Both the position numbers and the translations under genes were made by a program. Of a stretch of DNA of 64,000 bases, positions 1 through 64,000 are shown piece by piece. Positions within the stretch are counted from its first letter, which is position 1. Each line of letters opens with the position of its first letter. The DNA is from Paenibacillus sp. FSL K6-0276. GTDB taxonomy: Bacteria > Bacillota > Bacilli > Paenibacillales > Paenibacillaceae. The stretch covers positions 5,394,001 through 5,458,000 of the forward strand of contig NZ_CP150276.1 of NCBI RefSeq assembly GCF_037977235.1, written 5' to 3'. The notes under the pieces were generated by a model. It was given only the letters and a program-made list of their open reading frames with translations. It made no database searches and was not told the origin of the DNA.

Positions 1-835
1 GGAGAATGAGTGCCACTGTCGAGGCTACGACTACCCGAGCATAAATGGCTTCAAGTCTTTTAATAAAACGCTGCGAGTTGGGAACTTCCGTTTCTGCTTC
101 TTCTACCATTTTGATGATTTTGGCAAAAAGGGTGTTCTCAGCAGCTTTCGTTACTTCAATATAAAGTGGTCCTTCTCCATTCACAGTGCCTGCAAATACT
201 TCGCTACCCGCAGTTTTCTCGACAGGTACTGACTCTCCCGTTATGGAGGCCTGATCTACTGCCGATTCCCCCCGAGAAACCTTGCCGTCTGCAGGAATCA
301 AATCCCCTGGACGCACAAGCAGCAGATCTCCGATTACCAACTGGTCAATATTTACTTCATTCATGCTTCCTTTTTCAATCCGCATGGCCGTGGCCGGTTT
401 GAGGGCCATCAGCGAGGAAATATCCTTTTTACTACGTTCCATCGTATAACTCTCTAATGCACCACTTAGCGCAAAAATAAAAATGAGCATGGCTCCTTCA
501 TTCCAGTACCCGATGGAGGCTGCGCCCAGTGCGGCTGCAATCATCAGTAGGTTCACATCGAGATCACGTTCTTTGACGAGCGTTTCTACGCCTTCCTTTG
601 CCTTGTTCCAGCCACCAATTGTATAAGAAATGACATAGAGTGCTGTAGATAGTATTTCGGACCAGCCACCAACAGCCCAAGCAAGAAGCATAAGCAACCC
701 GCTGCCCAGAGCAGCCTGCATTTCGGAGTTGCTCAGCATGGCACGTGGATCGAATCGGCGCTTTGGAGCGCCTGGCTTCTTCATGCTGCCAGAGATTGAT
801 GTCTGTTGGGGTAGATGTTTTGATGTTGCTTGCAT
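1..835 (-). CDS. Heavy-metal P1B-type ATPase, 3' end outside window (PfeT/ZosA-like)
   Basis: The minus-strand reading frame opens at an ATG at 833-835, preceded by an AAAGGACGG ribosome binding site, and runs off the left edge of the window. About 278 residues are visible. They show a short N-terminus without a CxxC metal-binding domain, hydrophobic segments, and the actuator-domain motif ITGESVPVEK, which is typical of P1B ATPases that pump divalent metal ions out across the membrane. The missing N-terminal metal domain and the Fur/PerR-like box about 200 bp upstream suggest the iron/zinc exporter group (PfeT/ZosA). The transmembrane motif that would fix the metal lies outside the window. 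The family is clear, the substrate is inferred. Confidence 0.85.
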   Translation of the reverse strand, partial: MQATSKHLPQQTSISGSMKKPGAPKRRFDPRAMLSNSEMQAALGSGLLMLLAWAVGGWSEILSTALYVISYTIGGWNKAKEGVETLVKERDLDVNLLMIAAALGAASIGYWNEGAMLIFIFALSGALESYTMERSKKDISSLMALKPATAMRIEKGSMNEVNIDQLVIGDLLLVRPGDLIPADGKVSRGESAVDQASITGESVPVEKTAGSEVFAGTVNGEGPLYIEVTKAAENTLFAKIIKMVEEAETEVPNSQRFIKRLEAIYARVVVASTVALIL

Positions 836-984
836 AATAATCGCCGTCCTTTAAAGTTTTGTAGGATAACTTCATTGTCTTCTCTTCGCAACAAAACTCG
901 CCTCGTGAGCATACGCTTTGTTTTGTGAAGGATTACTTCTGCCAAGTGAGAATGAGAGCCATTATTAAGACCCCTAAAATGACA

Positions 985-1015
985 CATGCTGCCCCGGCTT
1001 AGCCGGGACAGCATG
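985..1015. other. GC-rich hairpin upstream of the P-type ATPase
   Basis: CATGCTG..CCCGGC pairs with GCCGGG..CAGCATG around a 2-3 nt loop. No long T-run follows on either strand, so it is not a clear terminator. It lies in the leader between the Fur/PerR-like box and the ATPase start. Confidence 0.5.
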
Positions 1016-1034
1016 ATTGATAACTATAGGTGAT

Positions 1035-1053
1035 GAGAATGATAATCATTGTT
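1035..1053. promoter_or_regulatory. Fur/PerR-type operator
   Basis: The site contains the perfect palindrome AATGATAATCATT and matches the 19-bp Fur consensus at about 16 of 19 positions. It sits about 200 bp upstream of the P1B ATPase start. Fur, PerR and Zur boxes are similar, so the regulator is an inference. Confidence 0.6.
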
Positions 1054-1265
1054 GCAATAGTACAACTATATTTCCTTAGTGCAACTTATATTTTAATCAT
1101 ACCACCAGGAATGAAAAAGTAAAGCCTATCTATTCGGCTAACCACCATAAATTTCAAAATAGGTGTAGGTGCCCGCTTAGTGGCGAACTTTTTCTAAAAG
1201 TTCTGTTAGGACTTGCTCTTCAACTGGAGTCGAATAAGATCCATCCTCAAAACGTTTCATTGAGC

Positions 1266-2315
1266 CTATTCCCTCTTGGAACACAAACCGTATAAGCCCA
1301 TTACGCACTTTTTATCTGTGTACATTTTGTCGATTAGCATTCTGTCTGTAATAGTTGCTGGGATTTCGGTCGGCAGACCTGCTTTCTGTAGTAATGCAAT
1401 CACACGCAGCTTCTCATCAGAAGATACAAATCCCATTTGCTCTGCCAGCCGTACCTGAATAGCAAGGCCTATTGCAATTGCTTCACCATGCAACAATTCA
1501 TAGCCACTTAAAGCCTCTAGTGCTCGACCTGCGGTATGCCCCAGATTAAGAATTTGGCGCAGATTGTTCTCTAGCTCGTCCTTTTCTACCACACTATATT
1601 TGATCTCACAATTATGAAGTGCAATCTGTTCGCAAACCTCTCGATCTAAAACAAGTTCACCTTCCGAGGAGACTACTTTATCCATATTTCGCTCCAAAAA
1701 CTCGAAAAATCCCGCATCGGCGATGCAGGCATGTTTGATCGTTTCAGCCAAGCCGCTGCGGAGCTCACGAACCGGAAGTGTTCTCCAAGCTGCCAAGTCG
1801 ATATACACCTTTTTAGGTTGATGAAATACACCGATAAGATTGGTGGCCACCGGAGTATTCACGCCTGTTTTTCCACCAATGGATGCATCTGCTGCCGCTA
1901 ATAGGGTAGTTGCATAGTTCAAACTCGGCACTCCACGGCCAAACGTACCCGCAAGAAAACCTCCCAAATCGGTTACTGCACCGCCTCCAACCGCAATGAT
2001 ACAGCAATCTCGTCCATAAGAACGACTTAATAGCTGATCCTCAAGCTGTGCCTTCGTTTCACGGGTTTTGGACTTTTCTCCGGCAGGGAAAGAAAAAAGC
2101 TCCGCATGGAAACCATTCTGAATCATCTGTTCCAGCAAGGCTTGTCCATAAAGCGCTTCAACTTTAGAATCCGTAATTACCGCGAATTTGCTAACATTCT
2201 CTACGATTCCTCGTTTTAAGTCCTCTATTAATGAGTTAAATAAAGTTTCTCCGATCTCAATGTCGTAGGAATAATCAACAACCTTCTTCAGGGCAACTCT
2301 AAAATTTGCGGACAT
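1266..2315 (-). CDS. aroB: 3-dehydroquinate synthase with frameshifted C-terminus
   Basis: AroB is the NAD- and metal-dependent enzyme that cyclises DAHP to 3-dehydroquinate, the second step of the shikimate pathway. The protein shows the glycine-rich NAD motif GGGAVTDLGGF (about 110-120), K149 in GGKTGVN, E191 in SGLAETIKH, and metal-ligand histidines in NLGHTAGRALE (H260) and LHGEAIAIG (H276). The start has a normal upstream context. The last 13 residues after DKK are foreign to the family. In the next frame the DNA encodes VRNGLIRFVFQEGIGSMKRF and continues to a stop at 1177-1179. A single missing A in the A5 run near 1305-1310 explains this. The intact gene would span 1177-2315. Either the gene is damaged or the base call is wrong. 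Confidence 0.9.
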   Translation of the reverse strand: MSANFRVALKKVVDYSYDIEIGETLFNSLIEDLKRGIVENVSKFAVITDSKVEALYGQALLEQMIQNGFHAELFSFPAGEKSKTRETKAQLEDQLLSRSYGRDCCIIAVGGGAVTDLGGFLAGTFGRGVPSLNYATTLLAAADASIGGKTGVNTPVATNLIGVFHQPKKVYIDLAAWRTLPVRELRSGLAETIKHACIADAGFFEFLERNMDKVVSSEGELVLDREVCEQIALHNCEIKYSVVEKDELENNLRQILNLGHTAGRALEALSGYELLHGEAIAIGLAIQVRLAEQMGFVSSDEKLRVIALLQKAGLPTEIPATITDRMLIDKMYTDKKCVMGLYGLCSKRE

Positions 2316-2437
2316 GTGCAGCGCCTCATTTCAGTAGGATGCTAATAGATTCGAGCCGCCAATTCGATTATCCTTTTTATGTAAAATTAATAGAGATGCT
2401 GAAACATGAAAAACACCAATTATGAACCTTATCCTAA

Positions 2438-2515
2438 GGAATAACGTCATTGGAGTCCGAAACTATGCTCCAAAAGCATAAAACATGCAAATAACATCAT
2501 CTGGGTCCGTATGCC
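2438..2515. repeat. Two degenerate copies of a short intergenic repeat
   Basis: On the minus strand two stretches, GGACCCAGATGATGTTATT and GGACTCCAATGACGTTATT, follow each other about 45 bp apart, each preceded by CATA. No reading frame is convincing. The rest of the 2316-2666 gap holds only this repeat and the hairpin at 2551. Confidence 0.4.
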
Positions 2516-2550
2516 TCAGCGGATGATGATTTCACTGTTGAAGCAGGCAA

Positions 2551-2594
2551 AGAGCAGTGATCCTCCATTAATGGAGAATCACTGCTCTTTTTTC
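2551..2594. terminator. Rho-independent-type hairpin
   Basis: AGAGCAGTGAT pairs with ATCACTGCTCT, the loop itself contains a small palindrome, and the plus strand ends in TTTTTT. No plus-strand gene precedes it. It may end minus-strand transcription from the gene at 2667 less efficiently, because the T-run is short in that direction. Confidence 0.5.
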
Positions 2595-2666
2595 CGATTC
2601 TAAATGAAACGGATCGTCTCATTCATAAGAGAAAGCGGCTTATGAGACAGCCACTTCGTTATTGTG

Positions 2667-3734
2667 TTACTGCCTTCCACCGGCGGCAGTATCCAGTGTT
2701 TCCTGCTGCCTGGCGATCCAGATCAGGCAGGCTGCTCTAAGTAGCGCTTCGGTCCGCTGACCCGCGCTGCAAAAGATCCCGCTCAGGCCGATCCGATACA
2801 GATCGGCCAAAGCCGACGCCGCCGGAGTCCCCGCGGCGAGAACTACCGCCGCCGGCTTCACGCTCCGCACGGCGGCAAAGATCTCTCCCGCCGCCAGGGC
2901 GAAGCCCTCTGCGGCGGTCCCTTCCGGCGCGAGCTCGCTCGCCGCGCCGTCGAGCACTAGGAAATCGGCGATGCGCGCGATTTCCGCGGCGGCGGAGGGC
3001 TCCACATCGGGCGCGATCAGCGCCCCGATGCGGCACGCCGCCGCATAAGCGTGGCCGAGCGTCTGATCGGCCACGACTTCGATGAATTCGCGCTTCGCCG
3101 CGAATTCGGCTCCGCTTGCGGTGTAGGCTGCCAGCAGGTCCAGGCGGCAATCGCCGCCTTGCCGCTGGCTCTCCGCCACCGCAGTGAAAAGCGCTTCGAG
3201 CTGCGCGTCCTGAAGCGCGGCGAGCTTTGCGGGCTGCGCCGCAAGCTCCTCTGGATGCAGCAGGGTGACCGCTGCCCATTCACCATCCGGTGATTCCAGC
3301 AGCGCTTCAGTCGCTGCTTGTAATCGATAATAAATTCGCTGCAGAATTCGACTAGCCTGCAGTTCATCTTCACTGGATAACCAGTTTTCATAAAGACAGA
3401 ACAGTTCAGGTTCGAGCAGCCATTCCTCACTTCGTATCAGACAAGGACCGGCTTGAACGGATCTTGCATCTTCCCGTGCAGTAGGGCGTTCTTCTCGTCC
3501 TTCGCGCAGCACTAAGAATGCCGACTGTTCCCCGGGCCGCTTAAAATAAGAACGGTTCAAAGGTTCTACGACATCTCTCTGCTCTACTCCGGCGATAAAT
3601 TCTGCGGCAGCAGAGGCTACGGATCCGGCTTGGCTCATTTCCATCCCTACAGCCCGATCACCAGCCTTATACATGAACTTGAACGGGCGCTCTTCACTAC
3701 TCCGAAAACCATCCTGCTGACGTTCACCCTTCAT
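2667..3734 (-). CDS. GC-rich hypothetical protein, possible degenerate PEP-utilising (PtsI-like) fold
   Basis: The open frame extends to a GTG at 3746, but an AAAGGGTGG site is best placed for the ATG at 3734, giving about 355 residues. No family is recognised with certainty. The order of some segments recalls the PEP-binding TIM barrel of PtsI: GPCLIRSEEWLL resembles GIGLLRTEFLF, GALIAPDVEPSAAAEIA resembles the metal-binding EVPSAALLAD helix, and DLYRIGLSGIFCSAGQ resembles the C-terminal LLGLGIDELSMS. The usual catalytic Glu, Asn-Asp and Cys are absent. The second half is much richer in GC than its neighbours. If the comparison holds, this is an inactive paralogue. The similarity is by eye only. 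Confidence 0.5.
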   Translation of the reverse strand: MKGERQQDGFRSSEERPFKFMYKAGDRAVGMEMSQAGSVASAAAEFIAGVEQRDVVEPLNRSYFKRPGEQSAFLVLREGREERPTAREDARSVQAGPCLIRSEEWLLEPELFCLYENWLSSEDELQASRILQRIYYRLQAATEALLESPDGEWAAVTLLHPEELAAQPAKLAALQDAQLEALFTAVAESQRQGGDCRLDLLAAYTASGAEFAAKREFIEVVADQTLGHAYAAACRIGALIAPDVEPSAAAEIARIADFLVLDGAASELAPEGTAAEGFALAAGEIFAAVRSVKPAAVVLAAGTPAASALADLYRIGLSGIFCSAGQRTEALLRAACLIWIARQQETLDTAAGGRQ

Positions 3735-3909
3735 CTTCGCACCCACCCTTTATCTTTGGATTGCTGCCGGTACGCCAAGTTAATGAACATAGTGCCACCG
3801 ACATTTTATTACCTCACTTATAAATACGGTAACCTCCCATGAAATATGCAAGCGTTGCCAACAAGGTGAATAATTTAGCCTTTTTGAAGCACAAAAAAAA
3901 AAGACATCG

Positions 3910-3918
3910 CCGCATAGC
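3910..3918. repeat. Target-site duplication, left copy
   Basis: CCGCATAGC abuts the left inverted repeat and is identical to 5844-5852. Confidence 0.7.
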
Positions 3919-3952
3919 GAGGGCACTGAAAAACGTATGCTTTAAGAATCTG

Positions 3953-4014
3953 TAAAATGTACCTAAATAGATAAAGGCGAAATTTCACTCCATTCCGAGT
4001 AAGATTTCGCCTTT
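3953..4014 (-). repeat. Repeat family A, copy 1 (terminator-like)
   Basis: This segment shares an ordered set of blocks with the minus strand of 32521-32580: AAATGT.CCTAA, AAAGGCGAA, CACTCCATTC.GAGT and TTCGCCTTT. It forms a hairpin and is the likely terminator of the transposase gene. Confidence 0.6.
3973..4013 (-). terminator. Terminator after the IS1182 transposase
   Basis: AAAGGCGAAAT pairs with ATTTCGCCTTT, and U-rich tails lie on both sides, so it could work in both directions. Confidence 0.65.
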
Positions 4015-4037
4015 ATTTTATGATTTCTTCATGTTTT

Positions 4038-5501
4038 TTACTTTATTAACGTCAATATTCGTTTGAGATTGACAGCGAATATGGCCATTGCCCCTTGCAT
4101 GTGCATGCCAACAAGACCTGAGGAAGTTGCCACATCATACCCATGTCGGTGTTTTAATTCACTATTCTTCGCTTCAATTTTATAGCGCTCTTTTGACTTT
4201 TCTTTGAAATATTCTCCTTCTTGGAACGCGTGCTGCTCGCTATGCTCCGTTGATTTGATACTGATTGAATAGGTTTTCGATTTTGCTCCTTCTTTATAAC
4301 AACCTTCTTTTAAGGGGCATTGCTTACACTTATCGATATCAAAGTAATAGGTATCTACTTGATTTGCTCCTACATTTTTTGTCCCCGTACGTGCCCTGCG
4401 AGTTGCCATCTGTCCGGCTTTACAAACGTACATTCCTGCATCTTTATTAAACTCAAATTCATTTTCTTTTTTACGTTTTCCTTGCGTAATTAATGGGTGT
4501 AATTTGGATACTAATTGCAATCCATTTTCATGGGCATATTGGATATTCTCTTTCTCAGAATAGGCTGTATCTCCAATGATCGTATCGATTTCCATACCCG
4601 TTTTACGACTTTTAGTAACCAAGGATTGAAGTTGTTTTCCATCACTTTTTTCACCTGTTGTAATTACTGCAGCTGTAATAATACGTTCATCATTCATTGC
4701 AAGATGTGTTTTATAGCCAAAGAAAGAGGAATCTGCCGTTTTGTGACCTACACGTGCATCTGGATCATTTGAGAATTGGAGGTGCTCCACGTGATCTTCT
4801 ACGATTTCTTTTAAGTAGTTCAACTTTTCCTTTACCTTTGGGTATTCGCGGATGCTTTCTTCTTTTTCCACGACGTCAATTACTTTTTGGCAATAGTCCA
4901 GTTCATCCACTAATTCGTTTGTCGTTGTTTTTGGCGGGAATTTATCTTTCATGTTTTCATTGATCTGATAAACTGCCTTCCGCAATAGCTTAGACTTCTC
5001 CATCAAAATTTCTTTTGGTGATTGTTGATTGAATCGTGATTTTGTGTGGGTAGCATCCACAATAATTGATCGGCTCTTAATGATTTCTTTTTCCAATGCG
5101 ATTTCCACTGTTTTTTGAATCAGCATGTCGAGCAGGTTCACGTCTTTCAACCGGAGTTTACGAAACTTCGTGAGTGAACTAGGATTGATGACCTCATCTT
5201 CAGGCGCCATATCTAAGAAGTATTTGAGGGACATATCATATTTAGAACGTTCTACGACATCGACATCTGATAAATCAAAGATCGATTTTAGTAATAAATA
5301 CTTGAACATACGAATGGGAGGCACGGCATTGCGACCATTATCCAGGCAATATTTATTCTGTAATTCTTCATGAACAAAGGAAAAATCTACGAGGTCATTT
5401 ATTTGTCGTAGCATATTATCTTTAGGTACGACGATATCGTAAATAGCCATAAATGGACTGAGGTTAAGGGATTGTTGGTTTGAAATCATCCGAGACACCA
5501 C
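4038..5501 (-). CDS. IS1182 family transposase
   Basis: This 487-residue protein has the IS1182/DDE layout. An N-terminal helical DUF772-like region contains PPIRMFKYLLLKSIFDLSD and SLTKFRKLRL. The catalytic core follows with SIIVDATHTKS, GYKTHLAMN, IIGDTAYSEKENI and a C-terminal cysteine-rich stretch (KCKQCPLKEGC). It ends with the ERYKIEAKNSELKHRHGYD segment that carries the last acidic residue. Length is usual for the family and no break is seen, so the element may be active. The start is preceded by a TTTCAGGTGGTG context. A perfect 20-bp-stem hairpin lies in its leader at 5531-5575. Confidence 0.95.
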   Translation of the reverse strand: MVSRMISNQQSLNLSPFMAIYDIVVPKDNMLRQINDLVDFSFVHEELQNKYCLDNGRNAVPPIRMFKYLLLKSIFDLSDVDVVERSKYDMSLKYFLDMAPEDEVINPSSLTKFRKLRLKDVNLLDMLIQKTVEIALEKEIIKSRSIIVDATHTKSRFNQQSPKEILMEKSKLLRKAVYQINENMKDKFPPKTTTNELVDELDYCQKVIDVVEKEESIREYPKVKEKLNYLKEIVEDHVEHLQFSNDPDARVGHKTADSSFFGYKTHLAMNDERIITAAVITTGEKSDGKQLQSLVTKSRKTGMEIDTIIGDTAYSEKENIQYAHENGLQLVSKLHPLITQGKRKKENEFEFNKDAGMYVCKAGQMATRRARTGTKNVGANQVDTYYFDIDKCKQCPLKEGCYKEGAKSKTYSISIKSTEHSEQHAFQEGEYFKEKSKERYKIEAKNSELKHRHGYDVATSSGLVGMHMQGAMAIFAVNLKRILTLIK

Positions 5502-5530
5502 CTGAAATTAATACAATCATTATACAGCAA

Positions 5531-5575
5531 AACAGGACACCCTTCCTCGAAAAGATCGAGGAAGGGTGTCCTGTT
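5531..5575. other. Perfect 20-bp-stem hairpin in the IS leader
   Basis: Two 20-nt arms (5531-5550 and 5556-5575) pair perfectly around a 5-nt loop, with no T-run after them. Placed just upstream of the transposase start, it could block read-through expression of the transposase, or it may be the scar of another element. Confidence 0.6.
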
Positions 5576-5635
5576 AATCGAAATTGAGTTTTCACGGGCC
5601 TCCAAAATACGCCTGTATAACTTGAACTTAAAAAA

Positions 5636-5795
5636 CATTAGAGGCGAGTAGCGAAGGGGAAATTTGGAACTGTAGGAGTGATAGCGACCGCCTTTGTCTC
5701 CGGATTTCAACCGCAAATAGCGATTTAATCAAGAAATCTGGAGACAACAGCGGCCGGTAGTCCAAATATTCCCCGTATTTAAACCTACTCCTTAA
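5636..5795. repeat. Repeat family C, copy 1 (about 160-bp palindrome)
   Basis: Each half contains GGGGAA..TTTGGA..CT, a GCG..CCGC block and TTGTCTCC.GATTTC, arranged head to head. A second copy lies at 32340-32495 in the opposite orientation. No coding potential is seen. Confidence 0.75.
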
Positions 5796-5843
5796 ATGTA
5801 TAGCCTTAAGTTAAATTAGTAACTGGACTTTTTCAGTGGCCTC

Positions 5844-5852
5844 CCGCATAGC
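5844..5852. repeat. Target-site duplication, right copy
   Basis: CCGCATAGC abuts the right inverted repeat. It lies about 30 bp beyond the metY stop codon, so the insertion spared metY. Confidence 0.7.
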
Positions 5853-5881
5853 AGCAGATGCCTTTCTTGAACTTTATTGTC

Positions 5882-7189
<1,308 letters not shown>

Positions 7190-7403
7190 TTATAAATAAG
7201 AATAGAAATCTTTAACAAATAAGAATTGTACCCATTCTCTCATAAACGACATCATTTGAAAAGAAAAAAATCTCATCATTCCGGTGCGAATTATTATATT
7301 TAAATTTTATGAACTAAACAGCGTCCGACAAAATCAGATAACGCTTCAATAGAAGTCTTTAAGCAGACATAACCATATGTATCTTGTAGAGCACGTCTAC
7401 GCA

Positions 7404-7454
7404 ATAAAAAAAGAATAGCGGCGGATAAAGCTTGTCCACCTTATCTCACCGCTA
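7404..7454 (-). terminator. Terminator of deoC
   Basis: TAGCGG..GATAA pairs with TTATC..CCGCTA, followed on the minus strand by TTCTTTTTTTA. Confidence 0.8.
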
Positions 7455-7473
7455 CCGATTTACTTATCGTCTT

Positions 7474-8151
7474 TTAGTAATTGCTTTGACTTGTTTCTCC
7501 CTTAGCAATCGATACACCGCCGCTAGTACCAATACGGCTTGCACCTGCTTGTACCATTACTTGTGCGTCTTCCGCACTACGCACACCACCGGAAGCCTTC
7601 ACACCCACATTAGGTCCAACTGTTGCACGCATTAGCGCGATATCTTCCTTCGTTGCCCCACCTGTAGAGAATCCTGTGGATGTTTTTACGAAGTCTGCTC
7701 CAGCTTCAACAGAAAGCTTGCAGGCACGGACTTTTTCTTCTTCCGTTAGTAAACAGGTCTCGATGATGACCTTAGTCAATGCTTTGCCACGAGCTGCTTC
7801 TACAACTGCTGCAATATCACGTTTAACTAGTTCATCGTCACCATCTTTCAGTGCTCCGATGTTGATGACCATGTCCACTTCGCCCGCACCATTAGCGATT
7901 GCGTTGGTAGTCTCGAATGCTTTGGTCTCTGTTGTCGAGGATCCGAGCGGGAAGCCGATCACTGTACATACTTTAACCTCAGGCGTATCCTTCAACACTT
8001 CATGGGCAGTAGCTACCCACGCAGGGTTTACGCAGACCGAGGCAAACTTATAGGCTTTCGCTTCCTCTGCCAATTTAATGATGTCTTCTTTCCGTGCATC
8101 TGCTTTAAGCAGTGTATGATCAATGATCCCCGATAGTGTAATTTCACTCAT
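7474..8151 (-). CDS. deoC: Deoxyribose-phosphate aldolase
   Basis: DeoC cleaves 2-deoxyribose-5-phosphate to glyceraldehyde-3-phosphate and acetaldehyde in deoxynucleoside breakdown. Family motifs are [10 protein letters not shown] near the N-terminus, [31 protein letters not shown], and the Schiff-base lysine in [17 protein letters not shown], followed by VKASGGVR. At about 225 residues the length is normal. GGAGG is only one base from the ATG at 8160 but about 10 bases from the ATG at 8151, so the downstream start is preferred. It has its own terminator. The pathway partner deoD lies far away at 41.8 kb. Confidence 0.95.
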
Positions 8152-8221
8152 TTTTGTCATTCCTCCATGATTTGGATATTAGAATTTTTCATCTCTGTAA
8201 TCATACCAATAGAACTCTGCT

Positions 8222-8560
8222 TTGCAAAGTCGACAGGACGATCACACTCTCCTCAAGCCTCGGTTTACTCGCATGAACAGACTTGGAGTAGGTTATATTC
8301 CCTGCATTATCTTTTCAAAGATAGTAAGCGTTTATTCATTTAGGACACATACCATCCGCCAATCTACTTATTACTATCCGGAGCATGTCGTATCTAAAGA
8401 TTATTGTTCATAGAATTTCCATATTATGGGCAAGTACATCAAGCGAATCCTACACAGGTACTTATAGTCCTTTTATCGCTTTTCAACGTGGAGTCGCAGA
8501 CGGGCGAATCAACCGTGAGGATTATGCTTTTTTCTAGTCGGTTGGCGCTTGCTGGCAAAT
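8222..8560 (+). other. Gap with possible decayed coding remnant
   Basis: Two plus-strand frames give protein-like stretches that would join by a frameshift near 8395: one ends in YYYPEHVVSKDYC, the next contains SPFIAFQRGVADGRINRED and stops at about 8537. I recognise no family and see no good start. The remaining gap up to 8636 contains only a weak hairpin (8569-8615). Confidence 0.2.
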
Positions 8561-8568
8561 CCCTTCTT

Positions 8569-8615
8569 AATATAGAAGAGAGCCCTGCTTCTATTGAAGG
8601 AGAGCTCTTCTATAT
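8569..8615. terminator. Hairpin downstream of the prohibitin-like gene
   Basis: ATATAGAAGAG pairs with CTCTTCTATAT around an AG-rich loop. No T-run follows, so terminator activity is uncertain. Confidence 0.4.
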
Positions 8616-8636
8616 GTTCATAAATCCAATCATAAA

Positions 8637-9470
8637 TTACTTAGTCAGGGATTGAATATCCACAAACGGAGTGGCTCCCCCTGTTACTGACGGCAGCACG
8701 CCGTTCCATTTTTCTAGCGCCTTCTCTTGGACCTCTATTTGCTTCAGCTGCACCAGCTCAGGTGTAACCTCCTGCTTCTTAAGTCTTAAAGATTCCGCTT
8801 CTGCTTGAGCTTGTGCGATCTTTTGCTTCGCTTCGATTTCAATCCGCCGGAGATCGTTCTCCGCCTTTAGCGCCTGCTGCTGAGCGACCTGCTTCGCTTC
8901 AATCGACTGATTGAACGCCTCCGAGAATTTAAAGTTAACGATGTTAATATCGTTGACGATAAGGTCATATTTTGCCAGCCTAGTAGTTAAATGCTGACTA
9001 ATCTCACCCGAGACTACATCACGACGCGTAATCAAATCTTCTGCTGGATATTTAGCTGTCACTTCCTTGACGATTTCTTGTATGGCTGGATTAATAATTA
9101 TATTGTCAAAATTACCACCGATGTTGTTCATTAGATTATAGGCAGAGGCTTTATTCACCGAATAGTTAACTGCCACATGTGTGGATACGGGCTGGAGGTC
9201 TTTTGAAGATGCCGACGTATCTGTCTCCGCCTTGGTTACCTGCGTATTGACCTGGATCACAGTCTGGATAAATGGAATTTTAAAATGCATACCCGGTGAC
9301 AATGTATTGTCATTTAATTTCCCAAAAGTTTTGTACAATCCTACGTGCCCATACTCTACAGATACAAATGAGTTCGCGCCGATCAACAGTACAATGAGAA
9401 CTGCTGCAATACCACTAACTATTTTTCCCGGACGCAACTGCTTCAATTTCGGATTCATTTGCATATTCAT
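8637..9470 (-). CDS. Prohibitin/SPFH-domain membrane protein
   Basis: This 277-residue protein has one N-terminal membrane helix (about residues 18-38, IVSGIAAVLIVLLIGANSF), then an SPFH domain starting FVSVEYGHVGLYKTFGK. A long charged coiled coil follows (about 190-245, IEAKQVAQQQALKAEND, AQAQAEAESLRLKKQE). This is the prohibitin/HflC layout: a membrane-anchored, ring-forming scaffold. AGGAGG sits about 9 bases before the ATG. No NfeD or protease partner gene is adjacent, so its client is unknown. Confidence 0.85.
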   Translation of the reverse strand: MNMQMNPKLKQLRPGKIVSGIAAVLIVLLIGANSFVSVEYGHVGLYKTFGKLNDNTLSPGMHFKIPFIQTVIQVNTQVTKAETDTSASSKDLQPVSTHVAVNYSVNKASAYNLMNNIGGNFDNIIINPAIQEIVKEVTAKYPAEDLITRRDVVSGEISQHLTTRLAKYDLIVNDINIVNFKFSEAFNQSIEAKQVAQQQALKAENDLRRIEIEAKQKIAQAQAEAESLRLKKQEVTPELVQLKQIEVQEKALEKWNGVLPSVTGGATPFVDIQSLTK

Positions 9471-9653
9471 CTAAATACGCCTCCTGTATTATGGATAATC
9501 CTTCCTATCTAACCGTCTATACGGAAGCTTCTGGAAAAAGGTCGCAAGGAATTATCTTTTGGGGAGAGGTCCATAGAAGCTAAGCGGTTATTTATTATCT
9601 TTTTTGAAAGGAAGCTAAACAGGTATAAAATGAGCTCAGGAAACAGGAATAAC

Positions 9654-9698
9654 GTAAACCGGAGTAAAGTAAACCGGAGTAAAGTAAATTGGGACAAA
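9654..9698. repeat. Three tandem 15-bp units
   Basis: GTAAACCGGAGTAAA occurs twice, followed by a diverged third copy (GTAAATTGGGACAAA). The 9471-9820 gap otherwise shows nothing I can name. Confidence 0.7.
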
Positions 9699-9819
9699 GT
9701 CTACTACTTGCTGGTTCTCCACAAATATCTAAATTCGACTAAAAACTTGATAGGATCACTCGGGTATCCCTCCCTTCACCTCATTAGGAATTCGCGGGAA
9801 ATTTGTTGTGCCTTGTCAG

Positions 9820-9999
9820 CCTTATGTAGGGTACTTTTGCCCCTGATTCGAGGAATTTCGGCTTTTTAGCATTATGTGAGGCACTTTTGCCTCTGTTTCG
9901 CGCTTTACCAGCCTCATCAGCCATATGTACGGGATTTTTACCGCTCTTTCGTACTTTTTCAGCCTCGTCACCCAAATGTATGGGATTTTTACCGTTGAT
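9820..9999. repeat. Degenerate tandem repeat, 50-51 bp period
   Basis: Four units align at ATG positions 9824, 9874, 9925 and 9976, each followed by a GGG..TTTTT..CC palindrome. On the minus strand the period keeps frame for part of the tract and encodes related 17-residue units (GDEAEKVRKSGKNPVH and ADEAGKARNRGKSASH). No ribosome binding site or family supports a gene. Confidence 0.6.
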
Positions 10000-10002
10000 T
10001 TG

Positions 10003-10034
10003 AAAAAGCAGCCCTCCCCGAAGAGAAAGCTGCT
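10003..10034 (-). terminator. Terminator after the SulP remnant
   Basis: AGCAGC pairs with GCTGCT around a C-rich loop, with TTTTTC following on the minus strand. Confidence 0.6.
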
Positions 10035-10042
10035 ACAACAAC

Positions 10043-10439
10043 CTATAACTCACGTCGATCATGACAACCCACCCGCTGAACCAGCCGTGAGCTATCTTCA
10101 TTTAGTCTGGTAATCGTGACCTTTTTTCCAAGTTCAGCGTATTTACTCATCGTTTTGGCTATGGGATGGACAGCGGATTGGTCCCACGCATGAGAGTGAG
10201 GGAACTCGATAAAAATATGATCCGGATCGCTATCATAGGCAAATTCATAAATGAAGTAACTTGTTGTGCCGAAGAACAGCTGACCATAATCCGCATACGT
10301 TTTGGTAAGAGGCAGCTCCCTGAAAGTCAAGCGGATAAAGGCTATTCTCCAAGCAAAGGTCAAAGCTCTCAAAGCACTAAGTAGAACAACCACACAGAAC
10401 GCCGATGGAAAAGACGAGTGCGTCCATTGGGATTTTCAT
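10043..10439 (-). pseudogene. SulP-family anion transporter remnant (STAS domain end)
   Basis: The minus strand encodes the tail of a SulP/SLC26 transporter: a piece of the last membrane helices (IPMDALVFSIGVLCG, then after a frameshift ALRALTFAWRIAFIRL). The short STAS domain follows with YGQLFFGTTSYFIYEF, HSHAWDQSAV and GKKVTITRLNEDSSRL. The roughly 400 preceding residues that form the transport core are missing. The longest uninterrupted frame (10043-10393) could still make a STAS-only protein, but no good start is seen. The intact terminator downstream suggests this was once a normal transcription unit. Confidence 0.75.
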
Positions 10440-10459
10440 TCAAATTCAATATTTTTAAA

Positions 10460-11536
10460 TTAACGGTACAGTCCGGAAGCTTTCACTTCGTTAAAGAAGG
10501 TATTGAATTCATCAATATTCAACTGCTGCGCGGCATCGGACAACGCGGTTGCAGGATCAGGATGCACCTCTACCATGATGCCATCGGCTCCGGCTGCGAG
10601 TGCGGCTTTTGCGCAAGGAATAAGGATATCTTTGCGTCCTGTGGAGTGAGTAACATCGACTAATACTGGCAAATGGCATTCCTGCTTGAGAATAGGCACT
10701 GCTGAGATATCGAGCGTGTTGCGGGTTGCTTTTTCATAGGTACGAATTCCGCGTTCAATCAGCATGATCTGTGTGTTACCACGAGACATAATGTATTCCG
10801 CTGCATGTATGAATTCATCGAGTGTGGCAGCCAATCCGCGTTTCAGCAGCACTGGCTTATTGACTTCTCCGACCGCTTTTAACAGCTCAAAATTGTGCAT
10901 GTTCCGTGCACCGATTTGGATGATATCCACATAATCTAAGGACTCTTCAATATGTCTTGGATCTACTATTTCACTGATGGTCAGCAGTCCATAGTCATTC
11001 GCTGCTTCGCGCAATATTCTTAGGCCGTCCATACCTAGACCTTGGAAATCATAAGGGGAAGTCCGCGGCTTGAAGGCACCTCCACGCATTACACGTACGC
11101 CAGCTTTTTGCAGGGCAGCAGCTACGGTGCGGGTCTGTAGTTCGCTTTCCACGGAACAAGGACCGGCCACCATCAGTGAAGAAGAACCACCAACGGTAAC
11201 ATCTCCCGGTAGAACAATCACTGTGTCTTCTTTGTGACTCTTACGCGCTACTAGTAAAGTTTTTTTATGTTCATCGGATTGTAAGTCCAGAGATGCTGAA
11301 AAAATTTGTTTGAAGAGGCTGCGGATGGTTCCGTTAGTGAAAGGTCCTTTGTTGCTCGCTACGAGCTGATCCAGCATTTTCTTTTCACGTTCCGGATCGA
11401 ATTTAGGCACACCTTGCTTTTCTTTAACTACGCCAATCTCCTGCACAATTTTAGCCCGCTCGGAGATCAGCTCCAGCAATTGCCCATTAATTTCATCCAG
11501 ACGACCTCTAAGAACATCCAATTCCACGTTACTCAT
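10460..11536 (-). CDS. aroA: Bifunctional chorismate mutase (AroQ) / DAHP synthase
   Basis: Residues 1-90 form an AroQ chorismate mutase helical domain ([19 protein letters not shown], then [17 protein letters not shown]). Residues 110-355 form a KDSA-like DAHP synthase barrel with [55 protein letters not shown] and [10 protein letters not shown]. The enzyme condenses PEP and erythrose-4-phosphate at the entry to the shikimate pathway, and in Bacillus-type enzymes the mutase domain also mediates feedback control. An upstream frame without a stop reaches 11650 but lies inside the T-box. The ATG at 11536 follows GGAAGGG and gives 358 residues, the usual length. The symbol follows Bacillus usage. 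The gene is controlled by a Phe-type T-box. Confidence 0.95.
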
Positions 11537-11576
11537 TACCCTTCCACTCCCTCTTCTTATTAATAATTTGAAACGC

Positions 11577-11876
11577 AAAAAGACCCCCCGTCGCAAGGGA
11601 CGAGGAGCCGTGGTACCACCCTTATTTAGAATTAACCCGAATACTAGCACAAAGGAATAGAATATCGGATTCCCTTGACTAAAGGTTAACTCTGTCTTTC
11701 ACCCGGTAACGCGGGGCGCGGGCCTCCCTACTCATACCTGTCACATCCTGTGACAATACTTCAGGGGCCGACTCGGAAGTGAACTTCGGCATTAATCGTC
11801 TCATGAGGGTGCTCTCAGTCTCCGGCACGCCTTCCCTGTTAAGATCCGCTATAATGCTTACTCTCTTCGTCATAGT
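11577..11876 (-). ncRNA. T-box leader, probable phenylalanine specifier
   Basis: The antiterminator motif AAGGGTGGTACCACG (near 11609-11624) is followed by a GC-rich terminator hairpin and TTTTT at 11577-11605. Stem I lies at the far end (GAAGAGAGTA near 11862). On its 3' side the context GAAG-TTC-A places a TTC (Phe) codon in the specifier position. T-boxes bind uncharged tRNA and allow read-through when the amino acid is scarce, so this one should raise DAHP synthase during Phe starvation. The T-box itself is certain, the specifier is read by eye. Confidence 0.9.
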
Positions 11877-11879
11877 CCT

Positions 11880-12215
11880 TATTTATGTCAGCGCGTCTTT
11901 TGCGCTTATTTCTGCTATCTTAATCAAAAAATGTTTCCGATGCAAGATAATAATGTAACGCTGAGCAGCTTTAACGCATTAAAATCATATGAGGTACAAT
12001 TATTCTTATAACAACTCGCTTGAATAGGCTTTGAAGTATGAAATAACCCATATCCATACTATTCTACCACTGCTTTAAAGGTTCCAATCCCTTTCTATGT
12101 ATGAAGTTGACAGCGATATTTTGATTGTTTACAATTAAATAATTGAAAATATTCCCTGTTCTTATTCACTGACAGCTTTAGCATTTACATTACATAACTG
12201 AAGGGATGTAGCAGC
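11880..12215. other. Divergent intergenic region
   Basis: AT-rich DNA between the start of the aroA T-box transcript and the glutathione peroxidase gene, presumably holding both promoters. The only motif I noted is CAATTAAATAATTG near 12134. No gene or RNA is evident. Confidence 0.4.
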
Positions 12216-12761
12216 ATGAGCATTTATCCATATACAGCACGCAGTATTCGTGGAAAAGAGATCGAACTGGAGCAATACAAAGGTAAAGTACTTTTGATTG
12301 TGAATACAGCAAGTAAGTGTGGGTTTACCCACCAATACTCCGACCTGCAAAAACTCTATGAGAGATACGAAGATCGTGGCTTCCAAATCCTCGGTTTCCC
12401 TTCCAATCAATTTGGGGAGCAGGAACCTGGTAGCAATGAAGAAGTGAATGTATTTTGCCAAATCAATTACGGCGTTACGTTTCCTCTCTTTGAGAAGGTT
12501 GAAGTAAAGGGCGAAAATAAACATCCACTCTTCACTCACCTTACAGCGCAGGCTGGATTTGAAGGCTTCGACATGAACCATTCTTCAGGAAAGCTACTAC
12601 ACAGCATGCTTGAGAGCAAAGATCCGGAAGCACTGAACAATGACGAAATCAAATGGAACTTCACTAAATTTCTAATTGATCGCGAAGGCAATGTAGTTAC
12701 AAGATTCGAATCTACTGTAGATCCGCTGGATATTGAGCCAGCGATCGAAGCATTGCTATAG
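12216..12761 (+). CDS. Glutathione peroxidase family protein (Cys type)
   Basis: GPx-like thiol peroxidase of 181 residues that reduces hydroperoxides, in bacteria usually with thioredoxin. The catalytic cysteine is C35 in NTASKCGFT. The tetrad partners are in [13 protein letters not shown] (Gln) and [11 protein letters not shown] (Trp and Asn). It lacks selenocysteine. AAGGGATG precedes the ATG at good spacing, and a strong terminator follows, so it is monocistronic. I found no PerR box in its promoter, unlike ahpC in this window. Confidence 0.95.
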
Positions 12762-12810
12762 TTTTTTAAAGTAGAAGATGTGAAATAAATCGCTACAATA
12801 ACAGACCGAA

Positions 12811-12845
12811 AAGCCGCCGAGACTTCTACTCTGGGCGGCTTTTTC
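12811..12845 (+). terminator. Terminator of the glutathione peroxidase gene
   Basis: AAGCCGCC pairs with GGCGGCTT, followed by TTTTT. Confidence 0.85.
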
Positions 12846-12871
12846 ATGTACGGTACTGCTCAGTAAACACT

Positions 12872-13015
12872 TCAAAAACAGCCACTGTGGCCGATGACTG
12901 TAATGAATTCACCCTCCTGTACATGGAGATCTACATTATGCAGTGCCTGAACATGCCCTCCGGTAGACTCAAAACGTTTATTTAGATTTGAGATAGACAG
13001 CAACACTTCTCCCAC
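12872..13015 (-). pseudogene. 5' stub of an ABC transporter ATP-binding gene
   Basis: A GTG at 13015 with a strong AAGGAGGGG site starts a 47-residue frame that reads like the beginning of a SsuB/TauB-type ATPase (SISNLNKRFESTGGHVQALH, then VQEGEFITVIGHSGC). It breaks off inside the Walker A motif, where G-K-S/T should follow, and hits a stop. The rest of the gene is absent. The intact ribosome binding site and clean 5' end point to a recent deletion. A family B repeat begins about 24 bp upstream. Confidence 0.7.
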
Positions 13016-13038
13016 CGAAACCCCTCCTTCTAGTTTGA

Positions 13039-13140
13039 GTCAAGCATAAACGCCTTCGGCGTCCTTATTAGGACGATAAGCGTTTATGCGAGAAATATAA
13101 GGATAATGTATAGCGTGAAACTTATACTTTCTTATATCTA
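13039..13140. repeat. Repeat family B, copy 1 (about 100 bp, two hairpins)
   Basis: CATAAACGCCTTCGGCGTCC and a matching inverted arm form the first hairpin. AAATATAAGGATAA and a TTATAC..TTATAT arm form the second. Other copies lie at 20671-20775 and 24383-24485. Confidence 0.9.
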
Positions 13141-13141
13141 C

Positions 13142-13185
13142 AAAAAAACAGAGGTATTGCGCTTTTACATTCGCAATACCTCTGT
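13142..13185 (-). terminator. Terminator of the ArsB/NhaD gene
   Basis: ACAGAGGTATTGCG pairs perfectly with CGCAATACCTCTGT and is followed on the minus strand by TTTTTTTG. Confidence 0.9.
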
Positions 13186-13292
13186 AGGAACAGTCGGTAA
13201 TTATTCAAAGTAAATCAATTGGAATTGTAATATTTAAAATATCATCCATTTGAAAAGCTGTCAACAATAAAACTTATTTCAGACACACTTGT

Positions 13293-14576
13293 TCAGATCA
13301 AATATCTTAAATACAAATATATGCTTGAGATCACAATGGACAGTATCATTAAAGGGAAGCCCACCTTCAAATACTTCATGAACGTAATCGGGTAGCCCTC
13401 TTTTCCAGCTAATCCAGCCACGATCAGATTGGCACTGGCACCGATCAATGTACCATTACCACCCAAGCAAGCACCCAAAGCCAAACTCCACCAAAGAGGT
13501 TCCAGATTCGTGATCCCCATTTGCCCCATCTCCTGAATCAAAGGGATCATCGTTGCAACAAAAGGAATGTTATCGAGAAACGCAGAAGCAATTGCACTCA
13601 CCCATAAGATCATCATCGAGCTCATGAGAACATCCCCACCAGTTAATTCGATCGCCTTGGCAGCCAGCTCCGCGATGACACCCGTCTCAACGAGTCCTGA
13701 TACCAGAACAAACAGTCCGATAAAAAAGAATATCGTAATCCATTCCACACTACGAAAAGCTTTTTCCAGCATGTGCTCCCCTCCGGTTAGTAAAAGCAGC
13801 AAAAAAGCACCTGCTAATGCAACCGTTGCGGACTCCAAATGTAACGCCTGATGTAAAAAGAAACCTGAAATCGTAATTCCCAGTACAATTAGACATTTTC
13901 GTAGCAGCTTATGATCCGTAATCATTGCCTTCTCATCCATGTCCATAATGCTCTGTTGCAATTCCGGAGTGGATTTAATTTGCTTACCAAACATCAGTAG
14001 TAGAAGCGGGATATACGCCAACATAATGATGATAATCACGGGTGCCAGATTGTTGATAAAGGACATAAAAGTCAACTCTTTCACAGCACTGCCAATCATA
14101 ATATTAGGCGGATCTCCAATCAATGTTGCCGTTCCACCGACATTCGATGCGATAATTTGTGACATCAAAAAAGGCAGCGGATGAATGCGCAGTTGCCTTG
14201 TAATACTGAAGGTAACGGGTACCATAAGCAGCACTGTTGTAACATTATCCAAGAAAGCAGAAGCCACTGCTGTGATAATAAACAAGGCAATGAGTATTCT
14301 TCTTGGCTTCCCCTTCGCCAGTTTAGCTGATTTCACAGCCGCATATTTAAAGAGTCCTGTCTCTGCAGTAATCCCTACAATCATCATCATCCCTACAAGT
14401 AGTCCAAGGGTATTAAAATCAATGTGATGCAGTGCCGTCTCCTGATCCACAATGCCCATGGCTACCATAACAATAGCTCCTAACATGGCTAGGATCGTAC
14501 GGTGAATTTTCTCGGAAATAATAAGTCCATAAATCAGCAGGAAAATACCTATCGCCCAAATCGCTTGCTGTTCCAT
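13293..14576 (-). CDS. ArsB/NhaD family ion transporter
   Basis: Integral membrane protein of 427 residues with about a dozen hydrophobic segments and two related halves, as in the ion-transporter superfamily. The family signatures are FLDNVTTVLLMVPVT in the first half and FLDNIPFVATMIPLI in the second, each after an ASA turn, plus the hairpin motifs NVGGTATLIGDPPNI and CLGGNGTLIGASANL. Members move arsenite, sodium/protons or carboxylates. No ars genes are adjacent, so arsenic resistance should not be assumed. It stands alone, with a strong terminator. Confidence 0.9.
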   Translation of the reverse strand: MEQQAIWAIGIFLLIYGLIISEKIHRTILAMLGAIVMVAMGIVDQETALHHIDFNTLGLLVGMMMIVGITAETGLFKYAAVKSAKLAKGKPRRILIALFIITAVASAFLDNVTTVLLMVPVTFSITRQLRIHPLPFLMSQIIASNVGGTATLIGDPPNIMIGSAVKELTFMSFINNLAPVIIIIMLAYIPLLLLMFGKQIKSTPELQQSIMDMDEKAMITDHKLLRKCLIVLGITISGFFLHQALHLESATVALAGAFLLLLLTGGEHMLEKAFRSVEWITIFFFIGLFVLVSGLVETGVIAELAAKAIELTGGDVLMSSMMILWVSAIASAFLDNIPFVATMIPLIQEMGQMGITNLEPLWWSLALGACLGGNGTLIGASANLIVAGLAGKEGYPITFMKYLKVGFPLMILSIVISSIYLYLRYLI

Positions 14577-14920
14577 AATGTCCCCCGGTCCTTCTCTCTA
14601 ATTTCTTAAATCTATAACCCATTAATTATAAATTAGTTTTGTATTTTTCGCACTGGGATTTTAGGGTCCAATTCACAGAAAACGGCTCTGTCTGACATTC
14701 ATCGGCGACTCGTTAGATCGAAGCGAGCAATCAAAGCTCGAGCCTATATTATTCCTCTTATAAGCCATCTCATCCTCATATTCCTGTTCCCAATCCCAAA
14801 AGCTGTTCCGCAATTGTCCTCTCATTTGGATAGAACCTTAAGATCAAATATAATACTAAGGACTGCCCGAAGTCTTGAACAATTATGGGTCCTAGGCAAA
14901 CCAAAAAACATTTGCTCATA
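14577..14920. other. Divergent intergenic region without recognisable gene
   Basis: AT-rich spacer between the ArsB/NhaD gene and the divergently transcribed LLM oxidoreductase. Both 5' regions lie here. Apart from the promoter/operator at 14921-14952 I see no conserved structure. Confidence 0.4.
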
Positions 14921-14952
14921 AACTTACAATTTGTAAGTTGTTATGTTATAAT
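14921..14952 (+). promoter_or_regulatory. Sigma-A promoter overlapped by a 19-bp palindromic operator
   Basis: The -35 is TTACAA (14924-14929) and the -10 is TATAAT (14947-14952), with a 17-bp spacer. The -35 lies inside the perfect palindrome AACTTACAA-T-TTGTAAGTT (14921-14939). A bound regulator would block RNA polymerase. The architecture fits HxlR/MarR-type control of redox enzymes, but no regulator gene is adjacent. Confidence 0.75.
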
Positions 14953-15016
14953 AATCACATTCCTCCATCAACGGACAAGCTTTATCAAATATATGATTAA
15001 CAAGGGGTTTGTGACC

Positions 15017-16102
15017 ATGAGTAACGACGTAACCGCAGCACCATCATCCGATTTTGAGTTTGGTATCTACACCTTAGGAGACATTGTTGCTGATTGTCAT
15101 ACCGGCAACAAGATCAGCCCGAAACAACGACTGGACGAAGTTGTAGCTGCGGCTAAGTTGGCGGATGAGGCGGGGCTTGATGTATTCGGTGTCGGTGAAC
15201 ATCATCGACTTGATTTTGTGATTTCTTCGGTTCCAGTAGTTCTGGCAGCCATTTCTCAGGTTACTAATAGAATCAAACTCACGAGCGCAACAACCGTATT
15301 AAGCACCATTGATCCCGTGCGCGTATTTGAGGATTTCGCCACACTTGATTTACTGTCAAATGGCCGTGCAGAGATCATTGCGGGACGTGGTGCTTTTGTA
15401 GAATCATTTCCACTTTTCGGATATGAACTTGGAGATTATCATCGTCTATTCTCCGAGAATATCAATCTGCTTCTCGAGCTTAATAAGCATGAAATTATGA
15501 ACTGGGAGGGCTCCTTCCGTTCATCCCTGAAGGATTCGGAGATTGCTCCACGCCCTCTTCAACAAAGCCTTCCGGTATGGATTGGCGTAGGTGGTTCTCC
15601 TGAAAGCGCGGAGAAAGCCGGCGTACTCGGAACTGGAATGGCCATCGCCATTCTTAGCGGTAGTCCAGAACCTTTCCAAGAGCTTGCCGCAACTTATCGA
15701 CGCGCTGGAATTCAGGCGGGGCATGCACCTGAGGATCTAAAGATTGCGATCACTAGCCACGGCTACATTGCCGAAACCTCACAGCAGGCGCTGGATGAAT
15801 ATTACCCATACTACTATAGCTATCGTAATTCCATCAGTCCAAAACCTGGACAAGAATACAGAGTCTCTCGTGATGCCTTTGGGCAATATGTATCTGCTGA
15901 TAACACAATGGCTGTGGGTAGCCCGCAGCAGATTATCGAAAAAATCCTCTATCAGCATGAGCTATTCAGCCATAGCCGCTTTATGACTCAGCTCGATATC
16001 GGCGGCCTTCCTTACGCCAAGGTAGCCAAAGCTATTGAACTATTGGCAACAGAGGTCGCCCCTGTCGTACGGCGCGAGATTGCCAAGAAGAACAACCGTT
16101 AA
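15017..16102 (+). CDS. LLM-class flavin-dependent oxidoreductase
   Basis: Luciferase-like monooxygenase of about 361 residues. It has the bacterial-luciferase TIM-barrel layout: FGIYTLGD at the N-terminus, AAKLADEAGLDVFGVGEHHR, ISQVTNRIKLTSATTVL, DLLSNGRAEIIAGRGAF, LPVWIGVGGSPESAEKAG and GSPQQIIEKIL. Members use reduced flavin to oxidise varied substrates, so the substrate here cannot be named. The frame is open back to 14885, but AAGGGG and the ATG at 15017 give the normal N-terminus, and the upstream part overlaps the promoter. Expression is probably under the palindromic operator just upstream. Confidence 0.9.
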   Translation: MSNDVTAAPSSDFEFGIYTLGDIVADCHTGNKISPKQRLDEVVAAAKLADEAGLDVFGVGEHHRLDFVISSVPVVLAAISQVTNRIKLTSATTVLSTIDPVRVFEDFATLDLLSNGRAEIIAGRGAFVESFPLFGYELGDYHRLFSENINLLLELNKHEIMNWEGSFRSSLKDSEIAPRPLQQSLPVWIGVGGSPESAEKAGVLGTGMAIAILSGSPEPFQELAATYRRAGIQAGHAPEDLKIAITSHGYIAETSQQALDEYYPYYYSYRNSISPKPGQEYRVSRDAFGQYVSADNTMAVGSPQQIIEKILYQHELFSHSRFMTQLDIGGLPYAKVAKAIELLATEVAPVVRREIAKKNNR

Positions 16103-16283
16103 AATTGAGGGGTTGTCCCAATAAGCAAAATAGCGCTTTTCCCGTTAATGTAGAAGCACTATTTTGTGCTGTTGCAACATTGTGGATTGCTGCAGCACGT
16201 TATGCAGAGCGTCCTCACAATGACGACATTGATCCTACTCAATAAACAGGTACTGAAGATGCGAGACGGAATCTCTGCTCAAA

Positions 16284-16420
16284 AATTAGGGAATATCTCC
16301 CTATAATTCTGAGATTTCTGCTCATCAGACTAATAATTAGGGAATACCTCCCTATAATTTACCCGATTCGATGGTAAATATAGATATTCCCCCGATTTTT
16401 AGGGAGGAATTCCCTGATTT
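16284..16420. repeat. Three related palindromic motifs around AGGGA..TCCCT
   Basis: AATTAGGGAATATCTCCCT, its near copy about 50 bp later with ACC for ATC, and a diverged TTTTTAGGGAGGAATTCCCT follow each other. Each is self-complementary. The preceding 16103-16283 has no gene I can support. Confidence 0.55.
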
Positions 16421-16513
16421 CATTCATTTAGAGTAATTATCAGCTATTTTCAGGGAGCTTTCTGCTATGAACGAATTAGTCAATTCCCCTGTTTTCCCCT
16501 TTAAACCAAAGGG

Positions 16514-16716
16514 TTTTCAATCCCTTGGGCACAGAGACAAAATGCGAGTCGTCGGCTGGCAATCTGCTATCCGTGGGTTGGTTACCACATATTATGCCTA
16601 CGTCGAAGGAGCTTCCGCAAACTAATTTCGCACGTCAGATCATAGATCCTGTGCACAGGGAATTCACGGATTCTCCTCGAACCTTTCTCTTTGTCTCCAT
16701 GCCCCAAGGATTCAAA
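16514..16716 (-). ncRNA. Candidate bridge-type RNA region of the IS110 element
   Basis: Two long arms (16514-16542 and 16689-16716) are inversely complementary over about 28 nt with few mismatches (core CCTTGGG.CA..GAGACAAA), enclosing about 146 nt. This lies between the transposase stop codon and the presumed element end, where IS1111-group members of IS110 encode their guide ('bridge') RNA. The structure is visible. The RNA function is inferred from the family. Confidence 0.4.
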
Positions 16717-16750
16717 GCTCTCAGGATATTTTTACGTTTTCCTATTCGGA

Positions 16751-17866
16751 TTACGCCATTCTTTGTTCTGCATCTACCGCAATCGACCAGATGAATCCAA
16801 CTAACTCACGACCTACCACAGCCATGGCTAAATTTCGGTGTTTCCCACGTCTGACTAACTTTAGATACTTACTGTGTAACCGTTCTTGGGCTTTCCACGA
16901 CGTTTCATGGACATGAGCACTCTGCCCCTCCAGGCGCACTGTTAAATCTCCCTTAACAGCAGGACGGTGACGGTAACTCCATGCAGACTCCACCAGTGCA
17001 CGCCGCACTCCGGAATTCCCGACTTTTGTAAGACAACCTCTTTTGGTACTTGCTCCCGATGAATACTCCCGTGGCACTAGTCCCAGGTAACTCATGAGCT
17101 GAGCCGGTGAACGAAAACGCTCAAAATTCCCAATCTCGACAACTAATGTCATAGCCGTCAGCAGAGCGATTCCCCGCAGACCTTGCAACGCTTGAATGAC
17201 AGGTGCGTACGGACAGATCTCTGCTTCTTCTCGCATTGCGGATTCAAGTCGCTTGATTCTCTCCTCCACTTCCCGGAGCTGTTGCAAATATTCGGTGAAA
17301 ACCCGTTCTTGAGCTGCATAATTAAACTTCAGCATGGACAGCCATTCCCGGTACCTTTTGGTCCAGCGTTTTTTCATACCTTCTGGTGTGTGAATTTGGT
17401 GGCGCAACAGAAAATGAATGAGCCGTTGCCGAGCACGATGTAGATCTTCCCTAGCATCTTCTCGCGCACGAATGAGATCTCGTAAGGCTTCGAGTTCTGG
17501 AGTCGGCACATAGATCGCAGTCAATTCTCCTGCTCGGTGAAGCTGAGCCAGTTTTTCTGCATCCCGTCGATCGGTTTTTATTGCATCGCCGGGGCGCTGT
17601 GGAATACGCGAAGGTGCGATCACCACGCAGGAAATCCCCATCTTCGTCAGCCAGCGATATAAGTCGTACCCGGTAGGCCCGGCTTCATAGCAGACCTCTA
17701 GTGTAATCCCTGAACCTTTGAGTTTGCGAATCATTCGAGCCACTGCATCCGGGGTATGGGGAATGGCTCCATAATATCGTGCTGGTTCTCGACCTTCGTC
17801 TGCAATTGCCACCGCAATTTTTTCTTTTGACACATCCAAACCTACGTATTTTATGGTATTCTTCAT
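16751..17866 (-). CDS. IS110 family transposase
   Basis: At 371 residues this is a full-length IS110 recombinase. The N-terminal RuvC-like DEDD domain shows D11 in YVGLDVSKE, E61 in CYEAGPTGYDLYRWL and acidic residues in DAIKTDRRDAEKLA (D99, D102). A coiled-coil linker follows (about 125-215). The C-terminal transposase_20 domain begins IQALQGLRGIALLTAMTLV and contains SPAQLMSYLGLVPREYSSG and KVGNSGVRRALVESAW with the catalytic serine. The ATG is preceded by GAAAGGAGC. No frameshift is seen, so it could be active. The protein acts on DNA with its guide RNA. Confidence 0.95.
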   Translation of the reverse strand: MKNTIKYVGLDVSKEKIAVAIADEGREPARYYGAIPHTPDAVARMIRKLKGSGITLEVCYEAGPTGYDLYRWLTKMGISCVVIAPSRIPQRPGDAIKTDRRDAEKLAQLHRAGELTAIYVPTPELEALRDLIRAREDAREDLHRARQRLIHFLLRHQIHTPEGMKKRWTKRYREWLSMLKFNYAAQERVFTEYLQQLREVEERIKRLESAMREEAEICPYAPVIQALQGLRGIALLTAMTLVVEIGNFERFRSPAQLMSYLGLVPREYSSGASTKRGCLTKVGNSGVRRALVESAWSYRHRPAVKGDLTVRLEGQSAHVHETSWKAQERLHSKYLKLVRRGKHRNLAMAVVGRELVGFIWSIAVDAEQRMA

Positions 17867-18078
17867 AGTAACAGCTCCTTTCGCATTTAGCTCTGAAATG
17901 GTTGTCCTTCAACTTCCATTTTAACCTACGGTGTGCGAACAGGGGCTGCCTTTCGTTCATCATAACTAATTATTCTCAATATGCTTTCATGAACCCTCGG
18001 CTCACATCAAATCCCACAATGAAAATGTTATTCCCTACACTGTGCTGTTTATTCCCTTAATCGATCCTTACATTTACA

Positions 18079-18124
18079 TAAAAAAATCTGCCTCATAAGT
18101 AGCATTCACTACTTTTGAGACAGC
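18079..18124 (-). terminator. Terminator of the TIR-protein operon
   Basis: CTGTCTCAAAAGTAG pairs with CTACTTATGAGGCAG, followed on the minus strand by ATTTTTTTA. Confidence 0.85.
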
Positions 18125-18136
18125 CTCTTATGTTTG

Positions 18137-18370
18137 TTAAGCAAAGGATGGTTTGTTATTATCTACCTTCCCGCTAATAAGCTTCTTATATTCATCGTCT
18201 CCACCTTCTAAAGAAGGGGCAGTATAGATCTGGGCTGAAGCTGGCTGCTGAGCGGAATGGCTCGAACCTGCTTTACTTGTGGCACTCTTATCTTCTGAAC
18301 TCCTGCTTCCAGCACTTGCAGTTCGGAGAACAGCACCGGATAAGTTATTGATTCCCTTTATTCTCTTCAT
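18137..18370 (-). CDS. Small Ser/Ala-rich protein coupled to the TIR gene
   Basis: A 77-residue protein, rich in Ser, Ala, Lys and Gln, with no membrane segment and a predicted disordered middle (SAGSRSSEDKSATSK region). Its start codon overlaps the stop of the TIR-domain gene by four bases, so the two are translationally coupled and share one terminator. I do not recognise its family. The tight coupling suggests it works with, or regulates, the TIR protein. That is an inference from position only. Confidence 0.65.
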   Translation of the reverse strand: MKRIKGINNLSGAVLRTASAGSRSSEDKSATSKAGSSHSAQQPASAQIYTAPSLEGGDDEYKKLISGKVDNNKPSFA

Positions 18371-19374
18371 GCTGAATCCTCCCCTACTAAATGATTGATG
18401 GTACGGAATAAATCCTGATTATGCCCAACTACCGCCTTAAGATCATCCGCAGATAACCCATCACTCCCTGAAAAATGTACGGAAAGAACATGTTTCTTAC
18501 CTAGAGGATAGCATAGGATATATACCTCCGCAACTTCTGTGCGTTGAAAAAAAGTCCATTTACTCGATAAAAATGCATCCACCACACTTGGCTGCTTCTC
18601 ATTCCCTTTCGTTACAGACAAGGGATAGGAGTGACCACGTCCAACATTCCCTCCCACTTGAACAAGTCTTTCTTTCTCTTGAGCCTGCCAGATGGCTGCA
18701 CCGATTACACGACAATGCTTCGGAGGTAAAAAGGAATTGCGTATCGCGTCGCTTAGTGCGTGATACTTCTCTCCATCCTCAGAGATGGTCACATTACTAT
18801 TATATTGCCAAAAAAAATGAAGGATACTTTCTTTGCGCCTTATTTCCATCTTTAGCTGCTCTAAATCTTTAACCGGGTCACGGAATCTTCCACGCTCCTG
18901 AATACTATCAATAATCTTACCACAGCTCACATCCACAGCAGCCGTAGGATTATCATGATGCACCTCATACTCTAAAGATGTAATTCCCGACAAATCGGAC
19001 AAAAGATGATACTCTTCAACATTCTCCCCAGGAATCAAATCATCACGGGCAGTCACCTGATCCGGCACTAAGCAAAAGACGCGATTACGCCGTAATCTGG
19101 CCCAAAACAAGCCCATTTCAAACCCCGTATTATCGCGAGTTACATAATAAAATTTACCGCGTATTTTGGCGACATCATCTGGCGAGAACACAAATACGGC
19201 AAAATCGCTCTCATCCAAATTTCTCTCCAATGCCTCCATCGTGTATTCATTCGCTCGAAAGGCATTGGCATACCAAGGATGTACTTCAGCATCCCTCTTC
19301 AGCTGCTCATGAATCGCTCTTGCATAACGTATGGATTCCCTGGAAGATCCAATGAATAGCTTTGGTTTAGTCAC
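18367..19374 (-). CDS. TIR-like (CAP12/Pycsar-type) domain protein with C-terminal sensor-like region
   Basis: Residues 4-150 match the predicted nucleotide-binding TIR-like family (PF10137 type). KLFIGSSRESIRYARAIHEQ is the first strand and helix, SDFAVFVFSPDD the second block, and TRDNTGFEMGLFWARLRRNRVF carries the conserved glutamate (E86) expected to be catalytic for NAD cleavage. Residues 170-335 form a separate domain ending LSVHFSGSDGLSADDLKAV and a helix, reminiscent of a GAF-type sensor. No cyclase, STING or CBASS gene is adjacent. Translation starts at GTG after AAGGAGC. Defence by NAD depletion is inferred from the domain. The trigger is unknown. Confidence 0.8.
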   Translation of the reverse strand: MTKPKLFIGSSRESIRYARAIHEQLKRDAEVHPWYANAFRANEYTMEALERNLDESDFAVFVFSPDDVAKIRGKFYYVTRDNTGFEMGLFWARLRRNRVFCLVPDQVTARDDLIPGENVEEYHLLSDLSGITSLEYEVHHDNPTAAVDVSCGKIIDSIQERGRFRDPVKDLEQLKMEIRRKESILHFFWQYNSNVTISEDGEKYHALSDAIRNSFLPPKHCRVIGAAIWQAQEKERLVQVGGNVGRGHSYPLSVTKGNEKQPSVVDAFLSSKWTFFQRTEVAEVYILCYPLGKKHVLSVHFSGSDGLSADDLKAVVGHNQDLFRTINHLVGEDSA

Positions 19375-19520
19375 GGCAGTGCTCCTTCATCCTTCCCGAT
19401 ATGTAATAATTATACAAGTCTTTAGGCCACCGGAAAAGAGTCCATGTTCTCAAAAAATATTATTCTAAACCTCGTAAAGTGGGTAAAAAATTACGACTAC
19501 TTTAAAAAAGCGAGGATACT

Positions 19521-20660
19521 ATGAACAAAATGATAGGTGTCACACTGCTTGCGGCATGCCTTTTGGGTATGGCAGCACCACAAACTGCTGAAGCTAAAAC
19601 AGTAGCGGGAGGTTATACGGCTCAGGTATACGCGAACTCTTTAAATGTACGCAATGAGCCGGCTAAGAATGCAACTGTTGTAGGATCTATTAAGAACGGA
19701 GCTAGGGTAACTGTGACTGATGCGCAGCACGGTTGGTTAAAGGTGCAGGCAGGGAACACCTCTGGCTGGGTAGCTGGTTATTACCTTAAAAAGGTGAACA
19801 GCACCTCCCCGCGATCAGAAGCTTCTGGAACATCTGGAGCATCCAATGCTACTGTTAGCTCCTCCACCTCAGCCAGTGTTCCTAGTAGAACCGCAAAGGC
19901 TACAGTTACGGCTGATTCTCTGCGCATCCGAAGCGGTCCGGGAACACAATATAAGGTGCTCGGTTCTTTAAAGGCTAAGGATACTGTTGCCCTCCTCCTT
20001 CGTCAGAACGATTGGGCGCGAATTCGAACAACAAGCGGTGAAATTGGTTGGGTCGCAGCGCAGTATATCCGAAGCGGAGCCACGCCAAGCAGTACAAATA
20101 CTGTTTCGCACACAGGAAATCTGCGAGGCAAGCTGATCGTCATAGATCCCGGTCATGGCGGCAGTGATCCGGGGATGCTTGGCACTACATATAACACCAT
20201 GGAAAAAGATTTGAATCTGCAAACAGCACTTTATGTTCGCGATGCCCTTGTAGCTAAAGGTGCACGGGTTGAGATGACGCGTACTCGTGAGGATCAGAAA
20301 CCGACTCTTGCTCGTCGTGTTCAGATGAGCGAGGCCCTACGTGCAGATGCATTTGTAAGCATTCATTATAATTCTTCTCCGAAAAAAGTGTCCGGAACAC
20401 TGACCTTCTTTTACTCCGAATCGGATGATTTAAAGCTGGCACGGGCGATTGAAAACCGGCTGGGGCAAGGCATCGGTCTTAAGAGCAACGGATTATCTTT
20501 TGGCGATTACCACATTCTGAGAGAGAACCAAATTCCAGCTAGCTTAGTTGAACTTGGATTTCTTACCAATCCTACAGACGAGTCCATTGTCCGCAAATCC
20601 ACCTATCAGAAAAGAGCAGCCAAATCCATCGCCGATGGCGTAGCTGATTATTTTAAATAA
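19521..20660 (+). CDS. N-acetylmuramoyl-L-alanine amidase with two SH3b domains
   Basis: Secreted cell-wall hydrolase of 379 residues. A signal peptide (MNKMIGVTLLAACLLGMAAP, cleaved near AEA-KT) is followed by two bacterial SH3 domains (about 33-95, ANSLNVRNEPAKNATVVG; and 130-188, ADSLRIRSGPGTQYKVLG) joined by a Ser/Thr-rich linker. An Amidase_3 domain follows. Zinc ligands and catalytic residues are visible in VIDPGHGGSDPG, MEKDLNLQTAL, FVSIHYNSS and SLVELGFLTNP. It cuts the amide bond between muramic acid and the stem peptide. The SH3b domains should bind the wall. AAGCGAGG stands upstream of the ATG. Confidence 0.95.
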   Translation: MNKMIGVTLLAACLLGMAAPQTAEAKTVAGGYTAQVYANSLNVRNEPAKNATVVGSIKNGARVTVTDAQHGWLKVQAGNTSGWVAGYYLKKVNSTSPRSEASGTSGASNATVSSSTSASVPSRTAKATVTADSLRIRSGPGTQYKVLGSLKAKDTVALLLRQNDWARIRTTSGEIGWVAAQYIRSGATPSSTNTVSHTGNLRGKLIVIDPGHGGSDPGMLGTTYNTMEKDLNLQTALYVRDALVAKGARVEMTRTREDQKPTLARRVQMSEALRADAFVSIHYNSSPKKVSGTLTFFYSESDDLKLARAIENRLGQGIGLKSNGLSFGDYHILRENQIPASLVELGFLTNPTDESIVRKSTYQKRAAKSIADGVADYFK

Positions 20661-20670
20661 GACAGGATCC

Positions 20671-20775
20671 GTCAAGCATAAACGCCTTCGGCGTCCTTAT
20701 AAGGACGCCGAAGGCGTTTATGCGAGAAATATAAGGATAATATATAGCGTGAAACTTATACTTTCTTATATTTTC
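20671..20775. repeat. Repeat family B, copy 2
   Basis: This is the most symmetric copy. The first hairpin arms are fully complementary (CATAAACGCCTTCGGCGTCC and its inverse). It lies directly after the amidase stop codon. Confidence 0.9.
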
Positions 20776-20832
20776 AAAAAACCCGGTCCAAGGTATCCCT
20801 CAAGTATGACCTGAGGAGATCCGTTGACCGGG
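20776..20832 (-). terminator. Terminator of mntH
   Basis: CCCGGTC pairs with GACCGGG, an inner GG.ATCCCTCA/TGAGG.GATCC stem extends it, and TTTTTTG follows on the minus strand. It may also act in the plus direction after the amidase. Confidence 0.85.
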
Positions 20833-20849
20833 CTCTTTTGACTGCTTGC

Positions 20850-22157
20850 TTATACAAATATTTGATACACCAAAAACAAGTTCAACGATACAACTAATCC
20901 GGAGATTATCCAGCCGAGAGTAGCTGTAATCTTACGATTCACTAGCCCACCCATTATTTGGCGATTGCTTGTAAATACAACAAGTGGGATCAGAGCGAAC
21001 GCAATTCCAAAGGACAAGATCACCTGACTGATAACGAGCGCCTTCGTTGGATTTACACCAAAGCCGATGATAGCCAAAGGTGGAATAATCGTAATCGCAC
21101 GGCGTAAGTACAGGTTAATTCTTTTGTTAATGAAGCCTTGCATCACCACATCGCCAGCCATAGTCCCTACAGAAGAGCTCGATAGTCCTGCAACGAGTAG
21201 TCCTAAGCCAAAGGAGATCGCCGTTACTGGCCCAGCTAAGTGACTAAATTGCTGAAACGCAACATCCAAATCCTCAACCACGAGACCATTTTTGAAAAAC
21301 AATGCCGCGGAGACAATGACCATCGCCAGATTAACCGCACCTGCAATAATCATCGCAATAATAATATCTATGAATTCCAGTTTAAAGATCTGTTTTTTCT
21401 CCGCTTCATTCACCCCTACGACACGGTTCTGTGTAAGTGATGAATGTAGATAAATGGCATGTGGCATTACTGTTGCGCCTAGAATTCCTGCGGCCAAAAG
21501 GATGCTGTCCACCCCTTCAAACTTAGGTGTGAACATACCTACAGCAACCGCACCCATATCCGGTTTAGCTACAATAACTTGAAAGACGAATGCTAAAACG
21601 ACGATAAGAATCATTGCAGCGATTCCGGCCTCAAGTGAGCGGTATCCCCGGCGCTGAAGCTCTAAGATAGCAAAAGAACCCACCGCAGTGATGAGTGCTG
21701 CCGGCAGCATGGGAATATCAAACAATAGATAAAGTCCCAATGCCGCCCCGATAAACTCCGCCAGATCCGTAGCTATTATCACCAGTTCACTTTGAATCCA
21801 TAAGAAGATAGATACACTCTTCGGAAATCGATCATGAGCGATCTCAGGCAAGTTCTTGCCTGTAGCAATACCAAGCTTGGCAGATAACGCCTGAATAAGA
21901 ACGGCCATTAAATTCGAGGCTACAATCACCCATAATAAGAGGTAGCCATATTTTGAACCCGCCGTAATGTTGGTGGCAAAATTACCTGGATCCAGATAAG
22001 CAACCGCTGCGATAAACGCTGGACCTAAGAAAGGAAGTAATCTTCTAATCCCTTTGATCTCCCCATTAAGTACGGCTTGTGCTGAAATGGAGTTCTTATG
22101 TCGTTTTATATGTGGCTGTTCTATATGTGGTTGTTCTACTAAAGTTTGTTCAAGCAT
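20850..22157 (-). CDS. mntH: Nramp-family divalent metal (Mn2+) transporter
   Basis: Proton-coupled manganese/iron importer of 435 residues with about eleven membrane helices. The metal-binding DPGN motif is in AYLDPGNFATNI, the second unwound helix motif is in GATVMPHAIYLHSSL, and the family loop GYRSLEAGIAAM is present. The frame stays open to 22292, but AGAGGAGG precedes the ATG at 22157 and the upstream part contains the operator, so the shorter start is used. An MntR-type operator at 22201-22220 indicates repression by manganese, as known for Bacillus mntH. Confidence 0.95.
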   Translation of the reverse strand: MLEQTLVEQPHIEQPHIKRHKNSISAQAVLNGEIKGIRRLLPFLGPAFIAAVAYLDPGNFATNITAGSKYGYLLLWVIVASNLMAVLIQALSAKLGIATGKNLPEIAHDRFPKSVSIFLWIQSELVIIATDLAEFIGAALGLYLLFDIPMLPAALITAVGSFAILELQRRGYRSLEAGIAAMILIVVLAFVFQVIVAKPDMGAVAVGMFTPKFEGVDSILLAAGILGATVMPHAIYLHSSLTQNRVVGVNEAEKKQIFKLEFIDIIIAMIIAGAVNLAMVIVSAALFFKNGLVVEDLDVAFQQFSHLAGPVTAISFGLGLLVAGLSSSSVGTMAGDVVMQGFINKRINLYLRRAITIIPPLAIIGFGVNPTKALVISQVILSFGIAFALIPLVVFTSNRQIMGGLVNRKITATLGWIISGLVVSLNLFLVYQIFV

Positions 22158-22200
22158 CTCAGTTCCTCCTCTTGCCCTAAAAAGTTGTCTGCACACACGA

Positions 22201-22220
22201 AAGTTTCCCTGATGCAACTT
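22201..22220. promoter_or_regulatory. MntR operator
   Basis: AAGTTTCCCTGATGCAACTT is palindromic at its ends and matches the Bacillus MntR box pattern (TTTGCAT..GGGAAA on the mntH strand). It lies 43 bp upstream of the mntH start. Confidence 0.8.
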
Positions 22221-22302
22221 ATATTTAAAGTATATGCTCATTTCTGAAAAATGTAAATATGTTTCATTCAGGATTTTCATAAGCTTGTACACTTCTGCTC
22301 GA

Positions 22303-22352
22303 CAAAAAAGCTGGACGATGATCAGGAAATTACCCGATCTTCGCCCAGCTTA
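22303..22352 (-). terminator. Terminator after the small membrane protein gene
   Basis: AAGCTGGGCGA..GATC pairs with GATC..TCGTCCAGCTT, followed on the minus strand by TTTTGTC. Confidence 0.8.
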
Positions 22353-22380
22353 AGTTTTTAAGTCCATGATTACGACCTGT

Positions 22381-22581
22381 TTATGAAGTGAGACTTTGAA
22401 TATCTCTTCTCATTTGTTCATTCTGTATTTTCAGATCATTCAATTCTTTCTGAATCTCCTGATAATCAGGTGACGCTTGCTTTCTTGATCCATGTCCGTG
22501 TCCATGTTTCCCGCCCAGTCCGAACATCATAAATAGCATCATTAAAGGGCAGATCAATGTGATTAACCAAGACCAATTCAT
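22381..22581 (-). CDS. Small membrane protein, DUF2933-like
   Basis: Sixty-six residues: one N-terminal membrane helix (WLITLICPLMMLFMMFG), a His/Gly linker (KHGHGHGSRKQ), then a soluble helix with heptad spacing (YQEIQKELNDLKIQNEQMRR) that may form a coiled coil. AAGGAGGTAAAGCT precedes the ATG. It is a single-gene unit with its own terminator. The combination resembles DUF2933-type proteins. The function is unknown, though the His-rich stretch could bind metal. Confidence 0.75.
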   Translation of the reverse strand: MNWSWLITLICPLMMLFMMFGLGGKHGHGHGSRKQASPDYQEIQKELNDLKIQNEQMRRDIQSLTS

Positions 22582-22655
22582 AGCTTTACCTCCTTGAAAT
22601 TCATTATGACCTCTTTATCATAAAGAATAATTGTGGAGAAAGGATGTGCTGTGGA

Positions 22656-24335
22656 TTACGAATTCTTCTTCCATGTGTCCTTCAGCGGCACAATTCGATT
22701 CAGTACCAGCTTATCTGGTGTGGTATACTTCTTATCCACACAGAAGAATCCATGCCGGATGAATTGAAATTTATCTTCTGGAAGCGCGCTTCCCATGGAA
22801 GGTTCAAGCAAACAATCCTTCAGGACCGTTAGGGAGTCCGGATTAAGATACGCGTCCCAGCGCTCATCGTCTTCTTTAGGACCATCGTTATCTTTTAGCA
22901 GCCGCTCATATAGATGAACTTCCGCTTTGATAGCGTGTTCTGCCGATACCCAGTGGATGGTCGCTTTGACCTTACGTTCATTAAATCCACTTCCACTCTT
23001 CGTTCTCGGATCGTAGGTGCAGCGAAGCTCTATAATTTCTCCGGTTGCTTCGTCCTTGATCACCTCATTGCACTTCAAGAAATAAGCACCCTTTAGCCTT
23101 ACCTCGTTACCAATAGTAAGCCTGTGATAACCTTTAGGTGGCTCCTCCATGAAATCCTCTTGTTCAATATAAAGCGTTCGTGAAAAAGGAACTTCTCTAT
23201 CCCCAAACATCTTATCTTCGCTGTTATTCTCAATCGTCAGCCATTCGCTATGTTCCTCAGGATAGTTAGTAATGACCACTTTTAAAGGCTTGAGAAGGGC
23301 CATCACGCTAGGTGCTTTCGCCTTCAAATCTTGTCTAAGCGCATGCTCTAACATCGCAATATCCACAATGGTGCTATGTCTGACAAATCCGATTTCCTTC
23401 ACAAAATTCCGAATACTCTCAGGCGTAAAACCTCTTCTCCGGAGTCCGCGAAGCGTTGGAAGTCTTGGATCATCCCATCCGTCCACATATTGTCCTGTAA
23501 CTAGTTGTCTGATATACCGTTTGCTAGTGACTACGCCTGTGATGTTCACCCGTCCGAATTCCCTTTGCTTAGGAGCCTCAGGGGTATCCAGCTCATTCAG
23601 CACCCACTCATACAGTGGTCGATGATCCTTGAACTCAATCGAGCATAAGGAATGCGTAATGCCTTCTATAGCGTCTTGTATAGGATGGGCGAAGTCATAC
23701 ATCGGATAGATGCACCAATCGTTGCCCGTTCTATAATGCTCCGCATGAATGATTCTATAAATCACCGGGTCACGCAAGTTGATATTAGGTGAGCTCATAT
23801 CTATTTTGGCCCGTAATACTCTGGCTCCCGTCGGATAGGCTCCATTCCTCATCTCCGTGAATAACTTCAAATTCTCTTCCACAGAACGCTCCCGATAAGG
23901 GCTGTTTTTTCCCGGCTCCGTAAGCGTTCCTCTATAAGCTGACACCTCTTCAGGTGATAAATCGCAGACGTAGGCTTTTCCTTTTCGGATTAGCTTTACC
24001 GCGCTATTGTATATTTTTTCCGAATAGTCTGATCCGTAGAAAGTATGGTCTGGTGGGTAGCCCATCCATAGCATATCTTCGCGAATAGCATTTACGTACT
24101 CTAGATCCTCTTTTAAAGGATTGGTGTCATCGAACCGCAAGTGGAACTTTCCGCCATACTTTTTCGCAGTTGTATAATTCGTGTGAATGGCATACGCACT
24201 GCCAATATGCAGATATCCGTTAGGTTCTGGTGGGAATCTGGTGCAAATGTCTCTACTGTAAGCTCCCGCCTCAAGTTCTTCTTGAATAAATCTGTCGATG
24301 TAACTTTCTGACACTACTTCTGATGTTTTGTTCAT
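22656..24335 (-). CDS. glnS: Glutaminyl-tRNA synthetase
   Basis: Class I synthetase of 559 residues that charges tRNA-Gln, close to the E. coli length. FPPEPNGYLHIGSAYAIHTN carries the HIGH motif, and FDDTNPLKEDLEYV and VVTSKRYIRQLV (KMSKS equivalent) identify the GlnRS/GluRS subclass. The C-terminal beta-barrel anticodon-binding region follows. CAGGAGG stands about 8 bases before the ATG at 24335. A GlnRS in a Firmicute is noteworthy, because many rely on GatCAB instead. It is controlled by a Gln-type T-box. A family B repeat separates the T-box from the coding region. Confidence 0.95.
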   Translation of the reverse strand: MNKTSEVVSESYIDRFIQEELEAGAYSRDICTRFPPEPNGYLHIGSAYAIHTNYTTAKKYGGKFHLRFDDTNPLKEDLEYVNAIREDMLWMGYPPDHTFYGSDYSEKIYNSAVKLIRKGKAYVCDLSPEEVSAYRGTLTEPGKNSPYRERSVEENLKLFTEMRNGAYPTGARVLRAKIDMSSPNINLRDPVIYRIIHAEHYRTGNDWCIYPMYDFAHPIQDAIEGITHSLCSIEFKDHRPLYEWVLNELDTPEAPKQREFGRVNITGVVTSKRYIRQLVTGQYVDGWDDPRLPTLRGLRRRGFTPESIRNFVKEIGFVRHSTIVDIAMLEHALRQDLKAKAPSVMALLKPLKVVITNYPEEHSEWLTIENNSEDKMFGDREVPFSRTLYIEQEDFMEEPPKGYHRLTIGNEVRLKGAYFLKCNEVIKDEATGEIIELRCTYDPRTKSGSGFNERKVKATIHWVSAEHAIKAEVHLYERLLKDNDGPKEDDERWDAYLNPDSLTVLKDCLLEPSMGSALPEDKFQFIRHGFFCVDKKYTTPDKLVLNRIVPLKDTWKKNS

Positions 24336-24382
24336 TGGTGTTACCTCCTGTTTATAAGTGATATCCGCCTGATTATTCTGCA

Positions 24383-24485
24383 CAAGCATAAACGCCTTCG
24401 GCGTCCTTATAAGGACGATAAGCGTTTAAGCGAGAAATATAAGGATAAAGTATAGTGTGAAACTTATACTTTCTTATATTTAAAT
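24383..24485. repeat. Repeat family B, copy 3, within the glnS 5' leader
   Basis: Same two-hairpin structure as at 13039 and 20671, with a less complete first inverted arm. It lies between the T-box terminator and the glnS ribosome binding site, so it is transcribed in the glnS mRNA. Confidence 0.9.
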
Positions 24486-24486
24486 A

Positions 24487-24771
24487 AAAAGAACCCCACC
24501 TCCAAGACTTATGGTCTTGGGGACGAAATTCTCGCGGTACCACCCCAGGTTCATTAATATGTCGCCATATTAATCTCATCAAGTACGGCAATGCATCTTA
24601 CACAGTGCTTATACTCTAGCTCTATAACAGGAGCTCCCGTCATACCATCCCCTTCTTCCGGTTCCGATATGCCGCTCAGAGGCTTGTTTCGATAAAATCC
24701 CCCTTACCCCGTTCTCATCATCCAGGGCTCTCTGTGAAGGAATGATTTTATTTACTCTTCTCGTCATCGCG
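24487..24771 (-). ncRNA. T-box leader of glnS, probable Gln (CAA) specifier
   Basis: The antiterminator motif GGGGTGGTACCGCGAG (near 24530-24545) is followed by a long terminator hairpin and TTTTTATTT. Stem I starts near 24766 (GAGAAGAGTA). On its 3' side the context GAAA-CAA-G places a CAA codon in the specifier position, which fits the downstream gene. A promoter lies just upstream, with -35 TTTACA, a 17-bp spacer and -10 TATCCT (about 24790-24820). Confidence 0.92.
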
Positions 24772-24846
24772 TTTAATTATTTTGTATAGGATACCAAATA
24801 GATGGTCCTGTGTAAATGGTGCTTGTTCTCCGAACAGGCGTGTTCT

Positions 24847-26403
24847 CTATTCCTCGCTCAGAGCCGTTATCAGTTCCAACACTACTTCATTATCCGGCTC
24901 TACAGCCAAAGCTCTACGCGCGTATTCCAGTGCAGCAGCTTCAGCTCCAAGCTCGTAGTTACTAATCGCCATACTATACAGCACGGCGGCTATAGGTTCT
25001 TCCGTATTGGCATGCATAGACCGCTCTAAGTAGACTAACGCATCCTCGAACTTATCCATTTCATACAGCAGTAATCCAGCGTCTAGCGATAGGTCATAAC
25101 TTTGTTCCATCGGATAGTAGCCTGTCCACATTAACTGTATGCCTCGCTGAAGATCCAGCATTTCTTCATCACTGGCATCGGGCAGCAGCTCCGAAATCTG
25201 TTCAGCACTGTGGATAAACCATTCCGCATCGTACCCGCCTAATCGCCAAAAGGCCAAAATTTGCTGCAGCCCCATTGTTTCTAATTGCTGATCCATCCAT
25301 TCCTTCATACTGAAGAAATCGTCCGGGCCAAAACGCTCTATAAATCGCTTGTAACCTAACCGAGTGTTCGTATATTTCATCGGCGAATCCAGCATAAGAA
25401 TACATCCGATGTTCAAGTTTTTATAATGATGAGCGGTAAATAAGGAGTGAGCCCCTTTTTGCTCCAACGTATACTGAATCGCATGATAGTTCGCCGTTAA
25501 GGAGAAACTTCCGTGATGAATAAGCATAGGCGGCTCCGCAAATTCCCAATTCTCTATACGGTGATCTCCCTTATCCGCTGTAAGTAGAACGAAACCTTCT
25601 GTAGACAACCTCGCAAGCCGCTCCAGACAAGTAAGCCCCACGACCGGAAACAGAATATGCGAATCCTCCAGCTTCTGCTGATAGAGCTTTATAACATCGT
25701 GATAAGGATAGGTCTCTTTTTCGTAACTAGCCGCACGACGATAATGATACTGTGGGATGATTTTGCCAAGTACATCTGAAGGGTTATCCGAATCTGCATC
25801 CTCTGAATACTGAATCGATACCTCACATTCATATATCTTCCCTTCATCCACATAAATCAATTCCTGTGGGATACTGTCAAAAAAATAATTCGCTACAAGC
25901 AGCAGCGGTTGCTGTAAATCACCGGGCCTGATGCTGAGTTTAGCGTGAACTAAATGCAGTTCAGTATCCTGTACAGCATCAAAACGTGCGAAATCCAGTA
26001 TCCCCTGCTCTACGAATGGAAGTAAGCTCGAGTGCTGCTGCCAGCTGGTTATATTTTTAGTCGGCAAATCACTCATTACATAACGAAAAGGAGGAAGCTG
26101 AATCCCCGCGTAATCAATGATTTCGCATAGATTCTTAAGGATATGGAACGCTAATCGGCCCGCTCCCGCTCCCAGTTCCAGTATGGTGACTGTTTCAGAG
26201 AGATGTCCTTGTCCAGCCCGATCTTGAAGGAATCCGAAGATCATTTCTGCATATGCTGTCGCAATCATAGGATTACTCGTAATATACTGTGGGACCTGAT
26301 CATTATTCCAAGCCTTTAATCCCTGTTCTTCATAATAAGCCCGCTGCAATTCCCAAATGGGTGCTTCACTGAAGCGATATTTCTGCACTTCGTTACCTGT
26401 CAT
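24847..26403 (-). CDS. SAM-dependent methyltransferase fused to TPR repeats
   Basis: This 518-residue protein begins with a helical segment, then a Rossmann methyltransferase domain: motif I is VTILELGAGAGRLAFHIL (about 73-90), and the acidic strand and post-I motifs include YVMSDLP and LLLVANYFFDSIPQELIYV, as in MidA-like methyltransferases. The C-terminal third (about 430-515) is made of TPR-like helical pairs (FEDALVYLERSMHANTEEP; EAAALEYARRALAVEPDNE). TPRs bind protein partners, so a protein substrate is plausible but unproven. It is transcribed toward glnS, but the glnS promoter and T-box separate the two. Confidence 0.8.
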   Translation of the reverse strand: MTGNEVQKYRFSEAPIWELQRAYYEEQGLKAWNNDQVPQYITSNPMIATAYAEMIFGFLQDRAGQGHLSETVTILELGAGAGRLAFHILKNLCEIIDYAGIQLPPFRYVMSDLPTKNITSWQQHSSLLPFVEQGILDFARFDAVQDTELHLVHAKLSIRPGDLQQPLLLVANYFFDSIPQELIYVDEGKIYECEVSIQYSEDADSDNPSDVLGKIIPQYHYRRAASYEKETYPYHDVIKLYQQKLEDSHILFPVVGLTCLERLARLSTEGFVLLTADKGDHRIENWEFAEPPMLIHHGSFSLTANYHAIQYTLEQKGAHSLFTAHHYKNLNIGCILMLDSPMKYTNTRLGYKRFIERFGPDDFFSMKEWMDQQLETMGLQQILAFWRLGGYDAEWFIHSAEQISELLPDASDEEMLDLQRGIQLMWTGYYPMEQSYDLSLDAGLLLYEMDKFEDALVYLERSMHANTEEPIAAVLYSMAISNYELGAEAAALEYARRALAVEPDNEVVLELITALSEE

Positions 26404-26453
26404 CTATTTTTTAACCTGCTCTCTGTATATCTTGTTAGAACACTCTATGATAC

Positions 26454-27248
26454 TTATTCTGTTCTCAATGTACGTGACCTGAAAATGACATATTCAGCCT
26501 CTGCGGGAATGGAAACAGAAAATGATAACAATGCAGCCTTCGAGGTCAGCGAATCGGGTCCTTTCAACGTTTGGTAGTAAGAATTCCCTTTACTGTCCAC
26601 ACTCACCAGCTCCAGTTCCGCATTTCCTTTAGGGATGACGAATCCGGAGGTATTTTGCACACCTAAGGTTAGTCTATATTCTTTCCCAGATTGAGCCTGT
26701 GTTAGCATAAAAGGATATAACGGATACGGATGTGCTGTCGTTTCCACTGGGTAAGGGGCAAGCGCACGATCCGCCTCTGGCTTCGCCCATTCCTCCCCTT
26801 TTCTAGCGCCAATGCCAAGGGTTAATTTATTCACGTTATTGAACTGAGTTTCCCAGCGAAACGACTTTAACCCCTCTAGAATAGGGGACGCTGGAACAAA
26901 CAGGATTCCGTCCTTTATCTCTGGGGCAATCCCTAACGAATCTTCTGTCTCCCCATTAAATTCTGCCTCGAGTTGCCCTGCTTTAATCTTCCCTACCGAT
27001 CGGTCCAGTAGTGAAACAGTAATACTCTTCGTTAGTGCATCATAGAGCAAATCTGCACCAATCGCATTGGAGAAAGCCCGAATCGGCAGCATTAATTTAC
27101 CTGATTTAAAATAAGGGGCGAGTTTACCTGGAAAAAGGACGTAATACCCGCCGTATGACAATGGCATTACCTGAGTCCCTAACTGGGCAGCTGCCGATAC
27201 CGATGAAGGTATAACAGCAGAACCGGCGGCAAACATAACCACTAACAA
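26454..27248 (-). CDS. Secreted copper-amine-oxidase-like N-terminal domain protein
   Basis: About 264 residues. A hydrophobic segment with signal-peptide features (LLVVMFAAGSAV, cleavage near VSA-AA) is followed by the copper amine oxidase N-terminal-type repeat, seen as KLMLPIRAFSNAIGADLLYD, KSITVSLLDR and GILFVPASPILEGL. In Firmicutes this repeat serves as a wall-associated stalk domain with no oxidase activity. The C-terminal half looks like an immunoglobulin-type domain (LTLGVQNTSGFVIPKGNAEL). The start is uncertain: TTG at 27248 is marked, but the same frame stays open upstream through INQIKESLQRLGKIKAYLIG, which would give a better signal peptide. Confidence 0.75.
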   Translation of the reverse strand: MLVVMFAAGSAVIPSSVSAAAQLGTQVMPLSYGGYYVLFPGKLAPYFKSGKLMLPIRAFSNAIGADLLYDALTKSITVSLLDRSVGKIKAGQLEAEFNGETEDSLGIAPEIKDGILFVPASPILEGLKSFRWETQFNNVNKLTLGIGARKGEEWAKPEADRALAPYPVETTAHPYPLYPFMLTQAQSGKEYRLTLGVQNTSGFVIPKGNAELELVSVDSKGNSYYQTLKGPDSLTSKAALLSFSVSIPAEAEYVIFRSRTLRTE

Positions 27249-27479
27249 ACCTATTAGATAAGCCTTTATCTTTCCTAATCGTTGTAAGGACTCCTTGATC
27301 TGATTGATCTCAAACCCCTCTCCCTTTATACTCCGTCTAGAACCTTTAACCTCTATTAGTAATAATCAATGATCCCCTTGCACATGTCAACTTGTTCCAC
27401 TTTTGCTATTCATCATAAAAGACAGCATTCCACATATATTTTCATTAAGTTATTAAGAATCAGGAAAGGAGTGCGCTGG

Positions 27480-28142
27480 ATGACTGCAGCTGGACAGGAT
27501 TCGCCAAAAAAGACAAACATCCCCCAGCCCATTCGAAGCGATGGCGCAGGGGGATTAGATAAAGGACCACGTGGTATCATGCGGGATTTGGAGAATCCAG
27601 ACATGTTTGTCCCTCCTGTGACCGATGCAGGTCTTCTTCCCAATCTAAAATTTTCTTTCTCTGATGCACACATGCAACTTAGTCATGGTGGCTGGTCGAG
27701 AGAAGTGACGGTCCGGGACCTCCCCATCGCCACTACACTAGCTGGCGTTAACATGAGCCTAACACCTGGTGGAGTGCGTGAACTCCATTGGCATCAACAA
27801 GCAGAATGGTCCTATATGCTGTTAGGCCGCGCTCGAATAACTGCCATGGATCAAAATGGTCGAAACTTCATTGCAGATGTGGGGCCAGGTGATCTACGGT
27901 ATTTCCCACCAGGTATCCCCCATTCTATACAAGGTCTTGAAGAAGGCTGTGAATTTCTGCTTATCTTCGACAGCGGAAGCTTCTCTGATCTGAATACCTT
28001 ATCTATTTCCGATTGGTTTGCCCATACTCCAAAAGAAGTTCTTTCGGCTAACAGCGCATCTCTTCAGCCCATTAACCATTCATATGGTTTAATAATGCGC
28101 GCAGATCTTTCAAATCATATCTATGGGTTAAAAAAAGACTAA
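27480..28142 (+). CDS. Single-cupin relative of oxalate decarboxylase
   Basis: 220 residues matching only the first cupin of bicupin oxalate decarboxylases, which are about 385 residues. The manganese ligands are present: H103, H105 and E109 in [10 protein letters not shown], and H148 in [10 protein letters not shown]. The lid loop that reads S-E-N-S-T in OxdC reads S-D-L-N-T here (169-173), so the catalytic lid glutamate is replaced. After [11 protein letters not shown] the sequence leaves the family and soon ends, so the second cupin is missing. AAAGGAGTG precedes the ATG at 27480. It may be a degenerate enzyme or a mono-cupin with another role. Confidence 0.8.
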
Positions 28143-28234
28143 CAGCCTCTCTTACGAGAACCATTAGTCCTATCTATTTCTATTTATTAACACAAGCCAT
28201 CGTTATAATAACTTTGGCTTGCTTAGTATGTGGT

Positions 28235-29560
28235 TTAGGGTCTAGGGATCGTTACAATAAACTGGGTTCCTTCTCCGACTTTACTCTCCACTTCAATTTT
28301 ACAATCATGTATCTTTAGAATTTTCATCACAATGGAAAGTCCAAGTCCATTCCCTTTAAGAGCGCTGCTCCGCGCCTTCTCCACCATATAGAATCGATCA
28401 AAGATAAGCGGAAGTGCTTCCTCAGGTATGCCTTTTCCAGAATCTTTAATATATACCTTCACAAATTGCGCGGACATCTCAATTTCAACATGAATGGTGC
28501 CCTCTTGCCCCGTATATTTTATGGCATTATTTATTAAATTCTGCCAGACCTGATCAAATAAATCTTTATCCACCGTAATCCCGCAAGGTAATAAATCCAA
28601 TTCAATCATAATATCTTTCCGTGCCCACTGAGGTTCCGCTAATACGATCGTTCTTCTTAATTGTTCGTCTAATTGGAATGTGGTGAGATTAACCGGATGG
28701 TGTTCCGAATCGAGTGAGGCTAATCGGAGCAGATTATCACTAAGTCTAGATAGGCGCAATGTTTCCTCATAGATAATATCCAAATGCTCTTTTTGCTCTT
28801 CTAATGGGATGACACCATCTTGCAGCGCTCTTGTAAACCCTCTAATCGATGTAAGTGGTGACTGCATTTCATGGGAAACATTGCTGACAAAATCGTCACG
28901 AACAGAGTCCATTTTCTGCAGCTCACTTGCCATACGATTAAAGCTCTCCATCAGTTCACCAAATTCATCTTTATTACGATAAGTCAATCGGACAGATAAA
29001 TCGCCTGATGCCATTTCCTTAGCTGCAACAGTCAGCTTTTTGATCGGCTTCACAATGTACCCGGACATGAACAGGATAAGCAAGCTTCCGATGACTAGTA
29101 CAGCTAATAGTGTAAACAGGAGCGTAATTCTCACCCCCCTTACAATCGATGAAAAATCAATTTTGATAATGAATGCACCTTTCTCATCATCTATCTTGGG
29201 AATCCCTACGATAGCAAGTCCGCCCTTACCAGATAGAAAAACCGCATCCGTTGTGTTTGTATTGAATAAGGTAGATATTTTTTCCTTATCTAACGAAAAG
29301 ACAGCGTCACTCGGCTCATTAACGATTGCTATATCTATACTAAATCTATTAAGAAGATCTCGAAACGCATTTACTTTTTCCGGGTCATCTATTAGATTTA
29401 TCACCTTTGCTATATCTTCAGCAATACTAATGAACATATGGTTTGGGGTATTATTGTTCTCTGAAAACTGCATAAATAATATAAAGGATAAAATTAAACT
29501 GGTTAAAACAATACCAATGAATGTAGCAACGATTCGAAGACGCAGACTTTTTCTCACCAT
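28235..29560 (-). CDS. Sensor histidine kinase
   Basis: 441 residues: first membrane helix (about 10-31), an extracellular sensing region of about 110 residues, second helix (about 146-168), a HAMP linker (to about 220), the dimerisation domain with phosphoaccepting H230 in FVSNVSHEMQSPLTSIRG, and an HATPase domain with N box NLINNAIKYTG, G1 DSGKGIPEE, FDRFYMVEK and G2 GNGLGLSI. It begins directly after the response regulator stop codon, so the two are translated together. With the ABC transporter upstream it forms a three-gene unit. The signal is unknown. Peptide antibiotics are a common trigger for such modules. Confidence 0.92.
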   Translation of the reverse strand: MVRKSLRLRIVATFIGIVLTSLILSFILFMQFSENNNTPNHMFISIAEDIAKVINLIDDPEKVNAFRDLLNRFSIDIAIVNEPSDAVFSLDKEKISTLFNTNTTDAVFLSGKGGLAIVGIPKIDDEKGAFIIKIDFSSIVRGVRITLLFTLLAVLVIGSLLILFMSGYIVKPIKKLTVAAKEMASGDLSVRLTYRNKDEFGELMESFNRMASELQKMDSVRDDFVSNVSHEMQSPLTSIRGFTRALQDGVIPLEEQKEHLDIIYEETLRLSRLSDNLLRLASLDSEHHPVNLTTFQLDEQLRRTIVLAEPQWARKDIMIELDLLPCGITVDKDLFDQVWQNLINNAIKYTGQEGTIHVEIEMSAQFVKVYIKDSGKGIPEEALPLIFDRFYMVEKARSSALKGNGLGLSIVMKILKIHDCKIEVESKVGEGTQFIVTIPRP

Positions 29561-30229
29561 CTAGGCTAGCTCCAGACGATATCCAAGTCCTCTTACTGTA
29601 GAAATGATGAACTGAGGGATAGGCTCAAGACGTTCTCTTAAGCGTTTGATATGCACATCAACCGTCCGCTCATCACCTTCATAATCCATTCCCCATATAT
29701 TTTCTATTAGCTGAGTACGTGTGAAGATTTGCCTTGGCGAACCCGCCAAAGCAAATAACAATTCACATTCCTTCTTTTTTAATTCAACCGTTTGATCGGC
29801 ATTAGTTACTGTTAGATTCCCTAGATCAATCGTTACTCCCCCTAATTGAATAACATTCGAAGGGGTCACATGATATCTCTTCAATAACGATTTCACACGC
29901 AGAACCAATTCTACGGGATCAAACGGCTTTACCAAATAATCGTCTGACCCTGCGTTAAATCCCATGACTTTATCCTTAGACTCTCCTTTGGCTGTAACCA
30001 TTAGGATCGGCATATCGATATAAGATCGAATATCTTCTGTCAGTTCGATACCATCTACATGCGGCATCATCACATCCACAATTGCTAAATCAATTTTCGT
30101 ATGCGCTAGAATGTCTAATGCAATTTGACCATCTTCCGCTTCCACTACGGAAAACTGTTCTTTTTCAAGATATAATCGTATTAATTTGCGGATATGGGAA
30201 TCATCATCAACCACTAGAATTGTGCTCAT
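29561..30229 (-). CDS. OmpR/PhoB-family response regulator
   Basis: 222 residues. The receiver domain has the acidic pocket DDD (8-10), phosphoacceptor D52 in LAIVDVMMPHVDG, the switch threonine in MVTAKGES and the conserved lysine in DDYLVKPFDP. The winged-helix DNA-binding domain ends ERTVDVHIKRLRERL and STVRGLGYRLE. It lies between the ABC transporter and its kinase with no gaps large enough for a promoter, so it probably autoregulates the operon. Its binding site was not identified. Confidence 0.95.
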   Translation of the reverse strand: MSTILVVDDDSHIRKLIRLYLEKEQFSVVEAEDGQIALDILAHTKIDLAIVDVMMPHVDGIELTEDIRSYIDMPILMVTAKGESKDKVMGFNAGSDDYLVKPFDPVELVLRVKSLLKRYHVTPSNVIQLGGVTIDLGNLTVTNADQTVELKKKECELLFALAGSPRQIFTRTQLIENIWGMDYEGDERTVDVHIKRLRERLEPIPQFIISTVRGLGYRLELA

Positions 30230-30256
30230 ACATCCATTTCCTTTCCAACATTGTAT

Positions 30257-32218
30257 TTATTCGTATCGTAGAGATTCCATTGGATCCAGCTTAGCAGCCT
30301 TCGATGAAGGCATCAAACCAGCGATGATACTAATCCCTGTACTTACAACTAATCCGAATACGATATAAGACCCAGATAAGTTAATAAGCTTTACTCCAAA
30401 GGCATTCTCCAGAAGTATATTTAACCCAAAGCTAATGATCGCTGCAAAGATTATCGCGAAAATACCACTAAATATTCCCAATAATGCAGATTCGGAAAAG
30501 AATATCCGCTTGATATCTTTCTTTCTTGCTCCAATCGCACGCAGGATCCCAATTTCCTTAGTCCGTTCCACTACACTAATATAAAGCACAACCAATATCA
30601 TAATCCCTGATACAATGAGCGAAATCCCTGCAATACCAGATAGAACGATAGTAGCCATATCCACATAAGTCGTGATACGCTCCATGATTGCTGCCGTTTG
30701 GGAGCCTGAGAAGCCCGTATCAACAGCAGCTGCATTAATACCATTCACATATTTCATATCGGTTGCAAAAGCATTAACCTGAATCGGGCCAATGGTAATC
30801 CCTTTATCAGTATACATATGCTCTAGTGTCTGTGTTGGAATATATCCTGTTGGCGCCATTTGGGCTCTTGGATCCGTTGTTTCATAAATACCAGAGATAG
30901 TAATTTCTTTTTCCAACGTTATCGGTTTATGATGAGCATCCATTTCATTAATATACAGATGAATAGACTTCCCTACCATAGATTCCGGTTGGTCAGTTCC
31001 GCTTAATTGACTTGCCGTTTTCATTGGTAATAACATTTCATTTTCTTTCGGTAAATCCCCTACTTTAATCGTCTCTTTATCAAACGTGTCATTTAAGGTG
31101 GTTAATTGTGTGATACTACCCGTTTGTTCTCCAAAAACTGTAGTAGATTTGCCCGTAATGGTTGTTATGGTCTCCACATGATCTACATTTGGAAAGTTAC
31201 GAATCGTTTCAACATCGGCCTTTGTAAACGTGACGCCTGGTAACATCATCGCTTCTGGACCTTTCATGTCCTTGGCTTCTGGATTTGGCTTAGTGATATC
31301 CACCAGTAAAGGGTCCATACTTGAATTAATTTCATTATTAATATAGCTCGTGATCCCATTTCCTAAGGAAAGCATCAAGAGTACACTCAAAATACCTATC
31401 GATCCACCCAATGCTACCAATACATTACGTTTGGCGTTGAGCTTCATATTTTGAAGGGCCATTTTGAAAGAAGCAAGTAAACTGAGGTTTCGGGCTGAAC
31501 CATCTCCCCCATCGTAGGTAGCCATGGAACGTTCCTTCAAATGAATATCGTCTTTAACCAATCCCTCTTCAAGCTTAACGATACGGCTACCGTAATCAGC
31601 TACTTTTTGCGAGTGGGTCACGGTAATGACCAAGATTCCTCTTTTCGCAATGCTGTCCAACAAAACTAAGATTTGATCGCCTGTATCTTTATCCAGCGCA
31701 CCCGTAGGTTCATCTGCCAAAATAATGTCTGGATTATTCGACAATGCGCGTGCAATGGATACCCGTTGCTTCTGTCCACCGGACAGTTGATTCGGACGTT
31801 TTTTCAGATGATCCTTTAATCCTACCTCAGTCAAAATCTCTATAGCACGCTTATTACGTTCCTTCTCGCTTGTATTCGTCATCTGCATCGCAACCGTAAC
31901 ATTCTCCAAGACTGATAAATGGGGAATCAGATTGAAGTTTTGAAACACGAAGCCAATATTGTTCTTGCGATAATCATCCATTTCCTTTTCGGTCATCTTG
32001 CTTAAGTTCTTTCCGCGAACAAGGACATCGCCCTCATAATCAGAGTCCATTCCACCAATGATATTCATTAGTGTGGACTTACCGCAACCAGACTCACCGA
32101 GGATGGAGACAAATTCACCTGTCTCAAAGCTTAAATTCACATCATGGAGTACAGGAACCTTTTCTTTACCATACAAAGTATACGATTTTTTTACATTCTT
32201 AACCTCTAATATTTTCAT
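30257..32218 (-). CDS. Fused ABC transporter ATPase-permease (MacB/FtsX-type)
   Basis: 653 residues carrying both ABC parts. Residues 1-230 are the LolD/MacB-like ATPase: Walker A GESGCGKST, signature LSGGQKQRVSIARAL, Walker B IILADEPTGALDKDTG. A membrane helix near 265-290 (ILSVLLMLSLGNGI) is followed by an extracellular region of about 240 residues. Three C-terminal helices then form an FtsX-type permease (TIVLSGIAGISLIVSGIMIL; LGIFSGIFAIIFAAIISFGL; IVFGLVVSTGISIIAGLMP). Such type VII ABC systems act as mechanotransmitters or exporters of lipids and peptides. The kinase and regulator downstream suggest self-induced resistance or envelope-stress control. Confidence 0.92.
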   Translation of the reverse strand: MKILEVKNVKKSYTLYGKEKVPVLHDVNLSFETGEFVSILGESGCGKSTLMNIIGGMDSDYEGDVLVRGKNLSKMTEKEMDDYRKNNIGFVFQNFNLIPHLSVLENVTVAMQMTNTSEKERNKRAIEILTEVGLKDHLKKRPNQLSGGQKQRVSIARALSNNPDIILADEPTGALDKDTGDQILVLLDSIAKRGILVITVTHSQKVADYGSRIVKLEEGLVKDDIHLKERSMATYDGGDGSARNLSLLASFKMALQNMKLNAKRNVLVALGGSIGILSVLLMLSLGNGITSYINNEINSSMDPLLVDITKPNPEAKDMKGPEAMMLPGVTFTKADVETIRNFPNVDHVETITTITGKSTTVFGEQTGSITQLTTLNDTFDKETIKVGDLPKENEMLLPMKTASQLSGTDQPESMVGKSIHLYINEMDAHHKPITLEKEITISGIYETTDPRAQMAPTGYIPTQTLEHMYTDKGITIGPIQVNAFATDMKYVNGINAAAVDTGFSGSQTAAIMERITTYVDMATIVLSGIAGISLIVSGIMILVVLYISVVERTKEIGILRAIGARKKDIKRIFFSESALLGIFSGIFAIIFAAIISFGLNILLENAFGVKLINLSGSYIVFGLVVSTGISIIAGLMPSSKAAKLDPMESLRYE

Positions 32219-32339
32219 TCCGTTCTCTTCCTCTCCTGGGTCACGCTCTTTGTCTCTTCCTTTGATGTTTCCTATCCTAACAAATGTATGTGAACTGATA
32301 ATGAACTTGAGAACTCATCATCTTGAGACAATACATTTA

Positions 32340-32495
32340 AGGAGGGAGTTGTAACTACGGAGAACATTTGGACTTCCGGCCGCTGTTGTCTCCAAATTCC
32401 CTGAATTGTACCGCTGTTAGTGGATGAAATTCGGAGACAAAGGCGGTCGCTATCGCTCCTTCAGTTCCAAATTTCCCCTTCGTAACTCTCCTCCG
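32340..32495. repeat. Repeat family C, copy 2
   Basis: The reverse complement of this segment matches 5636-5795 along its length, including GGGGAAATTTGGAACT, GCGATAGCGACCGCC, TTTGTCTCCG and GGAGACAACAGCGGCCGG. It lies between the ABC transporter start and a small gene, next to repeat A copy 2, with no transposase. Confidence 0.75.
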
Positions 32496-32520
32496 TTTAT
32501 TTTCAGATCAAGTAATATAA

Positions 32521-32580
32521 AAAGGCGAACTCTCACTCAGAATGGAGTGGAATTCGCCTTTTTCTGTTAGGCACATTTTA
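32521..32580 (-). repeat. Repeat family A, copy 2, acting as a terminator
   Basis: AAAGGCGAA..CACTCCATTC.GAGTGAGA..TTCGCCTTTTT forms a hairpin followed by T's on the minus strand, directly after the 47-residue gene. It is related to 3953-4014. Confidence 0.65.
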
Positions 32581-32587
32581 TATGTAT

Positions 32588-32731
32588 TTAGTGAGTCAAA
32601 TTAAAAGCTAATTGCCCAATTTCTTTACCTGCGTAATAAACGATATCGAAGATTAGCACTGCTAAGATAACTTTCGAGAGCAGCGGATGCTTCTTAAATA
32701 AAGGCTTTATACTCTTCTCTATGAACTCCAT
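32588..32731 (-). CDS. 47-residue membrane protein
   Basis: MEFIEKSIKPLFKKHPLLSK leads into one hydrophobic helix (VILAVLIFDIVYYAG) and a short polar tail ending in TH. AGAAGGG lies 6-7 bases before the ATG and a terminator follows the stop, so it looks like a real small gene. The basic N-terminus should stay in the cytoplasm. I do not recognise the family. A role beside the ABC transporter operon is possible but unsupported. Confidence 0.55.
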   Translation of the reverse strand: MEFIEKSIKPLFKKHPLLSKVILAVLIFDIVYYAGKEIGQLAFNLTH

Positions 32732-32748
32732 TCATGTCCCTTCTTTCT

Positions 32749-33276
32749 TTAAGCTAGCGCTCTTTTTCGTATCAGTCTAATTTGACCTCTATGATTGATT
32801 TCATCTTCGAATACGTGAAACCACATGAAATAGTAGTTGGCTGGCTTGTTATACCAGAATGCCTCTTCTGTATATAACCAGTCGTCATCCACGGTTGCGA
32901 ACAATTCATACGTTCTTTGTCTTACTTCATTTAGTCGGTCCAAATAATAGCTCAGATTATTCCCTATAATAATCGTTCTTCCTTCGTCTCCTAGGTTCAG
33001 TGCTGGCCCCCATATCGATATCTCTTCTTCGGTTAAGTCTCTTCCTTCAAACGTGGCCACTTGATACGCATATTCTACTGCAGCATAGTGCAATAATAAC
33101 GCTCCAATAGAATTACTCTTTGAATCCATTAAAAAATCTAGTTGGTCTACGCCCAGATCCTTAACATCCTCTAATGTTGTGTGTCTTGCGTAGTTCATCA
33201 TAGATAAAAGACGACTGATTTGTGGGGAGTAACCGGGGATATCTGTTATCAGATATATTTTGTCCATGTTGATCAT
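32749..33276 (-). CDS. DinB/DUF664-type four-helix protein
   Basis: About 175 residues from the ATG at 33276, which follows GAAGGAG. An in-frame upstream ATG at 33321 lacks such a site. The order of helices and the histidines in GALLLHYAAVEYAYQ and MWFHVFEDEINHRGQIRLI match the DinB-like superfamily, whose members bind a divalent metal through three histidines and often transfer small thiols. DUF664 is a close branch. The substrate cannot be told. It ends 15 bases before the small membrane protein start and may share its mRNA. Confidence 0.8.
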   Translation of the reverse strand: MINMDKIYLITDIPGYSPQISRLLSMMNYARHTTLEDVKDLGVDQLDFLMDSKSNSIGALLLHYAAVEYAYQVATFEGRDLTEEEISIWGPALNLGDEGRTIIIGNNLSYYLDRLNEVRQRTYELFATVDDDWLYTEEAFWYNKPANYYFMWFHVFEDEINHRGQIRLIRKRALA

Positions 33277-33339
33277 AATAAGTTTCTCTCCTTCATTACT
33301 TCGGAATAATAAATCTAACAAAACTATGTATTGTTCAGC

Positions 33340-33656
33340 TCAAAAAGACTCCATTCTGACAAGTCCCAGTCGCTTCCCTTCCACGATTGCTTCGGACCTA
33401 GAATGTACACTTAACTTCTCGAAGATTCTCTATACCCTTTACTTGCTAACGGGATAGTTACTCTACCTGTTCCACAGGCCAAATCAATGATAGTGCCTCC
33501 CAATGTTGAAGCCCATTTCAATAAAAAGGGTAACTCCTCTTTGTGCATTTCATTTTCTTGATCATACAAAATAGGATCATCATATTCCTCGGAATTGCTA
33601 TGTCTATTCTCCAATTTCACTTTCCCCTCAATTTCGCCTACGCTAATCAGGTACAT
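33340..33656 (-). pseudogene. Chimera of a methyltransferase 5' part and a LuxR-type HTH tail
   Basis: The first 70 or so codons (from 33656) start like a class I SAM methyltransferase, ending in motif I (IIDLACGTGRVTIPLASKGY). After about 33430 the methyltransferase stops making sense. In another frame the DNA encodes FEKLSVHSRSEAIVEGKRLG, the typical last helices of a LuxR-family DNA-binding domain, stopping at 33340. Both are fragments of once larger genes joined by a deletion. The longest frame (33411-33656) is unlikely to make a working enzyme. Confidence 0.65.
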
Positions 33657-33911
33657 CAGATACCATTATCATAATGCCATTTGTATATAAAGTCATTATT
33701 TTCCAAAACAAATCTCCTACCAAAAAAAGAATGCCCTACAGCCTTTTCCTTCATGGCCATTAGAACATCCTCTTTAATGATACCTATTTACACGCCTTTA
33801 CTATACATAGCTGCTCAGGCTATTCTTCCCACTAATCGATGCTTCCTTCGTATTCTATTTGATCACACTACTCGATTTCGCTTCCCTAATTCTTGGTTCC
33901 AGTTGTTCTGG

Positions 33912-34448
33912 CTATTGTCGTAATTTATTCAATTTGAATCGATACGCAATGTACGGAAGACCTGGGAAGACCAGAATAATCAGTGAGGCAATGCCTAGGA
34001 ACAAACTAATGTCCCCAACAATCTCAGGCAACCACCCGTTCGCGCTTAAGATTCCAAGGATTATAAAGACAATCATAGCTATAAGTAATGGCAAAGCCGC
34101 AGTGACCATCGTCTTCTTTTCACGTTCATATTTGTCGATCAGAGTTCCTGTGTCCGTATAGATAGGTGCTGTACCAGCGGCTGCCCGAAAGATATGAAAG
34201 CCATCTCCGGCAGTACAGACATAGGTCCATCCGGCATCTTCAAAAATCAAATAATACTCTTCATCGACATTCATTTGAAAATCCACACTGTACACAAGGT
34301 TTTGTGGCTCGCCTTTTCTTAGCTTATAACCAAAAGGTGCAAAGCTCTCCAACAGCCAGCCCTTCTTCGCATACTTACTCAATTTCTTCATATCACCTTT
34401 TTCCGTAAAAGCTAAGCCCCCGCTAGTCACATATTTTGTATTCTTCAT
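33912..34448 (-). CDS. DUF2812 membrane protein
   Basis: 178 residues. The N-terminal half is soluble with the DUF2812 pattern (EKGDMKKLSKYAKKGWLLESF, then DEEYYLIFEDAGWTYVC). The C-terminal half has two membrane helices (MVTAALPLLIAMIVFIILGIL and ISLFLGIASLIILVFPGLPYI). DUF2812 proteins are commonly encoded next to PadR-type repressors and are thought to respond to envelope-active compounds. Here the PadR gene lies immediately upstream and ends 15 bases before this start, which supports one operon. Confidence 0.88.
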   Translation of the reverse strand: MKNTKYVTSGGLAFTEKGDMKKLSKYAKKGWLLESFAPFGYKLRKGEPQNLVYSVDFQMNVDEEYYLIFEDAGWTYVCTAGDGFHIFRAAAGTAPIYTDTGTLIDKYEREKKTMVTAALPLLIAMIVFIILGILSANGWLPEIVGDISLFLGIASLIILVFPGLPYIAYRFKLNKLRQ

Positions 34449-34463
34449 GCCTATTCCCCACCT

Positions 34464-34790
34464 TTATTTGAGAATTTGTTCTGCATGTCTAATCATTTCT
34501 TTTCTGCGTTCCACTTCTTTTCTTAAAAGTTCAATCCCTTTATCCGTTGCAATATATGTCTTTCGTTTATCATCATTCTCTTCTTCTTTAAAAAGCTCGA
34601 TAAATTCAGCGGCTAACAGCTTCTTGATCGTCGTATACATGGAAGCAGGCCCAATTGAAAATTGGTTGTTCGTCATCGTTTCGATCGATTTCATAATTAA
34701 ATACCCATGCTTCGCTTCTACCAAAGACAAGAGAATATAAAAGGCAGTGTCTGTGAGCTCTCCCATTTCCAATGAGTCTGTTCTTGACAC
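34464..34790 (-). CDS. PadR-family transcriptional regulator
   Basis: 108 residues forming a PadR winged helix: LTDTAFYILLSLVEAKHGYLI, the recognition region SIGPASMYTTIKKLLAAEFI, the wing with KRKTYIATDKGIELL, and a C-terminal dimerisation helix. It is a short (subfamily 2-like) member that probably represses its own operon with DUF2812. A long perfect palindrome lies 16 bases upstream of the start codon. The start is preceded by AAGGAGGTGACG. Confidence 0.92.
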   Translation of the reverse strand: MSRTDSLEMGELTDTAFYILLSLVEAKHGYLIMKSIETMTNNQFSIGPASMYTTIKKLLAAEFIELFKEEENDDKRKTYIATDKGIELLRKEVERRKEMIRHAEQILK

Positions 34791-34806
34791 TTCGTCACCT
34801 CCTTAT

Positions 34807-34859
34807 ATGTATCATTAAAAGATATATCATTAAATGAACTATATCTTTTAATGATACAT
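34807..34859. promoter_or_regulatory. Long palindromic operator of the PadR gene
   Basis: A 20-bp arm (34807-34826) is repeated perfectly in inverse at 34840-34859 around a 13-bp spacer. The arms begin and end with ATGTATCAT and ATGATACAT, close to known PadR half-sites. It may bind two dimers. It lies between the PadR operon and the divergent small gene at 34928 and could control both. Confidence 0.8.
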
Positions 34860-34927
34860 TTGTCAACGGCTGGCATAAAATTCAAACAACCTTCTCATAC
34901 TATGATGAGAATATGGAGGTGAATGTA

Positions 34928-35098
34928 ATGCCCAAAAATGATGCCAGTCCCAAAGGAGCACCGGGAAAACATCAACCAAGTAAGAAAAACAATGCACAGA
35001 ATAACAATAATTTCAACGAAGCGGCTCAGATGGTAAACATCGATAAAGCTGCTGATTATGTCCCTAGCTTAAACGGTGTCTCCAAAACCGATGTCTAA
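34928..35098 (+). CDS. Small Asn/Lys-rich protein
   Basis: Fifty-six residues from the ATG at 34928, which follows TGGAGGTG. The middle is polar and low in complexity (QPSKKNNAQNNNNFNEA), and no membrane segment or cysteine is present. The composition resembles small acid- or spore-associated proteins, but no motif proves this. It is transcribed divergently from the PadR operon. I do not recognise the family. Confidence 0.6.
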   Translation: MPKNDASPKGAPGKHQPSKKNNAQNNNNFNEAAQMVNIDKAADYVPSLNGVSKTDV

Positions 35099-35109
35099 GT
35101 AACACAGCT

Positions 35110-35149
35110 AAACAAAAAACACTCCTCAGAATTTTCTGAAGGAGTGTTT
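35110..35149 (-). terminator. Terminator of the RibD-like gene, possibly bidirectional
   Basis: AAACACTCC pairs with GGAGTGTTT. The minus strand continues with TTTTTTG. The plus side ends in TTTC, so it may also stop the small gene at 34928. Confidence 0.75.
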
Positions 35150-35154
35150 CAATG

Positions 35155-35745
35155 CTATATGCGATACGTTAAGCCTACCACACCGTTGCTGTAAGCTTTT
35201 GAGTCCACAAGATGAAGAGAGACTTGATCCGTGACCCCGTCAAAAAGACGCATTCCAGAGCCAACGACTACAGGGCAGATATTAAGCCTAAGCTCATCTA
35301 ACAGTCCGTTCTGTAGTAGGGATCGCACTAATCTTGGACTGCCAGGGATCTGAATGTTCTTTCCAGGCTGTTGCTTTAGCTTCGTAATCTCCTCGAAGAG
35401 CTTGCCCTTGATCAGTGTCGCAGGCTGCCATTCGAGCATGTCCTCCGTAATTGTACTTGAGACCAGATATTTGGCAGAATGATTTAGAAATCTTCCCATA
35501 GGTAGTTCATCACTCTGATGCTGCCAGAACTGGGCTAACATCCTGTAAGTACGTGGTCCAATCAGAACAGCATCTGCCTGTGCGACACCTGCCGCAATCG
35601 TCTCATTCATTTCAGCGTTGCCCCACTTCTTAGGTGAGGCTTCCAGCGAGTCTACCACCCCATCCAGCGACATGAATAATCCTGCCACAATCTTTCTAGT
35701 CGAAGTTTCAACTTCTTGCACATGTTGATCTACAGGCACGCCCAT
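35155..35745 (-). CDS. Dihydrofolate reductase / RibD C-terminal-like protein
   Basis: 196 residues. The N-terminal part of the fold shows VAGLFMSLDGVVDSLEASPKKWG, followed by the nucleotide-binding region ADAVLIGPRTYRMLAQFW, KYLVSSTI and NIQIPGSPRLVRSLLQNGLLDELRLNICPVVVGSGMRLF. This matches the RibD C-terminal reductase family, which uses NADPH. Members outside riboflavin operons have unknown substrates. No riboflavin genes are adjacent. The first 15 residues are atypical, so a later start is possible. Confidence 0.9.
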   Translation of the reverse strand: MGVPVDQHVQEVETSTRKIVAGLFMSLDGVVDSLEASPKKWGNAEMNETIAAGVAQADAVLIGPRTYRMLAQFWQHQSDELPMGRFLNHSAKYLVSSTITEDMLEWQPATLIKGKLFEEITKLKQQPGKNIQIPGSPRLVRSLLQNGLLDELRLNICPVVVGSGMRLFDGVTDQVSLHLVDSKAYSNGVVGLTYRI

Positions 35746-35806
35746 CGCTCCTTGTACCAGAAATGGATAATTAAATTCCGATCTGCAATATGTAAGACAT
35801 TCTAGT

Positions 35807-36805
35807 TTATTTCAAGTTTTCTAACTCGACGGTTACTTTCTCAATCAACTTCACGAAGGAAGCTAGTTCTTGAGAGCCTTTAACCTGATCTCTGGAATAC
35901 ATGGAGTTGTGTTCCGAGTCTTTTTTCACCTTGGACAGAGTGGAATTGATATTATTCAGCTTCTCATCAATCGTTCCTAATGAATCTTTAGAGCGACGAG
36001 CTAACTTCCGGACTTCGTTCGCAACGACTTCAAAACCTCTTCCGTACTCCCCTGCTCTTGCAGCTTCAATCGCCGCGTTTAAACCTAAAAGATGCGTATG
36101 ATCTGCCACTTCCCTAATCATTGTACCCACTTGATGAATTGACTCTACCTCATTGTCGAGATATAACACATTTTGATTCGTTTTCTCTTGATAATCAGCA
36201 TTCTTACTGGCTAAATCCTCTATCGATTCACTGCTATCTTTTAGTTGAACCATTAAAGATACTAATTCTTGAACAGCAGAACTAACACCTGTAAGCATGT
36301 GATTTTGCTTCTCTAGTAAGTTTTCGATTTTTGCTTTTTCATCGACTTCGTAGGCTTCAAGAACCAGCTGTGAATCGAGATTGAACATCTTGGTTAACGC
36401 ATGAATGACAGGTTGCCACTCGGTCGGTAATATCCGTTCAAAATGAGCTGTAGCGAGATCCAAATATAATATGTACGTTCCCAAATACCAATTTGTTGTC
36501 AGACCAATACGCGAGTGAATTTTACCTATAAGCAGTCGTCGTTCAATAAATGCTTCATCAATCACACCCGATGCTATGGATAAAAAATACCACTGTTGCG
36601 TTTCTTTCAATCGGTCTAGTGTACTGTGTTGTTCAATGATGTGGAGTAGCTCAGGTTCCTCTATCATCTGCTTATACAATTCATCTACAAGGGAGCTTAC
36701 GATTAAGTTAAATTCTTTTTCCTTACTTTTCAATACATTTAAATCAGCCTCAGTAATCCCAATATAGCTAACTTGCTGTTGTCGTTCTGAACTAAGATTG
36801 ATCAT
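35807..36805 (-). CDS. Globin-coupled sensor with a short MCP signalling domain
   Basis: 332 residues, shorter than HemAT-type receptors (about 430). Residues 10-165 form a sensor globin with the proximal histidine H97 in [12 protein letters not shown] and [10 protein letters not shown]. After a coiled-coil linker, residues 200-332 carry a truncated methyl-accepting domain whose hairpin tip is intact ([42 protein letters not shown]). No membrane helices are present, so it is soluble. It should sense oxygen and signal to CheA or another partner. The shortened coil lacks much of the methylation region. Confidence 0.92.
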
Positions 36806-36991
36806 AATTTGATCAACTACCCTCTCATTCTGTTTATATAATGATCATCGCATCTTCCATGCCATCCCCTATGGCATCTATTTATCTTGATAACAAAGGT
36901 ATTATTTGTATAAATTCTAACACTTTATTTACTTAAATAGTTTATTAATTTTACAAACTTTGTATTTCGTACATTATTCTTTAATCACACT

Positions 36992-37025
36992 AAAAAGAGG
37001 AGCTCCTATAAAGGAAGCCCCTCTT
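36992..37025 (-). terminator. Terminator of the copA-linked small gene
   Basis: AAGAGGGGCTTCC pairs with GGAGCTCCTCTT, followed by TTTAG on the minus strand. The 36806-36991 stretch beyond it is AT-rich with no gene seen and presumably carries the sensor promoter. Confidence 0.7.
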
Positions 37026-37042
37026 AAAATTATTACCCTACC

Positions 37043-37272
37043 CTACACTGCAACCACTTGTTGCAGCAATTCTATCGTCATCCTATCAATGAATTTCCTG
37101 AATTTCTCTTTCCCTTTGGCGTTAGCCTTATAGTAATTAATCAATGACAAAATCACTGGAATGAGTTGATCTTCAGTAAGCCCTGATCTAAGGGATTGTG
37201 CGATTGAAGTCTTAAGCCCTTTAGGTCCACTTGAATTGGAGGCGCAACTGCGATTCTCGTTATCTCTTCCAT
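37043..37272 (-). pseudogene. Small copA-linked gene with a frameshift
   Basis: The frame from the ATG at 37272 (MEEITRIAVAPPIQVDLKGL) is well placed behind GGAGATAAGG and starts 32 bases after the copA stop codon. It ends early. The next frame encodes KTSIAQSLRSGLTEDQLIPV and a further helical 40 residues ending VVAV at 37043. Joining them near AAAGGGCTTAAG restores a protein of about 76 residues. The family is unknown. Position suggests co-transcription with copA. This is either an inactivated gene or a base-call error. Confidence 0.5.
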
Positions 37273-37304
37273 ATCCTTATCTCCGTCTCCATTCCTCTAC
37301 CGAT

Positions 37305-39737
37305 TTAGTTACGGATCTTCACACGTTGCAGACGAAGTGCATTAAGAACAACGGAAACTGAACTGAGAGCCATTGCCGCACCCGCTACCCATGGAGCCAA
37401 GAAACCAAGTGCTGCAATCGGAATGCCAAGTGAGTTGTAGCCAAGTGCCCAGAATAGATTTTGTTTAATATTAGTCATCGTTTTACGGCTCATGTAGATG
37501 GCATCTGGAATACTGGATAGATCGCCACGCATTAAAGTAACATCCGCAGCTTCCATTGCCACGTCCGTACCGGTACCAATTGCCATCCCAATATTTGCAG
37601 TAGCAAGGGCTGGAGCATCGTTAATGCCATCACCGACCATGGCTACTATCTTCCCTTGCGCTTGTAATTTTTTCACTTCCTCCGCTTTTCCTTCTGGAAG
37701 CACTTCAGCGCGTACATGATCAATACCAACTTGGGCTGCGATTGCCTTTGCCGTACGTTCGTTATCTCCGGTAATCATGATGACCTGGATTCCCATTCCT
37801 TTCAAGCGACTGACAGCAGCCTGAGAGGTTTCTTTAATCGTATCTGCTACAGCTACCATACCCACGTACCCTTTATTTATAGCAACAAGCATCGCTGTTT
37901 TTCCGGATTCTTCTAGAGCAGACATAGTGTTATAGGCATGACTTGCCTCTACTCCGTATTTGTCCATGAGACGCCGAGTACCAATTAACAGCTCTTTGCC
38001 TTCCACGACAGCCTTGATCCCAAAACCCGGTATAGCTTCAAAAGATTCAGTCGCTGGCAATTCAATATTTCTTTCCAAGATGCCTGCGACAATAGCTTCT
38101 GCAAGTGGATGTTCTGAATTCTTCTCAGCTGCACCCACCAGTCTAAGAAATTCTGTCTCGTTTCCCTCGACCAAAATATCGGTAAGCTCAGGTTTCCCCT
38201 TTGTTACTGTACCTGTTTTATCTAAGATGATCGTGTCAATTTTATGCGTTTGCTCTAAATGCTCTCCGCCTTTGAACAGGATTCCCAGTTCAGCTGCACG
38301 TCCGGAACCAGCCATAATGGAGGTTGGCGTGGCCAGACCTAAAGCACAAGGACAAGCGATAACCAGAATGGCGATTGCTTTTTCCAAGGCCCCTGCAAAA
38401 TCACCCGGTGTTACGAAGAAGTACCATACTAAGAATGCAACAACAGCAATCCCAACAACTATAGGAACAAAGATACCGGAGATGACGTCAGCGACCCGTT
38501 GAATAGGAGCTTTCGAACCCTGTGCTTCTTCTACTACTTTAATGATCTGCGCAAGAGCGGTTTCTTTACCTACTTTTGTTGCTTTGATTCGAAGTATACC
38601 GTTTTTATTAATCGTCGCTCCAATGACGGAATCTCCGGCTTTCTTTTCAACAGGGAGGCTTTCGCCAGTCAGCATGGATTCATCTATCGACGAGATCCCT
38701 TCCAGAACTTCACCATCCACAGGTACTTTATTCCCTGGACGAACAAGAACTATATCACCTACAATAACTTCCTCTACAGGAATGCTTAATTCTTCACCGT
38801 TGCGGACAACCAAAGCCGTCTTGGCTTGCAGTCCCATCAAAGATTTAATAGCTTCCGATGTCCGTCCTTTTGCCAAAGATTCGAACAATTTTCCCATTAG
38901 AACTAGAGTAATCAATACTGCACTCGTTTCATAATACATTTCTGGTCCATGATGCGCGCTCCCACCATCGACAGCCCAAACAATTGTTAGATACAGGCTG
39001 TAAAAAAAGGCCGCCGAGGTCCCAAGTGAAACTAGAACATCCATGTTCGCACTGCCGTTACGTAGCGCTTTATAAGCACCGATGTAAAATTGTTTTCCGA
39101 TATAAAATTGAACCGGTGTTGCCAAAATCAATTGGAACCATGGATTCATAAAGAGATCAGGCAGCCATATCCATAAAGTGAACGAAAAGTGGCTCACCAT
39201 CGCCCACAGTAGCGGAAACGATAGGATTGCGGAGATCAGAAGCTTACGTTTTTGCTTGGATAAATCTTGTTGTCGCTGTTCCGCTGGGTCACCTTGCTCT
39301 TGTTTGGGAATAGCCTTGTATCCAAGCTTCTCCACCCGCTTCTGCATGTCAGATATAGAAACTTCAACCGGATTATATTCGACATGAGCCGCTTCCATCG
39401 CAAAGTTCACATTGGCCGTGCTTACGCCCGGCAACTTATTCAGAGTCTTTTCAATTTTCAGCGCACAAGCAGCGCATGTCATACCTACCAGCTGTAAATC
39501 TACAGCTTCTTTAGCTGTGCTATACCCAAGCTTCTGTATACTTGCTTCCATCTTACTTACGTCCACTATGTTCGGATCATAAGTCACTGTGGCCCTTTCC
39601 ATTGCAAAGTTTACGTTGGCTTCTGCTACACCTTCTAGCTTGTTCAAACCTTTTTCTATGCGGTTTGCACAAGCAGCACATGTCATCCCTGTGATTTGTA
39701 GTAACGTTTGTGATTGTCCCGCCCCAGCAGTAGTCAT
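37305..39737 (-). CDS. copA: Copper-exporting P1B-type ATPase
   Basis: 810 residues. Two N-terminal HMA domains each carry GMTCAAC (C20/C23 in the first). Eight membrane helices follow, with the copper motif CPC in [21 protein letters not shown] in the actuator domain, the phosphorylation site [11 protein letters not shown] in SEHPLAEAI and the hinge [13 protein letters not shown]. It pumps Cu(I) out of the cytoplasm. The start has GAGGAG upstream. Its promoter overlaps a CsoR-like G-tract operator, and csoR is encoded 400 bp upstream on the same strand, so copper-induced expression is likely. Confidence 0.97.
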
Positions 39738-39802
39738 TATATAAACTCCTCTTCCACTTTTGTTATGATTTCTATTGTTTGTATCATCCTCTTCTTGATG
39801 TT

Positions 39803-39832
39803 AGTATACCCCCCTATCCTATATTACGTCAA
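39803..39832 (-). promoter_or_regulatory. copA promoter with CsoR-like operator
   Basis: On the minus strand the -35 is TTGACG and the -10 is TATACT with an 18-bp spacer, and the spacer contains ATAGGATAGGGGGGTATAC, the G-tract pseudo-palindrome typical of CsoR sites. Confidence 0.7.
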
Positions 39833-39856
39833 GCGACAAGCTCTACTCAATGCACC

Positions 39857-39905
39857 TAAAAAGGAGCCCTCTCAGTAACAGAACTCCTGTTTCTGAGAAA
39901 ACTCC
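39857..39905 (-). terminator. Terminator after the collapsed DUF326 gene
   Basis: AGGAG..CTCAG.AACAG pairs with CTGTT.CTGAG..CTCCT, followed by TTTTT on the minus strand. Confidence 0.75.
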
Positions 39906-39943
39906 TTCTTAAATTCATCCGCTTAGAAGAACACTTTGCTAGG

Positions 39944-40041
39944 TTAAGCGGCCATTTCACGACAAATTTTCGCACAAGCGAAACATAAAGCTTTAGCATA
40001 CACTCTTCAATACACGCTTTGTAATTTTGATGTGACATCAT
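39944..40041 (-). pseudogene. Collapsed DUF326-type copper-binding four-helix protein
   Basis: An intact AGAGGAGC site and ATG (40041) begin SHQNYKACIEEC, the classic N-terminus of the cysteine-rich DUF326/YhjQ family (about 110 residues). After a frameshift the DNA encodes ALCFACAKICREMAA and a stop, which looks like the C-terminal helix of the same family. The central 70 or so residues are gone, so an internal deletion has fused both ends. It sits between csoR and copA with its own CsoR-like site and terminator. Confidence 0.6.
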
Positions 40042-40066
40042 AAGAGCTCCTCTCAAGAGGTGTATT

Positions 40067-40088
40067 AGGATAGTCCCCTACTCTATAC
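40067..40088. promoter_or_regulatory. CsoR-like operator 2
   Basis: On the minus strand TATAGAGTAGGGGACTATCC resembles the site upstream of copA. It lies 26 bp upstream of the collapsed DUF326 gene. Confidence 0.55.
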
Positions 40089-40139
40089 TATATTTGACGC
40101 AAACAAAAAAGGATTCTTATGAACCCTTTATATTATCGA

Positions 40140-40460
40140 TTATTTTATTAATTTATTGATCGTCACTAACAATTCATCTAGGACTTCGTTCTCGCCTTCT
40201 TGGATACGTTCCACGACGCAACTCTTCATATGATGCTCTAACAAAAGCTTACCTACGCCATTCAAAGCAGATTGGACCGAAGAGATTTGATGCAGCACAT
40301 CATCACAATAGGTGTCTTTTTCGATTAATCCTTTTAGTCCTCTTACCTGTCCCTCAATTCTATTGAGTCGGCTAACTAGGTTTTTTTTAGTCTTCTCAGA
40401 GTGATGACTTTTTCGTTCACCCGTGCTACATGATTCGTGCTCGTGCGTATGATTTTCCAT
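40140..40460 (-). CDS. csoR: Copper-sensing repressor
   Basis: 106 residues. The all-helical CsoR/RcnR fold is seen from KKNLVSRLNRIEGQVRGLKG to ELLVTINKLIK. The Cu(I) ligands are C52 (DTYCDDVL), H77 and C81 (EHHMKSCVV), and the family arginine and glutamate residues of the second shell are in place. The His-rich N-terminal tail (HTHEHES) is extra. The repressor binds G-tract operators and releases them on copper binding. Three such sites lie nearby, including one at its own promoter. Confidence 0.95.
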   Translation of the reverse strand: MENHTHEHESCSTGERKSHHSEKTKKNLVSRLNRIEGQVRGLKGLIEKDTYCDDVLHQISSVQSALNGVGKLLLEHHMKSCVVERIQEGENEVLDELLVTINKLIK

Positions 40461-40494
40461 GTACCAATCACTCCTTTCCTCATAGTTTTATTAT

Positions 40495-40517
40495 ACTATA
40501 GCCCTCCTATTCTATAC
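40495..40517. promoter_or_regulatory. CsoR-like operator 3, at csoR
   Basis: On the minus strand GTATAGAATAGGAGGGCTAT, followed by AGTATAAT, parallels the copA site and overlaps a -10 element, suggesting autoregulation. Confidence 0.55.
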
Positions 40518-40534
40518 AAAATTTTAAATGATGA

Positions 40535-41545
40535 TTAGACTTTCATATCCTCATGGGATATAGCCGAAGTTTCAACTTGAATAGTAGTATGCTGAATTTT
40601 AAAGCGATCCGCTATTAACTGAATGGCTTGCTGAAGAATGCGTTGATCATCTGCCTGATCTTCGATTAAGAGATGACAGCTGAGTGAATCTAAGCCCGAA
40701 GTAATCGTCCAGATATGAAGATCATGAACATTTATAACGCCCTCGATATTTTCTAGAACTGCCTTCACCTCAGATGGATTGACTGTAATCGGTGTGCCTT
40801 CCATAAGAACATGAACGGTATGTTTGATGATTCCCCAAGCTCCTCTAAGAATTAATAGAGCAACTAGTACACTTATAATCGGGTCTGCAATATACCAGCC
40901 AAAAATCATCATAACTAAACCTGCGACAATGGCCCCTACCGAGCCCAAAGCATCGCCAAGCACATGAAGATAAGCGCTACGAAGGTTAATGTTATTCTTT
41001 ACATCCCCTTTTCTCATAAGAGACCAAGCGCTAGCGACATTGGCTAAAAGACCTATACATGCAATCAGCATCATAGAACCACTTGCAACCGTAGGCGGCT
41101 CGAAAAATCGCCCATAGGCTTCCACGATGATAAAACCAGCAACTACAAATAAAGTGACCCCGTTCAAGAGTGCCGCCAAAATTTCAAACCGATGAAATCC
41201 ATAAGTTTTATTGGGAGACGCTGGTTTAGTTGCAAACCAGACCGCTACTAGACTTAGTGCTAAGGAGCTTGCATCGTTTAGCATATGCCCACTGTCCGAT
41301 AGCAGCGCTAAGCTGTTGGTAATCAGTCCGCCGAAAAACTCCAAAAACATAATTCCAACCGTAATTATTAATGCAATCAAAAGCCCTTTTTTGTTTCCAC
41401 TAGGATCAAAATGATGATGACCGTGAGGGCCATGCGAGTGATCGTGTTCTTCATGAGAGTGATCGTGGCTACCGTGATCGTGATCGGAGTGTTGGTCGTG
41501 TACGTGCTCTGCCTGATGATTGTGATTATTCTTCTTGTTCTTCAT
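40535..41545 (-). CDS. Cation diffusion facilitator (Zn2+/Cd2+/Co2+ exporter, CzcD-like)
   Basis: 336 residues. A long His/Asp-rich cytoplasmic N-terminus (over 45 residues) precedes six membrane helices. The metal site is formed by ALLSDSGHMLNDASSLA in helix 2 and SAYLHVLGDALGSVGAI in helix 5, and the C-terminal cytoplasmic domain (VNVHDLHIWTITSG-like region, here GVINVHDLHIWTIT) follows. It exchanges metal for protons. AGGAGG stands before the ATG. A large palindromic operator overlaps its promoter and fits an ArsR/SmtB-type (CzrA) repressor, though no such gene is in the window. Confidence 0.93.
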   Translation of the reverse strand: MKNKKNNHNHQAEHVHDQHSDHDHGSHDHSHEEHDHSHGPHGHHHFDPSGNKKGLLIALIITVGIMFLEFFGGLITNSLALLSDSGHMLNDASSLALSLVAVWFATKPASPNKTYGFHRFEILAALLNGVTLFVVAGFIIVEAYGRFFEPPTVASGSMMLIACIGLLANVASAWSLMRKGDVKNNINLRSAYLHVLGDALGSVGAIVAGLVMMIFGWYIADPIISVLVALLILRGAWGIIKHTVHVLMEGTPITVNPSEVKAVLENIEGVINVHDLHIWTITSGLDSLSCHLLIEDQADDQRILQQAIQLIADRFKIQHTTIQVETSAISHEDMKV

Positions 41546-41608
41546 GATTTACCTCCTATTCGCCCTCAGCAAGATAGTATTTGTATGCGCGCGCAGTGGT
41601 ATTCAAAA

Positions 41609-41678
41609 AATCCGGATCATAATAACATATGAACAAGTGCTCATATGTTATTATGATCTGGATTTTTCTTCTTGTCAA
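41609..41678 (-). promoter_or_regulatory. czcD-like promoter with long palindromic operator
   Basis: The -35 TTGACA (41673-41678) and -10 CATAAT (41650-41655) are 17 bp apart on the minus strand. The -10 lies in the arm of a 24-bp near-perfect inverted repeat (41609-41632 and 41641-41664). Its centre, CATATGAGCACTTGTTCATATG without the outer bases, resembles CzrA/SmtB sites (TGA.CA..TG.TCA). T-runs flank it, so it may also stop read-through from deoD. Confidence 0.75.
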
Positions 41679-41740
41679 TAACGAACCTGAGGGTATAGCC
41701 TCAACTAGAAGTGTATAATTCTTGTGAATCTTGAAAACAC

Positions 41741-41780
41741 AAAAAAACATCTCTATACAATTTCTGTATAAAGATGTTTT
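41741..41780 (-). terminator. Terminator of deoD
   Basis: AAAACATCTTTATACA pairs with TGTATAGAGATGTTTT, followed by TTTGTG on the minus strand. Confidence 0.85.
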
Positions 41781-41803
41781 AGATTATCTTTCACTTCTTA
41801 ATC

Positions 41804-42520
41804 TTAAATAGAAATCGCTGCTTCTAGAGCAACTTCCATCATGCTGTTGAAAGAATTTTGTCTTTCTTCTGCCGAGGTTACCGCGTGAGTGACTAATGAA
41901 TCTGAAATGGTAAGAATACATGCCGCTTGTTTACCTAATACTTTCGCATTGTGGAACAATGCATAGCTCTCCATTTCTACACATACACAGCCATGTTCAT
42001 TGTAAAACTCATTGTGGCCAGGCACGTTGTCTTCATGATAGAATACATCGCTGGAATGAATTCTTGCAGTCAAAATTGGCTTGTTAATACGTTTAGCTGC
42101 TGCTTCAATGACTTCGTTCAATTCTTTACTTGGCAGCTGCACGTCTCCTTCTACACCACTTTGCACATAGGCGTATGTAGATTCACTCCACGCACTATCC
42201 GCTAGCACCACGTCAAATAAATTCAATTTATCTGTGTAGGCACCTGCGCTACCGATGCGAATGATGTTTTCCACACCATAATTTTTGTATAGTTCATAAG
42301 AATAAATACCGATACTTGGCATTCCCATTCCCGAACCCATTACTGACACTTCTTTACCTTTGTAAGTGCCTGTATATCCAAACATATTCCGTACCGTATT
42401 AAATTGGGTTGGGTTCTCCAAATAGGTTTCTGCGATATACTTCGCTCTTAAAGGATCTCCTGGCATTAATACTGTTTTGGCGATTTCACCATTTTGTGCT
42501 GCATTGTGCGGTGTTGACAT
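41804..42520 (-). CDS. deoD: Purine-nucleoside phosphorylase (DeoD type)
   Basis: 238 residues, the normal length of the hexameric bacterial enzyme that phosphorolyses purine (deoxy)nucleosides in the cytoplasm. Signatures are ILMPGDPLRAKYIAE-like text here as VLMPGDPLRAKYIAE, GSGMGMPSIGIYSYEL, NIIRIGSAGAYT, VCVEMESYALF and LTISDSLVTH with the catalytic aspartate. AGGAGG lies before the ATG. It is a single-gene unit with a strong terminator. Confidence 0.96.
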   Translation of the reverse strand: MSTPHNAAQNGEIAKTVLMPGDPLRAKYIAETYLENPTQFNTVRNMFGYTGTYKGKEVSVMGSGMGMPSIGIYSYELYKNYGVENIIRIGSAGAYTDKLNLFDVVLADSAWSESTYAYVQSGVEGDVQLPSKELNEVIEAAAKRINKPILTARIHSSDVFYHEDNVPGHNEFYNEHGCVCVEMESYALFHNAKVLGKQAACILTISDSLVTHAVTSAEERQNSFNSMMEVALEAAISI

Positions 42521-42667
42521 AATTTATTCCTCCTATTTTTGTTACTCAACTACTATCTTACTATACCATCCATGAATTTAAATATACGTTTAAAATATTC
42601 TTTTGTTTCGACAATAAAAAAACAGATGCTTTTATCTTTGTTTATTGGAACTGTTACTATCCCTGAA

Positions 42668-43754
42668 TTAATCCAAATTAATATGCGTCGCAAAGAGATC
42701 TTCCCGTTTGTATTGAAGCCCCAACTTAAGTACAATACTTTTTATCGGTGCATAGGCCGTCCCATCATATGTAAAAACTTGCTTATCTCTTAAATCAACA
42801 GTTGCTGTTTTCCCGTTTAAGGTGAGTTTAACTGTCCCAGATTCAACTTTAATACCTGCTCCAATCCCATTCGCCAGATCCTTAAGAGAACAATAGACCA
42901 ATCCATTCTCTCCTTCAAAAGACGGTTGTTTTGTATACTTGATTGGTTTCCCTTGATAACGGATCTCGAGCGGTCTTACAAATGTAAAATATTTATCTTT
43001 ATCTGCGACGTCAATGATGTATTCTTCCTTGTCGTCGTATGCCTCAATAAGGTCTTTGGTGATAATTCCCGAAAGAATTTCATATGTTCACATTTCTTAT
43101 ATAGAACTCATTACGTGATGAGAATGGCCTATATTGAAGTACGGTATTTGACTACCAAATTATGTTCTGGGGTGCTGTATCACGATAGGGCAGTTTTATC
43201 TTTCGGATGTCTTTTTGTTTATTAATATCATAAATGCGTAACTGTTCCTCTTCATATGGATGGTTCGATTTCTCTTTATTGTAAGATGCCTCGAAGATGG
43301 CTAAATATTTATGGTCAGTTGAGACAGTTACATCTCGTACAAAAGTATAACGTTCGGATATTTTTTTCACCTTATTGTTATCGGTACTGATAATGTAGTC
43401 CCAAACACGACATTATCATTGATTGAAGTGCTCTCATCCGATTTGAAACAGTTATTACCGCGATTACATAAATTCAAACTTTTTGTACTTAGCAACCCTT
43501 CTGAGTTAAAAGGAACTGTTACCACATATAAAGAGTTCACCCATATTAGTGCCTGAGTATGTATAATCCCAATAATCCATCGTTTTATATTTCTCTTTCG
43601 TTTTTATATCAGTAACATAGGAAAAAGTGATAGGCGGCAGCTTCTTTTGCAAAGTGGACTCTCTTAATAACTTTAATTCCTTAGTTCCATAATTGAACTC
43701 ATACAATCTCTCACGGTCTATCCCATTATCCTCAAATGTGTGCCACTCATTCAC
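42668..43754 (-). pseudogene. Broken extracellular protein with copper-amine-oxidase-like C-terminus
   Basis: Three segments in different frames read as one protein. From 43754, RERLYEFNYGTKELKLLRES and GTNMGELFICGNSSF. From about 43415, WDYIISTDNNKVKKISERY and LAIFEASYNKEKSNHPYEEE. From about 43085, IITKDLIEAYDDKEEYIIDV, KPIKYTKQPSFEGENGL and a final copper-amine-oxidase-like repeat (IKVESGTVKLTLNGKTATVD, FTYDGTAYAPIKSI) ending at 42668. At least two frameshifts or stops separate them, and no signal peptide is found at the 5' end. The longest single frame is 77 codons, so it is unlikely to function. Confidence 0.65.
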
Positions 43755-44006
43755 TACCTTTTTTTATAGGATTGGCCTTTATATAAAGGCTATGTAACCA
43801 CCTACATTCAAACATATAACCCACCTTTTCTTTTTTATTTTACAAAATCACCCTTTTGGAATATTCCTTCAGCAACTCTATCATAATTCCTTGTTTATTC
43901 CAGTGACTGAATTTCACCAACTCAGGCGAATGGTCTAGCATTGAATAAATACTAGAATTGAGGAGTGCGTATCAGAGTCAACTAAACGAGAGGTGATAAT
44001 AAAAAT
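43755..44006. other. Intergenic stretch without a gene
   Basis: AT-rich DNA between the broken gene and the ahpF terminator. It may hold the decayed 5' end of the broken gene. I see no motif. Confidence 0.4.
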
Positions 44007-44049
44007 AAAGGGTTCCACATATTAGTCTTACCTAATATGTGGAACCCTT
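44007..44049 (-). terminator. Terminator of ahpF
   Basis: AAGGGTTCCACATATTAG pairs perfectly with CTAATATGTGGAACCCTT, followed by TATTTTTATT on the minus strand. Confidence 0.9.
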
Positions 44050-44067
44050 ATTTGATTCTTGTATCGA

Positions 44068-45597
44068 TTAATTGCGGATCAGATAATCAAATGCACCTAA
44101 AGCTGCAGTTGCACCAGACCCCATCGAAATGATGATTTGTTTATAAGCACTATTAGTGCAATCGCCAGCAGCAAAGACTCCTGGTACGTTGGTGGCGCCA
44201 TGGCTATCTACAACAATCTCGCCTACACGAGTACGTTCAACCATGTCACCTAACCAATCTGTGTTTGGAACCAGACCGATCTGTACAAATACACCCTGCA
44301 ATTCAATATGGTGAGTTTCTTCTGTCGCACGATCGATATAAGAAATACCATCTACCTTATCTGTTCCGGTAATCTCTTTCGTTTGCACGTTCTTAAGTAC
44401 AGTAACGTTAGGTAAGCTGTAGAGACGGTCTTGCAGTACAGCATCAGCTTTGAGCTCTGGAGCAAATTCCAGAACCGTTACATGCTTCACTATACCCGCA
44501 AGGTCAACAGCTGCTTCAATCCCTGAATTACCGCCGCCGACAACGGCAACATCTTTACCTGCAAACAAAGGACCATCACAGTGTGGGCAGTAGGCTACAC
44601 CTTTATTCTTGAATTCAGCTTCACCAGGCACACCCATATTCCGCCAACGAGCGCCTGTCGACAGAATGACCGTCTTACTCTTTAGAACAGCGCCGTTCTC
44701 AAGTTCAACTTCAATCAAGTCATTCTTGTCTAAACGTGTAGCACGCTGTAATTTCATCACATCAATGCCATACTCTTTCACTTGCTCTTCGAGTTTAGCT
44801 ACGAGCTGAGGACCTTCAATGTAATTTACACTGATAAAGTTCTCAATGCCAAGCGTGTCGTTAACCTGTCCGCCTAAGCGTTCAGCAACAATACCTGTGC
44901 GAATCCCTTTACGTGCCGCGTAAATTGCTGCACTTGCACCTGCTGGGCCACCGCCAACAACAAGCACATCATATGGAGCTTTATTGTCAAATTCTGATGC
45001 GTCCACAGTACTACCCATTTTAGCTAGAATTTCTTCAACCGTCATACGACCACTTTCGAAGAATTCACCATTGAGGTAGACGCTTGGTACAGACATAATC
45101 TCTTTGCTTTCTACCTCTTCTTTGAATACTCCACCGTCAATCATCGTATGGGTAATACCAGGATTAAAGATACTCATTAGGTTCAATGCTTGTACGACAT
45201 CAGGGCAATTATGACAGCTCAGGCTGATATAAGATTCAAACTTGTATTCGCCACGAATGCTTTTGATCTGATCAATTACACTTTGCTCAACCTTAGGAGC
45301 TCTTCCGCTAACCTGCAATAGTGCCAATACTAATGAAGTAAATTCGTGCCCTAACGGAGTTCCAGCAAAGGTTACGCCTGTATCTTCACCAACACGGTTT
45401 ACGCTAAAACTTGGGGTTCTAGGTAATTCAGTTTTTTCCACTGTAATCCTAGTTGACATTATAGAAATTTCATCAACCAGTTGGGCCATCTCTTGAGATG
45501 CCTCGTCAGCGCCTGCACTGACTTTCAGTACTACATCGCCTTCCAAGAGTTCTAGGTATTGGGCTAGTTGAGCTTTGATTTCTTGATCTAGTTTCAT
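44068..45597 (-). CDS. ahpF: Alkyl hydroperoxide reductase subunit F
   Basis: 509 residues. The N-terminal tandem thioredoxin-fold domain carries the redox pair in [15 protein letters not shown], followed by FAD- and NADH-binding domains with [44 protein letters not shown] and the C-terminal FAD motif [15 protein letters not shown]. AhpF moves electrons from NADH through both CxxC centres to AhpC. It starts 14 bases after ahpC, which defines the operon. The operon has two PerR boxes upstream. Confidence 0.97.
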
Positions 45598-45611
45598 ATA
45601 GCTTTCGCTCC

Positions 45612-46175
45612 TTAAATCTTACCTACAAGATCGAGACTTGGTTTAAGTGTTTCAGCACCTTCAGACCATTTCGCTGGGCAAACTTCACCTGGATGATTGC
45701 GTACATATTGTGCTGCTTTGATTTTGTTAACAAGAGCACTAGCATCACGACCAATGCCACCAGCATTAATCTCAACCGTTTGGATAATACCGTCTGGATC
45801 AATGATGAATGTACCACGATCAGCAAGACCGTCAGCTTCAATCAGAACATCAAAGTTACGGGAAACTACATGAGAAGGATCGCCGATCATAATGTATTTT
45901 ACCTTGCCAATGGCTGCAGAGCTCTCATGCCATGCTTTATGTGTAAAGTGTGTATCTGTAGAAACGGAATATACTTCAACACCCAATTGTTTCAGTATTT
46001 CATATTGGTTCTGCAAATCTTCTAGTTCAGTTGGGCATACGAATGTGAAGTCAGCTGGGTAGAAGCAAACTACACTCCATTTACCTTTAAAGTTTTCTTC
46101 TGTAACATCGATGAATTTCCCATCTTGAAATGCGCTTGCTTTGAATGGTAGGACTTCTGTTCCGATTAGTGACAT
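45612..46175 (-). CDS. ahpC: Alkyl hydroperoxide reductase subunit C (peroxiredoxin)
   Basis: 187 residues of a typical 2-Cys peroxiredoxin that reduces hydrogen peroxide and organic peroxides. The peroxidatic cysteine is C47 in [17 protein letters not shown] and the resolving cysteine lies in [11 protein letters not shown] near the C-terminus. The frame is open to 46235, but AAAGGAG precedes the ATG at 46175 and the family N-terminus [11 protein letters not shown] is there. It is the first gene of ahpCF. A promoter with TTGACA and TATAAT overlaps a perfect PerR box, so peroxide induction is expected. Confidence 0.97.
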
Positions 46176-46257
46176 ATTATTTAAATCTCCTTTAAGTTTT
46201 ATTTTTTTAGTGAATAGAATATTCAAGATCTGCAATCATCACATATCTGAATACTAT

Positions 46258-46272
46258 TTATAATTATTATAA
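46258..46272. promoter_or_regulatory. PerR box 1 (perfect)
   Basis: TTATAATTATTATAA equals the PerR consensus and contains the -10 TATAAT (46266-46271 on the minus strand). The -35 TTGACA is at 46290-46295 with an 18-bp spacer. Confidence 0.92.
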
Positions 46273-46300
46273 TTAACCAAATTAAGGCCTGTCAAGTTAT

Positions 46301-46315
46301 TTATAATAATTCTAA
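46301..46315. promoter_or_regulatory. PerR box 2
   Basis: TTATAATAATTCTAA matches the consensus at 14 of 15 positions and lies just upstream of the -35 element. Confidence 0.75.
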
Positions 46316-46452
46316 TATGATAATCGTTGTCAGTCATCAAATGTTCATAGAAATTCCTTTCTTTCGGATTTAAACAAACATTGTAGTTAGAATATGGTTC
46401 GAACGCATTTATTAACTATTATGGTTTAGTTCACGCGTTTTATGTAGTTCAT

Positions 46453-47334
46453 TTACTCCGATTCGTAATCATCCACGATTAGGTTAACTATATTAAATGA
46501 TTCTGCGGCTGCTTTTGGGTTGGAATTTTTATTTCCATTGTATGTGATCAGCGCTTTCCACAAAGCCCACCCTCTTGCTCTGTTCCAAGTCTCTTCATCC
46601 ATATTTAATACATCCTTGAATACCTTTCTACTATCCTTATCAAAAAAAGTCCAAGCCATTGCCGCATCACAAGCAGGATCGCCTACACCCAAGATTCCGA
46701 AATCAATGACTGCACATAGCTTTCCATCTTTAACTAGTAAATTCCCTAGTGCGATATCTCCATGAACCCAAACTGGCTTGGAGTTCCATTCAGATTCTAG
46801 TGCCAGTTCCCACATTTCTTGTATTATGTCTTCATTAAAAATATCTTTATTATGCTCAATGGCATGTCTAGACTCTTCATCATAAACAGCTAAAGATCCG
46901 CCTCTAAAGAAATTATGCTCTCCTGCTAAAGGTCCCCCACTAGCATCAATGGATTGTAATTCTAATAAGAATGCCCCCAAATCTCTTGCAAACTGATTAA
47001 GATCATTAATATTTTGGTGTGTTAATGTCTCTCCTTCTACCCACTTATTGATAGACCAAGGCAATGGATATTCTTCGTTAGGCTTCCCTTTGGCTAAGGG
47101 TACTTGAATAGGTAACGTGAGTTTTTTACTTAATATGGGCAACCATAGTTGCTCTTTCTCTACTTGTGGAGCATAAGCTGCTGCACTTGGTAACCTCACA
47201 CTCATATGTTCACCTAAATGAAAAGTTCGATTATCATTCCCACTGAATTTTACAGGTCTAATCTCTAAATCGGACCACTCTGGAAATTGTTCATTTATTA
47301 ATCTTGCAACTAAATCGACGGTTATTGTATTCAT
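46453..47334 (-). CDS. Aminoglycoside phosphotransferase family protein
   Basis: 293 residues with the APH kinase fold. N-lobe: SGNDNRTFHLGEHMSVRLPS with the conserved lysine replaced in position by this family's arginine-containing strand. Catalytic loop: VWVHGDIALGNLLV. Metal-binding DFG-like motif: CAVIDFGILGVGDPACDAAM. This branch (APH(3'')-like, including many uncharacterised small-molecule kinases) is often of unknown substrate, so antibiotic resistance is not established. GAGAGGTG precedes the ATG at 47334, and the ATG at 47352 is less well placed. It is a single gene. Confidence 0.85.
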   Translation of the reverse strand: MNTITVDLVARLINEQFPEWSDLEIRPVKFSGNDNRTFHLGEHMSVRLPSAAAYAPQVEKEQLWLPILSKKLTLPIQVPLAKGKPNEEYPLPWSINKWVEGETLTHQNINDLNQFARDLGAFLLELQSIDASGGPLAGEHNFFRGGSLAVYDEESRHAIEHNKDIFNEDIIQEMWELALESEWNSKPVWVHGDIALGNLLVKDGKLCAVIDFGILGVGDPACDAAMAWTFFDKDSRKVFKDVLNMDEETWNRARGWALWKALITYNGNKNSNPKAAAESFNIVNLIVDDYESE

Positions 47335-47395
47335 AAAACACCTCTCTACCATAAGTTTTACTAGCCATTTTCAGAAGAGACATCTACTATTATGT

Positions 47396-47872
47396 TAGCC
47401 TTACTGTTGTCTGTATGCAAACTATACAATTAGATCAGCCAGAAAAGGCCATGGATTTAAAGAATATTGTGCACTACTGTTTCATAAAGGCACCTTGTTA
47501 AAGGATGCCCATGGGATTCTAATTCAACAAACGGAGAATGTACAGGCAGCGCGCCAGATTCGGTTCACCAATGCTCAAGAGATCATTGAAAAAGAAAACA
47601 TCATAAAAGACTATATTTATGAAGCCATTGAAGTTGAAAAAGCTGGTTTGGAAGTGGAATTTAAAAAGAATACAGATTTCATCATTCCTGATGAATTTCA
47701 AAATAAACTCGATGAAATGCCTGCCTTGAAAACTGCTTTTGAAGCCTTGACACCCGGGCGGCAAAGAGCTTACCTTCATCATTTTTCTGAGCCTAAGCAA
47801 TCCAAAACTCGAGTGTCTAGGGTTGAAAAATGGATGCCACAAATTCTGGGTGGAAAAGGATTAAATGATTAG
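47396..47872 (+). pseudogene. 5'-truncated YdeI-family (DUF1801-type) gene
   Basis: The frame is open from just after a TAG near 47395 and reads GHGFKEYCALLFHKGTLLKD, QTENVQAARQIRFTNAQEI, FKKNTDFIIPDEFQNKL and LTPGRQRAYLHHFSEPKQSK, which is the middle and C-terminal part of YdeI/OmpD-associated proteins of about 190 residues. The first 60 or so residues, with the start codon, are missing. Translation from the internal ATG at 47495 (125 residues) is possible but no ribosome binding site is evident. A good terminator follows. Confidence 0.7.
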
Positions 47873-47886
47873 GAGCTTTTTAATAG

Positions 47887-47943
47887 GAAGAAGCAACCTT
47901 AGTACGGTGGAAATTCCGAACTGAGGTTGCTTCTTCTCTTTTA
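47887..47943 (+). terminator. Terminator after the YdeI-like gene
   Basis: GAAGAAGCAACCT pairs with AGGTTGCTTCTTC, followed by TCTTTT on the plus strand. Confidence 0.85.
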
Positions 47944-47961
47944 AATAAGACAGACTTTATT

Positions 47962-48822
47962 TTACTTCAGGTAGGTTCCTGTCACTCCAATTCCACCGCT
48001 ACCGTTCAATACATATACCCGTGCGTTTCCTTTTCCGGAGCAGGTTATTGTGATCGCACCATTGGTAACGGTTTTGGTATCGCCAGTCACCGCATCCACG
48101 TAGGTTCCGTTCGGAATTCCGGTAAATGTCGCATTTCCTGAGATCGTAACTAATGCAAAGCTATCGATCCCTTTGGAGCTGTCGGTGTATCTTCTTTTAA
48201 ATGCCAAATCACCTGATACATTTTCTGTGGAATACTGGCCTTTTTGCAAGGCTGGCACAGCTCTTCTTATTAAATTGAGTTGTCTGATATGTTTGGCCAA
48301 AGGATAATTCAACGAATCGGCAAGAGTGCCGGTAGCATTGGTATATTTACCGTAACCTTGAACCGTAACACTACCCTCAATGTGATCTCCGAAGTAAGCA
48401 CGCCCGGTTGAGCTGAGCGGTGCATTTGGACCTACATCGATGACTGATCCTTTTTTGAATTCAACTTCAGAACCATAGTAGATCGCAGGTATTCCTCGGA
48501 AGGTGAACATCAGAGCTAGATTCTCAGCCCATGTGTCTTGTGTCCCTGCAAATCTTTGATTTTCTGGTGCTTGGTCAGGTGCATAGTCATGAGAATCAAT
48601 ATAAGTTACATTCCAGGTAGCATCGTTATAGAATTGATCACCGCTCTTCATACTGAATGCTTCCTGTGCAGTCTTGAACGCCCAATGCATCGGAAAGTCA
48701 ATAACGTCCATCCCCGATTTCATCGAATAGTCAGGCGCGTGATAATTATTACCTATTAAAAAAGCATTGTTCGAGGTTGGCTGCCCTGCTGTAGTAGAGT
48801 TATCTGCCCACTCTTGTTCCAC
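47962..48822 (-). CDS. Amylase fragment: end of catalytic barrel and C-terminal domain
   Basis: 286 codons open from 48822. The segment shows NVTYIDSHDYAPDQAPENQRF, with the GH13 transition-state aspartate next to histidine, MFTFRGIPAIYYGSEVEFKKG, and the C-terminal beta-sandwich. On its own it lacks the nucleophile and acid/base residues and has no ribosome binding site, so it is only the tail of the broken amylase. Confidence 0.7.
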   Translation of the reverse strand: MEQEWADNSTTAGQPTSNNAFLIGNNYHAPDYSMKSGMDVIDFPMHWAFKTAQEAFSMKSGDQFYNDATWNVTYIDSHDYAPDQAPENQRFAGTQDTWAENLALMFTFRGIPAIYYGSEVEFKKGSVIDVGPNAPLSSTGRAYFGDHIEGSVTVQGYGKYTNATGTLADSLNYPLAKHIRQLNLIRRAVPALQKGQYSTENVSGDLAFKRRYTDSSKGIDSFALVTISGNATFTGIPNGTYVDAVTGDTKTVTNGAITITCSGKGNARVYVLNGSGGIGVTGTYLK

Positions 48823-50513
48823 AGACAGCTTGTTGGATTTTGTCCATCACCCGGATAGGCTTTCGAGCTTTTCCATGTATAGAATGGAGTCGATATTGCC
48901 GGAATCCCACTGTTCCATACATCTCTGTACCGAGTAGCCACTTCACCAAAGACAAAGAAGTTTGAGCCCCCTCTTGTTTTCCAAGCAGGAACAAAGTACT
49001 TGTTAAAAATATACCGGCTCACATGCTTCACAGTATCGACCCGGAAAGCATCAACACCCATATCAATATACTGATTATAGCTGTCAATTAGATACTGATT
49101 AACTACTGGATTTTCCGTATTCAAGTCCACAGCATCTCCTGCAATCTGTCCTGTCTGTACGGTGTAAGATTCCCAGGAAAGACTTTTTTCGGTATGGTAA
49201 ATGTTATTGTTGGTCTCCGCATTTTTCATGATTGCGAGTCTTACCTGATATTGCTGATCAGGGGTCATAGTATCATAGTTAGCTGGCAGCTTATCCGTAA
49301 TTTTGATCATGTTATTCACGGTGTCCGCTGCAGTTGGATCTTTTTTGAACATAGGCAACAGATTCTCTTCCCCAAAATTACCGGTATGATTCACGACGAC
49401 ATCCTGAATAACCTTTATGCCTTTGGCATGAGCCGCATTGATCAATTCCTGATAAGAGGCTCCCGCTGATTCATACCTTGGATCTACTTTGGCAAAGTTT
49501 ATCGCATGGTAACCATGATAATCATACCCGCTGGCATTCTGTACAACTGGCGTAATCCAAATGGCACTGAATCCGAGGGCTTTGATGTAGTCGAGCTTTT
49601 GGATCAGTCCCTTAAAGTCACCTCTCCAAGCTGGGTCTGAATCCGGATTTCCTGCCTTGGCATCCTCCCATGAATGCACATTGTTACTAGGATCACCATC
49701 ATAGAATCGAGAAGTAATCACGAAATAAATGGTGTCTTCACGGAAATCGCCTTTATTTCCAATCGTGTAGATAAAGCTCTGTTTCGTTTCATTTCCGGCA
49801 CCATCGATTACTAGAAATTTCAGTGTCGTCGTCTTGTTAATAAGAATGGACGGTCCTGGCAGAGCAGTTAAAGCATTTCCAGAGATATAGACATTTGAGT
49901 TAGTCGTTGGCTCCGTACCATTATCCGTGTAGTATGCTGTGGTCGTTGCCGCTTTGTTATCTTTTATATTAAAAGATACGGTAACCGCAGAACTTGAATT
50001 CCCAACAGGCAAATTTGCTGTTATGGTTGGGGCTTGCAGGTCGATGTTTAGGTCAATAACATATGCAAAAGTGCCTACATTGCCTGCTTGACCGATGGAG
50101 TTAACACCAAAAGCCTTGATAGTCATAGTAGATGCTACTTGGATTGGAGTGGTGTACAAGGTAGAAGATGTCGTAGGTGTCGTCCCGTCTGTCGTATAGT
50201 AAATTTTATCGTCGCTATAAAGACTGGAAAGCTTCACGGTTTGGGCAGAATCATATGTTTTCGGCGCTAGCGAGACTGAAATCACGGGAATCTTCGGAAT
50301 GTCCGGATTAGCGTCAGACCACACGTTATCCGCGGAATACCAGCCCTCTTTTACACTGCGGGACAAGTCGGCCGTCTGTTTGCCGTTGCCATCATTAAAA
50401 ATAAGGCTTGCACCAGTGGCGTTGGCAATAGTATAGCTGTACCAGTCGTTCCCGTCCGATTTCATCAGAATTCCTGGCCAAGCTCCACTTGTTGGAACAG
50501 TTGACGGACTCAA
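48756..50513 (-). CDS. Amylase fragment: CBM26-like module, Ig-like domains and most of the GH13 barrel
   Basis: 585 codons. It begins inside the CBM26-like module (TVPTSGAWPGILMKSDGNDW), continues through two domains with YYTTDGTTPTTSSTLY-type chitobiase repeats, and enters the amylase barrel: IKALGFSAIWITPV, QDVVVNHTGNF (region I), DAFRVDTVKHV with the nucleophile aspartate (region II) and FVFGEVATRY with the acid/base glutamate (region III). The last 20 or so residues are frameshifted and foreign. An in-frame TAG 22 bp upstream of 50513 separates it from the linker. Confidence 0.75.
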   Translation of the reverse strand: MSPSTVPTSGAWPGILMKSDGNDWYSYTIANATGASLIFNDGNGKQTADLSRSVKEGWYSADNVWSDANPDIPKIPVISVSLAPKTYDSAQTVKLSSLYSDDKIYYTTDGTTPTTSSTLYTTPIQVASTMTIKAFGVNSIGQAGNVGTFAYVIDLNIDLQAPTITANLPVGNSSSAVTVSFNIKDNKAATTTAYYTDNGTEPTTNSNVYISGNALTALPGPSILINKTTTLKFLVIDGAGNETKQSFIYTIGNKGDFREDTIYFVITSRFYDGDPSNNVHSWEDAKAGNPDSDPAWRGDFKGLIQKLDYIKALGFSAIWITPVVQNASGYDYHGYHAINFAKVDPRYESAGASYQELINAAHAKGIKVIQDVVVNHTGNFGEENLLPMFKKDPTAADTVNNMIKITDKLPANYDTMTPDQQYQVRLAIMKNAETNNNIYHTEKSLSWESYTVQTGQIAGDAVDLNTENPVVNQYLIDSYNQYIDMGVDAFRVDTVKHVSRYIFNKYFVPAWKTRGGSNFFVFGEVATRYRDVWNSGIPAISTPFYTWKSSKAYPGDGQNPTSCLWNKSGQITLLQQGSQPRTMLF

Positions 50514-50534
50514 ATTCCAATAATGGATTCGGAT

Positions 50535-50729
50535 CTATGAACTCCAGCTTGATGGTTTTTTAAAATGAACCGTTAAGCCAGCCGAAGTAGGTGTTGGAGT
50601 AGGCGTTACTGTTGGTGTTGGCGTAGGAGTCACTGTTGGCGTTGGTGTTGGTGTTACGGTTGGTGTTGATGTAGGAGTCACTGTTGGCGTTGGTGTAGGA
50701 GTCACTGTTGGTGTTGGTGTAGGAGTCAC
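50535..50729 (-). CDS. Amylase fragment: Thr-Pro linker
   Basis: 64 codons, mostly repeats of the type TPTPTPTV, then [13 protein letters not shown] and a TAG. After the stop the same frame continues IRIHYWNLSPSTV, which completes the CBM26-like module. The tract is a long in-frame microsatellite and a likely site of slippage. Confidence 0.6.
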
Positions 50730-51478
50730 TGTTGGTGTTGCGTTGGTGTTGGCGTTGCCGTGGCTAAAAGGGTCACATAGTCGATATTGATATTTCCAGT
50801 ATCATCGGAGTCATATTTGTAAGCGATCGTATTATTTCCTGCCTGCAAGGAGAGCGTTTCTGTTTGATCACCCCATGCATCCCAGTTTGCTAAGTTGGCC
50901 AGAGTAGTCTGTTTTACCTTTGCTCCATTAACATAAATGGAAACTTTCTTGGCACTGCCGGTCGCATTGGCGTAGTGGAGCGTGGCATTATAAGCACCTG
51001 CAGCGGAAGGCTGAACATTGAAGGTCGTTGTTGCTCCTGTGGTTGTATATCCATCAACAAAACCGGTGCCAGTATATCCGGTGTGATTCGTATTTATTTT
51101 TGCGCCACCTGACAAGGCTGCGCTCTCAGCTTCATATTTCCCAGCAACCGGAATAACTACCGTCCAGTTCTTCCCTCCGTTGCTGTCCCAACTATCCGTC
51201 GGGGCTGTGATGTGATAACAATAAATGAGTGTGGCTCCCTCTTGAACATTGAGGTTGGCCGTAAACGTAGTCCCATTTTTGGACATGACCGTATCCGTGA
51301 TATTGGTCCAGTTATTCGTGGTCCAATGCAGTGTTACAGCAGATGCTGTGGAGTTTGTATAGGAGACTGTATAATCAGTGTTGCTGGCTGAAGCCCCGCC
51401 GGATAAACCGAATAAACTAAAGATAAGCGAAAAAATGATCAACCAAGAAACAAACCGCCTAGATTGTTTTCGTACCAA
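50726..51478 (-). CDS. Amylase fragment: signal peptide and two carbohydrate-binding modules
   Basis: 250 codons. Signal peptide ([20 protein letters not shown], cleaved near ASA-SN), a starch-binding module (about 33-110, [27 protein letters not shown]), and a CBM6/35-type module (about 115-238, [29 protein letters not shown]-like loop, [10 protein letters not shown]). It enters the Thr-Pro linker and is frameshifted after eight linker residues. A secreted starch-binding protein could still be made from it. Confidence 0.75.
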
Positions 51479-51519
51479 TTAAATAACCTCATCCTTAATT
51501 TTAAGTGCAAATTACGTTG

Positions 51520-51533
51520 TGCAAACGTTTGCA
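51520..51533. promoter_or_regulatory. CcpA cre site 1
   Basis: TGCAAACGTTTGCA is a perfect 14-bp palindrome of the cre type, 42 bp upstream of the amylase start. Confidence 0.85.
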
Positions 51534-51603
51534 AAATGAGAAAAAAAGAAATAATCTAACTTTTCCAATCTCCTCCTTCTTGAAAATCATGGAAAAACCT
51601 CAT

Positions 51604-51617
51604 TGTATGCGTTTACA
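51604..51617. promoter_or_regulatory. CcpA cre site 2
   Basis: TGTATGCGTTTACA (TGTAAACGCATACA on the minus strand) matches the cre consensus at 13 of 14 positions. Beyond it, 51618-51880 has no gene I can see. Confidence 0.7.
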
Positions 51618-51880
51618 AATAGGACTATTGAGAAATCCTCAGGTTACAGATAGCTCCATATCTAATGAATTTTCCCTGTTTATGATTATAGGCTCCAACC
51701 TTTTCCGGGTCAATGCATCTTTTAGGCTAAAACCATAAAAATTTAATGGTCTAAATACGTAAGTTCAATCGTTTTCATAAAGACTGAATCCACTAATAGA
51801 AGCAGCGGCAGTCTTTTGAGTTAATGTCCCCCTTGACTACCGCTGAAATGATGGAACTAGCGTGTTATTTTAGCAGAATC

Positions 51881-52381
51881 TCAAACAATAGTCTCCATTA
51901 GAAATTCGATCACCGGATAAGAGATCATATGCCGATCACGGTAAATCGAGGTAATAGCATCTGGCCGTGTGCTAAGGATTCCCTTCTGTAGAAGGGCTGC
52001 TTGAAAGCCTCTTTCTAGTGCACCGTTAATAGTAAAGGTTACACAATGTTCTGCGGCGAAGCCAGCAACGATGACGAATTCAACACCATGTTCACGTAGC
52101 AGCTGTTCTAAATCCGTTTTCCAAAAAGCATTAGAGAACTCTTTCCCCATCTGGATATCCGTCGGTGCTACTGTAATTTCCGGTATAATATTTCTTGCTT
52201 CTGGATCCGTATCCGCATCCGCCCCTTCCATGTCTTGTATATGGACGACGATTTGGTCTTTCGCACGAAGTAACCCAGACACATGATTAATGTATTCACA
52301 AGCCTCACTTACATTTAACTTCTCCATATGATTGTGTAAGAAAAGGTTTTGCATATCAATAATTAGGAATCCAATTTTTAT
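51881..52381 (-). CDS. Isochorismatase-family hydrolase with probable AUA start
   Basis: The family N-terminus (I/M)KIGFLIIDMQNLFLHNH starts at an ATA codon (52379-52381), 9-10 bases after AAAGGGG. The first ATG (52354) would cut away the first strand. The catalytic aspartate is in LIIDMQ, and the catalytic cysteine in VIVAGFAAEHCVTFTINGAL, with the cis-peptide region preceding it. Such cysteine hydrolases include nicotinamidases, though the substrate here is unknown. A 3' piece of this gene is duplicated at 55.1 kb. The start codon looks like a recent ATG-to-ATA change. Confidence 0.75.
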   Translation of the reverse strand: MKIGFLIIDMQNLFLHNHMEKLNVSEACEYINHVSGLLRAKDQIVVHIQDMEGADADTDPEARNIIPEITVAPTDIQMGKEFSNAFWKTDLEQLLREHGVEFVIVAGFAAEHCVTFTINGALERGFQAALLQKGILSTRPDAITSIYRDRHMISYPVIEFLMETIV

Positions 52382-52481
52382 TTTGAACTACCCCTTTCAG
52401 AACGAATATAGCTTCTATATTAATCTGGATGTAGATTCAGCTCAAGGAAATAAATAAATTAATCTGTTTTGTACGATGGCA

Positions 52482-53387
52482 TCATACGTTACGCCATTCC
52501 TCTTCATTTAGTTCGTTGTTAATGCCCACCCCAGCTAATGAGCCCATAGAAGCGGCAATAATGGCTTGATGAAGATGTGTTGCTGCATCACCAGCACTAA
52601 AGACGCCAGGAACGTTCGTTTTACCGAGATTATCGACGATGACTGTTCCAGCTTCTGTGATCTCACAACCGATAGCTTGTGGCAAGTCTGATCCGATCAT
52701 AAGCTTCGGTCTGAAAAATATCCCTGTACAATTGATACTAGTACTATCCTTAAGAACAACTTGCTGCAACATACCCTCGTTAGATTCGATCGACTGAATC
52801 GGTGAGTCAAAGACAGGAATGTTATGTTGTTGAAGTTCCTTGCGTTGTGCTTCCGTCAAGTCATCAGGTCCATTAGTACATATGGTAATGTTATTCGTCC
52901 AACCAGATATCACTTGGGCCATATGCGTTGCATCGGCTCCCTTAACAATTACGACAAGCGGTTGATCTCTTAGTTCCCATCCATCACAATAAGGGCAGAT
53001 AAAGGCGCTTCTACCATACACATCTGAGAGCCCCTTAATATCCATCGGAAGATCCTTCATCCCTATGGCAAAGAGCAGTTTTTTGCTTCGATAAGTCTGA
53101 CCCTGAACCGTCGTAATTTTAAAATCGCCATCGGTTCCCGTAATCGATATGGCGGTATCTTCCGAAAAGGTAACGGATGGATAGGCACTAATCTGTTCCT
53201 TGGCAATTCGCCTAAAATCGCTTGGACTTATACGATCTCTAGTAAGAAAGCCATGCGTTTTACGAGTAACCCTATTACGTGCGCGTCCTTCATCAATAAC
53301 AACTACGTTTTTTCTTGCTCTGCCTAACACAAGAGCAGCATTTAGACCTGCCGGTCCTCCACCGATAATAGCACAGTCGTAAATCAT
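52482..53387 (-). CDS. Thioredoxin reductase-like FAD/NAD(P)-dependent oxidoreductase
   Basis: 301 residues. The N-terminal FAD dinucleotide motif is AIIGGGPAGLNAALVLGRARK, the redox-active pair is in AFICPYCDGWEL, the second nucleotide-binding region has lost the usual GGG (VVIVKGADATHM), and the C-terminal FAD motif is GVFSAGDAATHLHQAI. It is most like the short flavoproteins that pair with peroxiredoxins or act in sulfur chemistry. No partner thioredoxin is adjacent. The start follows AAAGGGAG. Confidence 0.88.
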   Translation of the reverse strand: MIYDCAIIGGGPAGLNAALVLGRARKNVVVIDEGRARNRVTRKTHGFLTRDRISPSDFRRIAKEQISAYPSVTFSEDTAISITGTDGDFKITTVQGQTYRSKKLLFAIGMKDLPMDIKGLSDVYGRSAFICPYCDGWELRDQPLVVIVKGADATHMAQVISGWTNNITICTNGPDDLTEAQRKELQQHNIPVFDSPIQSIESNEGMLQQVVLKDSTSINCTGIFFRPKLMIGSDLPQAIGCEITEAGTVIVDNLGKTNVPGVFSAGDAATHLHQAIIAASMGSLAGVGINNELNEEEWRNV

Positions 53388-53630
53388 TCAAATTCTCCCT
53401 TTCACTTTTCAATTTATATTATAGATATTAGAGACTTTTGTTATCTGTTATTATCCCAAAAAAAGAACGGATATCACTCCACTCCGTATTTATTAACGAC
53501 TTTACGAGTCCATAATAACTTTAATATATTTAAAAGGCAAGGATTTATTCTATTCAATCATTACCCTCATTTAAATTCCTGCAAATTATTCAGTCATTTC
53601 ATTCTTCCAAAGTTCTATTACTACATCGAT

Positions 53631-53879
53631 CTATGAGTTAGGTGCCTTTTTTTCATGTCCAATCGTTTCTAGCCATAAGGTTTTCTTATCCTCTATCAAA
53701 TCCGGGTTCTTCCTAATTAATTCTAAGGCTTTCAAGCCATATGCTTTGTTTTTTTGTGATGCAGTTCCTTCCCAGAAGAACTCTTTAGTGATGACCTCCC
53801 AAGCTGTTTTTGGACTTTCTAGTTGATTTTCTTTTAGGTATTGAACTGTTTTCACAGCCGCTTCTCCGTATTTACTCAT
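53631..53879 (-). CDS. Small soluble protein, DUF6979-like
   Basis: 82 residues, mostly helical and charged. The pattern MSKYGEAAVKTVQYL, SPKTAWEVITKEFFWEGTAS and NKAYGLKALELIRKNPDLI matches a family of short Firmicute proteins of unknown function (DUF6979 in my recollection). No cysteine, membrane segment or signal peptide is present. The neighbours give no hint of its role. The 53388-53630 gap holds nothing I recognise. Confidence 0.6.
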   Translation of the reverse strand: MSKYGEAAVKTVQYLKENQLESPKTAWEVITKEFFWEGTASQKNKAYGLKALELIRKNPDLIEDKKTLWLETIGHEKKAPNS

Positions 53880-54020
53880 AACAACGTCTCTGCTTTCTTT
53901 TGAAAAAATCTAGTAATAAGTCCTGTCTATTCCTTTCCCATATTCTTGGGGTAAGACAATATAGATAGTAGTATAGTCATTATAATGATCGTTACCCACA
54001 ACAAAAAGTTCAAGATTTAA

Positions 54021-55004
54021 TTAGTCTCCGAAATTCTTATACGCAGCTATCGACTTCCATATCAGCTCTTCATCCTTAATCCCATCATGAACAAATAACT
54101 TTAGTGGAAAAAAGATTCCTTCCATTATTGATAATCTGACGTCCTCCACAAATTGCGTGTAAGTGTATTCGCTTCTGATTTTATTGTTAATTGAATGAAA
54201 ATAAAGATCAAAGATCCGTGAGGTCTCCTCACTGCCATAAAACAAATCATGGATAAATAGCATAACAAGATCCTCAGTACAAAGCCCAACCTTCACTGCT
54301 TCAAGATCAATGATGCATGGTTTTGCACTATTGAATACCGGATATAATAAATTGCCAACATTTAAATCTCCATGAATGCAAGTGGTATTCTGATATCTTG
54401 ATATGCGTTTAATATGTTGTTGGGCATTTTCACGCAAACTAAATAAGCTCTTCTCGTATATTCGAAATTGTTCTTCCCCAAAGTTATAAGTCTGTTGCTT
54501 TCTAAAATCCAGATAATCTCTCTCTAAGTAAGTAATATGTATTAAATAATCTTCCACACTTTTTAAATGCTCCGGAAGAGCTAACTCGCTAGTCTCCCAA
54601 GATGCAGCATGAAACTGTGCGATCACTTCAATTATGTTAGCTAATTTTTCGGAAGCAATAGGCACTTCCCAATCGGCTAGATTGTTATGTGTCGGAGTCA
54701 GGTCTTCCATCAACAATATACCTTCTTGGCTGACTGTATCATACTTATTGATAAAAACTTTCGGAATGGATACTTCCTTGCTTGAGTAGTGGTTATAAAT
54801 AATATTTTCATATGGAGTATACTTTGACATCGTGATTTTCTCTAATAATGACAAAATCTTATTGTCCTTCGTATATATTTCTATTTTATTGAGTACTGCT
54901 CGATTGCGAGCTTCGTGTTTTGTTCTTTTAATTTCAAGAATCTCAGGAATACCATGACCTCTTAATAGCTCTACTAATTGATCATCGGTTAGCGACATTT
55001 TCAT
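54021..55004 (-). CDS. Phosphotransferase family protein (APH/choline kinase fold)
   Basis: 327 residues. The N-lobe is weakly conserved (NIIYNHYSSKEVSIPKVFIN and GILLMEDLTP in the hinge). The catalytic loop reads TTCIHGDLNVGNLLYP with the Brenner HGD..N pattern, and the metal-binding motif is CIIDLEAVKVGLCTEDLVML. It belongs to the EcKinase/APH-like group of small-molecule kinases. The substrate cannot be told. An ATG two codons downstream is equally possible as the start. The gene lies among other accessory genes. Confidence 0.82.
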   Translation of the reverse strand: MKMSLTDDQLVELLRGHGIPEILEIKRTKHEARNRAVLNKIEIYTKDNKILSLLEKITMSKYTPYENIIYNHYSSKEVSIPKVFINKYDTVSQEGILLMEDLTPTHNNLADWEVPIASEKLANIIEVIAQFHAASWETSELALPEHLKSVEDYLIHITYLERDYLDFRKQQTYNFGEEQFRIYEKSLFSLRENAQQHIKRISRYQNTTCIHGDLNVGNLLYPVFNSAKPCIIDLEAVKVGLCTEDLVMLFIHDLFYGSEETSRIFDLYFHSINNKIRSEYTYTQFVEDVRLSIMEGIFFPLKLFVHDGIKDEELIWKSIAAYKNFGD

Positions 55005-55087
55005 TCTCCAATCTGGGTTGGATTTAACTGATGTAACATTTTCCTAATATAATCCTAAAAAATCGTATTTATTGCTTCGATTTCTGG

Positions 55088-55165
55088 GTAAGGGATCATA
55101 TGCCGATCACGGTAAATCGAGGTAATAGCATCTGGCTGTGTGCTAAGGATAGCCATTTGTAGAAT
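55088..55165 (-). pseudogene. Duplicated 3' fragment of the isochorismatase gene
   Basis: This 78-bp stretch is nearly identical to about 51915-51995. On the minus strand it encodes LSTQPDAITSIYRDRHMIPY, the penultimate segment of the isochorismatase at 51.9 kb. The rest of the gene is absent, so it is a remnant of a duplicate or of an ancestral copy. Confidence 0.8.
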
Positions 55166-55177
55166 CTCCATGAGTTA

Positions 55178-55855
55178 CTATAGTAAATCTTCAAATTCAA
55201 GTATCTGTTTTGAATCCTGATCCACAGCGTACCACGTAGATGCATCATATCTATCAGAACTAGAACCCCAAGCAATAAAAACATGAAATTGGCATAATTC
55301 ATTAGCTCTAATATTAGGAAGATCGATTTCTAAACCATCTTCATTACTGCCAGTCAAATTATAGGAGTCACTTTTTCTTATAGGCATTAACCAATTATTC
55401 ATCATTCTTTGTTCCAAATATTCTGAATCCTCAGTTCCTATAGATAAACGCATTGATCCTTTATTCCAAGTTGATGCTTGTAAAAATTGTCCTGTATCGC
55501 TTCCTCCATCTTCCCACTCTCGTTTTGACCAGTAGGTTAAAAAGCTTAACGTCATATTATCTGTTTTACAAAATAATCGTATTAAAATTCCTCTGCTATT
55601 CTCTATTTTCATTGTTTCCGGAATACGAATTGGAGGTTTTGAAATAACGATTTCAACGATAATATTTTTTTCTTCCCATCCATAAGCTTGTCCTCCATGC
55701 AGTAGACACTTACTAAATTGGGGTGTCTGCGATAGAATATCAAGGTTATCGTTATAAAGCGACAGACCAACTATACCTAATGGGGTAGTAATCAATGTTT
55801 CCATATTACATTCGTTCAATTGAGTTACCGTCTTATGTTTAAATAATTTCATCAT
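55178..55855 (-). CDS. Hypothetical protein, 225 residues
   Basis: I do not recognise this family. The protein is soluble, beta-rich and has aromatic clusters (LSFLTYWSKREWEDGGSDTG, QASTWNKGSMRLSIG, FIAWGSSSDRYDASTWYAVD). No catalytic motif or signal peptide is visible. The frame is uninterrupted and codon use resembles the neighbours. AGGGGAAAATC lies before the ATG. Two ATGs in a row (MM) allow either start. It is followed closely by the isochorismatase fragment. Confidence 0.6.
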   Translation of the reverse strand: MMKLFKHKTVTQLNECNMETLITTPLGIVGLSLYNDNLDILSQTPQFSKCLLHGGQAYGWEEKNIIVEIVISKPPIRIPETMKIENSRGILIRLFCKTDNMTLSFLTYWSKREWEDGGSDTGQFLQASTWNKGSMRLSIGTEDSEYLEQRMMNNWLMPIRKSDSYNLTGSNEDGLEIDLPNIRANELCQFHVFIAWGSSSDRYDASTWYAVDQDSKQILEFEDLL

Positions 55856-55885
55856 GATTTTCCCCTCATGATCTTTCTGACCAAT

Positions 55886-56164
55886 TTAATAACCAATTAA
55901 TATAGTTCCGAACGTAATCACCCACAGTAACGGAATCGCACTAATAAAAAAGATAATTAAAGATTTAAATCTTCCCCTAAAGAGCCAAGACAAAATCGAA
56001 CAACTTATAACAGCAACTGGATACAAAGAAACAATTATCATTATTGATATTCCCCATGCTGAGATTCCATTGTCAAAAACCATAAAAGATAATCCCCAAA
56101 TTATGAACCAAGGAATTAGCGATAATAAATAAAAGGCTTGAATAACTAACAAATAGAATTTCAT
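55886..56164 (-). CDS. Small integral membrane protein
   Basis: 92 residues from the ATG at 56164, which follows AAAGGATTTG. The frame is open to 56203. Three membrane helices are evident (FYLLVIQAFYLLSLIPWFII, ISIMIIVSLYPVAVISCSIL, LIIFFISAIPLLWVITFGTI) separated by short polar turns, one with GRFK. No conserved motif is recognised. It ends 30 bases before the gene at 55855, so they may be co-transcribed. Confidence 0.6.
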   Translation of the reverse strand: MKFYLLVIQAFYLLSLIPWFIIWGLSFMVFDNGISAWGISIMIIVSLYPVAVISCSILSWLFRGRFKSLIIFFISAIPLLWVITFGTILIGY

Positions 56165-56284
56165 CGCTTCAAATCCTTTACGCTTTATTCCATGATTATA
56201 CATCTGCCATCCATAGGGCGATAGCCCTACAACGTGAATTCAGTATTAAATGATGGACATGCCTTATTACGTACTATTTAAACA

Positions 56285-56321
56285 AAAAAGTCCCTAATCC
56301 AATATGGATTCCGGGACGCTT
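56285..56321 (-). terminator. Terminator after the frameshifted small gene
   Basis: GTCCC.GAATCC pairs with GGATT.GGGAC, followed by TTTTTTG on the minus strand. Confidence 0.8.
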
Positions 56322-56338
56322 TAGAAAGATATATCTTT

Positions 56339-56540
56339 TTATTTTTCAAACAAGAGATCTAAGCTATCCATGTAAGCACTCAGCAATGTCTGCAGTTCTG
56401 ACATGTCCATATGAACTTGAAATGGAATTTCATACAGCGTTTGGTCCACGCGCATGCAGTTTCTTCCCCTCTTCGTCATATAAGCAAGGAATGATCGCCC
56501 CTAGCCGGAAAAAGTAAGGGCTTTCAACATTTTCAGTCAT
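56339..56540 (-). pseudogene. Small gene of about 67 codons with one frameshift
   Basis: From the ATG at 56540 the frame reads MTENVESPYFFRLGAIIPCL and YDEEGKKLHARGPNAV, then a TGA. In the next frame the DNA continues YEIPFQVHMDMSELQTLLSA and ends DSLDLLFEK at 56339, followed by a terminator. One missing base near 56455 would explain this. The family is not recognised and no clear ribosome binding site is seen, so confidence is limited. Confidence 0.45.
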
Positions 56541-56580
56541 TATATTAGCATGTTTGTTTATGATCCGCTAAGGGAGAATT

Positions 56581-56718
56581 GTGGATTCGCCAAAAATAAC
56601 TAATATCCTCACCCTAAACAACGGCGAGGCCATTAGTTACATTTCCAGGAACTTTTCAAAAGCTAAACGCTTCAACCGTAAATCACCTATGGTAGATGAA
56701 ACACTGAAGTCTAAATAA
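56581..56718 (+). CDS. Possible 45-residue protein
   Basis: A GTG at 56581 follows AAGGGAG at close spacing and opens a frame reading MDSPKITNILTLNNGEAISY and SRNFSKAKRFNRKSP up to a TAA. It is basic and has no membrane segment. The reading could be chance, because the stretch also contains a small inverted repeat (ACTAAT..ATTAGT). No family is recognised. Confidence 0.3.
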   Translation: MDSPKITNILTLNNGEAISYISRNFSKAKRFNRKSPMVDETLKSK

Positions 56719-56752
56719 AAAAGTCCCGATGATGTTTTCATCATCGAGGCTA
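56717..56752 (-). terminator. Terminator of the DUF1801 gene
   Basis: CGATGATG pairs with CATCATCG around AAAA, followed by GGGACTTTTTT on the minus strand. Confidence 0.85.
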
Positions 56753-56768
56753 ACAACTTGTTCATTTT

Positions 56769-57140
56769 TTATTTTCGCCAAAAAGTTGAACAATCTGCCT
56801 TATCCAAAATGTTAAACTCGATCATTTTCTCAAGTAATGAGAAATCAACCGGACTATCCCACCGGATCCGTAACAACTGCTTGGTGTGATCATAGCCAGC
56901 CTGTACAATTGCATCAGAAAAATGATTAATCCCTGCGATTTCAGGCGCAACAGCCATATGTTGTTTAGATACGCTAAAGCCAATAATATATGTGTCGTGA
57001 TCGGTGAACATTGGCTGATTCCACGCAATTTTTGGTTTTAAATCTGTGAATTTCTTAGTTACCCACGCCAACACCTCTTCCACTCGCTCCCGATGTTGTG
57101 GGTTATCAATTTGCGCTAAATATTCTGCAAAAACTTCCAT
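56769..57140 (-). CDS. DUF1801 protein, iron-chaperone (YdhG/Fra)-like
   Basis: 123 residues from the ATG at 57140, preceded by AGGAGTG. An upstream in-frame ATG exists at 57167. It has the frataxin-like DUF1801 fold pattern: [37 protein letters not shown], then [20 protein letters not shown] and [21 protein letters not shown]. In Bacillus the related Fra delivers iron to Fe-S assembly, but many homologues are uncharacterised. It is a single gene with its own terminator, between accessory genes and glmS. Confidence 0.85.
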
Positions 57141-57192
57141 GTCGATCACTCCTAACTTCAAAATCACCTTTGTTCAGGCGTAGTTTGTATAC

Positions 57193-57231
57193 AAAAAAAC
57201 ACCCCGTTGGATAATCATATCCAACGGGGTG
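57193..57231 (-). terminator. Terminator of glmS
   Basis: CACCCCGTTGGATA pairs perfectly with TATCCAACGGGGTG, followed by TTTTTTTG on the minus strand. Confidence 0.92.
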
Positions 57232-57299
57232 AACCGGTGCAACTTTTCATAACCGGTGCGACTTTATTTAAGAGTTATACATTATCTAATCCCAACATC

Positions 57300-59132
57300 C
57301 TACTCCACAGTAACGCTCTTCGCCAAGTTACGTGGTTTATCCACATCATGACCCAGTGCAAGAGAAGCATAATAAGACAATAATTGCAGAGGTACTACAG
57401 ACAACGCTGCTGTCAGCATTGGCAATGTCTTAGGAATAACAAACACTTGATCCACTGATCTAAGCAGGTCAGTCAAATGCTCTTGGTGAGTGATCGCAAG
57501 CACGTCTGCGCCGCGGGCTTTCACTTCTTTGATGTTGCTGACGGTCTTCTCAAGTACAGCTTCCTGAGTTGCCAGGGCAATAACCGGAACACCTTCTTCG
57601 ATCAGAGCCAACGTACCATGTTTCAATTCACCGGCGGCATAAGCTTCGGAGTGAATATAAGAGATTTCTTTCAACTTCAAGGAACCTTCTTGAGCAACAG
57701 CGTAATCTACGCCGCGGCCGATGAAGAACAAGTTCTTGTGCTCAGAAATTTGTTCTGCATAACCTTTGATTGCTTCTTTTTGAGCCAGGATCTCTTCTAC
57801 TTGCTCTGGTAGAGCTTGCATAGCTGCTAGAATCTTAGCCACTTGAGCTTCGGTTTGTGTACCACGAACTTCAGCCAAGTAAAGAGCAAACAATCCGAAT
57901 GCGACCAATTGTGAAGTGTAGGCTTTGGTCGAGGCTACGGCAATTTCTGGACCTGCCAAGGTTACCAAGACATCATTCGCTTCGCGAGCAATAGAGCTAC
58001 CCACTACGTTAGTGATTGCCAGTACATGTGCACCGTTAGCTTGCCCTTCACGAAGAGCTGCCAATGTATCTGCAGTCTCACCGGATTGGCTGACAACGAT
58101 AACCAAAGTTTCTGGCGTCACGATTGGTGAACGATAACGGTATTCCGAAGCGATGTCATTCTCAACTGGAATACGAACCAAAGATTCGATCATAGTACGT
58201 CCTACCACACCAGCGTTGTATGCCGTTCCGCAAGCAACAACTTGGATGTTACGGATGTTCTTGATTTGTTCTTCGGTCATGTTCAATTCAGGCAAAACAA
58301 CCTTGTTACCTTCGGCATTAATACGACCACGCATAGTGTCGCGGTAAGCCTTAGGTTGCTCGTGGATTTCTTTCAACATGAAATGCTCGTAGCCGCCTTT
58401 TTCTGCGGTTACTGCATCCCAATCGACAGTAATCATTTCCCGAGAAATAAAGTTACCTTCAATTGTCATCAGTTCGACAGCATCTCTTGTCAAGACTGCC
58501 ATTTCGCCGTCGTTCAAAATATATACGTTACGGGTATATTCAAGCAATGCAGGAATATCTGACCCGATAAAGTTTTCTCCTTCGCCAAGACCGATAATGA
58601 GCGGGCTTGCTTGACGCACAGCCACCAATTTATCTGGTTCATATTCAGTCAGGACGCCTAATGCAAACGCACCGCGCATGAAGGTAATCGCTTTTTGCAC
58701 AGCTTTCACGATATCCCCATCATATTCGCGAGCAATCAGATGTGAAATAACTTCTGTATCTGTTTCGGAGACAAAGTGGCATCCGCCAGCGATCAGCTCT
58801 TCTTTCAGATCCAGATAGTTTTCGACAATACCGTTATGAACGACCGAGAACTTCATGCTGTTATCCGTATGCGGATGGGAATTCTCATCGGATGGTTTAC
58901 CGTGAGTTGCCCAGCGTGTGTGTCCGATACCTGCGCTACCTGCCAGTGGGCTGCCTTCCAGCTTCGACTGCAGATTCGCCAAACGGCCTTGTGCTTTCAC
59001 TACTTGCAGTCCTTCCCCAGTGAATACAGCAATACCAGCGGAATCATATCCCCGATACTCCAGCTTCTTCAATCCTTCAACCAAGATCCCCTGCGAATTC
59101 TGATTACCAATATATCCTACAATACCACACAT
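57300..59132 (-). CDS. glmS: Glutamine-fructose-6-phosphate aminotransferase
   Basis: 610 residues, full length. The first committed enzyme of amino-sugar synthesis converts fructose-6-phosphate and glutamine to glucosamine-6-phosphate. The nucleophile is Cys2 (CGIVGYIGNQ). The glutaminase domain shows IGHTRWATHGKPSDENSHPH and GNFIGSDIPAL-like text (ENFIGSDIPALL). Two SIS isomerase domains follow (VVSQSGETADTLAALREG; IGRGVDYAVAQEGSLKLKEI), ending in AKSVTVE. The frame is open upstream to 59243, but GGGGGAAATT and the ATG at 59132 give the obligatory Cys2. A glmS ribozyme in the leader gives product feedback. Confidence 0.97.
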   Translation of the reverse strand: MCGIVGYIGNQNSQGILVEGLKKLEYRGYDSAGIAVFTGEGLQVVKAQGRLANLQSKLEGSPLAGSAGIGHTRWATHGKPSDENSHPHTDNSMKFSVVHNGIVENYLDLKEELIAGGCHFVSETDTEVISHLIAREYDGDIVKAVQKAITFMRGAFALGVLTEYEPDKLVAVRQASPLIIGLGEGENFIGSDIPALLEYTRNVYILNDGEMAVLTRDAVELMTIEGNFISREMITVDWDAVTAEKGGYEHFMLKEIHEQPKAYRDTMRGRINAEGNKVVLPELNMTEEQIKNIRNIQVVACGTAYNAGVVGRTMIESLVRIPVENDIASEYRYRSPIVTPETLVIVVSQSGETADTLAALREGQANGAHVLAITNVVGSSIAREANDVLVTLAGPEIAVASTKAYTSQLVAFGLFALYLAEVRGTQTEAQVAKILAAMQALPEQVEEILAQKEAIKGYAEQISEHKNLFFIGRGVDYAVAQEGSLKLKEISYIHSEAYAAGELKHGTLALIEEGVPVIALATQEAVLEKTVSNIKEVKARGADVLAITHQEHLTDLLRSVDQVFVIPKTLPMLTAALSVVPLQLLSYYASLALGHDVDKPRNLAKSVTVE

Positions 59133-59374
59133 TATAATTTCCCCCGTCCGAGTTATCGTAATGTGGCGGCATAAGGAAAGAAACGTGCCGTGCGGCATGT
59201 TTTTGAGAAAAAGCAAATATTCTGTTGTATTTTGGATCAACAAAATAAACTGTCACTTACATCTTATGTTCATGAAATGCACAGCCTTCTTCTCTGCCGT
59301 GGCAGAACTATCGTGTTTCTTTACGATGCGCGCACACATGAATTTTTATATTTCTTATGCACCCATGAAAACGT

Positions 59375-59570
59375 TGTGTGAAAGGTCGCCCTTCCATTTT
59401 CCGTCTCCATTTACGGCTCTGGTGCATCACCGGGAGGTCCCCGCCGAACATTTCGAACACCTCCACCTCGTCAGCTTACGTCTGCCGTGATCCGTTCAAG
59501 CCCTTGTCTACATAACCATGTAGTAGCTTTCCCTTCTCCCCCGCGCTCGACCAAGCTCTGGCGCTTGCTA
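59375..59570 (-). ncRNA. glmS ribozyme
   Basis: On the minus strand AAGCGCCAGAGCTTG marks the cleavage site and P1/P2 strand (scission expected between positions 59565 and 59564). GACGAGGTGGAGG, CGAA..TTCGGCGG and CCTCCCGGTG form the conserved core and P3/P3.1 pseudoknots. GGGCGACC is further downstream. Binding of glucosamine-6-phosphate triggers self-cleavage and mRNA decay, lowering GlmS. The 3' boundary is approximate. About 240 nt separate it from the glmS start. Confidence 0.95.
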
Positions 59571-59618
59571 TTGCAAACCTCACAATCCCCGCTTTCCTTC
59601 TAGAATGACACTTAATCT

Positions 59619-59647
59619 ATTATATGCACCTTACATTACTTTGGCAA
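59619..59647 (-). promoter_or_regulatory. glmS promoter
   Basis: TTGCCA (59642-59647) and TATAAT (59619-59624) on the minus strand, 17 bp apart, about 50 bp upstream of the ribozyme cleavage site. Confidence 0.85.
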
Positions 59648-59702
59648 TGCTGCACCAACCTAAATTTCACAAATTCCTATTCAGACGATCCATTCAAAAA
59701 TA

Positions 59703-59752
59703 ATAAACACCGGTGTAAGAAGTCCGAATCGATCGTACTCTCTACACCGGAT
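59703..59752 (-). terminator. Terminator of glmM
   Basis: CCGGTGTA pairs with TACACCGG around a long loop, followed by TGTTTATTATTTTT on the minus strand. Confidence 0.75.
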
Positions 59753-59771
59753 ATATAGTTATGACAATGAA

Positions 59772-61112
59772 TTATACCAATTCGCGTTGAACAACTTCTA
59801 CAATTTGATTCACATAAAGATCTAGATCTGCCTTATCAGGTCCCTCTGCCATGACACGGATTAGAGACTCCGTACCCGACGGACGTACAAGCACACGACC
59901 ATTGTCGCCTAGCTTTCCTTCTACTTCAGCGATAGCTGCTTCGATAGCCTGGTTGTTAGGATAATTGGTCTTATCTTGTACACGAACATTGACCAGCACC
60001 TGCGGGTATTTCGTCATCATGCTCTTAACCTCGCTAAGCTGCTTACCTGAAGCTTTAAGCGTATCTACCAGCTGGATAGCCGTCAGAATACCATCACCTG
60101 TTGTATTATAATCAAGGAAGATAACATGTCCAGACTGTTCTCCACCTAGATTAAAACCGCCACGGCGCATTTCTTCCATCACATACCGGTCGCCTACAGC
60201 TGTTTTAGCAGTGTTCAGGGATAATTTCTCCGTGGCTTTGTAGAATCCGATATTGCTCATAACCGTTGATACAATCGTGCTATCCTTCAGCTTGCCAGCA
60301 CGGTTCATTGCATCCCCACAAATGCAGAGAATAAAGTCTCCGTCAACTTCATCACCTTTATTGTCGATCGCAATCAATCGGTCAGCATCTCCGTCAAAAG
60401 CAAGTCCCAAATCCGCTCCTTGACGCAATACTTCCTCACGCAAAGTCTCTGGATGTGTAGAACCAAATCCAGCATTAATATTCAATCCATCGGGCTCAGC
60501 TCCAATAGAAATAACCTCAGCGCCAAGCTCTCTGAACAATCTTGGTGCAAGTTCATACGCTGCGCCGTGAGCACAGTCGAGTACAACCTTGATCCCTTTA
60601 AAATCCTGAGAAATGGTCGTCTTCAAATACTCCAGATAGAGGTATTTGGCGTCATTATCAACCGTAACCATACCTAAACCTGAGCCGATAGGACGTGGCA
60701 ATTCATCTACCTCAGCATCCATAAGTTCTTCAATACGCAGCTCAGTTTCATCCGTAAGTTTGAAACCATCTCCGCCAAAGAACTTAATGCCATTATCTTC
60801 AACCGGATTGTGCGAAGCCGAAATCATGACCCCTGCATCTGCCTTTAATAATCTTGTGATATAAGCAACAGCAGGTGTACTCACTACACCTATACGGATT
60901 ACATCTGCCCCAATAGACAGCAAACCAGCAATAAGAGCCGATTCAAGCAAAGGACCGGAAATACGTGTGTCCATCCCAATGACAACCTTTGGTTTATGCA
61001 CGTTACCCGCTAGTACATATCCTCCACAGCGACCAATGCTATAAGCCATTTCTGCAGTTAATTCACGATTTGCTACTCCCCGCACACCGTCAGTTCCAAA
61101 ATACTTCCCCAT
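59772..61112 (-). CDS. glmM: Phosphoglucosamine mutase
   Basis: 446 residues. It interconverts glucosamine-6-phosphate and glucosamine-1-phosphate for UDP-GlcNAc and cell-wall synthesis. The phosphoserine loop is [20 protein letters not shown], the metal-binding loop is [13 protein letters not shown], the sugar-binding loop contains [10 protein letters not shown], and the phosphate-binding loop is [15 protein letters not shown]. The start is preceded by AAAGGAG. It lies 100 bp downstream of ybbR in the conserved cdaA-ybbR-glmM order. CdaA and GlmM are known to interact physically in related bacteria. Confidence 0.97.
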
Positions 61113-61216
61113 TATTTTTCTCCTTTGAATACGCTACATTAGCTTAATGTTCTATCATATGATTTGAATACTATTTTGGTGTACCTTTGGGACATATCCT
61201 AAAATTCAATAAAAGG

Positions 61217-62674
61217 TTACGTTCCCCCTGTACCTACAGGATTTTCGGAATTCGTACTTGTGTTAGCTGTGCCGTTATTCTCTGAATTGCTATCCGTCGG
61301 AACAGGCGTCGCTGTACCTCCAGCCTCTCCGCTATGGGTGGGCTTCTCAGTGGCCCCTTCATCACCTATAACAGGTTCAGAGCTTGGCTCAGGAGTAGTT
61401 ACACTACCCGTGTCTGGATGAGGCGTAGGCACCGGCGTTGCAGGTGATAGCAACTGTACGGTTACCGTAAGAGGCACACTTGAATTAGCCAGTGCGATGA
61501 ATTTAGGCAGTGATACCCGTAAAGAAACCTCGTGAGTCCCGGCAGTAAGGCCAGTCACATCAGCCACAACACTTATATCGTCCTTATTTAGTTGATTTAG
61601 CAAAGTAGGTGCACCTTTTAAGGTGAGGGCTATATCCTTGCTTGTTGGATTAACAATACTTCCTTCTAACCCTTCACCCACACCCTGTAACTTAATGGGT
61701 ACAGCTTCAACCGTCCGTTCGGCAATTTCTGAGATCGTTAATGAAACGTTCACGGTTTCAGGCATTACTTTCTCAGTTCCTGCCGGAGGTTTCAGTACTA
61801 CCTTCAGCTGCTTCGTTCCTGCAGAATCTATAGCGCTAAGATCGACACTCGCTTCATAGGTAGATAATGCAGCTAATGCATTTGCTTGACCATATACCAC
61901 GACTGATTCCAGCTCAGGTGTCACATTCGATAAGACGAGAGAATCTGGAAGTTGTCCGGTAAAGCCGATATCCAGCGGCAAGCTCTTAAAAGGCAAGGTA
62001 ATTGGCAATTCCACCGAAACGGTAGCAGGCTCAATGACGGCATCCTTCACTTCTTTTCCTTCATTATCATAAGCATGCAGCTTCAATTTCTTCTCTTTAA
62101 AGGTTTCGTTCTCGCCATTTAGCTCAATGGTGCCTTGTACCTTCACCACTTTGCTTAACTCATTATCTGGCAGCGTAACCTCAACAGTATCCGTAGGCTG
62201 CAAGACTGGGGTACCTAATTGATAACCCACTGCTGGTTCTCCCTTGGTAACCAATGTTATGGGAAAAGACTTTGTATTTCGCAGCTCTACATGTACGTTA
62301 ACCTCTTTAGGAGTCATTCTGACAAGGGTTACACCTCTGGGTAATGAATAAGAGAGTGGCAACGTATTTTCTCCAGGCTCAACCTTGCTTAGATCAAGAG
62401 TCACTTTATAATCGTCCGAGAACTGAAAGGAGATATCGGAATTCTTCCCCTTAACCTCCATACTGACACTATCTACATCCTTGTATTCCAGTACATATTT
62501 ATCTTTATCTAGACCGATCTCTTCGATCTTCACATTCTCAATAATCTTCGATTTAGTATCGACCGTGGTCTGTCCAACAGGTGCAGTGTCGATACGAACC
62601 ATAGTAAACAGTATGATCCCAAACGCAAGGGCTAGAATCTTATTGAAATTGTTATTGCTCATCCACTTATCCAT
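61217..62674 (-). CDS. ybbR: YbbR-domain protein, CdaA regulator (CdaR)
   Basis: 485 residues. One N-terminal membrane helix (KILALAFGIILFTMVRIDT) anchors an extracellular chain of four YbbR beta domains (about 35-405; repeated pattern NVKIEEIGLDKDKYVLEY, PKEVNVHVELRN, PATVSVELPITL). The Ser/Thr/Pro/Glu-rich tail (PVPTPHPDTGSVTTPEPSSE) is characteristic of Paenibacillus-like members. In related Firmicutes CdaR controls the diadenylate cyclase CdaA. Its start overlaps the end of cdaA by 8 bp, so the two are co-translated. A start four codons later is also possible. Confidence 0.93.
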   Translation of the reverse strand: MDKWMSNNNFNKILALAFGIILFTMVRIDTAPVGQTTVDTKSKIIENVKIEEIGLDKDKYVLEYKDVDSVSMEVKGKNSDISFQFSDDYKVTLDLSKVEPGENTLPLSYSLPRGVTLVRMTPKEVNVHVELRNTKSFPITLVTKGEPAVGYQLGTPVLQPTDTVEVTLPDNELSKVVKVQGTIELNGENETFKEKKLKLHAYDNEGKEVKDAVIEPATVSVELPITLPFKSLPLDIGFTGQLPDSLVLSNVTPELESVVVYGQANALAALSTYEASVDLSAIDSAGTKQLKVVLKPPAGTEKVMPETVNVSLTISEIAERTVEAVPIKLQGVGEGLEGSIVNPTSKDIALTLKGAPTLLNQLNKDDISVVADVTGLTAGTHEVSLRVSLPKFIALANSSVPLTVTVQLLSPATPVPTPHPDTGSVTTPEPSSEPVIGDEGATEKPTHSGEAGGTATPVPTDSNSENNGTANTSTNSENPVGTGGT

Positions 62675-63497
62675 GATTTTTGTCCCCCTTCCGTTTCCAG
62701 AAAGTTGAACCTTTCTCCTTCAGCGATGAACTTACACTCAGCTCTTGATGGAGCTTCGAAATCATTGATTCTTCCTTAATGTCTCTTACAATTTGACCAT
62801 TAATGGCCAGAGAAATCTGTCCTGTCTCCTCCGAGACAATGACAGACACAGAGTCCGCAACCTCACTAATCCCGATAGCCGCACGATGCCGTGTCCCCAG
62901 TTCCTTGCTAATAAAAGGATTCTCGGACAAAGGTAAATAACAAGCAGCAGCAGCGATCTGGTTCCTCTGCATAATAAGGGCTCCGTCATGCAGAGGGGTG
63001 TTAGGTATAAAGATGTTAATCAGCAACTCAGAGCTGACTAGAGAACGCATGGCGATACCCGATTCCGTATATTCATTGAGGCCTGTCTCTCGCTCGAATA
63101 CGATTAATGCCCCTATTTTTCTATGTGATAAATAATTTACGGCTTTAATCACTTCACCGATTAATTTACTTAGCTCTTCATCACTTTCCCCAGCCCGTCC
63201 GAAAAATCTACCTCGTCCAAGCTGCTCCAGTCCCCTTCGTAGTTCCGGCTGAAAGATAATAAAGACTGCCAGCACACCGAATGTAAACATTTGATTCATT
63301 AGCCATTTGAGCGTATACAGATCTAGGATGGTACTCACAGCCCAAATCAAAACCAGTACCAGAATCCCCTTCAGCAGCTGAATCGCCCGAGTCCCGCGTA
63401 CCATATTAAGCACTTTATAAATAATGTAGCTGACGATCAGGATATCAACTATATCTTTAATGGAATCTTTCCATGTTAAGTCTGTAAAATAACTCAT
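62667..63497 (-). CDS. cdaA: Diadenylate cyclase (c-di-AMP synthase)
   Basis: 276 residues. Three N-terminal membrane helices (about 14-33, 41-60, 66-86; VDILIVSYIIYKVL, GILVLVLIWAVSTILDL, FTFGVLAVFIIFQPELR) are followed by a DAC domain with the ATP-binding motifs NTPLHDGALIMQ (DGA) and LGTRHRAAIGISE (RHR). It makes c-di-AMP, an essential messenger controlling potassium and osmolyte homeostasis and the cell wall. It is the first gene of the cdaA-ybbR-glmM series. It is separated from the anti-sigma-like gene by a terminator. Confidence 0.97.
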   Translation of the reverse strand: MSYFTDLTWKDSIKDIVDILIVSYIIYKVLNMVRGTRAIQLLKGILVLVLIWAVSTILDLYTLKWLMNQMFTFGVLAVFIIFQPELRRGLEQLGRGRFFGRAGESDEELSKLIGEVIKAVNYLSHRKIGALIVFERETGLNEYTESGIAMRSLVSSELLINIFIPNTPLHDGALIMQRNQIAAAACYLPLSENPFISKELGTRHRAAIGISEVADSVSVIVSEETGQISLAINGQIVRDIKEESMISKLHQELSVSSSLKEKGSTFWKRKGDKNHG

Positions 63498-63641
63498 TGC
63501 CTAAAACCCCCGTCATTTCATATTAGCTGGGTTTATGTAAAATGTCTGTTAGATCTGTATCAATATCTAGGTTATAACGTTCGGGCTCCAGTTGCAAGTT
63601 TAGTCCCATCATCATTTTCGATATTTTCTAATTTAAGGCAA

Positions 63642-63678
63642 CAAAAAAGCGCCATCTTTCCGGAAAAAGAGGCGCAAA
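63642..63678 (-). terminator. Terminator after the anti-sigma-like gene
   Basis: GCGCC pairs with GGCGC with an inner TCTTT..AAAGA stem, followed by TTTTTTG on the minus strand. cdaA must therefore have its own promoter in 63500-63640. Confidence 0.8.
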
Positions 63679-63711
63679 ATAATATTCCAGCTCAAGGTAA
63701 CCACTGTCGCT

Positions 63712-64000
63712 TTAACGGTAGGCAACTTCAGAGAACATGTTCGTCACTTTATACCAGAACCAACTTACCGCTTGGTCTATGCTTTTGACTTGCCCAGAAA
63801 TATGAGCTGTTGAAGCCTGATACAGAGAGCCGTCGATGACTGTTACGTTGCCGTTCACTTCTCCATATACCTGTGCTTTACCATTCTCTATGGTAAGGTC
63901 TCCGGTAATAATCTTGCCAGAAGGTACGATTACAGTATCCCCTTTGATAACCACTTGATCCAGATCTGCACCTCTAACTACAAGTTGTCTATCTGGACTC
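63712..64000 (-). CDS. C-terminal part of a bactofilin-like protein, probably anti-sigma-W factor
   Basis: The frame runs without a stop to the right edge, so the 5' end is outside the window. The visible 95 or so residues repeat a short beta-helix motif (DTVIVPSGKIITGDLTIENG, KAQVYGEVNGNVTVIDG, GSLYQASTAHISGQVKSID) like the bactofilin/polymer-forming fold, and end WFWYKVTNMFSEVAYR. Position directly upstream of cdaA, where related bacteria place sigW-rsiW, suggests the C-terminal part of an RsiW-type anti-sigma factor. The zinc-finger and membrane parts that would prove this are not visible. Confidence 0.6.
   Translation of the reverse strand, partial: SPDRQLVVRGADLDQVVIKGDTVIVPSGKIITGDLTIENGKAQVYGEVNGNVTVIDGSLYQASTAHISGQVKSIDQAVSWFWYKVTNMFSEVAYR

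Follow-up and report, generated by a model that had tools for sequence, protein, structure and literature searches.

The window analysed in this work is a stretch of 64,000 nucleotides (positions 5,394,001-5,458,000) of the 6.11-Mb single-contig chromosome of Paenibacillus sp. FSL K6-0276. It contains a pair of genes located between a gene coding for an LLM-class flavin oxidoreductase and a divergent amidase gene, neither of which is a member of the pair. The first gene codes for a protein that combines a TIR domain with a predicted GAF-fold domain (the TIR-GAF protein), and the second one, which overlaps it by 4 bp, codes for a basic microprotein. The nearest relatives of the window, according to the genome scan and the tree, belong to Paenibacillus. 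The features of the locus are collected in Table 1.

Table 1. Features of the TIR-GAF/microprotein locus (nucleotide positions are those of the window; residues are those of the TIR-GAF protein)
Feature	Position	Strand	Remarks
LLM-class flavin oxidoreductase gene	14999..16102	+	Border of the insertion site; neighbour, non-member
IS110-family transposase gene	16751..17866	-	PF01548, PF02371; between the pair and the LLM oxidoreductase gene
Intrinsic terminator	18080..18127	-	Hairpin followed by a T run, directly 3' of the small gene; z = -7.2
Partner microprotein gene	18137..18370	-	77 aa, ATG start, basic product
TIR-GAF gene	18367..19374	-	335 aa, GTG start
Ribosome-binding site AAGGAG	19382..19387	-	5' of the GTG start
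-10 element TATAAT	19409..19414	-	Within a conserved block; from the upstream-region alignment
N-acetylmuramoyl-L-alanine amidase gene	19521..20660	+	Divergent neighbour, other border of the insertion site, non-member
TIR NADase domain	residues ~4-160		Active-site positions S10, R80, N82 and E86
Linker helix	residues 167-193
GAF-fold domain	residues ~195-335		AlphaFold model and Foldseek

The coordinates of the pair, its four-base overlap and its common terminator, all of them part of the original prediction, agree with the positions of the open reading frames and with the hairpin found behind the small gene. The -10 element of the TIR-GAF gene can be regarded as conserved because nine relatives share the block TGTATAATTATTACATAT in which it lies, together with the AAGGAG motif. 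A good -35 consensus was not found in the same upstream alignment. Different but equivalent hairpins are present directly 3' of the small gene in the relatives. One promoter, a 4-bp overlap and one terminator suggest that both genes are co-transcribed.

The insertion sequence IS110 does adjoin the pair, as had been pointed out beforehand, but it does not belong to the picture. Among the genomes compared it is present only in that of the window, and the same locus in relatives (L099, L062 and others) carries the pair without it, so that the IS110 was ruled out as a component of the system. Judged from these relatives, it is a recent insertion unrelated to the cassette.

Residues 5-136 of the TIR-GAF protein match the Pfam family PF10137 (CAP12/Pycsar TIR; E 9e-23, 81 bits versus a cut-off of 24.7), and the protein also matches the PADLOC TIR effector and PycTIR models, with E-values from 1e-38 to 2e-30. 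Its best PDB relatives by sequence are the Cap12 TIR-STING 9lmq, PycTIR (8jsj) and Cap12 7un8. In SfSTING the NAD pocket contains S10, R78, N80 and E84 (PMC9402430), and sequence comparison indicates that S10, R80, N82 and E86 of the TIR-GAF protein correspond to them. E86 aligns with the glutamate of Cap12/SfSTING, which is the known catalytic position. No substitution of R80, N82 or E86 occurs among 58 homologues, and S10 is almost always kept in a set of 30. The assignment of a CAP12/Pycsar-type TIR domain with a catalytic-type E86 is thus upheld by the PF10137 and PADLOC matches and by the invariance of this residue in 58 sequences, and the predicted TIR NADase would hydrolyse NAD+. An in-frame TAG codon flagged in four homologues was dismissed, since it is the normal terminal stop.

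The C-terminal domain does not match any entry of the family libraries searched, and no Pfam GAF model appears among the matches obtained for 22 members. An AlphaFold model built on 58 homologues (mean pLDDT 86.5) shows the order helix, helix, strands, helix, three strands, and helices, which is a typical GAF topology. Foldseek matches of this model include the solved GAF domain 4g3v (E 4e-4), the structure 3e0y (E 1e-4), which we take to be another GAF domain, and several Rag GTPase structures, whose roadblock-type domains presumably have a fold related to GAF. In the viral fold library the only matches of note were of the TIR/deoxyribosyltransferase type. The C-terminal domain is predicted to adopt a GAF fold, and the label "GAF-like" that it had received earlier proved to be right at the fold level, because of the topology of the model and the Foldseek matches to 4g3v and 3e0y, even without a Pfam match.

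The partner microprotein is always basic (median pI 10.1) and 53-105 residues long. Comparison of 46 pairs indicates that its N-terminus is variable and its tail conserved. The most conserved stretch is formed by the C-terminal ~30 residues (~48-77), with the pattern GPSxEGxD..Y.KV.SGxV...KPSFA, in which the conservation of individual positions is 43/46 for P52, 44/46 for G56, 38/46 for K73, 41/46 for P74 and 40/46 for F76. The description of the partner as a small disordered protein is therefore adequate for its N-terminal half, which is disordered and variable, but not for its last ~30 residues, which are strongly conserved. When modelled alone, the microprotein reaches a mean pLDDT of 59.6, with values of ~77-80 and no secondary structure in the tail; this unstructured model, though not informative, would fit a motif that becomes folded once bound. 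None of the family libraries searched gives a name to the microprotein. The dN/dS ratios of close pairs are 0.06-0.09 (small gene) and 0.045-0.09 (TIR gene), so both genes encode selected proteins and, judging by these ratios, both are under purifying selection.

A scan of ~85,000 genomes yielded 80 loci which, together with one viral contig, make up a set of 81. In all of them (81/81) a small basic ORF, identified by script in 79 cases and by eye in two, is located directly 3' of the TIR gene, its start lying between -56 and +5 with respect to the TIR stop. The partner is also present in 39/39 full-length loci of a first set, whose species overlap with those of the 81 loci, and in another 13/13 full-length loci from Bacilli; in the most distant Bacillaceae members it was assigned by position and a weak match to the tail. 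A search for both genes in 61 genomes detected neither a TIR-GAF gene without its partner nor a partner without a TIR-GAF gene. Homologues of the TIR gene devoid of the small gene, whose existence had been named beforehand as an objection to the pair, do not occur among the 81 loci. On the loci compared, the pairing is obligate. Neither is the pair a feature of this genome alone, since it recurs from Paenibacillus to Neobacillus and Sporosarcina: its hosts belong to Paenibacillus, Cohnella, Gorillibacterium, Brevibacillus, Neobacillus, Peribacillus, Sporosarcina, Ureibacillus and Bacillus. A Terribacillus plasmid, pDMT04, also carries the pair (L275:7001-8163), adjoining the gene of a DUF3854 protein and genes for replication and conjugation.

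Some altered copies were found as well. In Paenibacillus sp. PastM-3 (L117 / L029) unrelated sequence has taken the place of the TIR gene's 5' end, with loss of the first ~16 TIR residues, and the partner is intact. Two loci (L286 and L287) contain intact microprotein ORFs behind frameshifted TIR-GAF remnants, in genomes that hold an intact pair elsewhere. These two microproteins show equal synonymous and nonsynonymous change (dN/dS about 1); therefore, they look like remnants subject to drift and prove nothing on the role of the partner. Another locus (L285, in G254 C4) contains an orphan microprotein tail, VFIGPSVDGTDKEFVKVLSGNVDHKKPSFV, with no TIR-GAF gene within 12 kb. Orphan microproteins were set aside as evidence for an antitoxin, in view of the dN/dS of ~1 at L286 and L287 and because the longer gene decays first by chance.

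The way in which the pair is gained and lost was studied in 48 genomes of the genus that possess an LLM gene at least 79% identical to that of the window. Forty-three of them keep the pair beside this gene, between the divergent amidase and the LLM oxidoreductase. In the remaining five, the gap between the LLM and amidase genes is reduced to roughly 60-170 bp, with no trace of either gene. From these five clean empty sites it follows that the two genes, and nothing else, are gained or lost as one unit. The identity of the TIR protein tracks that of its neighbours (for instance, 96% versus 96% for LLM and 97% for NRAMP, or 82% versus 82% for LLM). By this measure the pair, which is mostly chromosomal, is passed on within its own clade in the manner of a core gene.

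Such behaviour could be that of a housekeeping regulator of NAD or stress in Bacillales, in which the GAF domain would sense a metabolite and the TIR domain would turn over NAD(P) or make a signal, for instance during starvation or sporulation. This explanation, which is the main rival to a use in phage defence, accounts for a single copy at a stable locus in 43/48 clade genomes, for a divergence that equals that of the neighbouring housekeeping genes, for the dN/dS of 0.045-0.09 and for the metabolic neighbours, and every named host belongs to a Bacillales genus known as spore-former. However, the pair is missing from about a third of the genus genomes and from the five close relatives with a clean site, its loci differ between clades, the Brevibacillus copies nest twice, separately, within Paenibacillus in the tree, and a plasmid copy exists. 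Moreover, the conserved -10 element of the pair is not a sporulation promoter. We consider a housekeeping role unlikely.

A search with the C-terminal domain as query revealed a locus (L213:3974-5008, minus strand) in which a DUF4062 domain (E 4e-19) replaces PF10137 before the same GAF-fold domain. A small basic ORF at -28, matched by motif and position, carries the GPS motif (...NSGPSIIK...). This swap of the head is a single example. DUF4062 is a TIR-like NADase family that acts in abortive infection (Swarozyc, PMC13174449, preprint May 2026). In the 46 pairs, the divergence of the microprotein tail follows that of the GAF domain (rho 0.87; partial 0.76 given TIR) more closely than that of the TIR domain (rho 0.66; partial 0.17 given GAF), values that are an indication and not a test since the sequence pairs are not independent. 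The exchange of the head at L213 and the co-divergence of tail and GAF suggest that the GAF domain is the target of the microprotein and that one NADase head can take the place of another.

Our preferred reading, to which we assign a probability of about 45%, is that the two genes constitute a self-contained NAD-hydrolase cassette in which the TIR NADase is the effector, the GAF domain regulates it and the microprotein binds to GAF, the enzyme being restrained until a stress signal arrives. The first gene would provide the effector, a TIR NADase connected through a helix with the GAF-fold regulatory domain. The second one, translationally coupled to it, would encode the basic microprotein; the most likely function of the conserved C-terminal tail of this partner is to bind the GAF domain and to set enzyme activity. 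This contact would most likely keep the TIR domain in an inactive assembly. A stress signal, plausibly phage infection, would break or rearrange the contact, the TIR domains would oligomerise and NAD+ would be destroyed, so that growth would stop (abortive infection or dormancy). That the NADase is a switch controlled through the GAF domain and the microprotein is likely; we infer the NADase activity, the binding of the tail to GAF, an inhibitory and not an activating effect of the microprotein, and triggering by phage.

Restraint is favoured in view of the potentially suicidal enzyme and of a small gene that comes second, is coupled to the first and codes for a disordered product. A potentially toxic enzyme followed by a disordered partner whose gene is coupled to it through 4 bp is the arrangement typical of an antidote, which argues against the same NADase module being switched on by its microprotein. 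In that case the tail would template GAF/TIR oligomers, as an activator or assembly scaffold, or the microprotein would be the ligand whose arrival switches the enzyme on. An essential subunit would explain the obligate pairing as well as an inhibitor does, and through its basic, disordered N-terminal part (median pI 10.1) the microprotein could contact nucleic acid and relay a signal. Besides, bacterial TIR domains generally require forced oligomerisation (PMC9402430). Such an activating role seems to us rather improbable, less so than a housekeeping one.

The closest relatives of the TIR domain are Cap12 and PycTIR, and GAF domains often bind cyclic nucleotides. Both facts would suit an orphan CBASS or Pycsar effector whose GAF domain binds a cyclic nucleotide produced by a cyclase encoded elsewhere in the genome. 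However, no cyclase adjoins the pair, and the NCBIfam Cap12 models score 83 and 54 bits against a cut-off of 450. Among 12 pair-carrying genomes of the genus, class III cyclases are present only in two (G000 and G007) and SMODS CD-NTases only in another combination of two (G004 and G007). As the original prediction had stated for nucleotide cyclases and STING, no cyclase, CD-NTase or STING genes were found among the neighbouring ORFs examined, and SMODS is also absent from the genome of the window itself. A cyclase acting in trans is unlikely, since SMODS CD-NTases and class III cyclases are both missing from the majority of relatives that carry the pair. On these searches the orphan effector is largely refuted for the two families tested, and we regard it as highly improbable.

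Phage defence is proposed as the most probable use of the cassette. The TIR family, the swap of the effector between two NADase families, the coupling of the two genes, their gain and loss as a unit, both Brevibacillus nestings and the plasmid copy are counted in its favour. Against it, a stable single locus in 43/48 genomes and a housekeeping-like divergence are unusual for phage defence. The enrichment near defence genes that had been anticipated was not seen among 126 neighbours of 40 loci, which gave only scattered single PADLOC matches in a descriptive count without a control set; these neighbours are ordinary metabolic and regulatory genes, such as those for catalases, kinases and transporters. 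A phage origin of the pair was dismissed, since 50,697 phage records contain no match and the single IMG/VR contig (L182) does not differ from a locus of a Cohnella chromosome.

Several known systems resemble the pair in part. The CBASS TIR-STING proteins (Cap12, SfSTING; 7un8, 9lmq) possess the same PF10137 TIR with the same active-site residues, followed by a regulatory domain, but here a GAF fold replaces STING, there is an obligate microprotein partner, and a CD-NTase is absent from the operon and from most genomes. PycTIR (8jsj), from Pycsar, has a related TIR domain; however, its sensor is N-terminal to the TIR, an order that is reversed here, and it works with a pyrimidine cyclase, none of which is linked to the pair. 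Swarozyc (DUF4062-AUX; PMC13174449) also joins a TIR-like NADase to a C-terminal auxiliary domain, and L213 is the DUF4062 version of the present module. Nevertheless, according to its description Swarozyc consists of one gene and has an auxiliary domain of its own, no mention of a GAF domain or a small partner was found in PMC13174449, and the protein of the window has PF10137 instead of DUF4062. Type II-style toxin-antitoxin systems share the two coupled genes, gained and lost together, that code for a potentially toxic enzyme and a small basic disordered protein, but neither a DNA-binding domain nor autoregulation was seen for the microprotein, and neutralisation by the second gene is putative. 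SPARTA (TIR-APAZ/short Ago) and Thoeris are likewise multi-component and based on TIR NAD chemistry, whereas no Argonaute, APAZ, SIR2-SLOG or macro-domain partner is present here.

No TIR-GAF-microprotein system was found in the open-access literature (subscription papers were outside the scope), in line with the view that the pair does not match any system that can be named. It is a variant among TIR-NADase systems that has a real chance of being a new class. A TIR NADase can usually be identified from its partner, be it STING, an Argonaute, SIR2 or a cyclase. In the present case the part of such a partner is taken by an unannotated microprotein of ~75 residues, present beside the enzyme in every locus examined. 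If this microprotein gates the enzyme, it would represent a new mode of control of NAD-depleting effectors. It would also explain many orphan TIR genes annotated as "nucleotide-binding protein" in Bacillales, and the small tail peptide would offer a handle to switch the enzyme. The question arises of why Paenibacillus keeps a potentially suicidal NADase like a core gene. In a broader proposal, which we advance tentatively, the GAF-fold receptor and the GPS...KPSFA tail of the microprotein may gate interchangeable NADase heads (TIR or DUF4062) and constitute an undescribed immune or toxin-antitoxin class, a near-core pair across Bacillales.

Two other arrangements of TIR domains, both on the minus strand, were observed. 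One of them (L214, in G454) is a 699-residue protein that carries a SEFIR/TIR_2 domain at its N-terminus and a CAP12-type TIR at its C-terminus, two TIR-like domains at the far ends of a single chain, and that has neither GAF domain nor microprotein. In the other (L218, in G276), a stand-alone TIR gene of 160 codons lies directly upstream of a gene for a degenerate TIR followed by the same C-terminal domain, and then comes a basic ORF of ~100 residues without a clear GPS motif, which makes this locus a split version with a possible pseudo-TIR.
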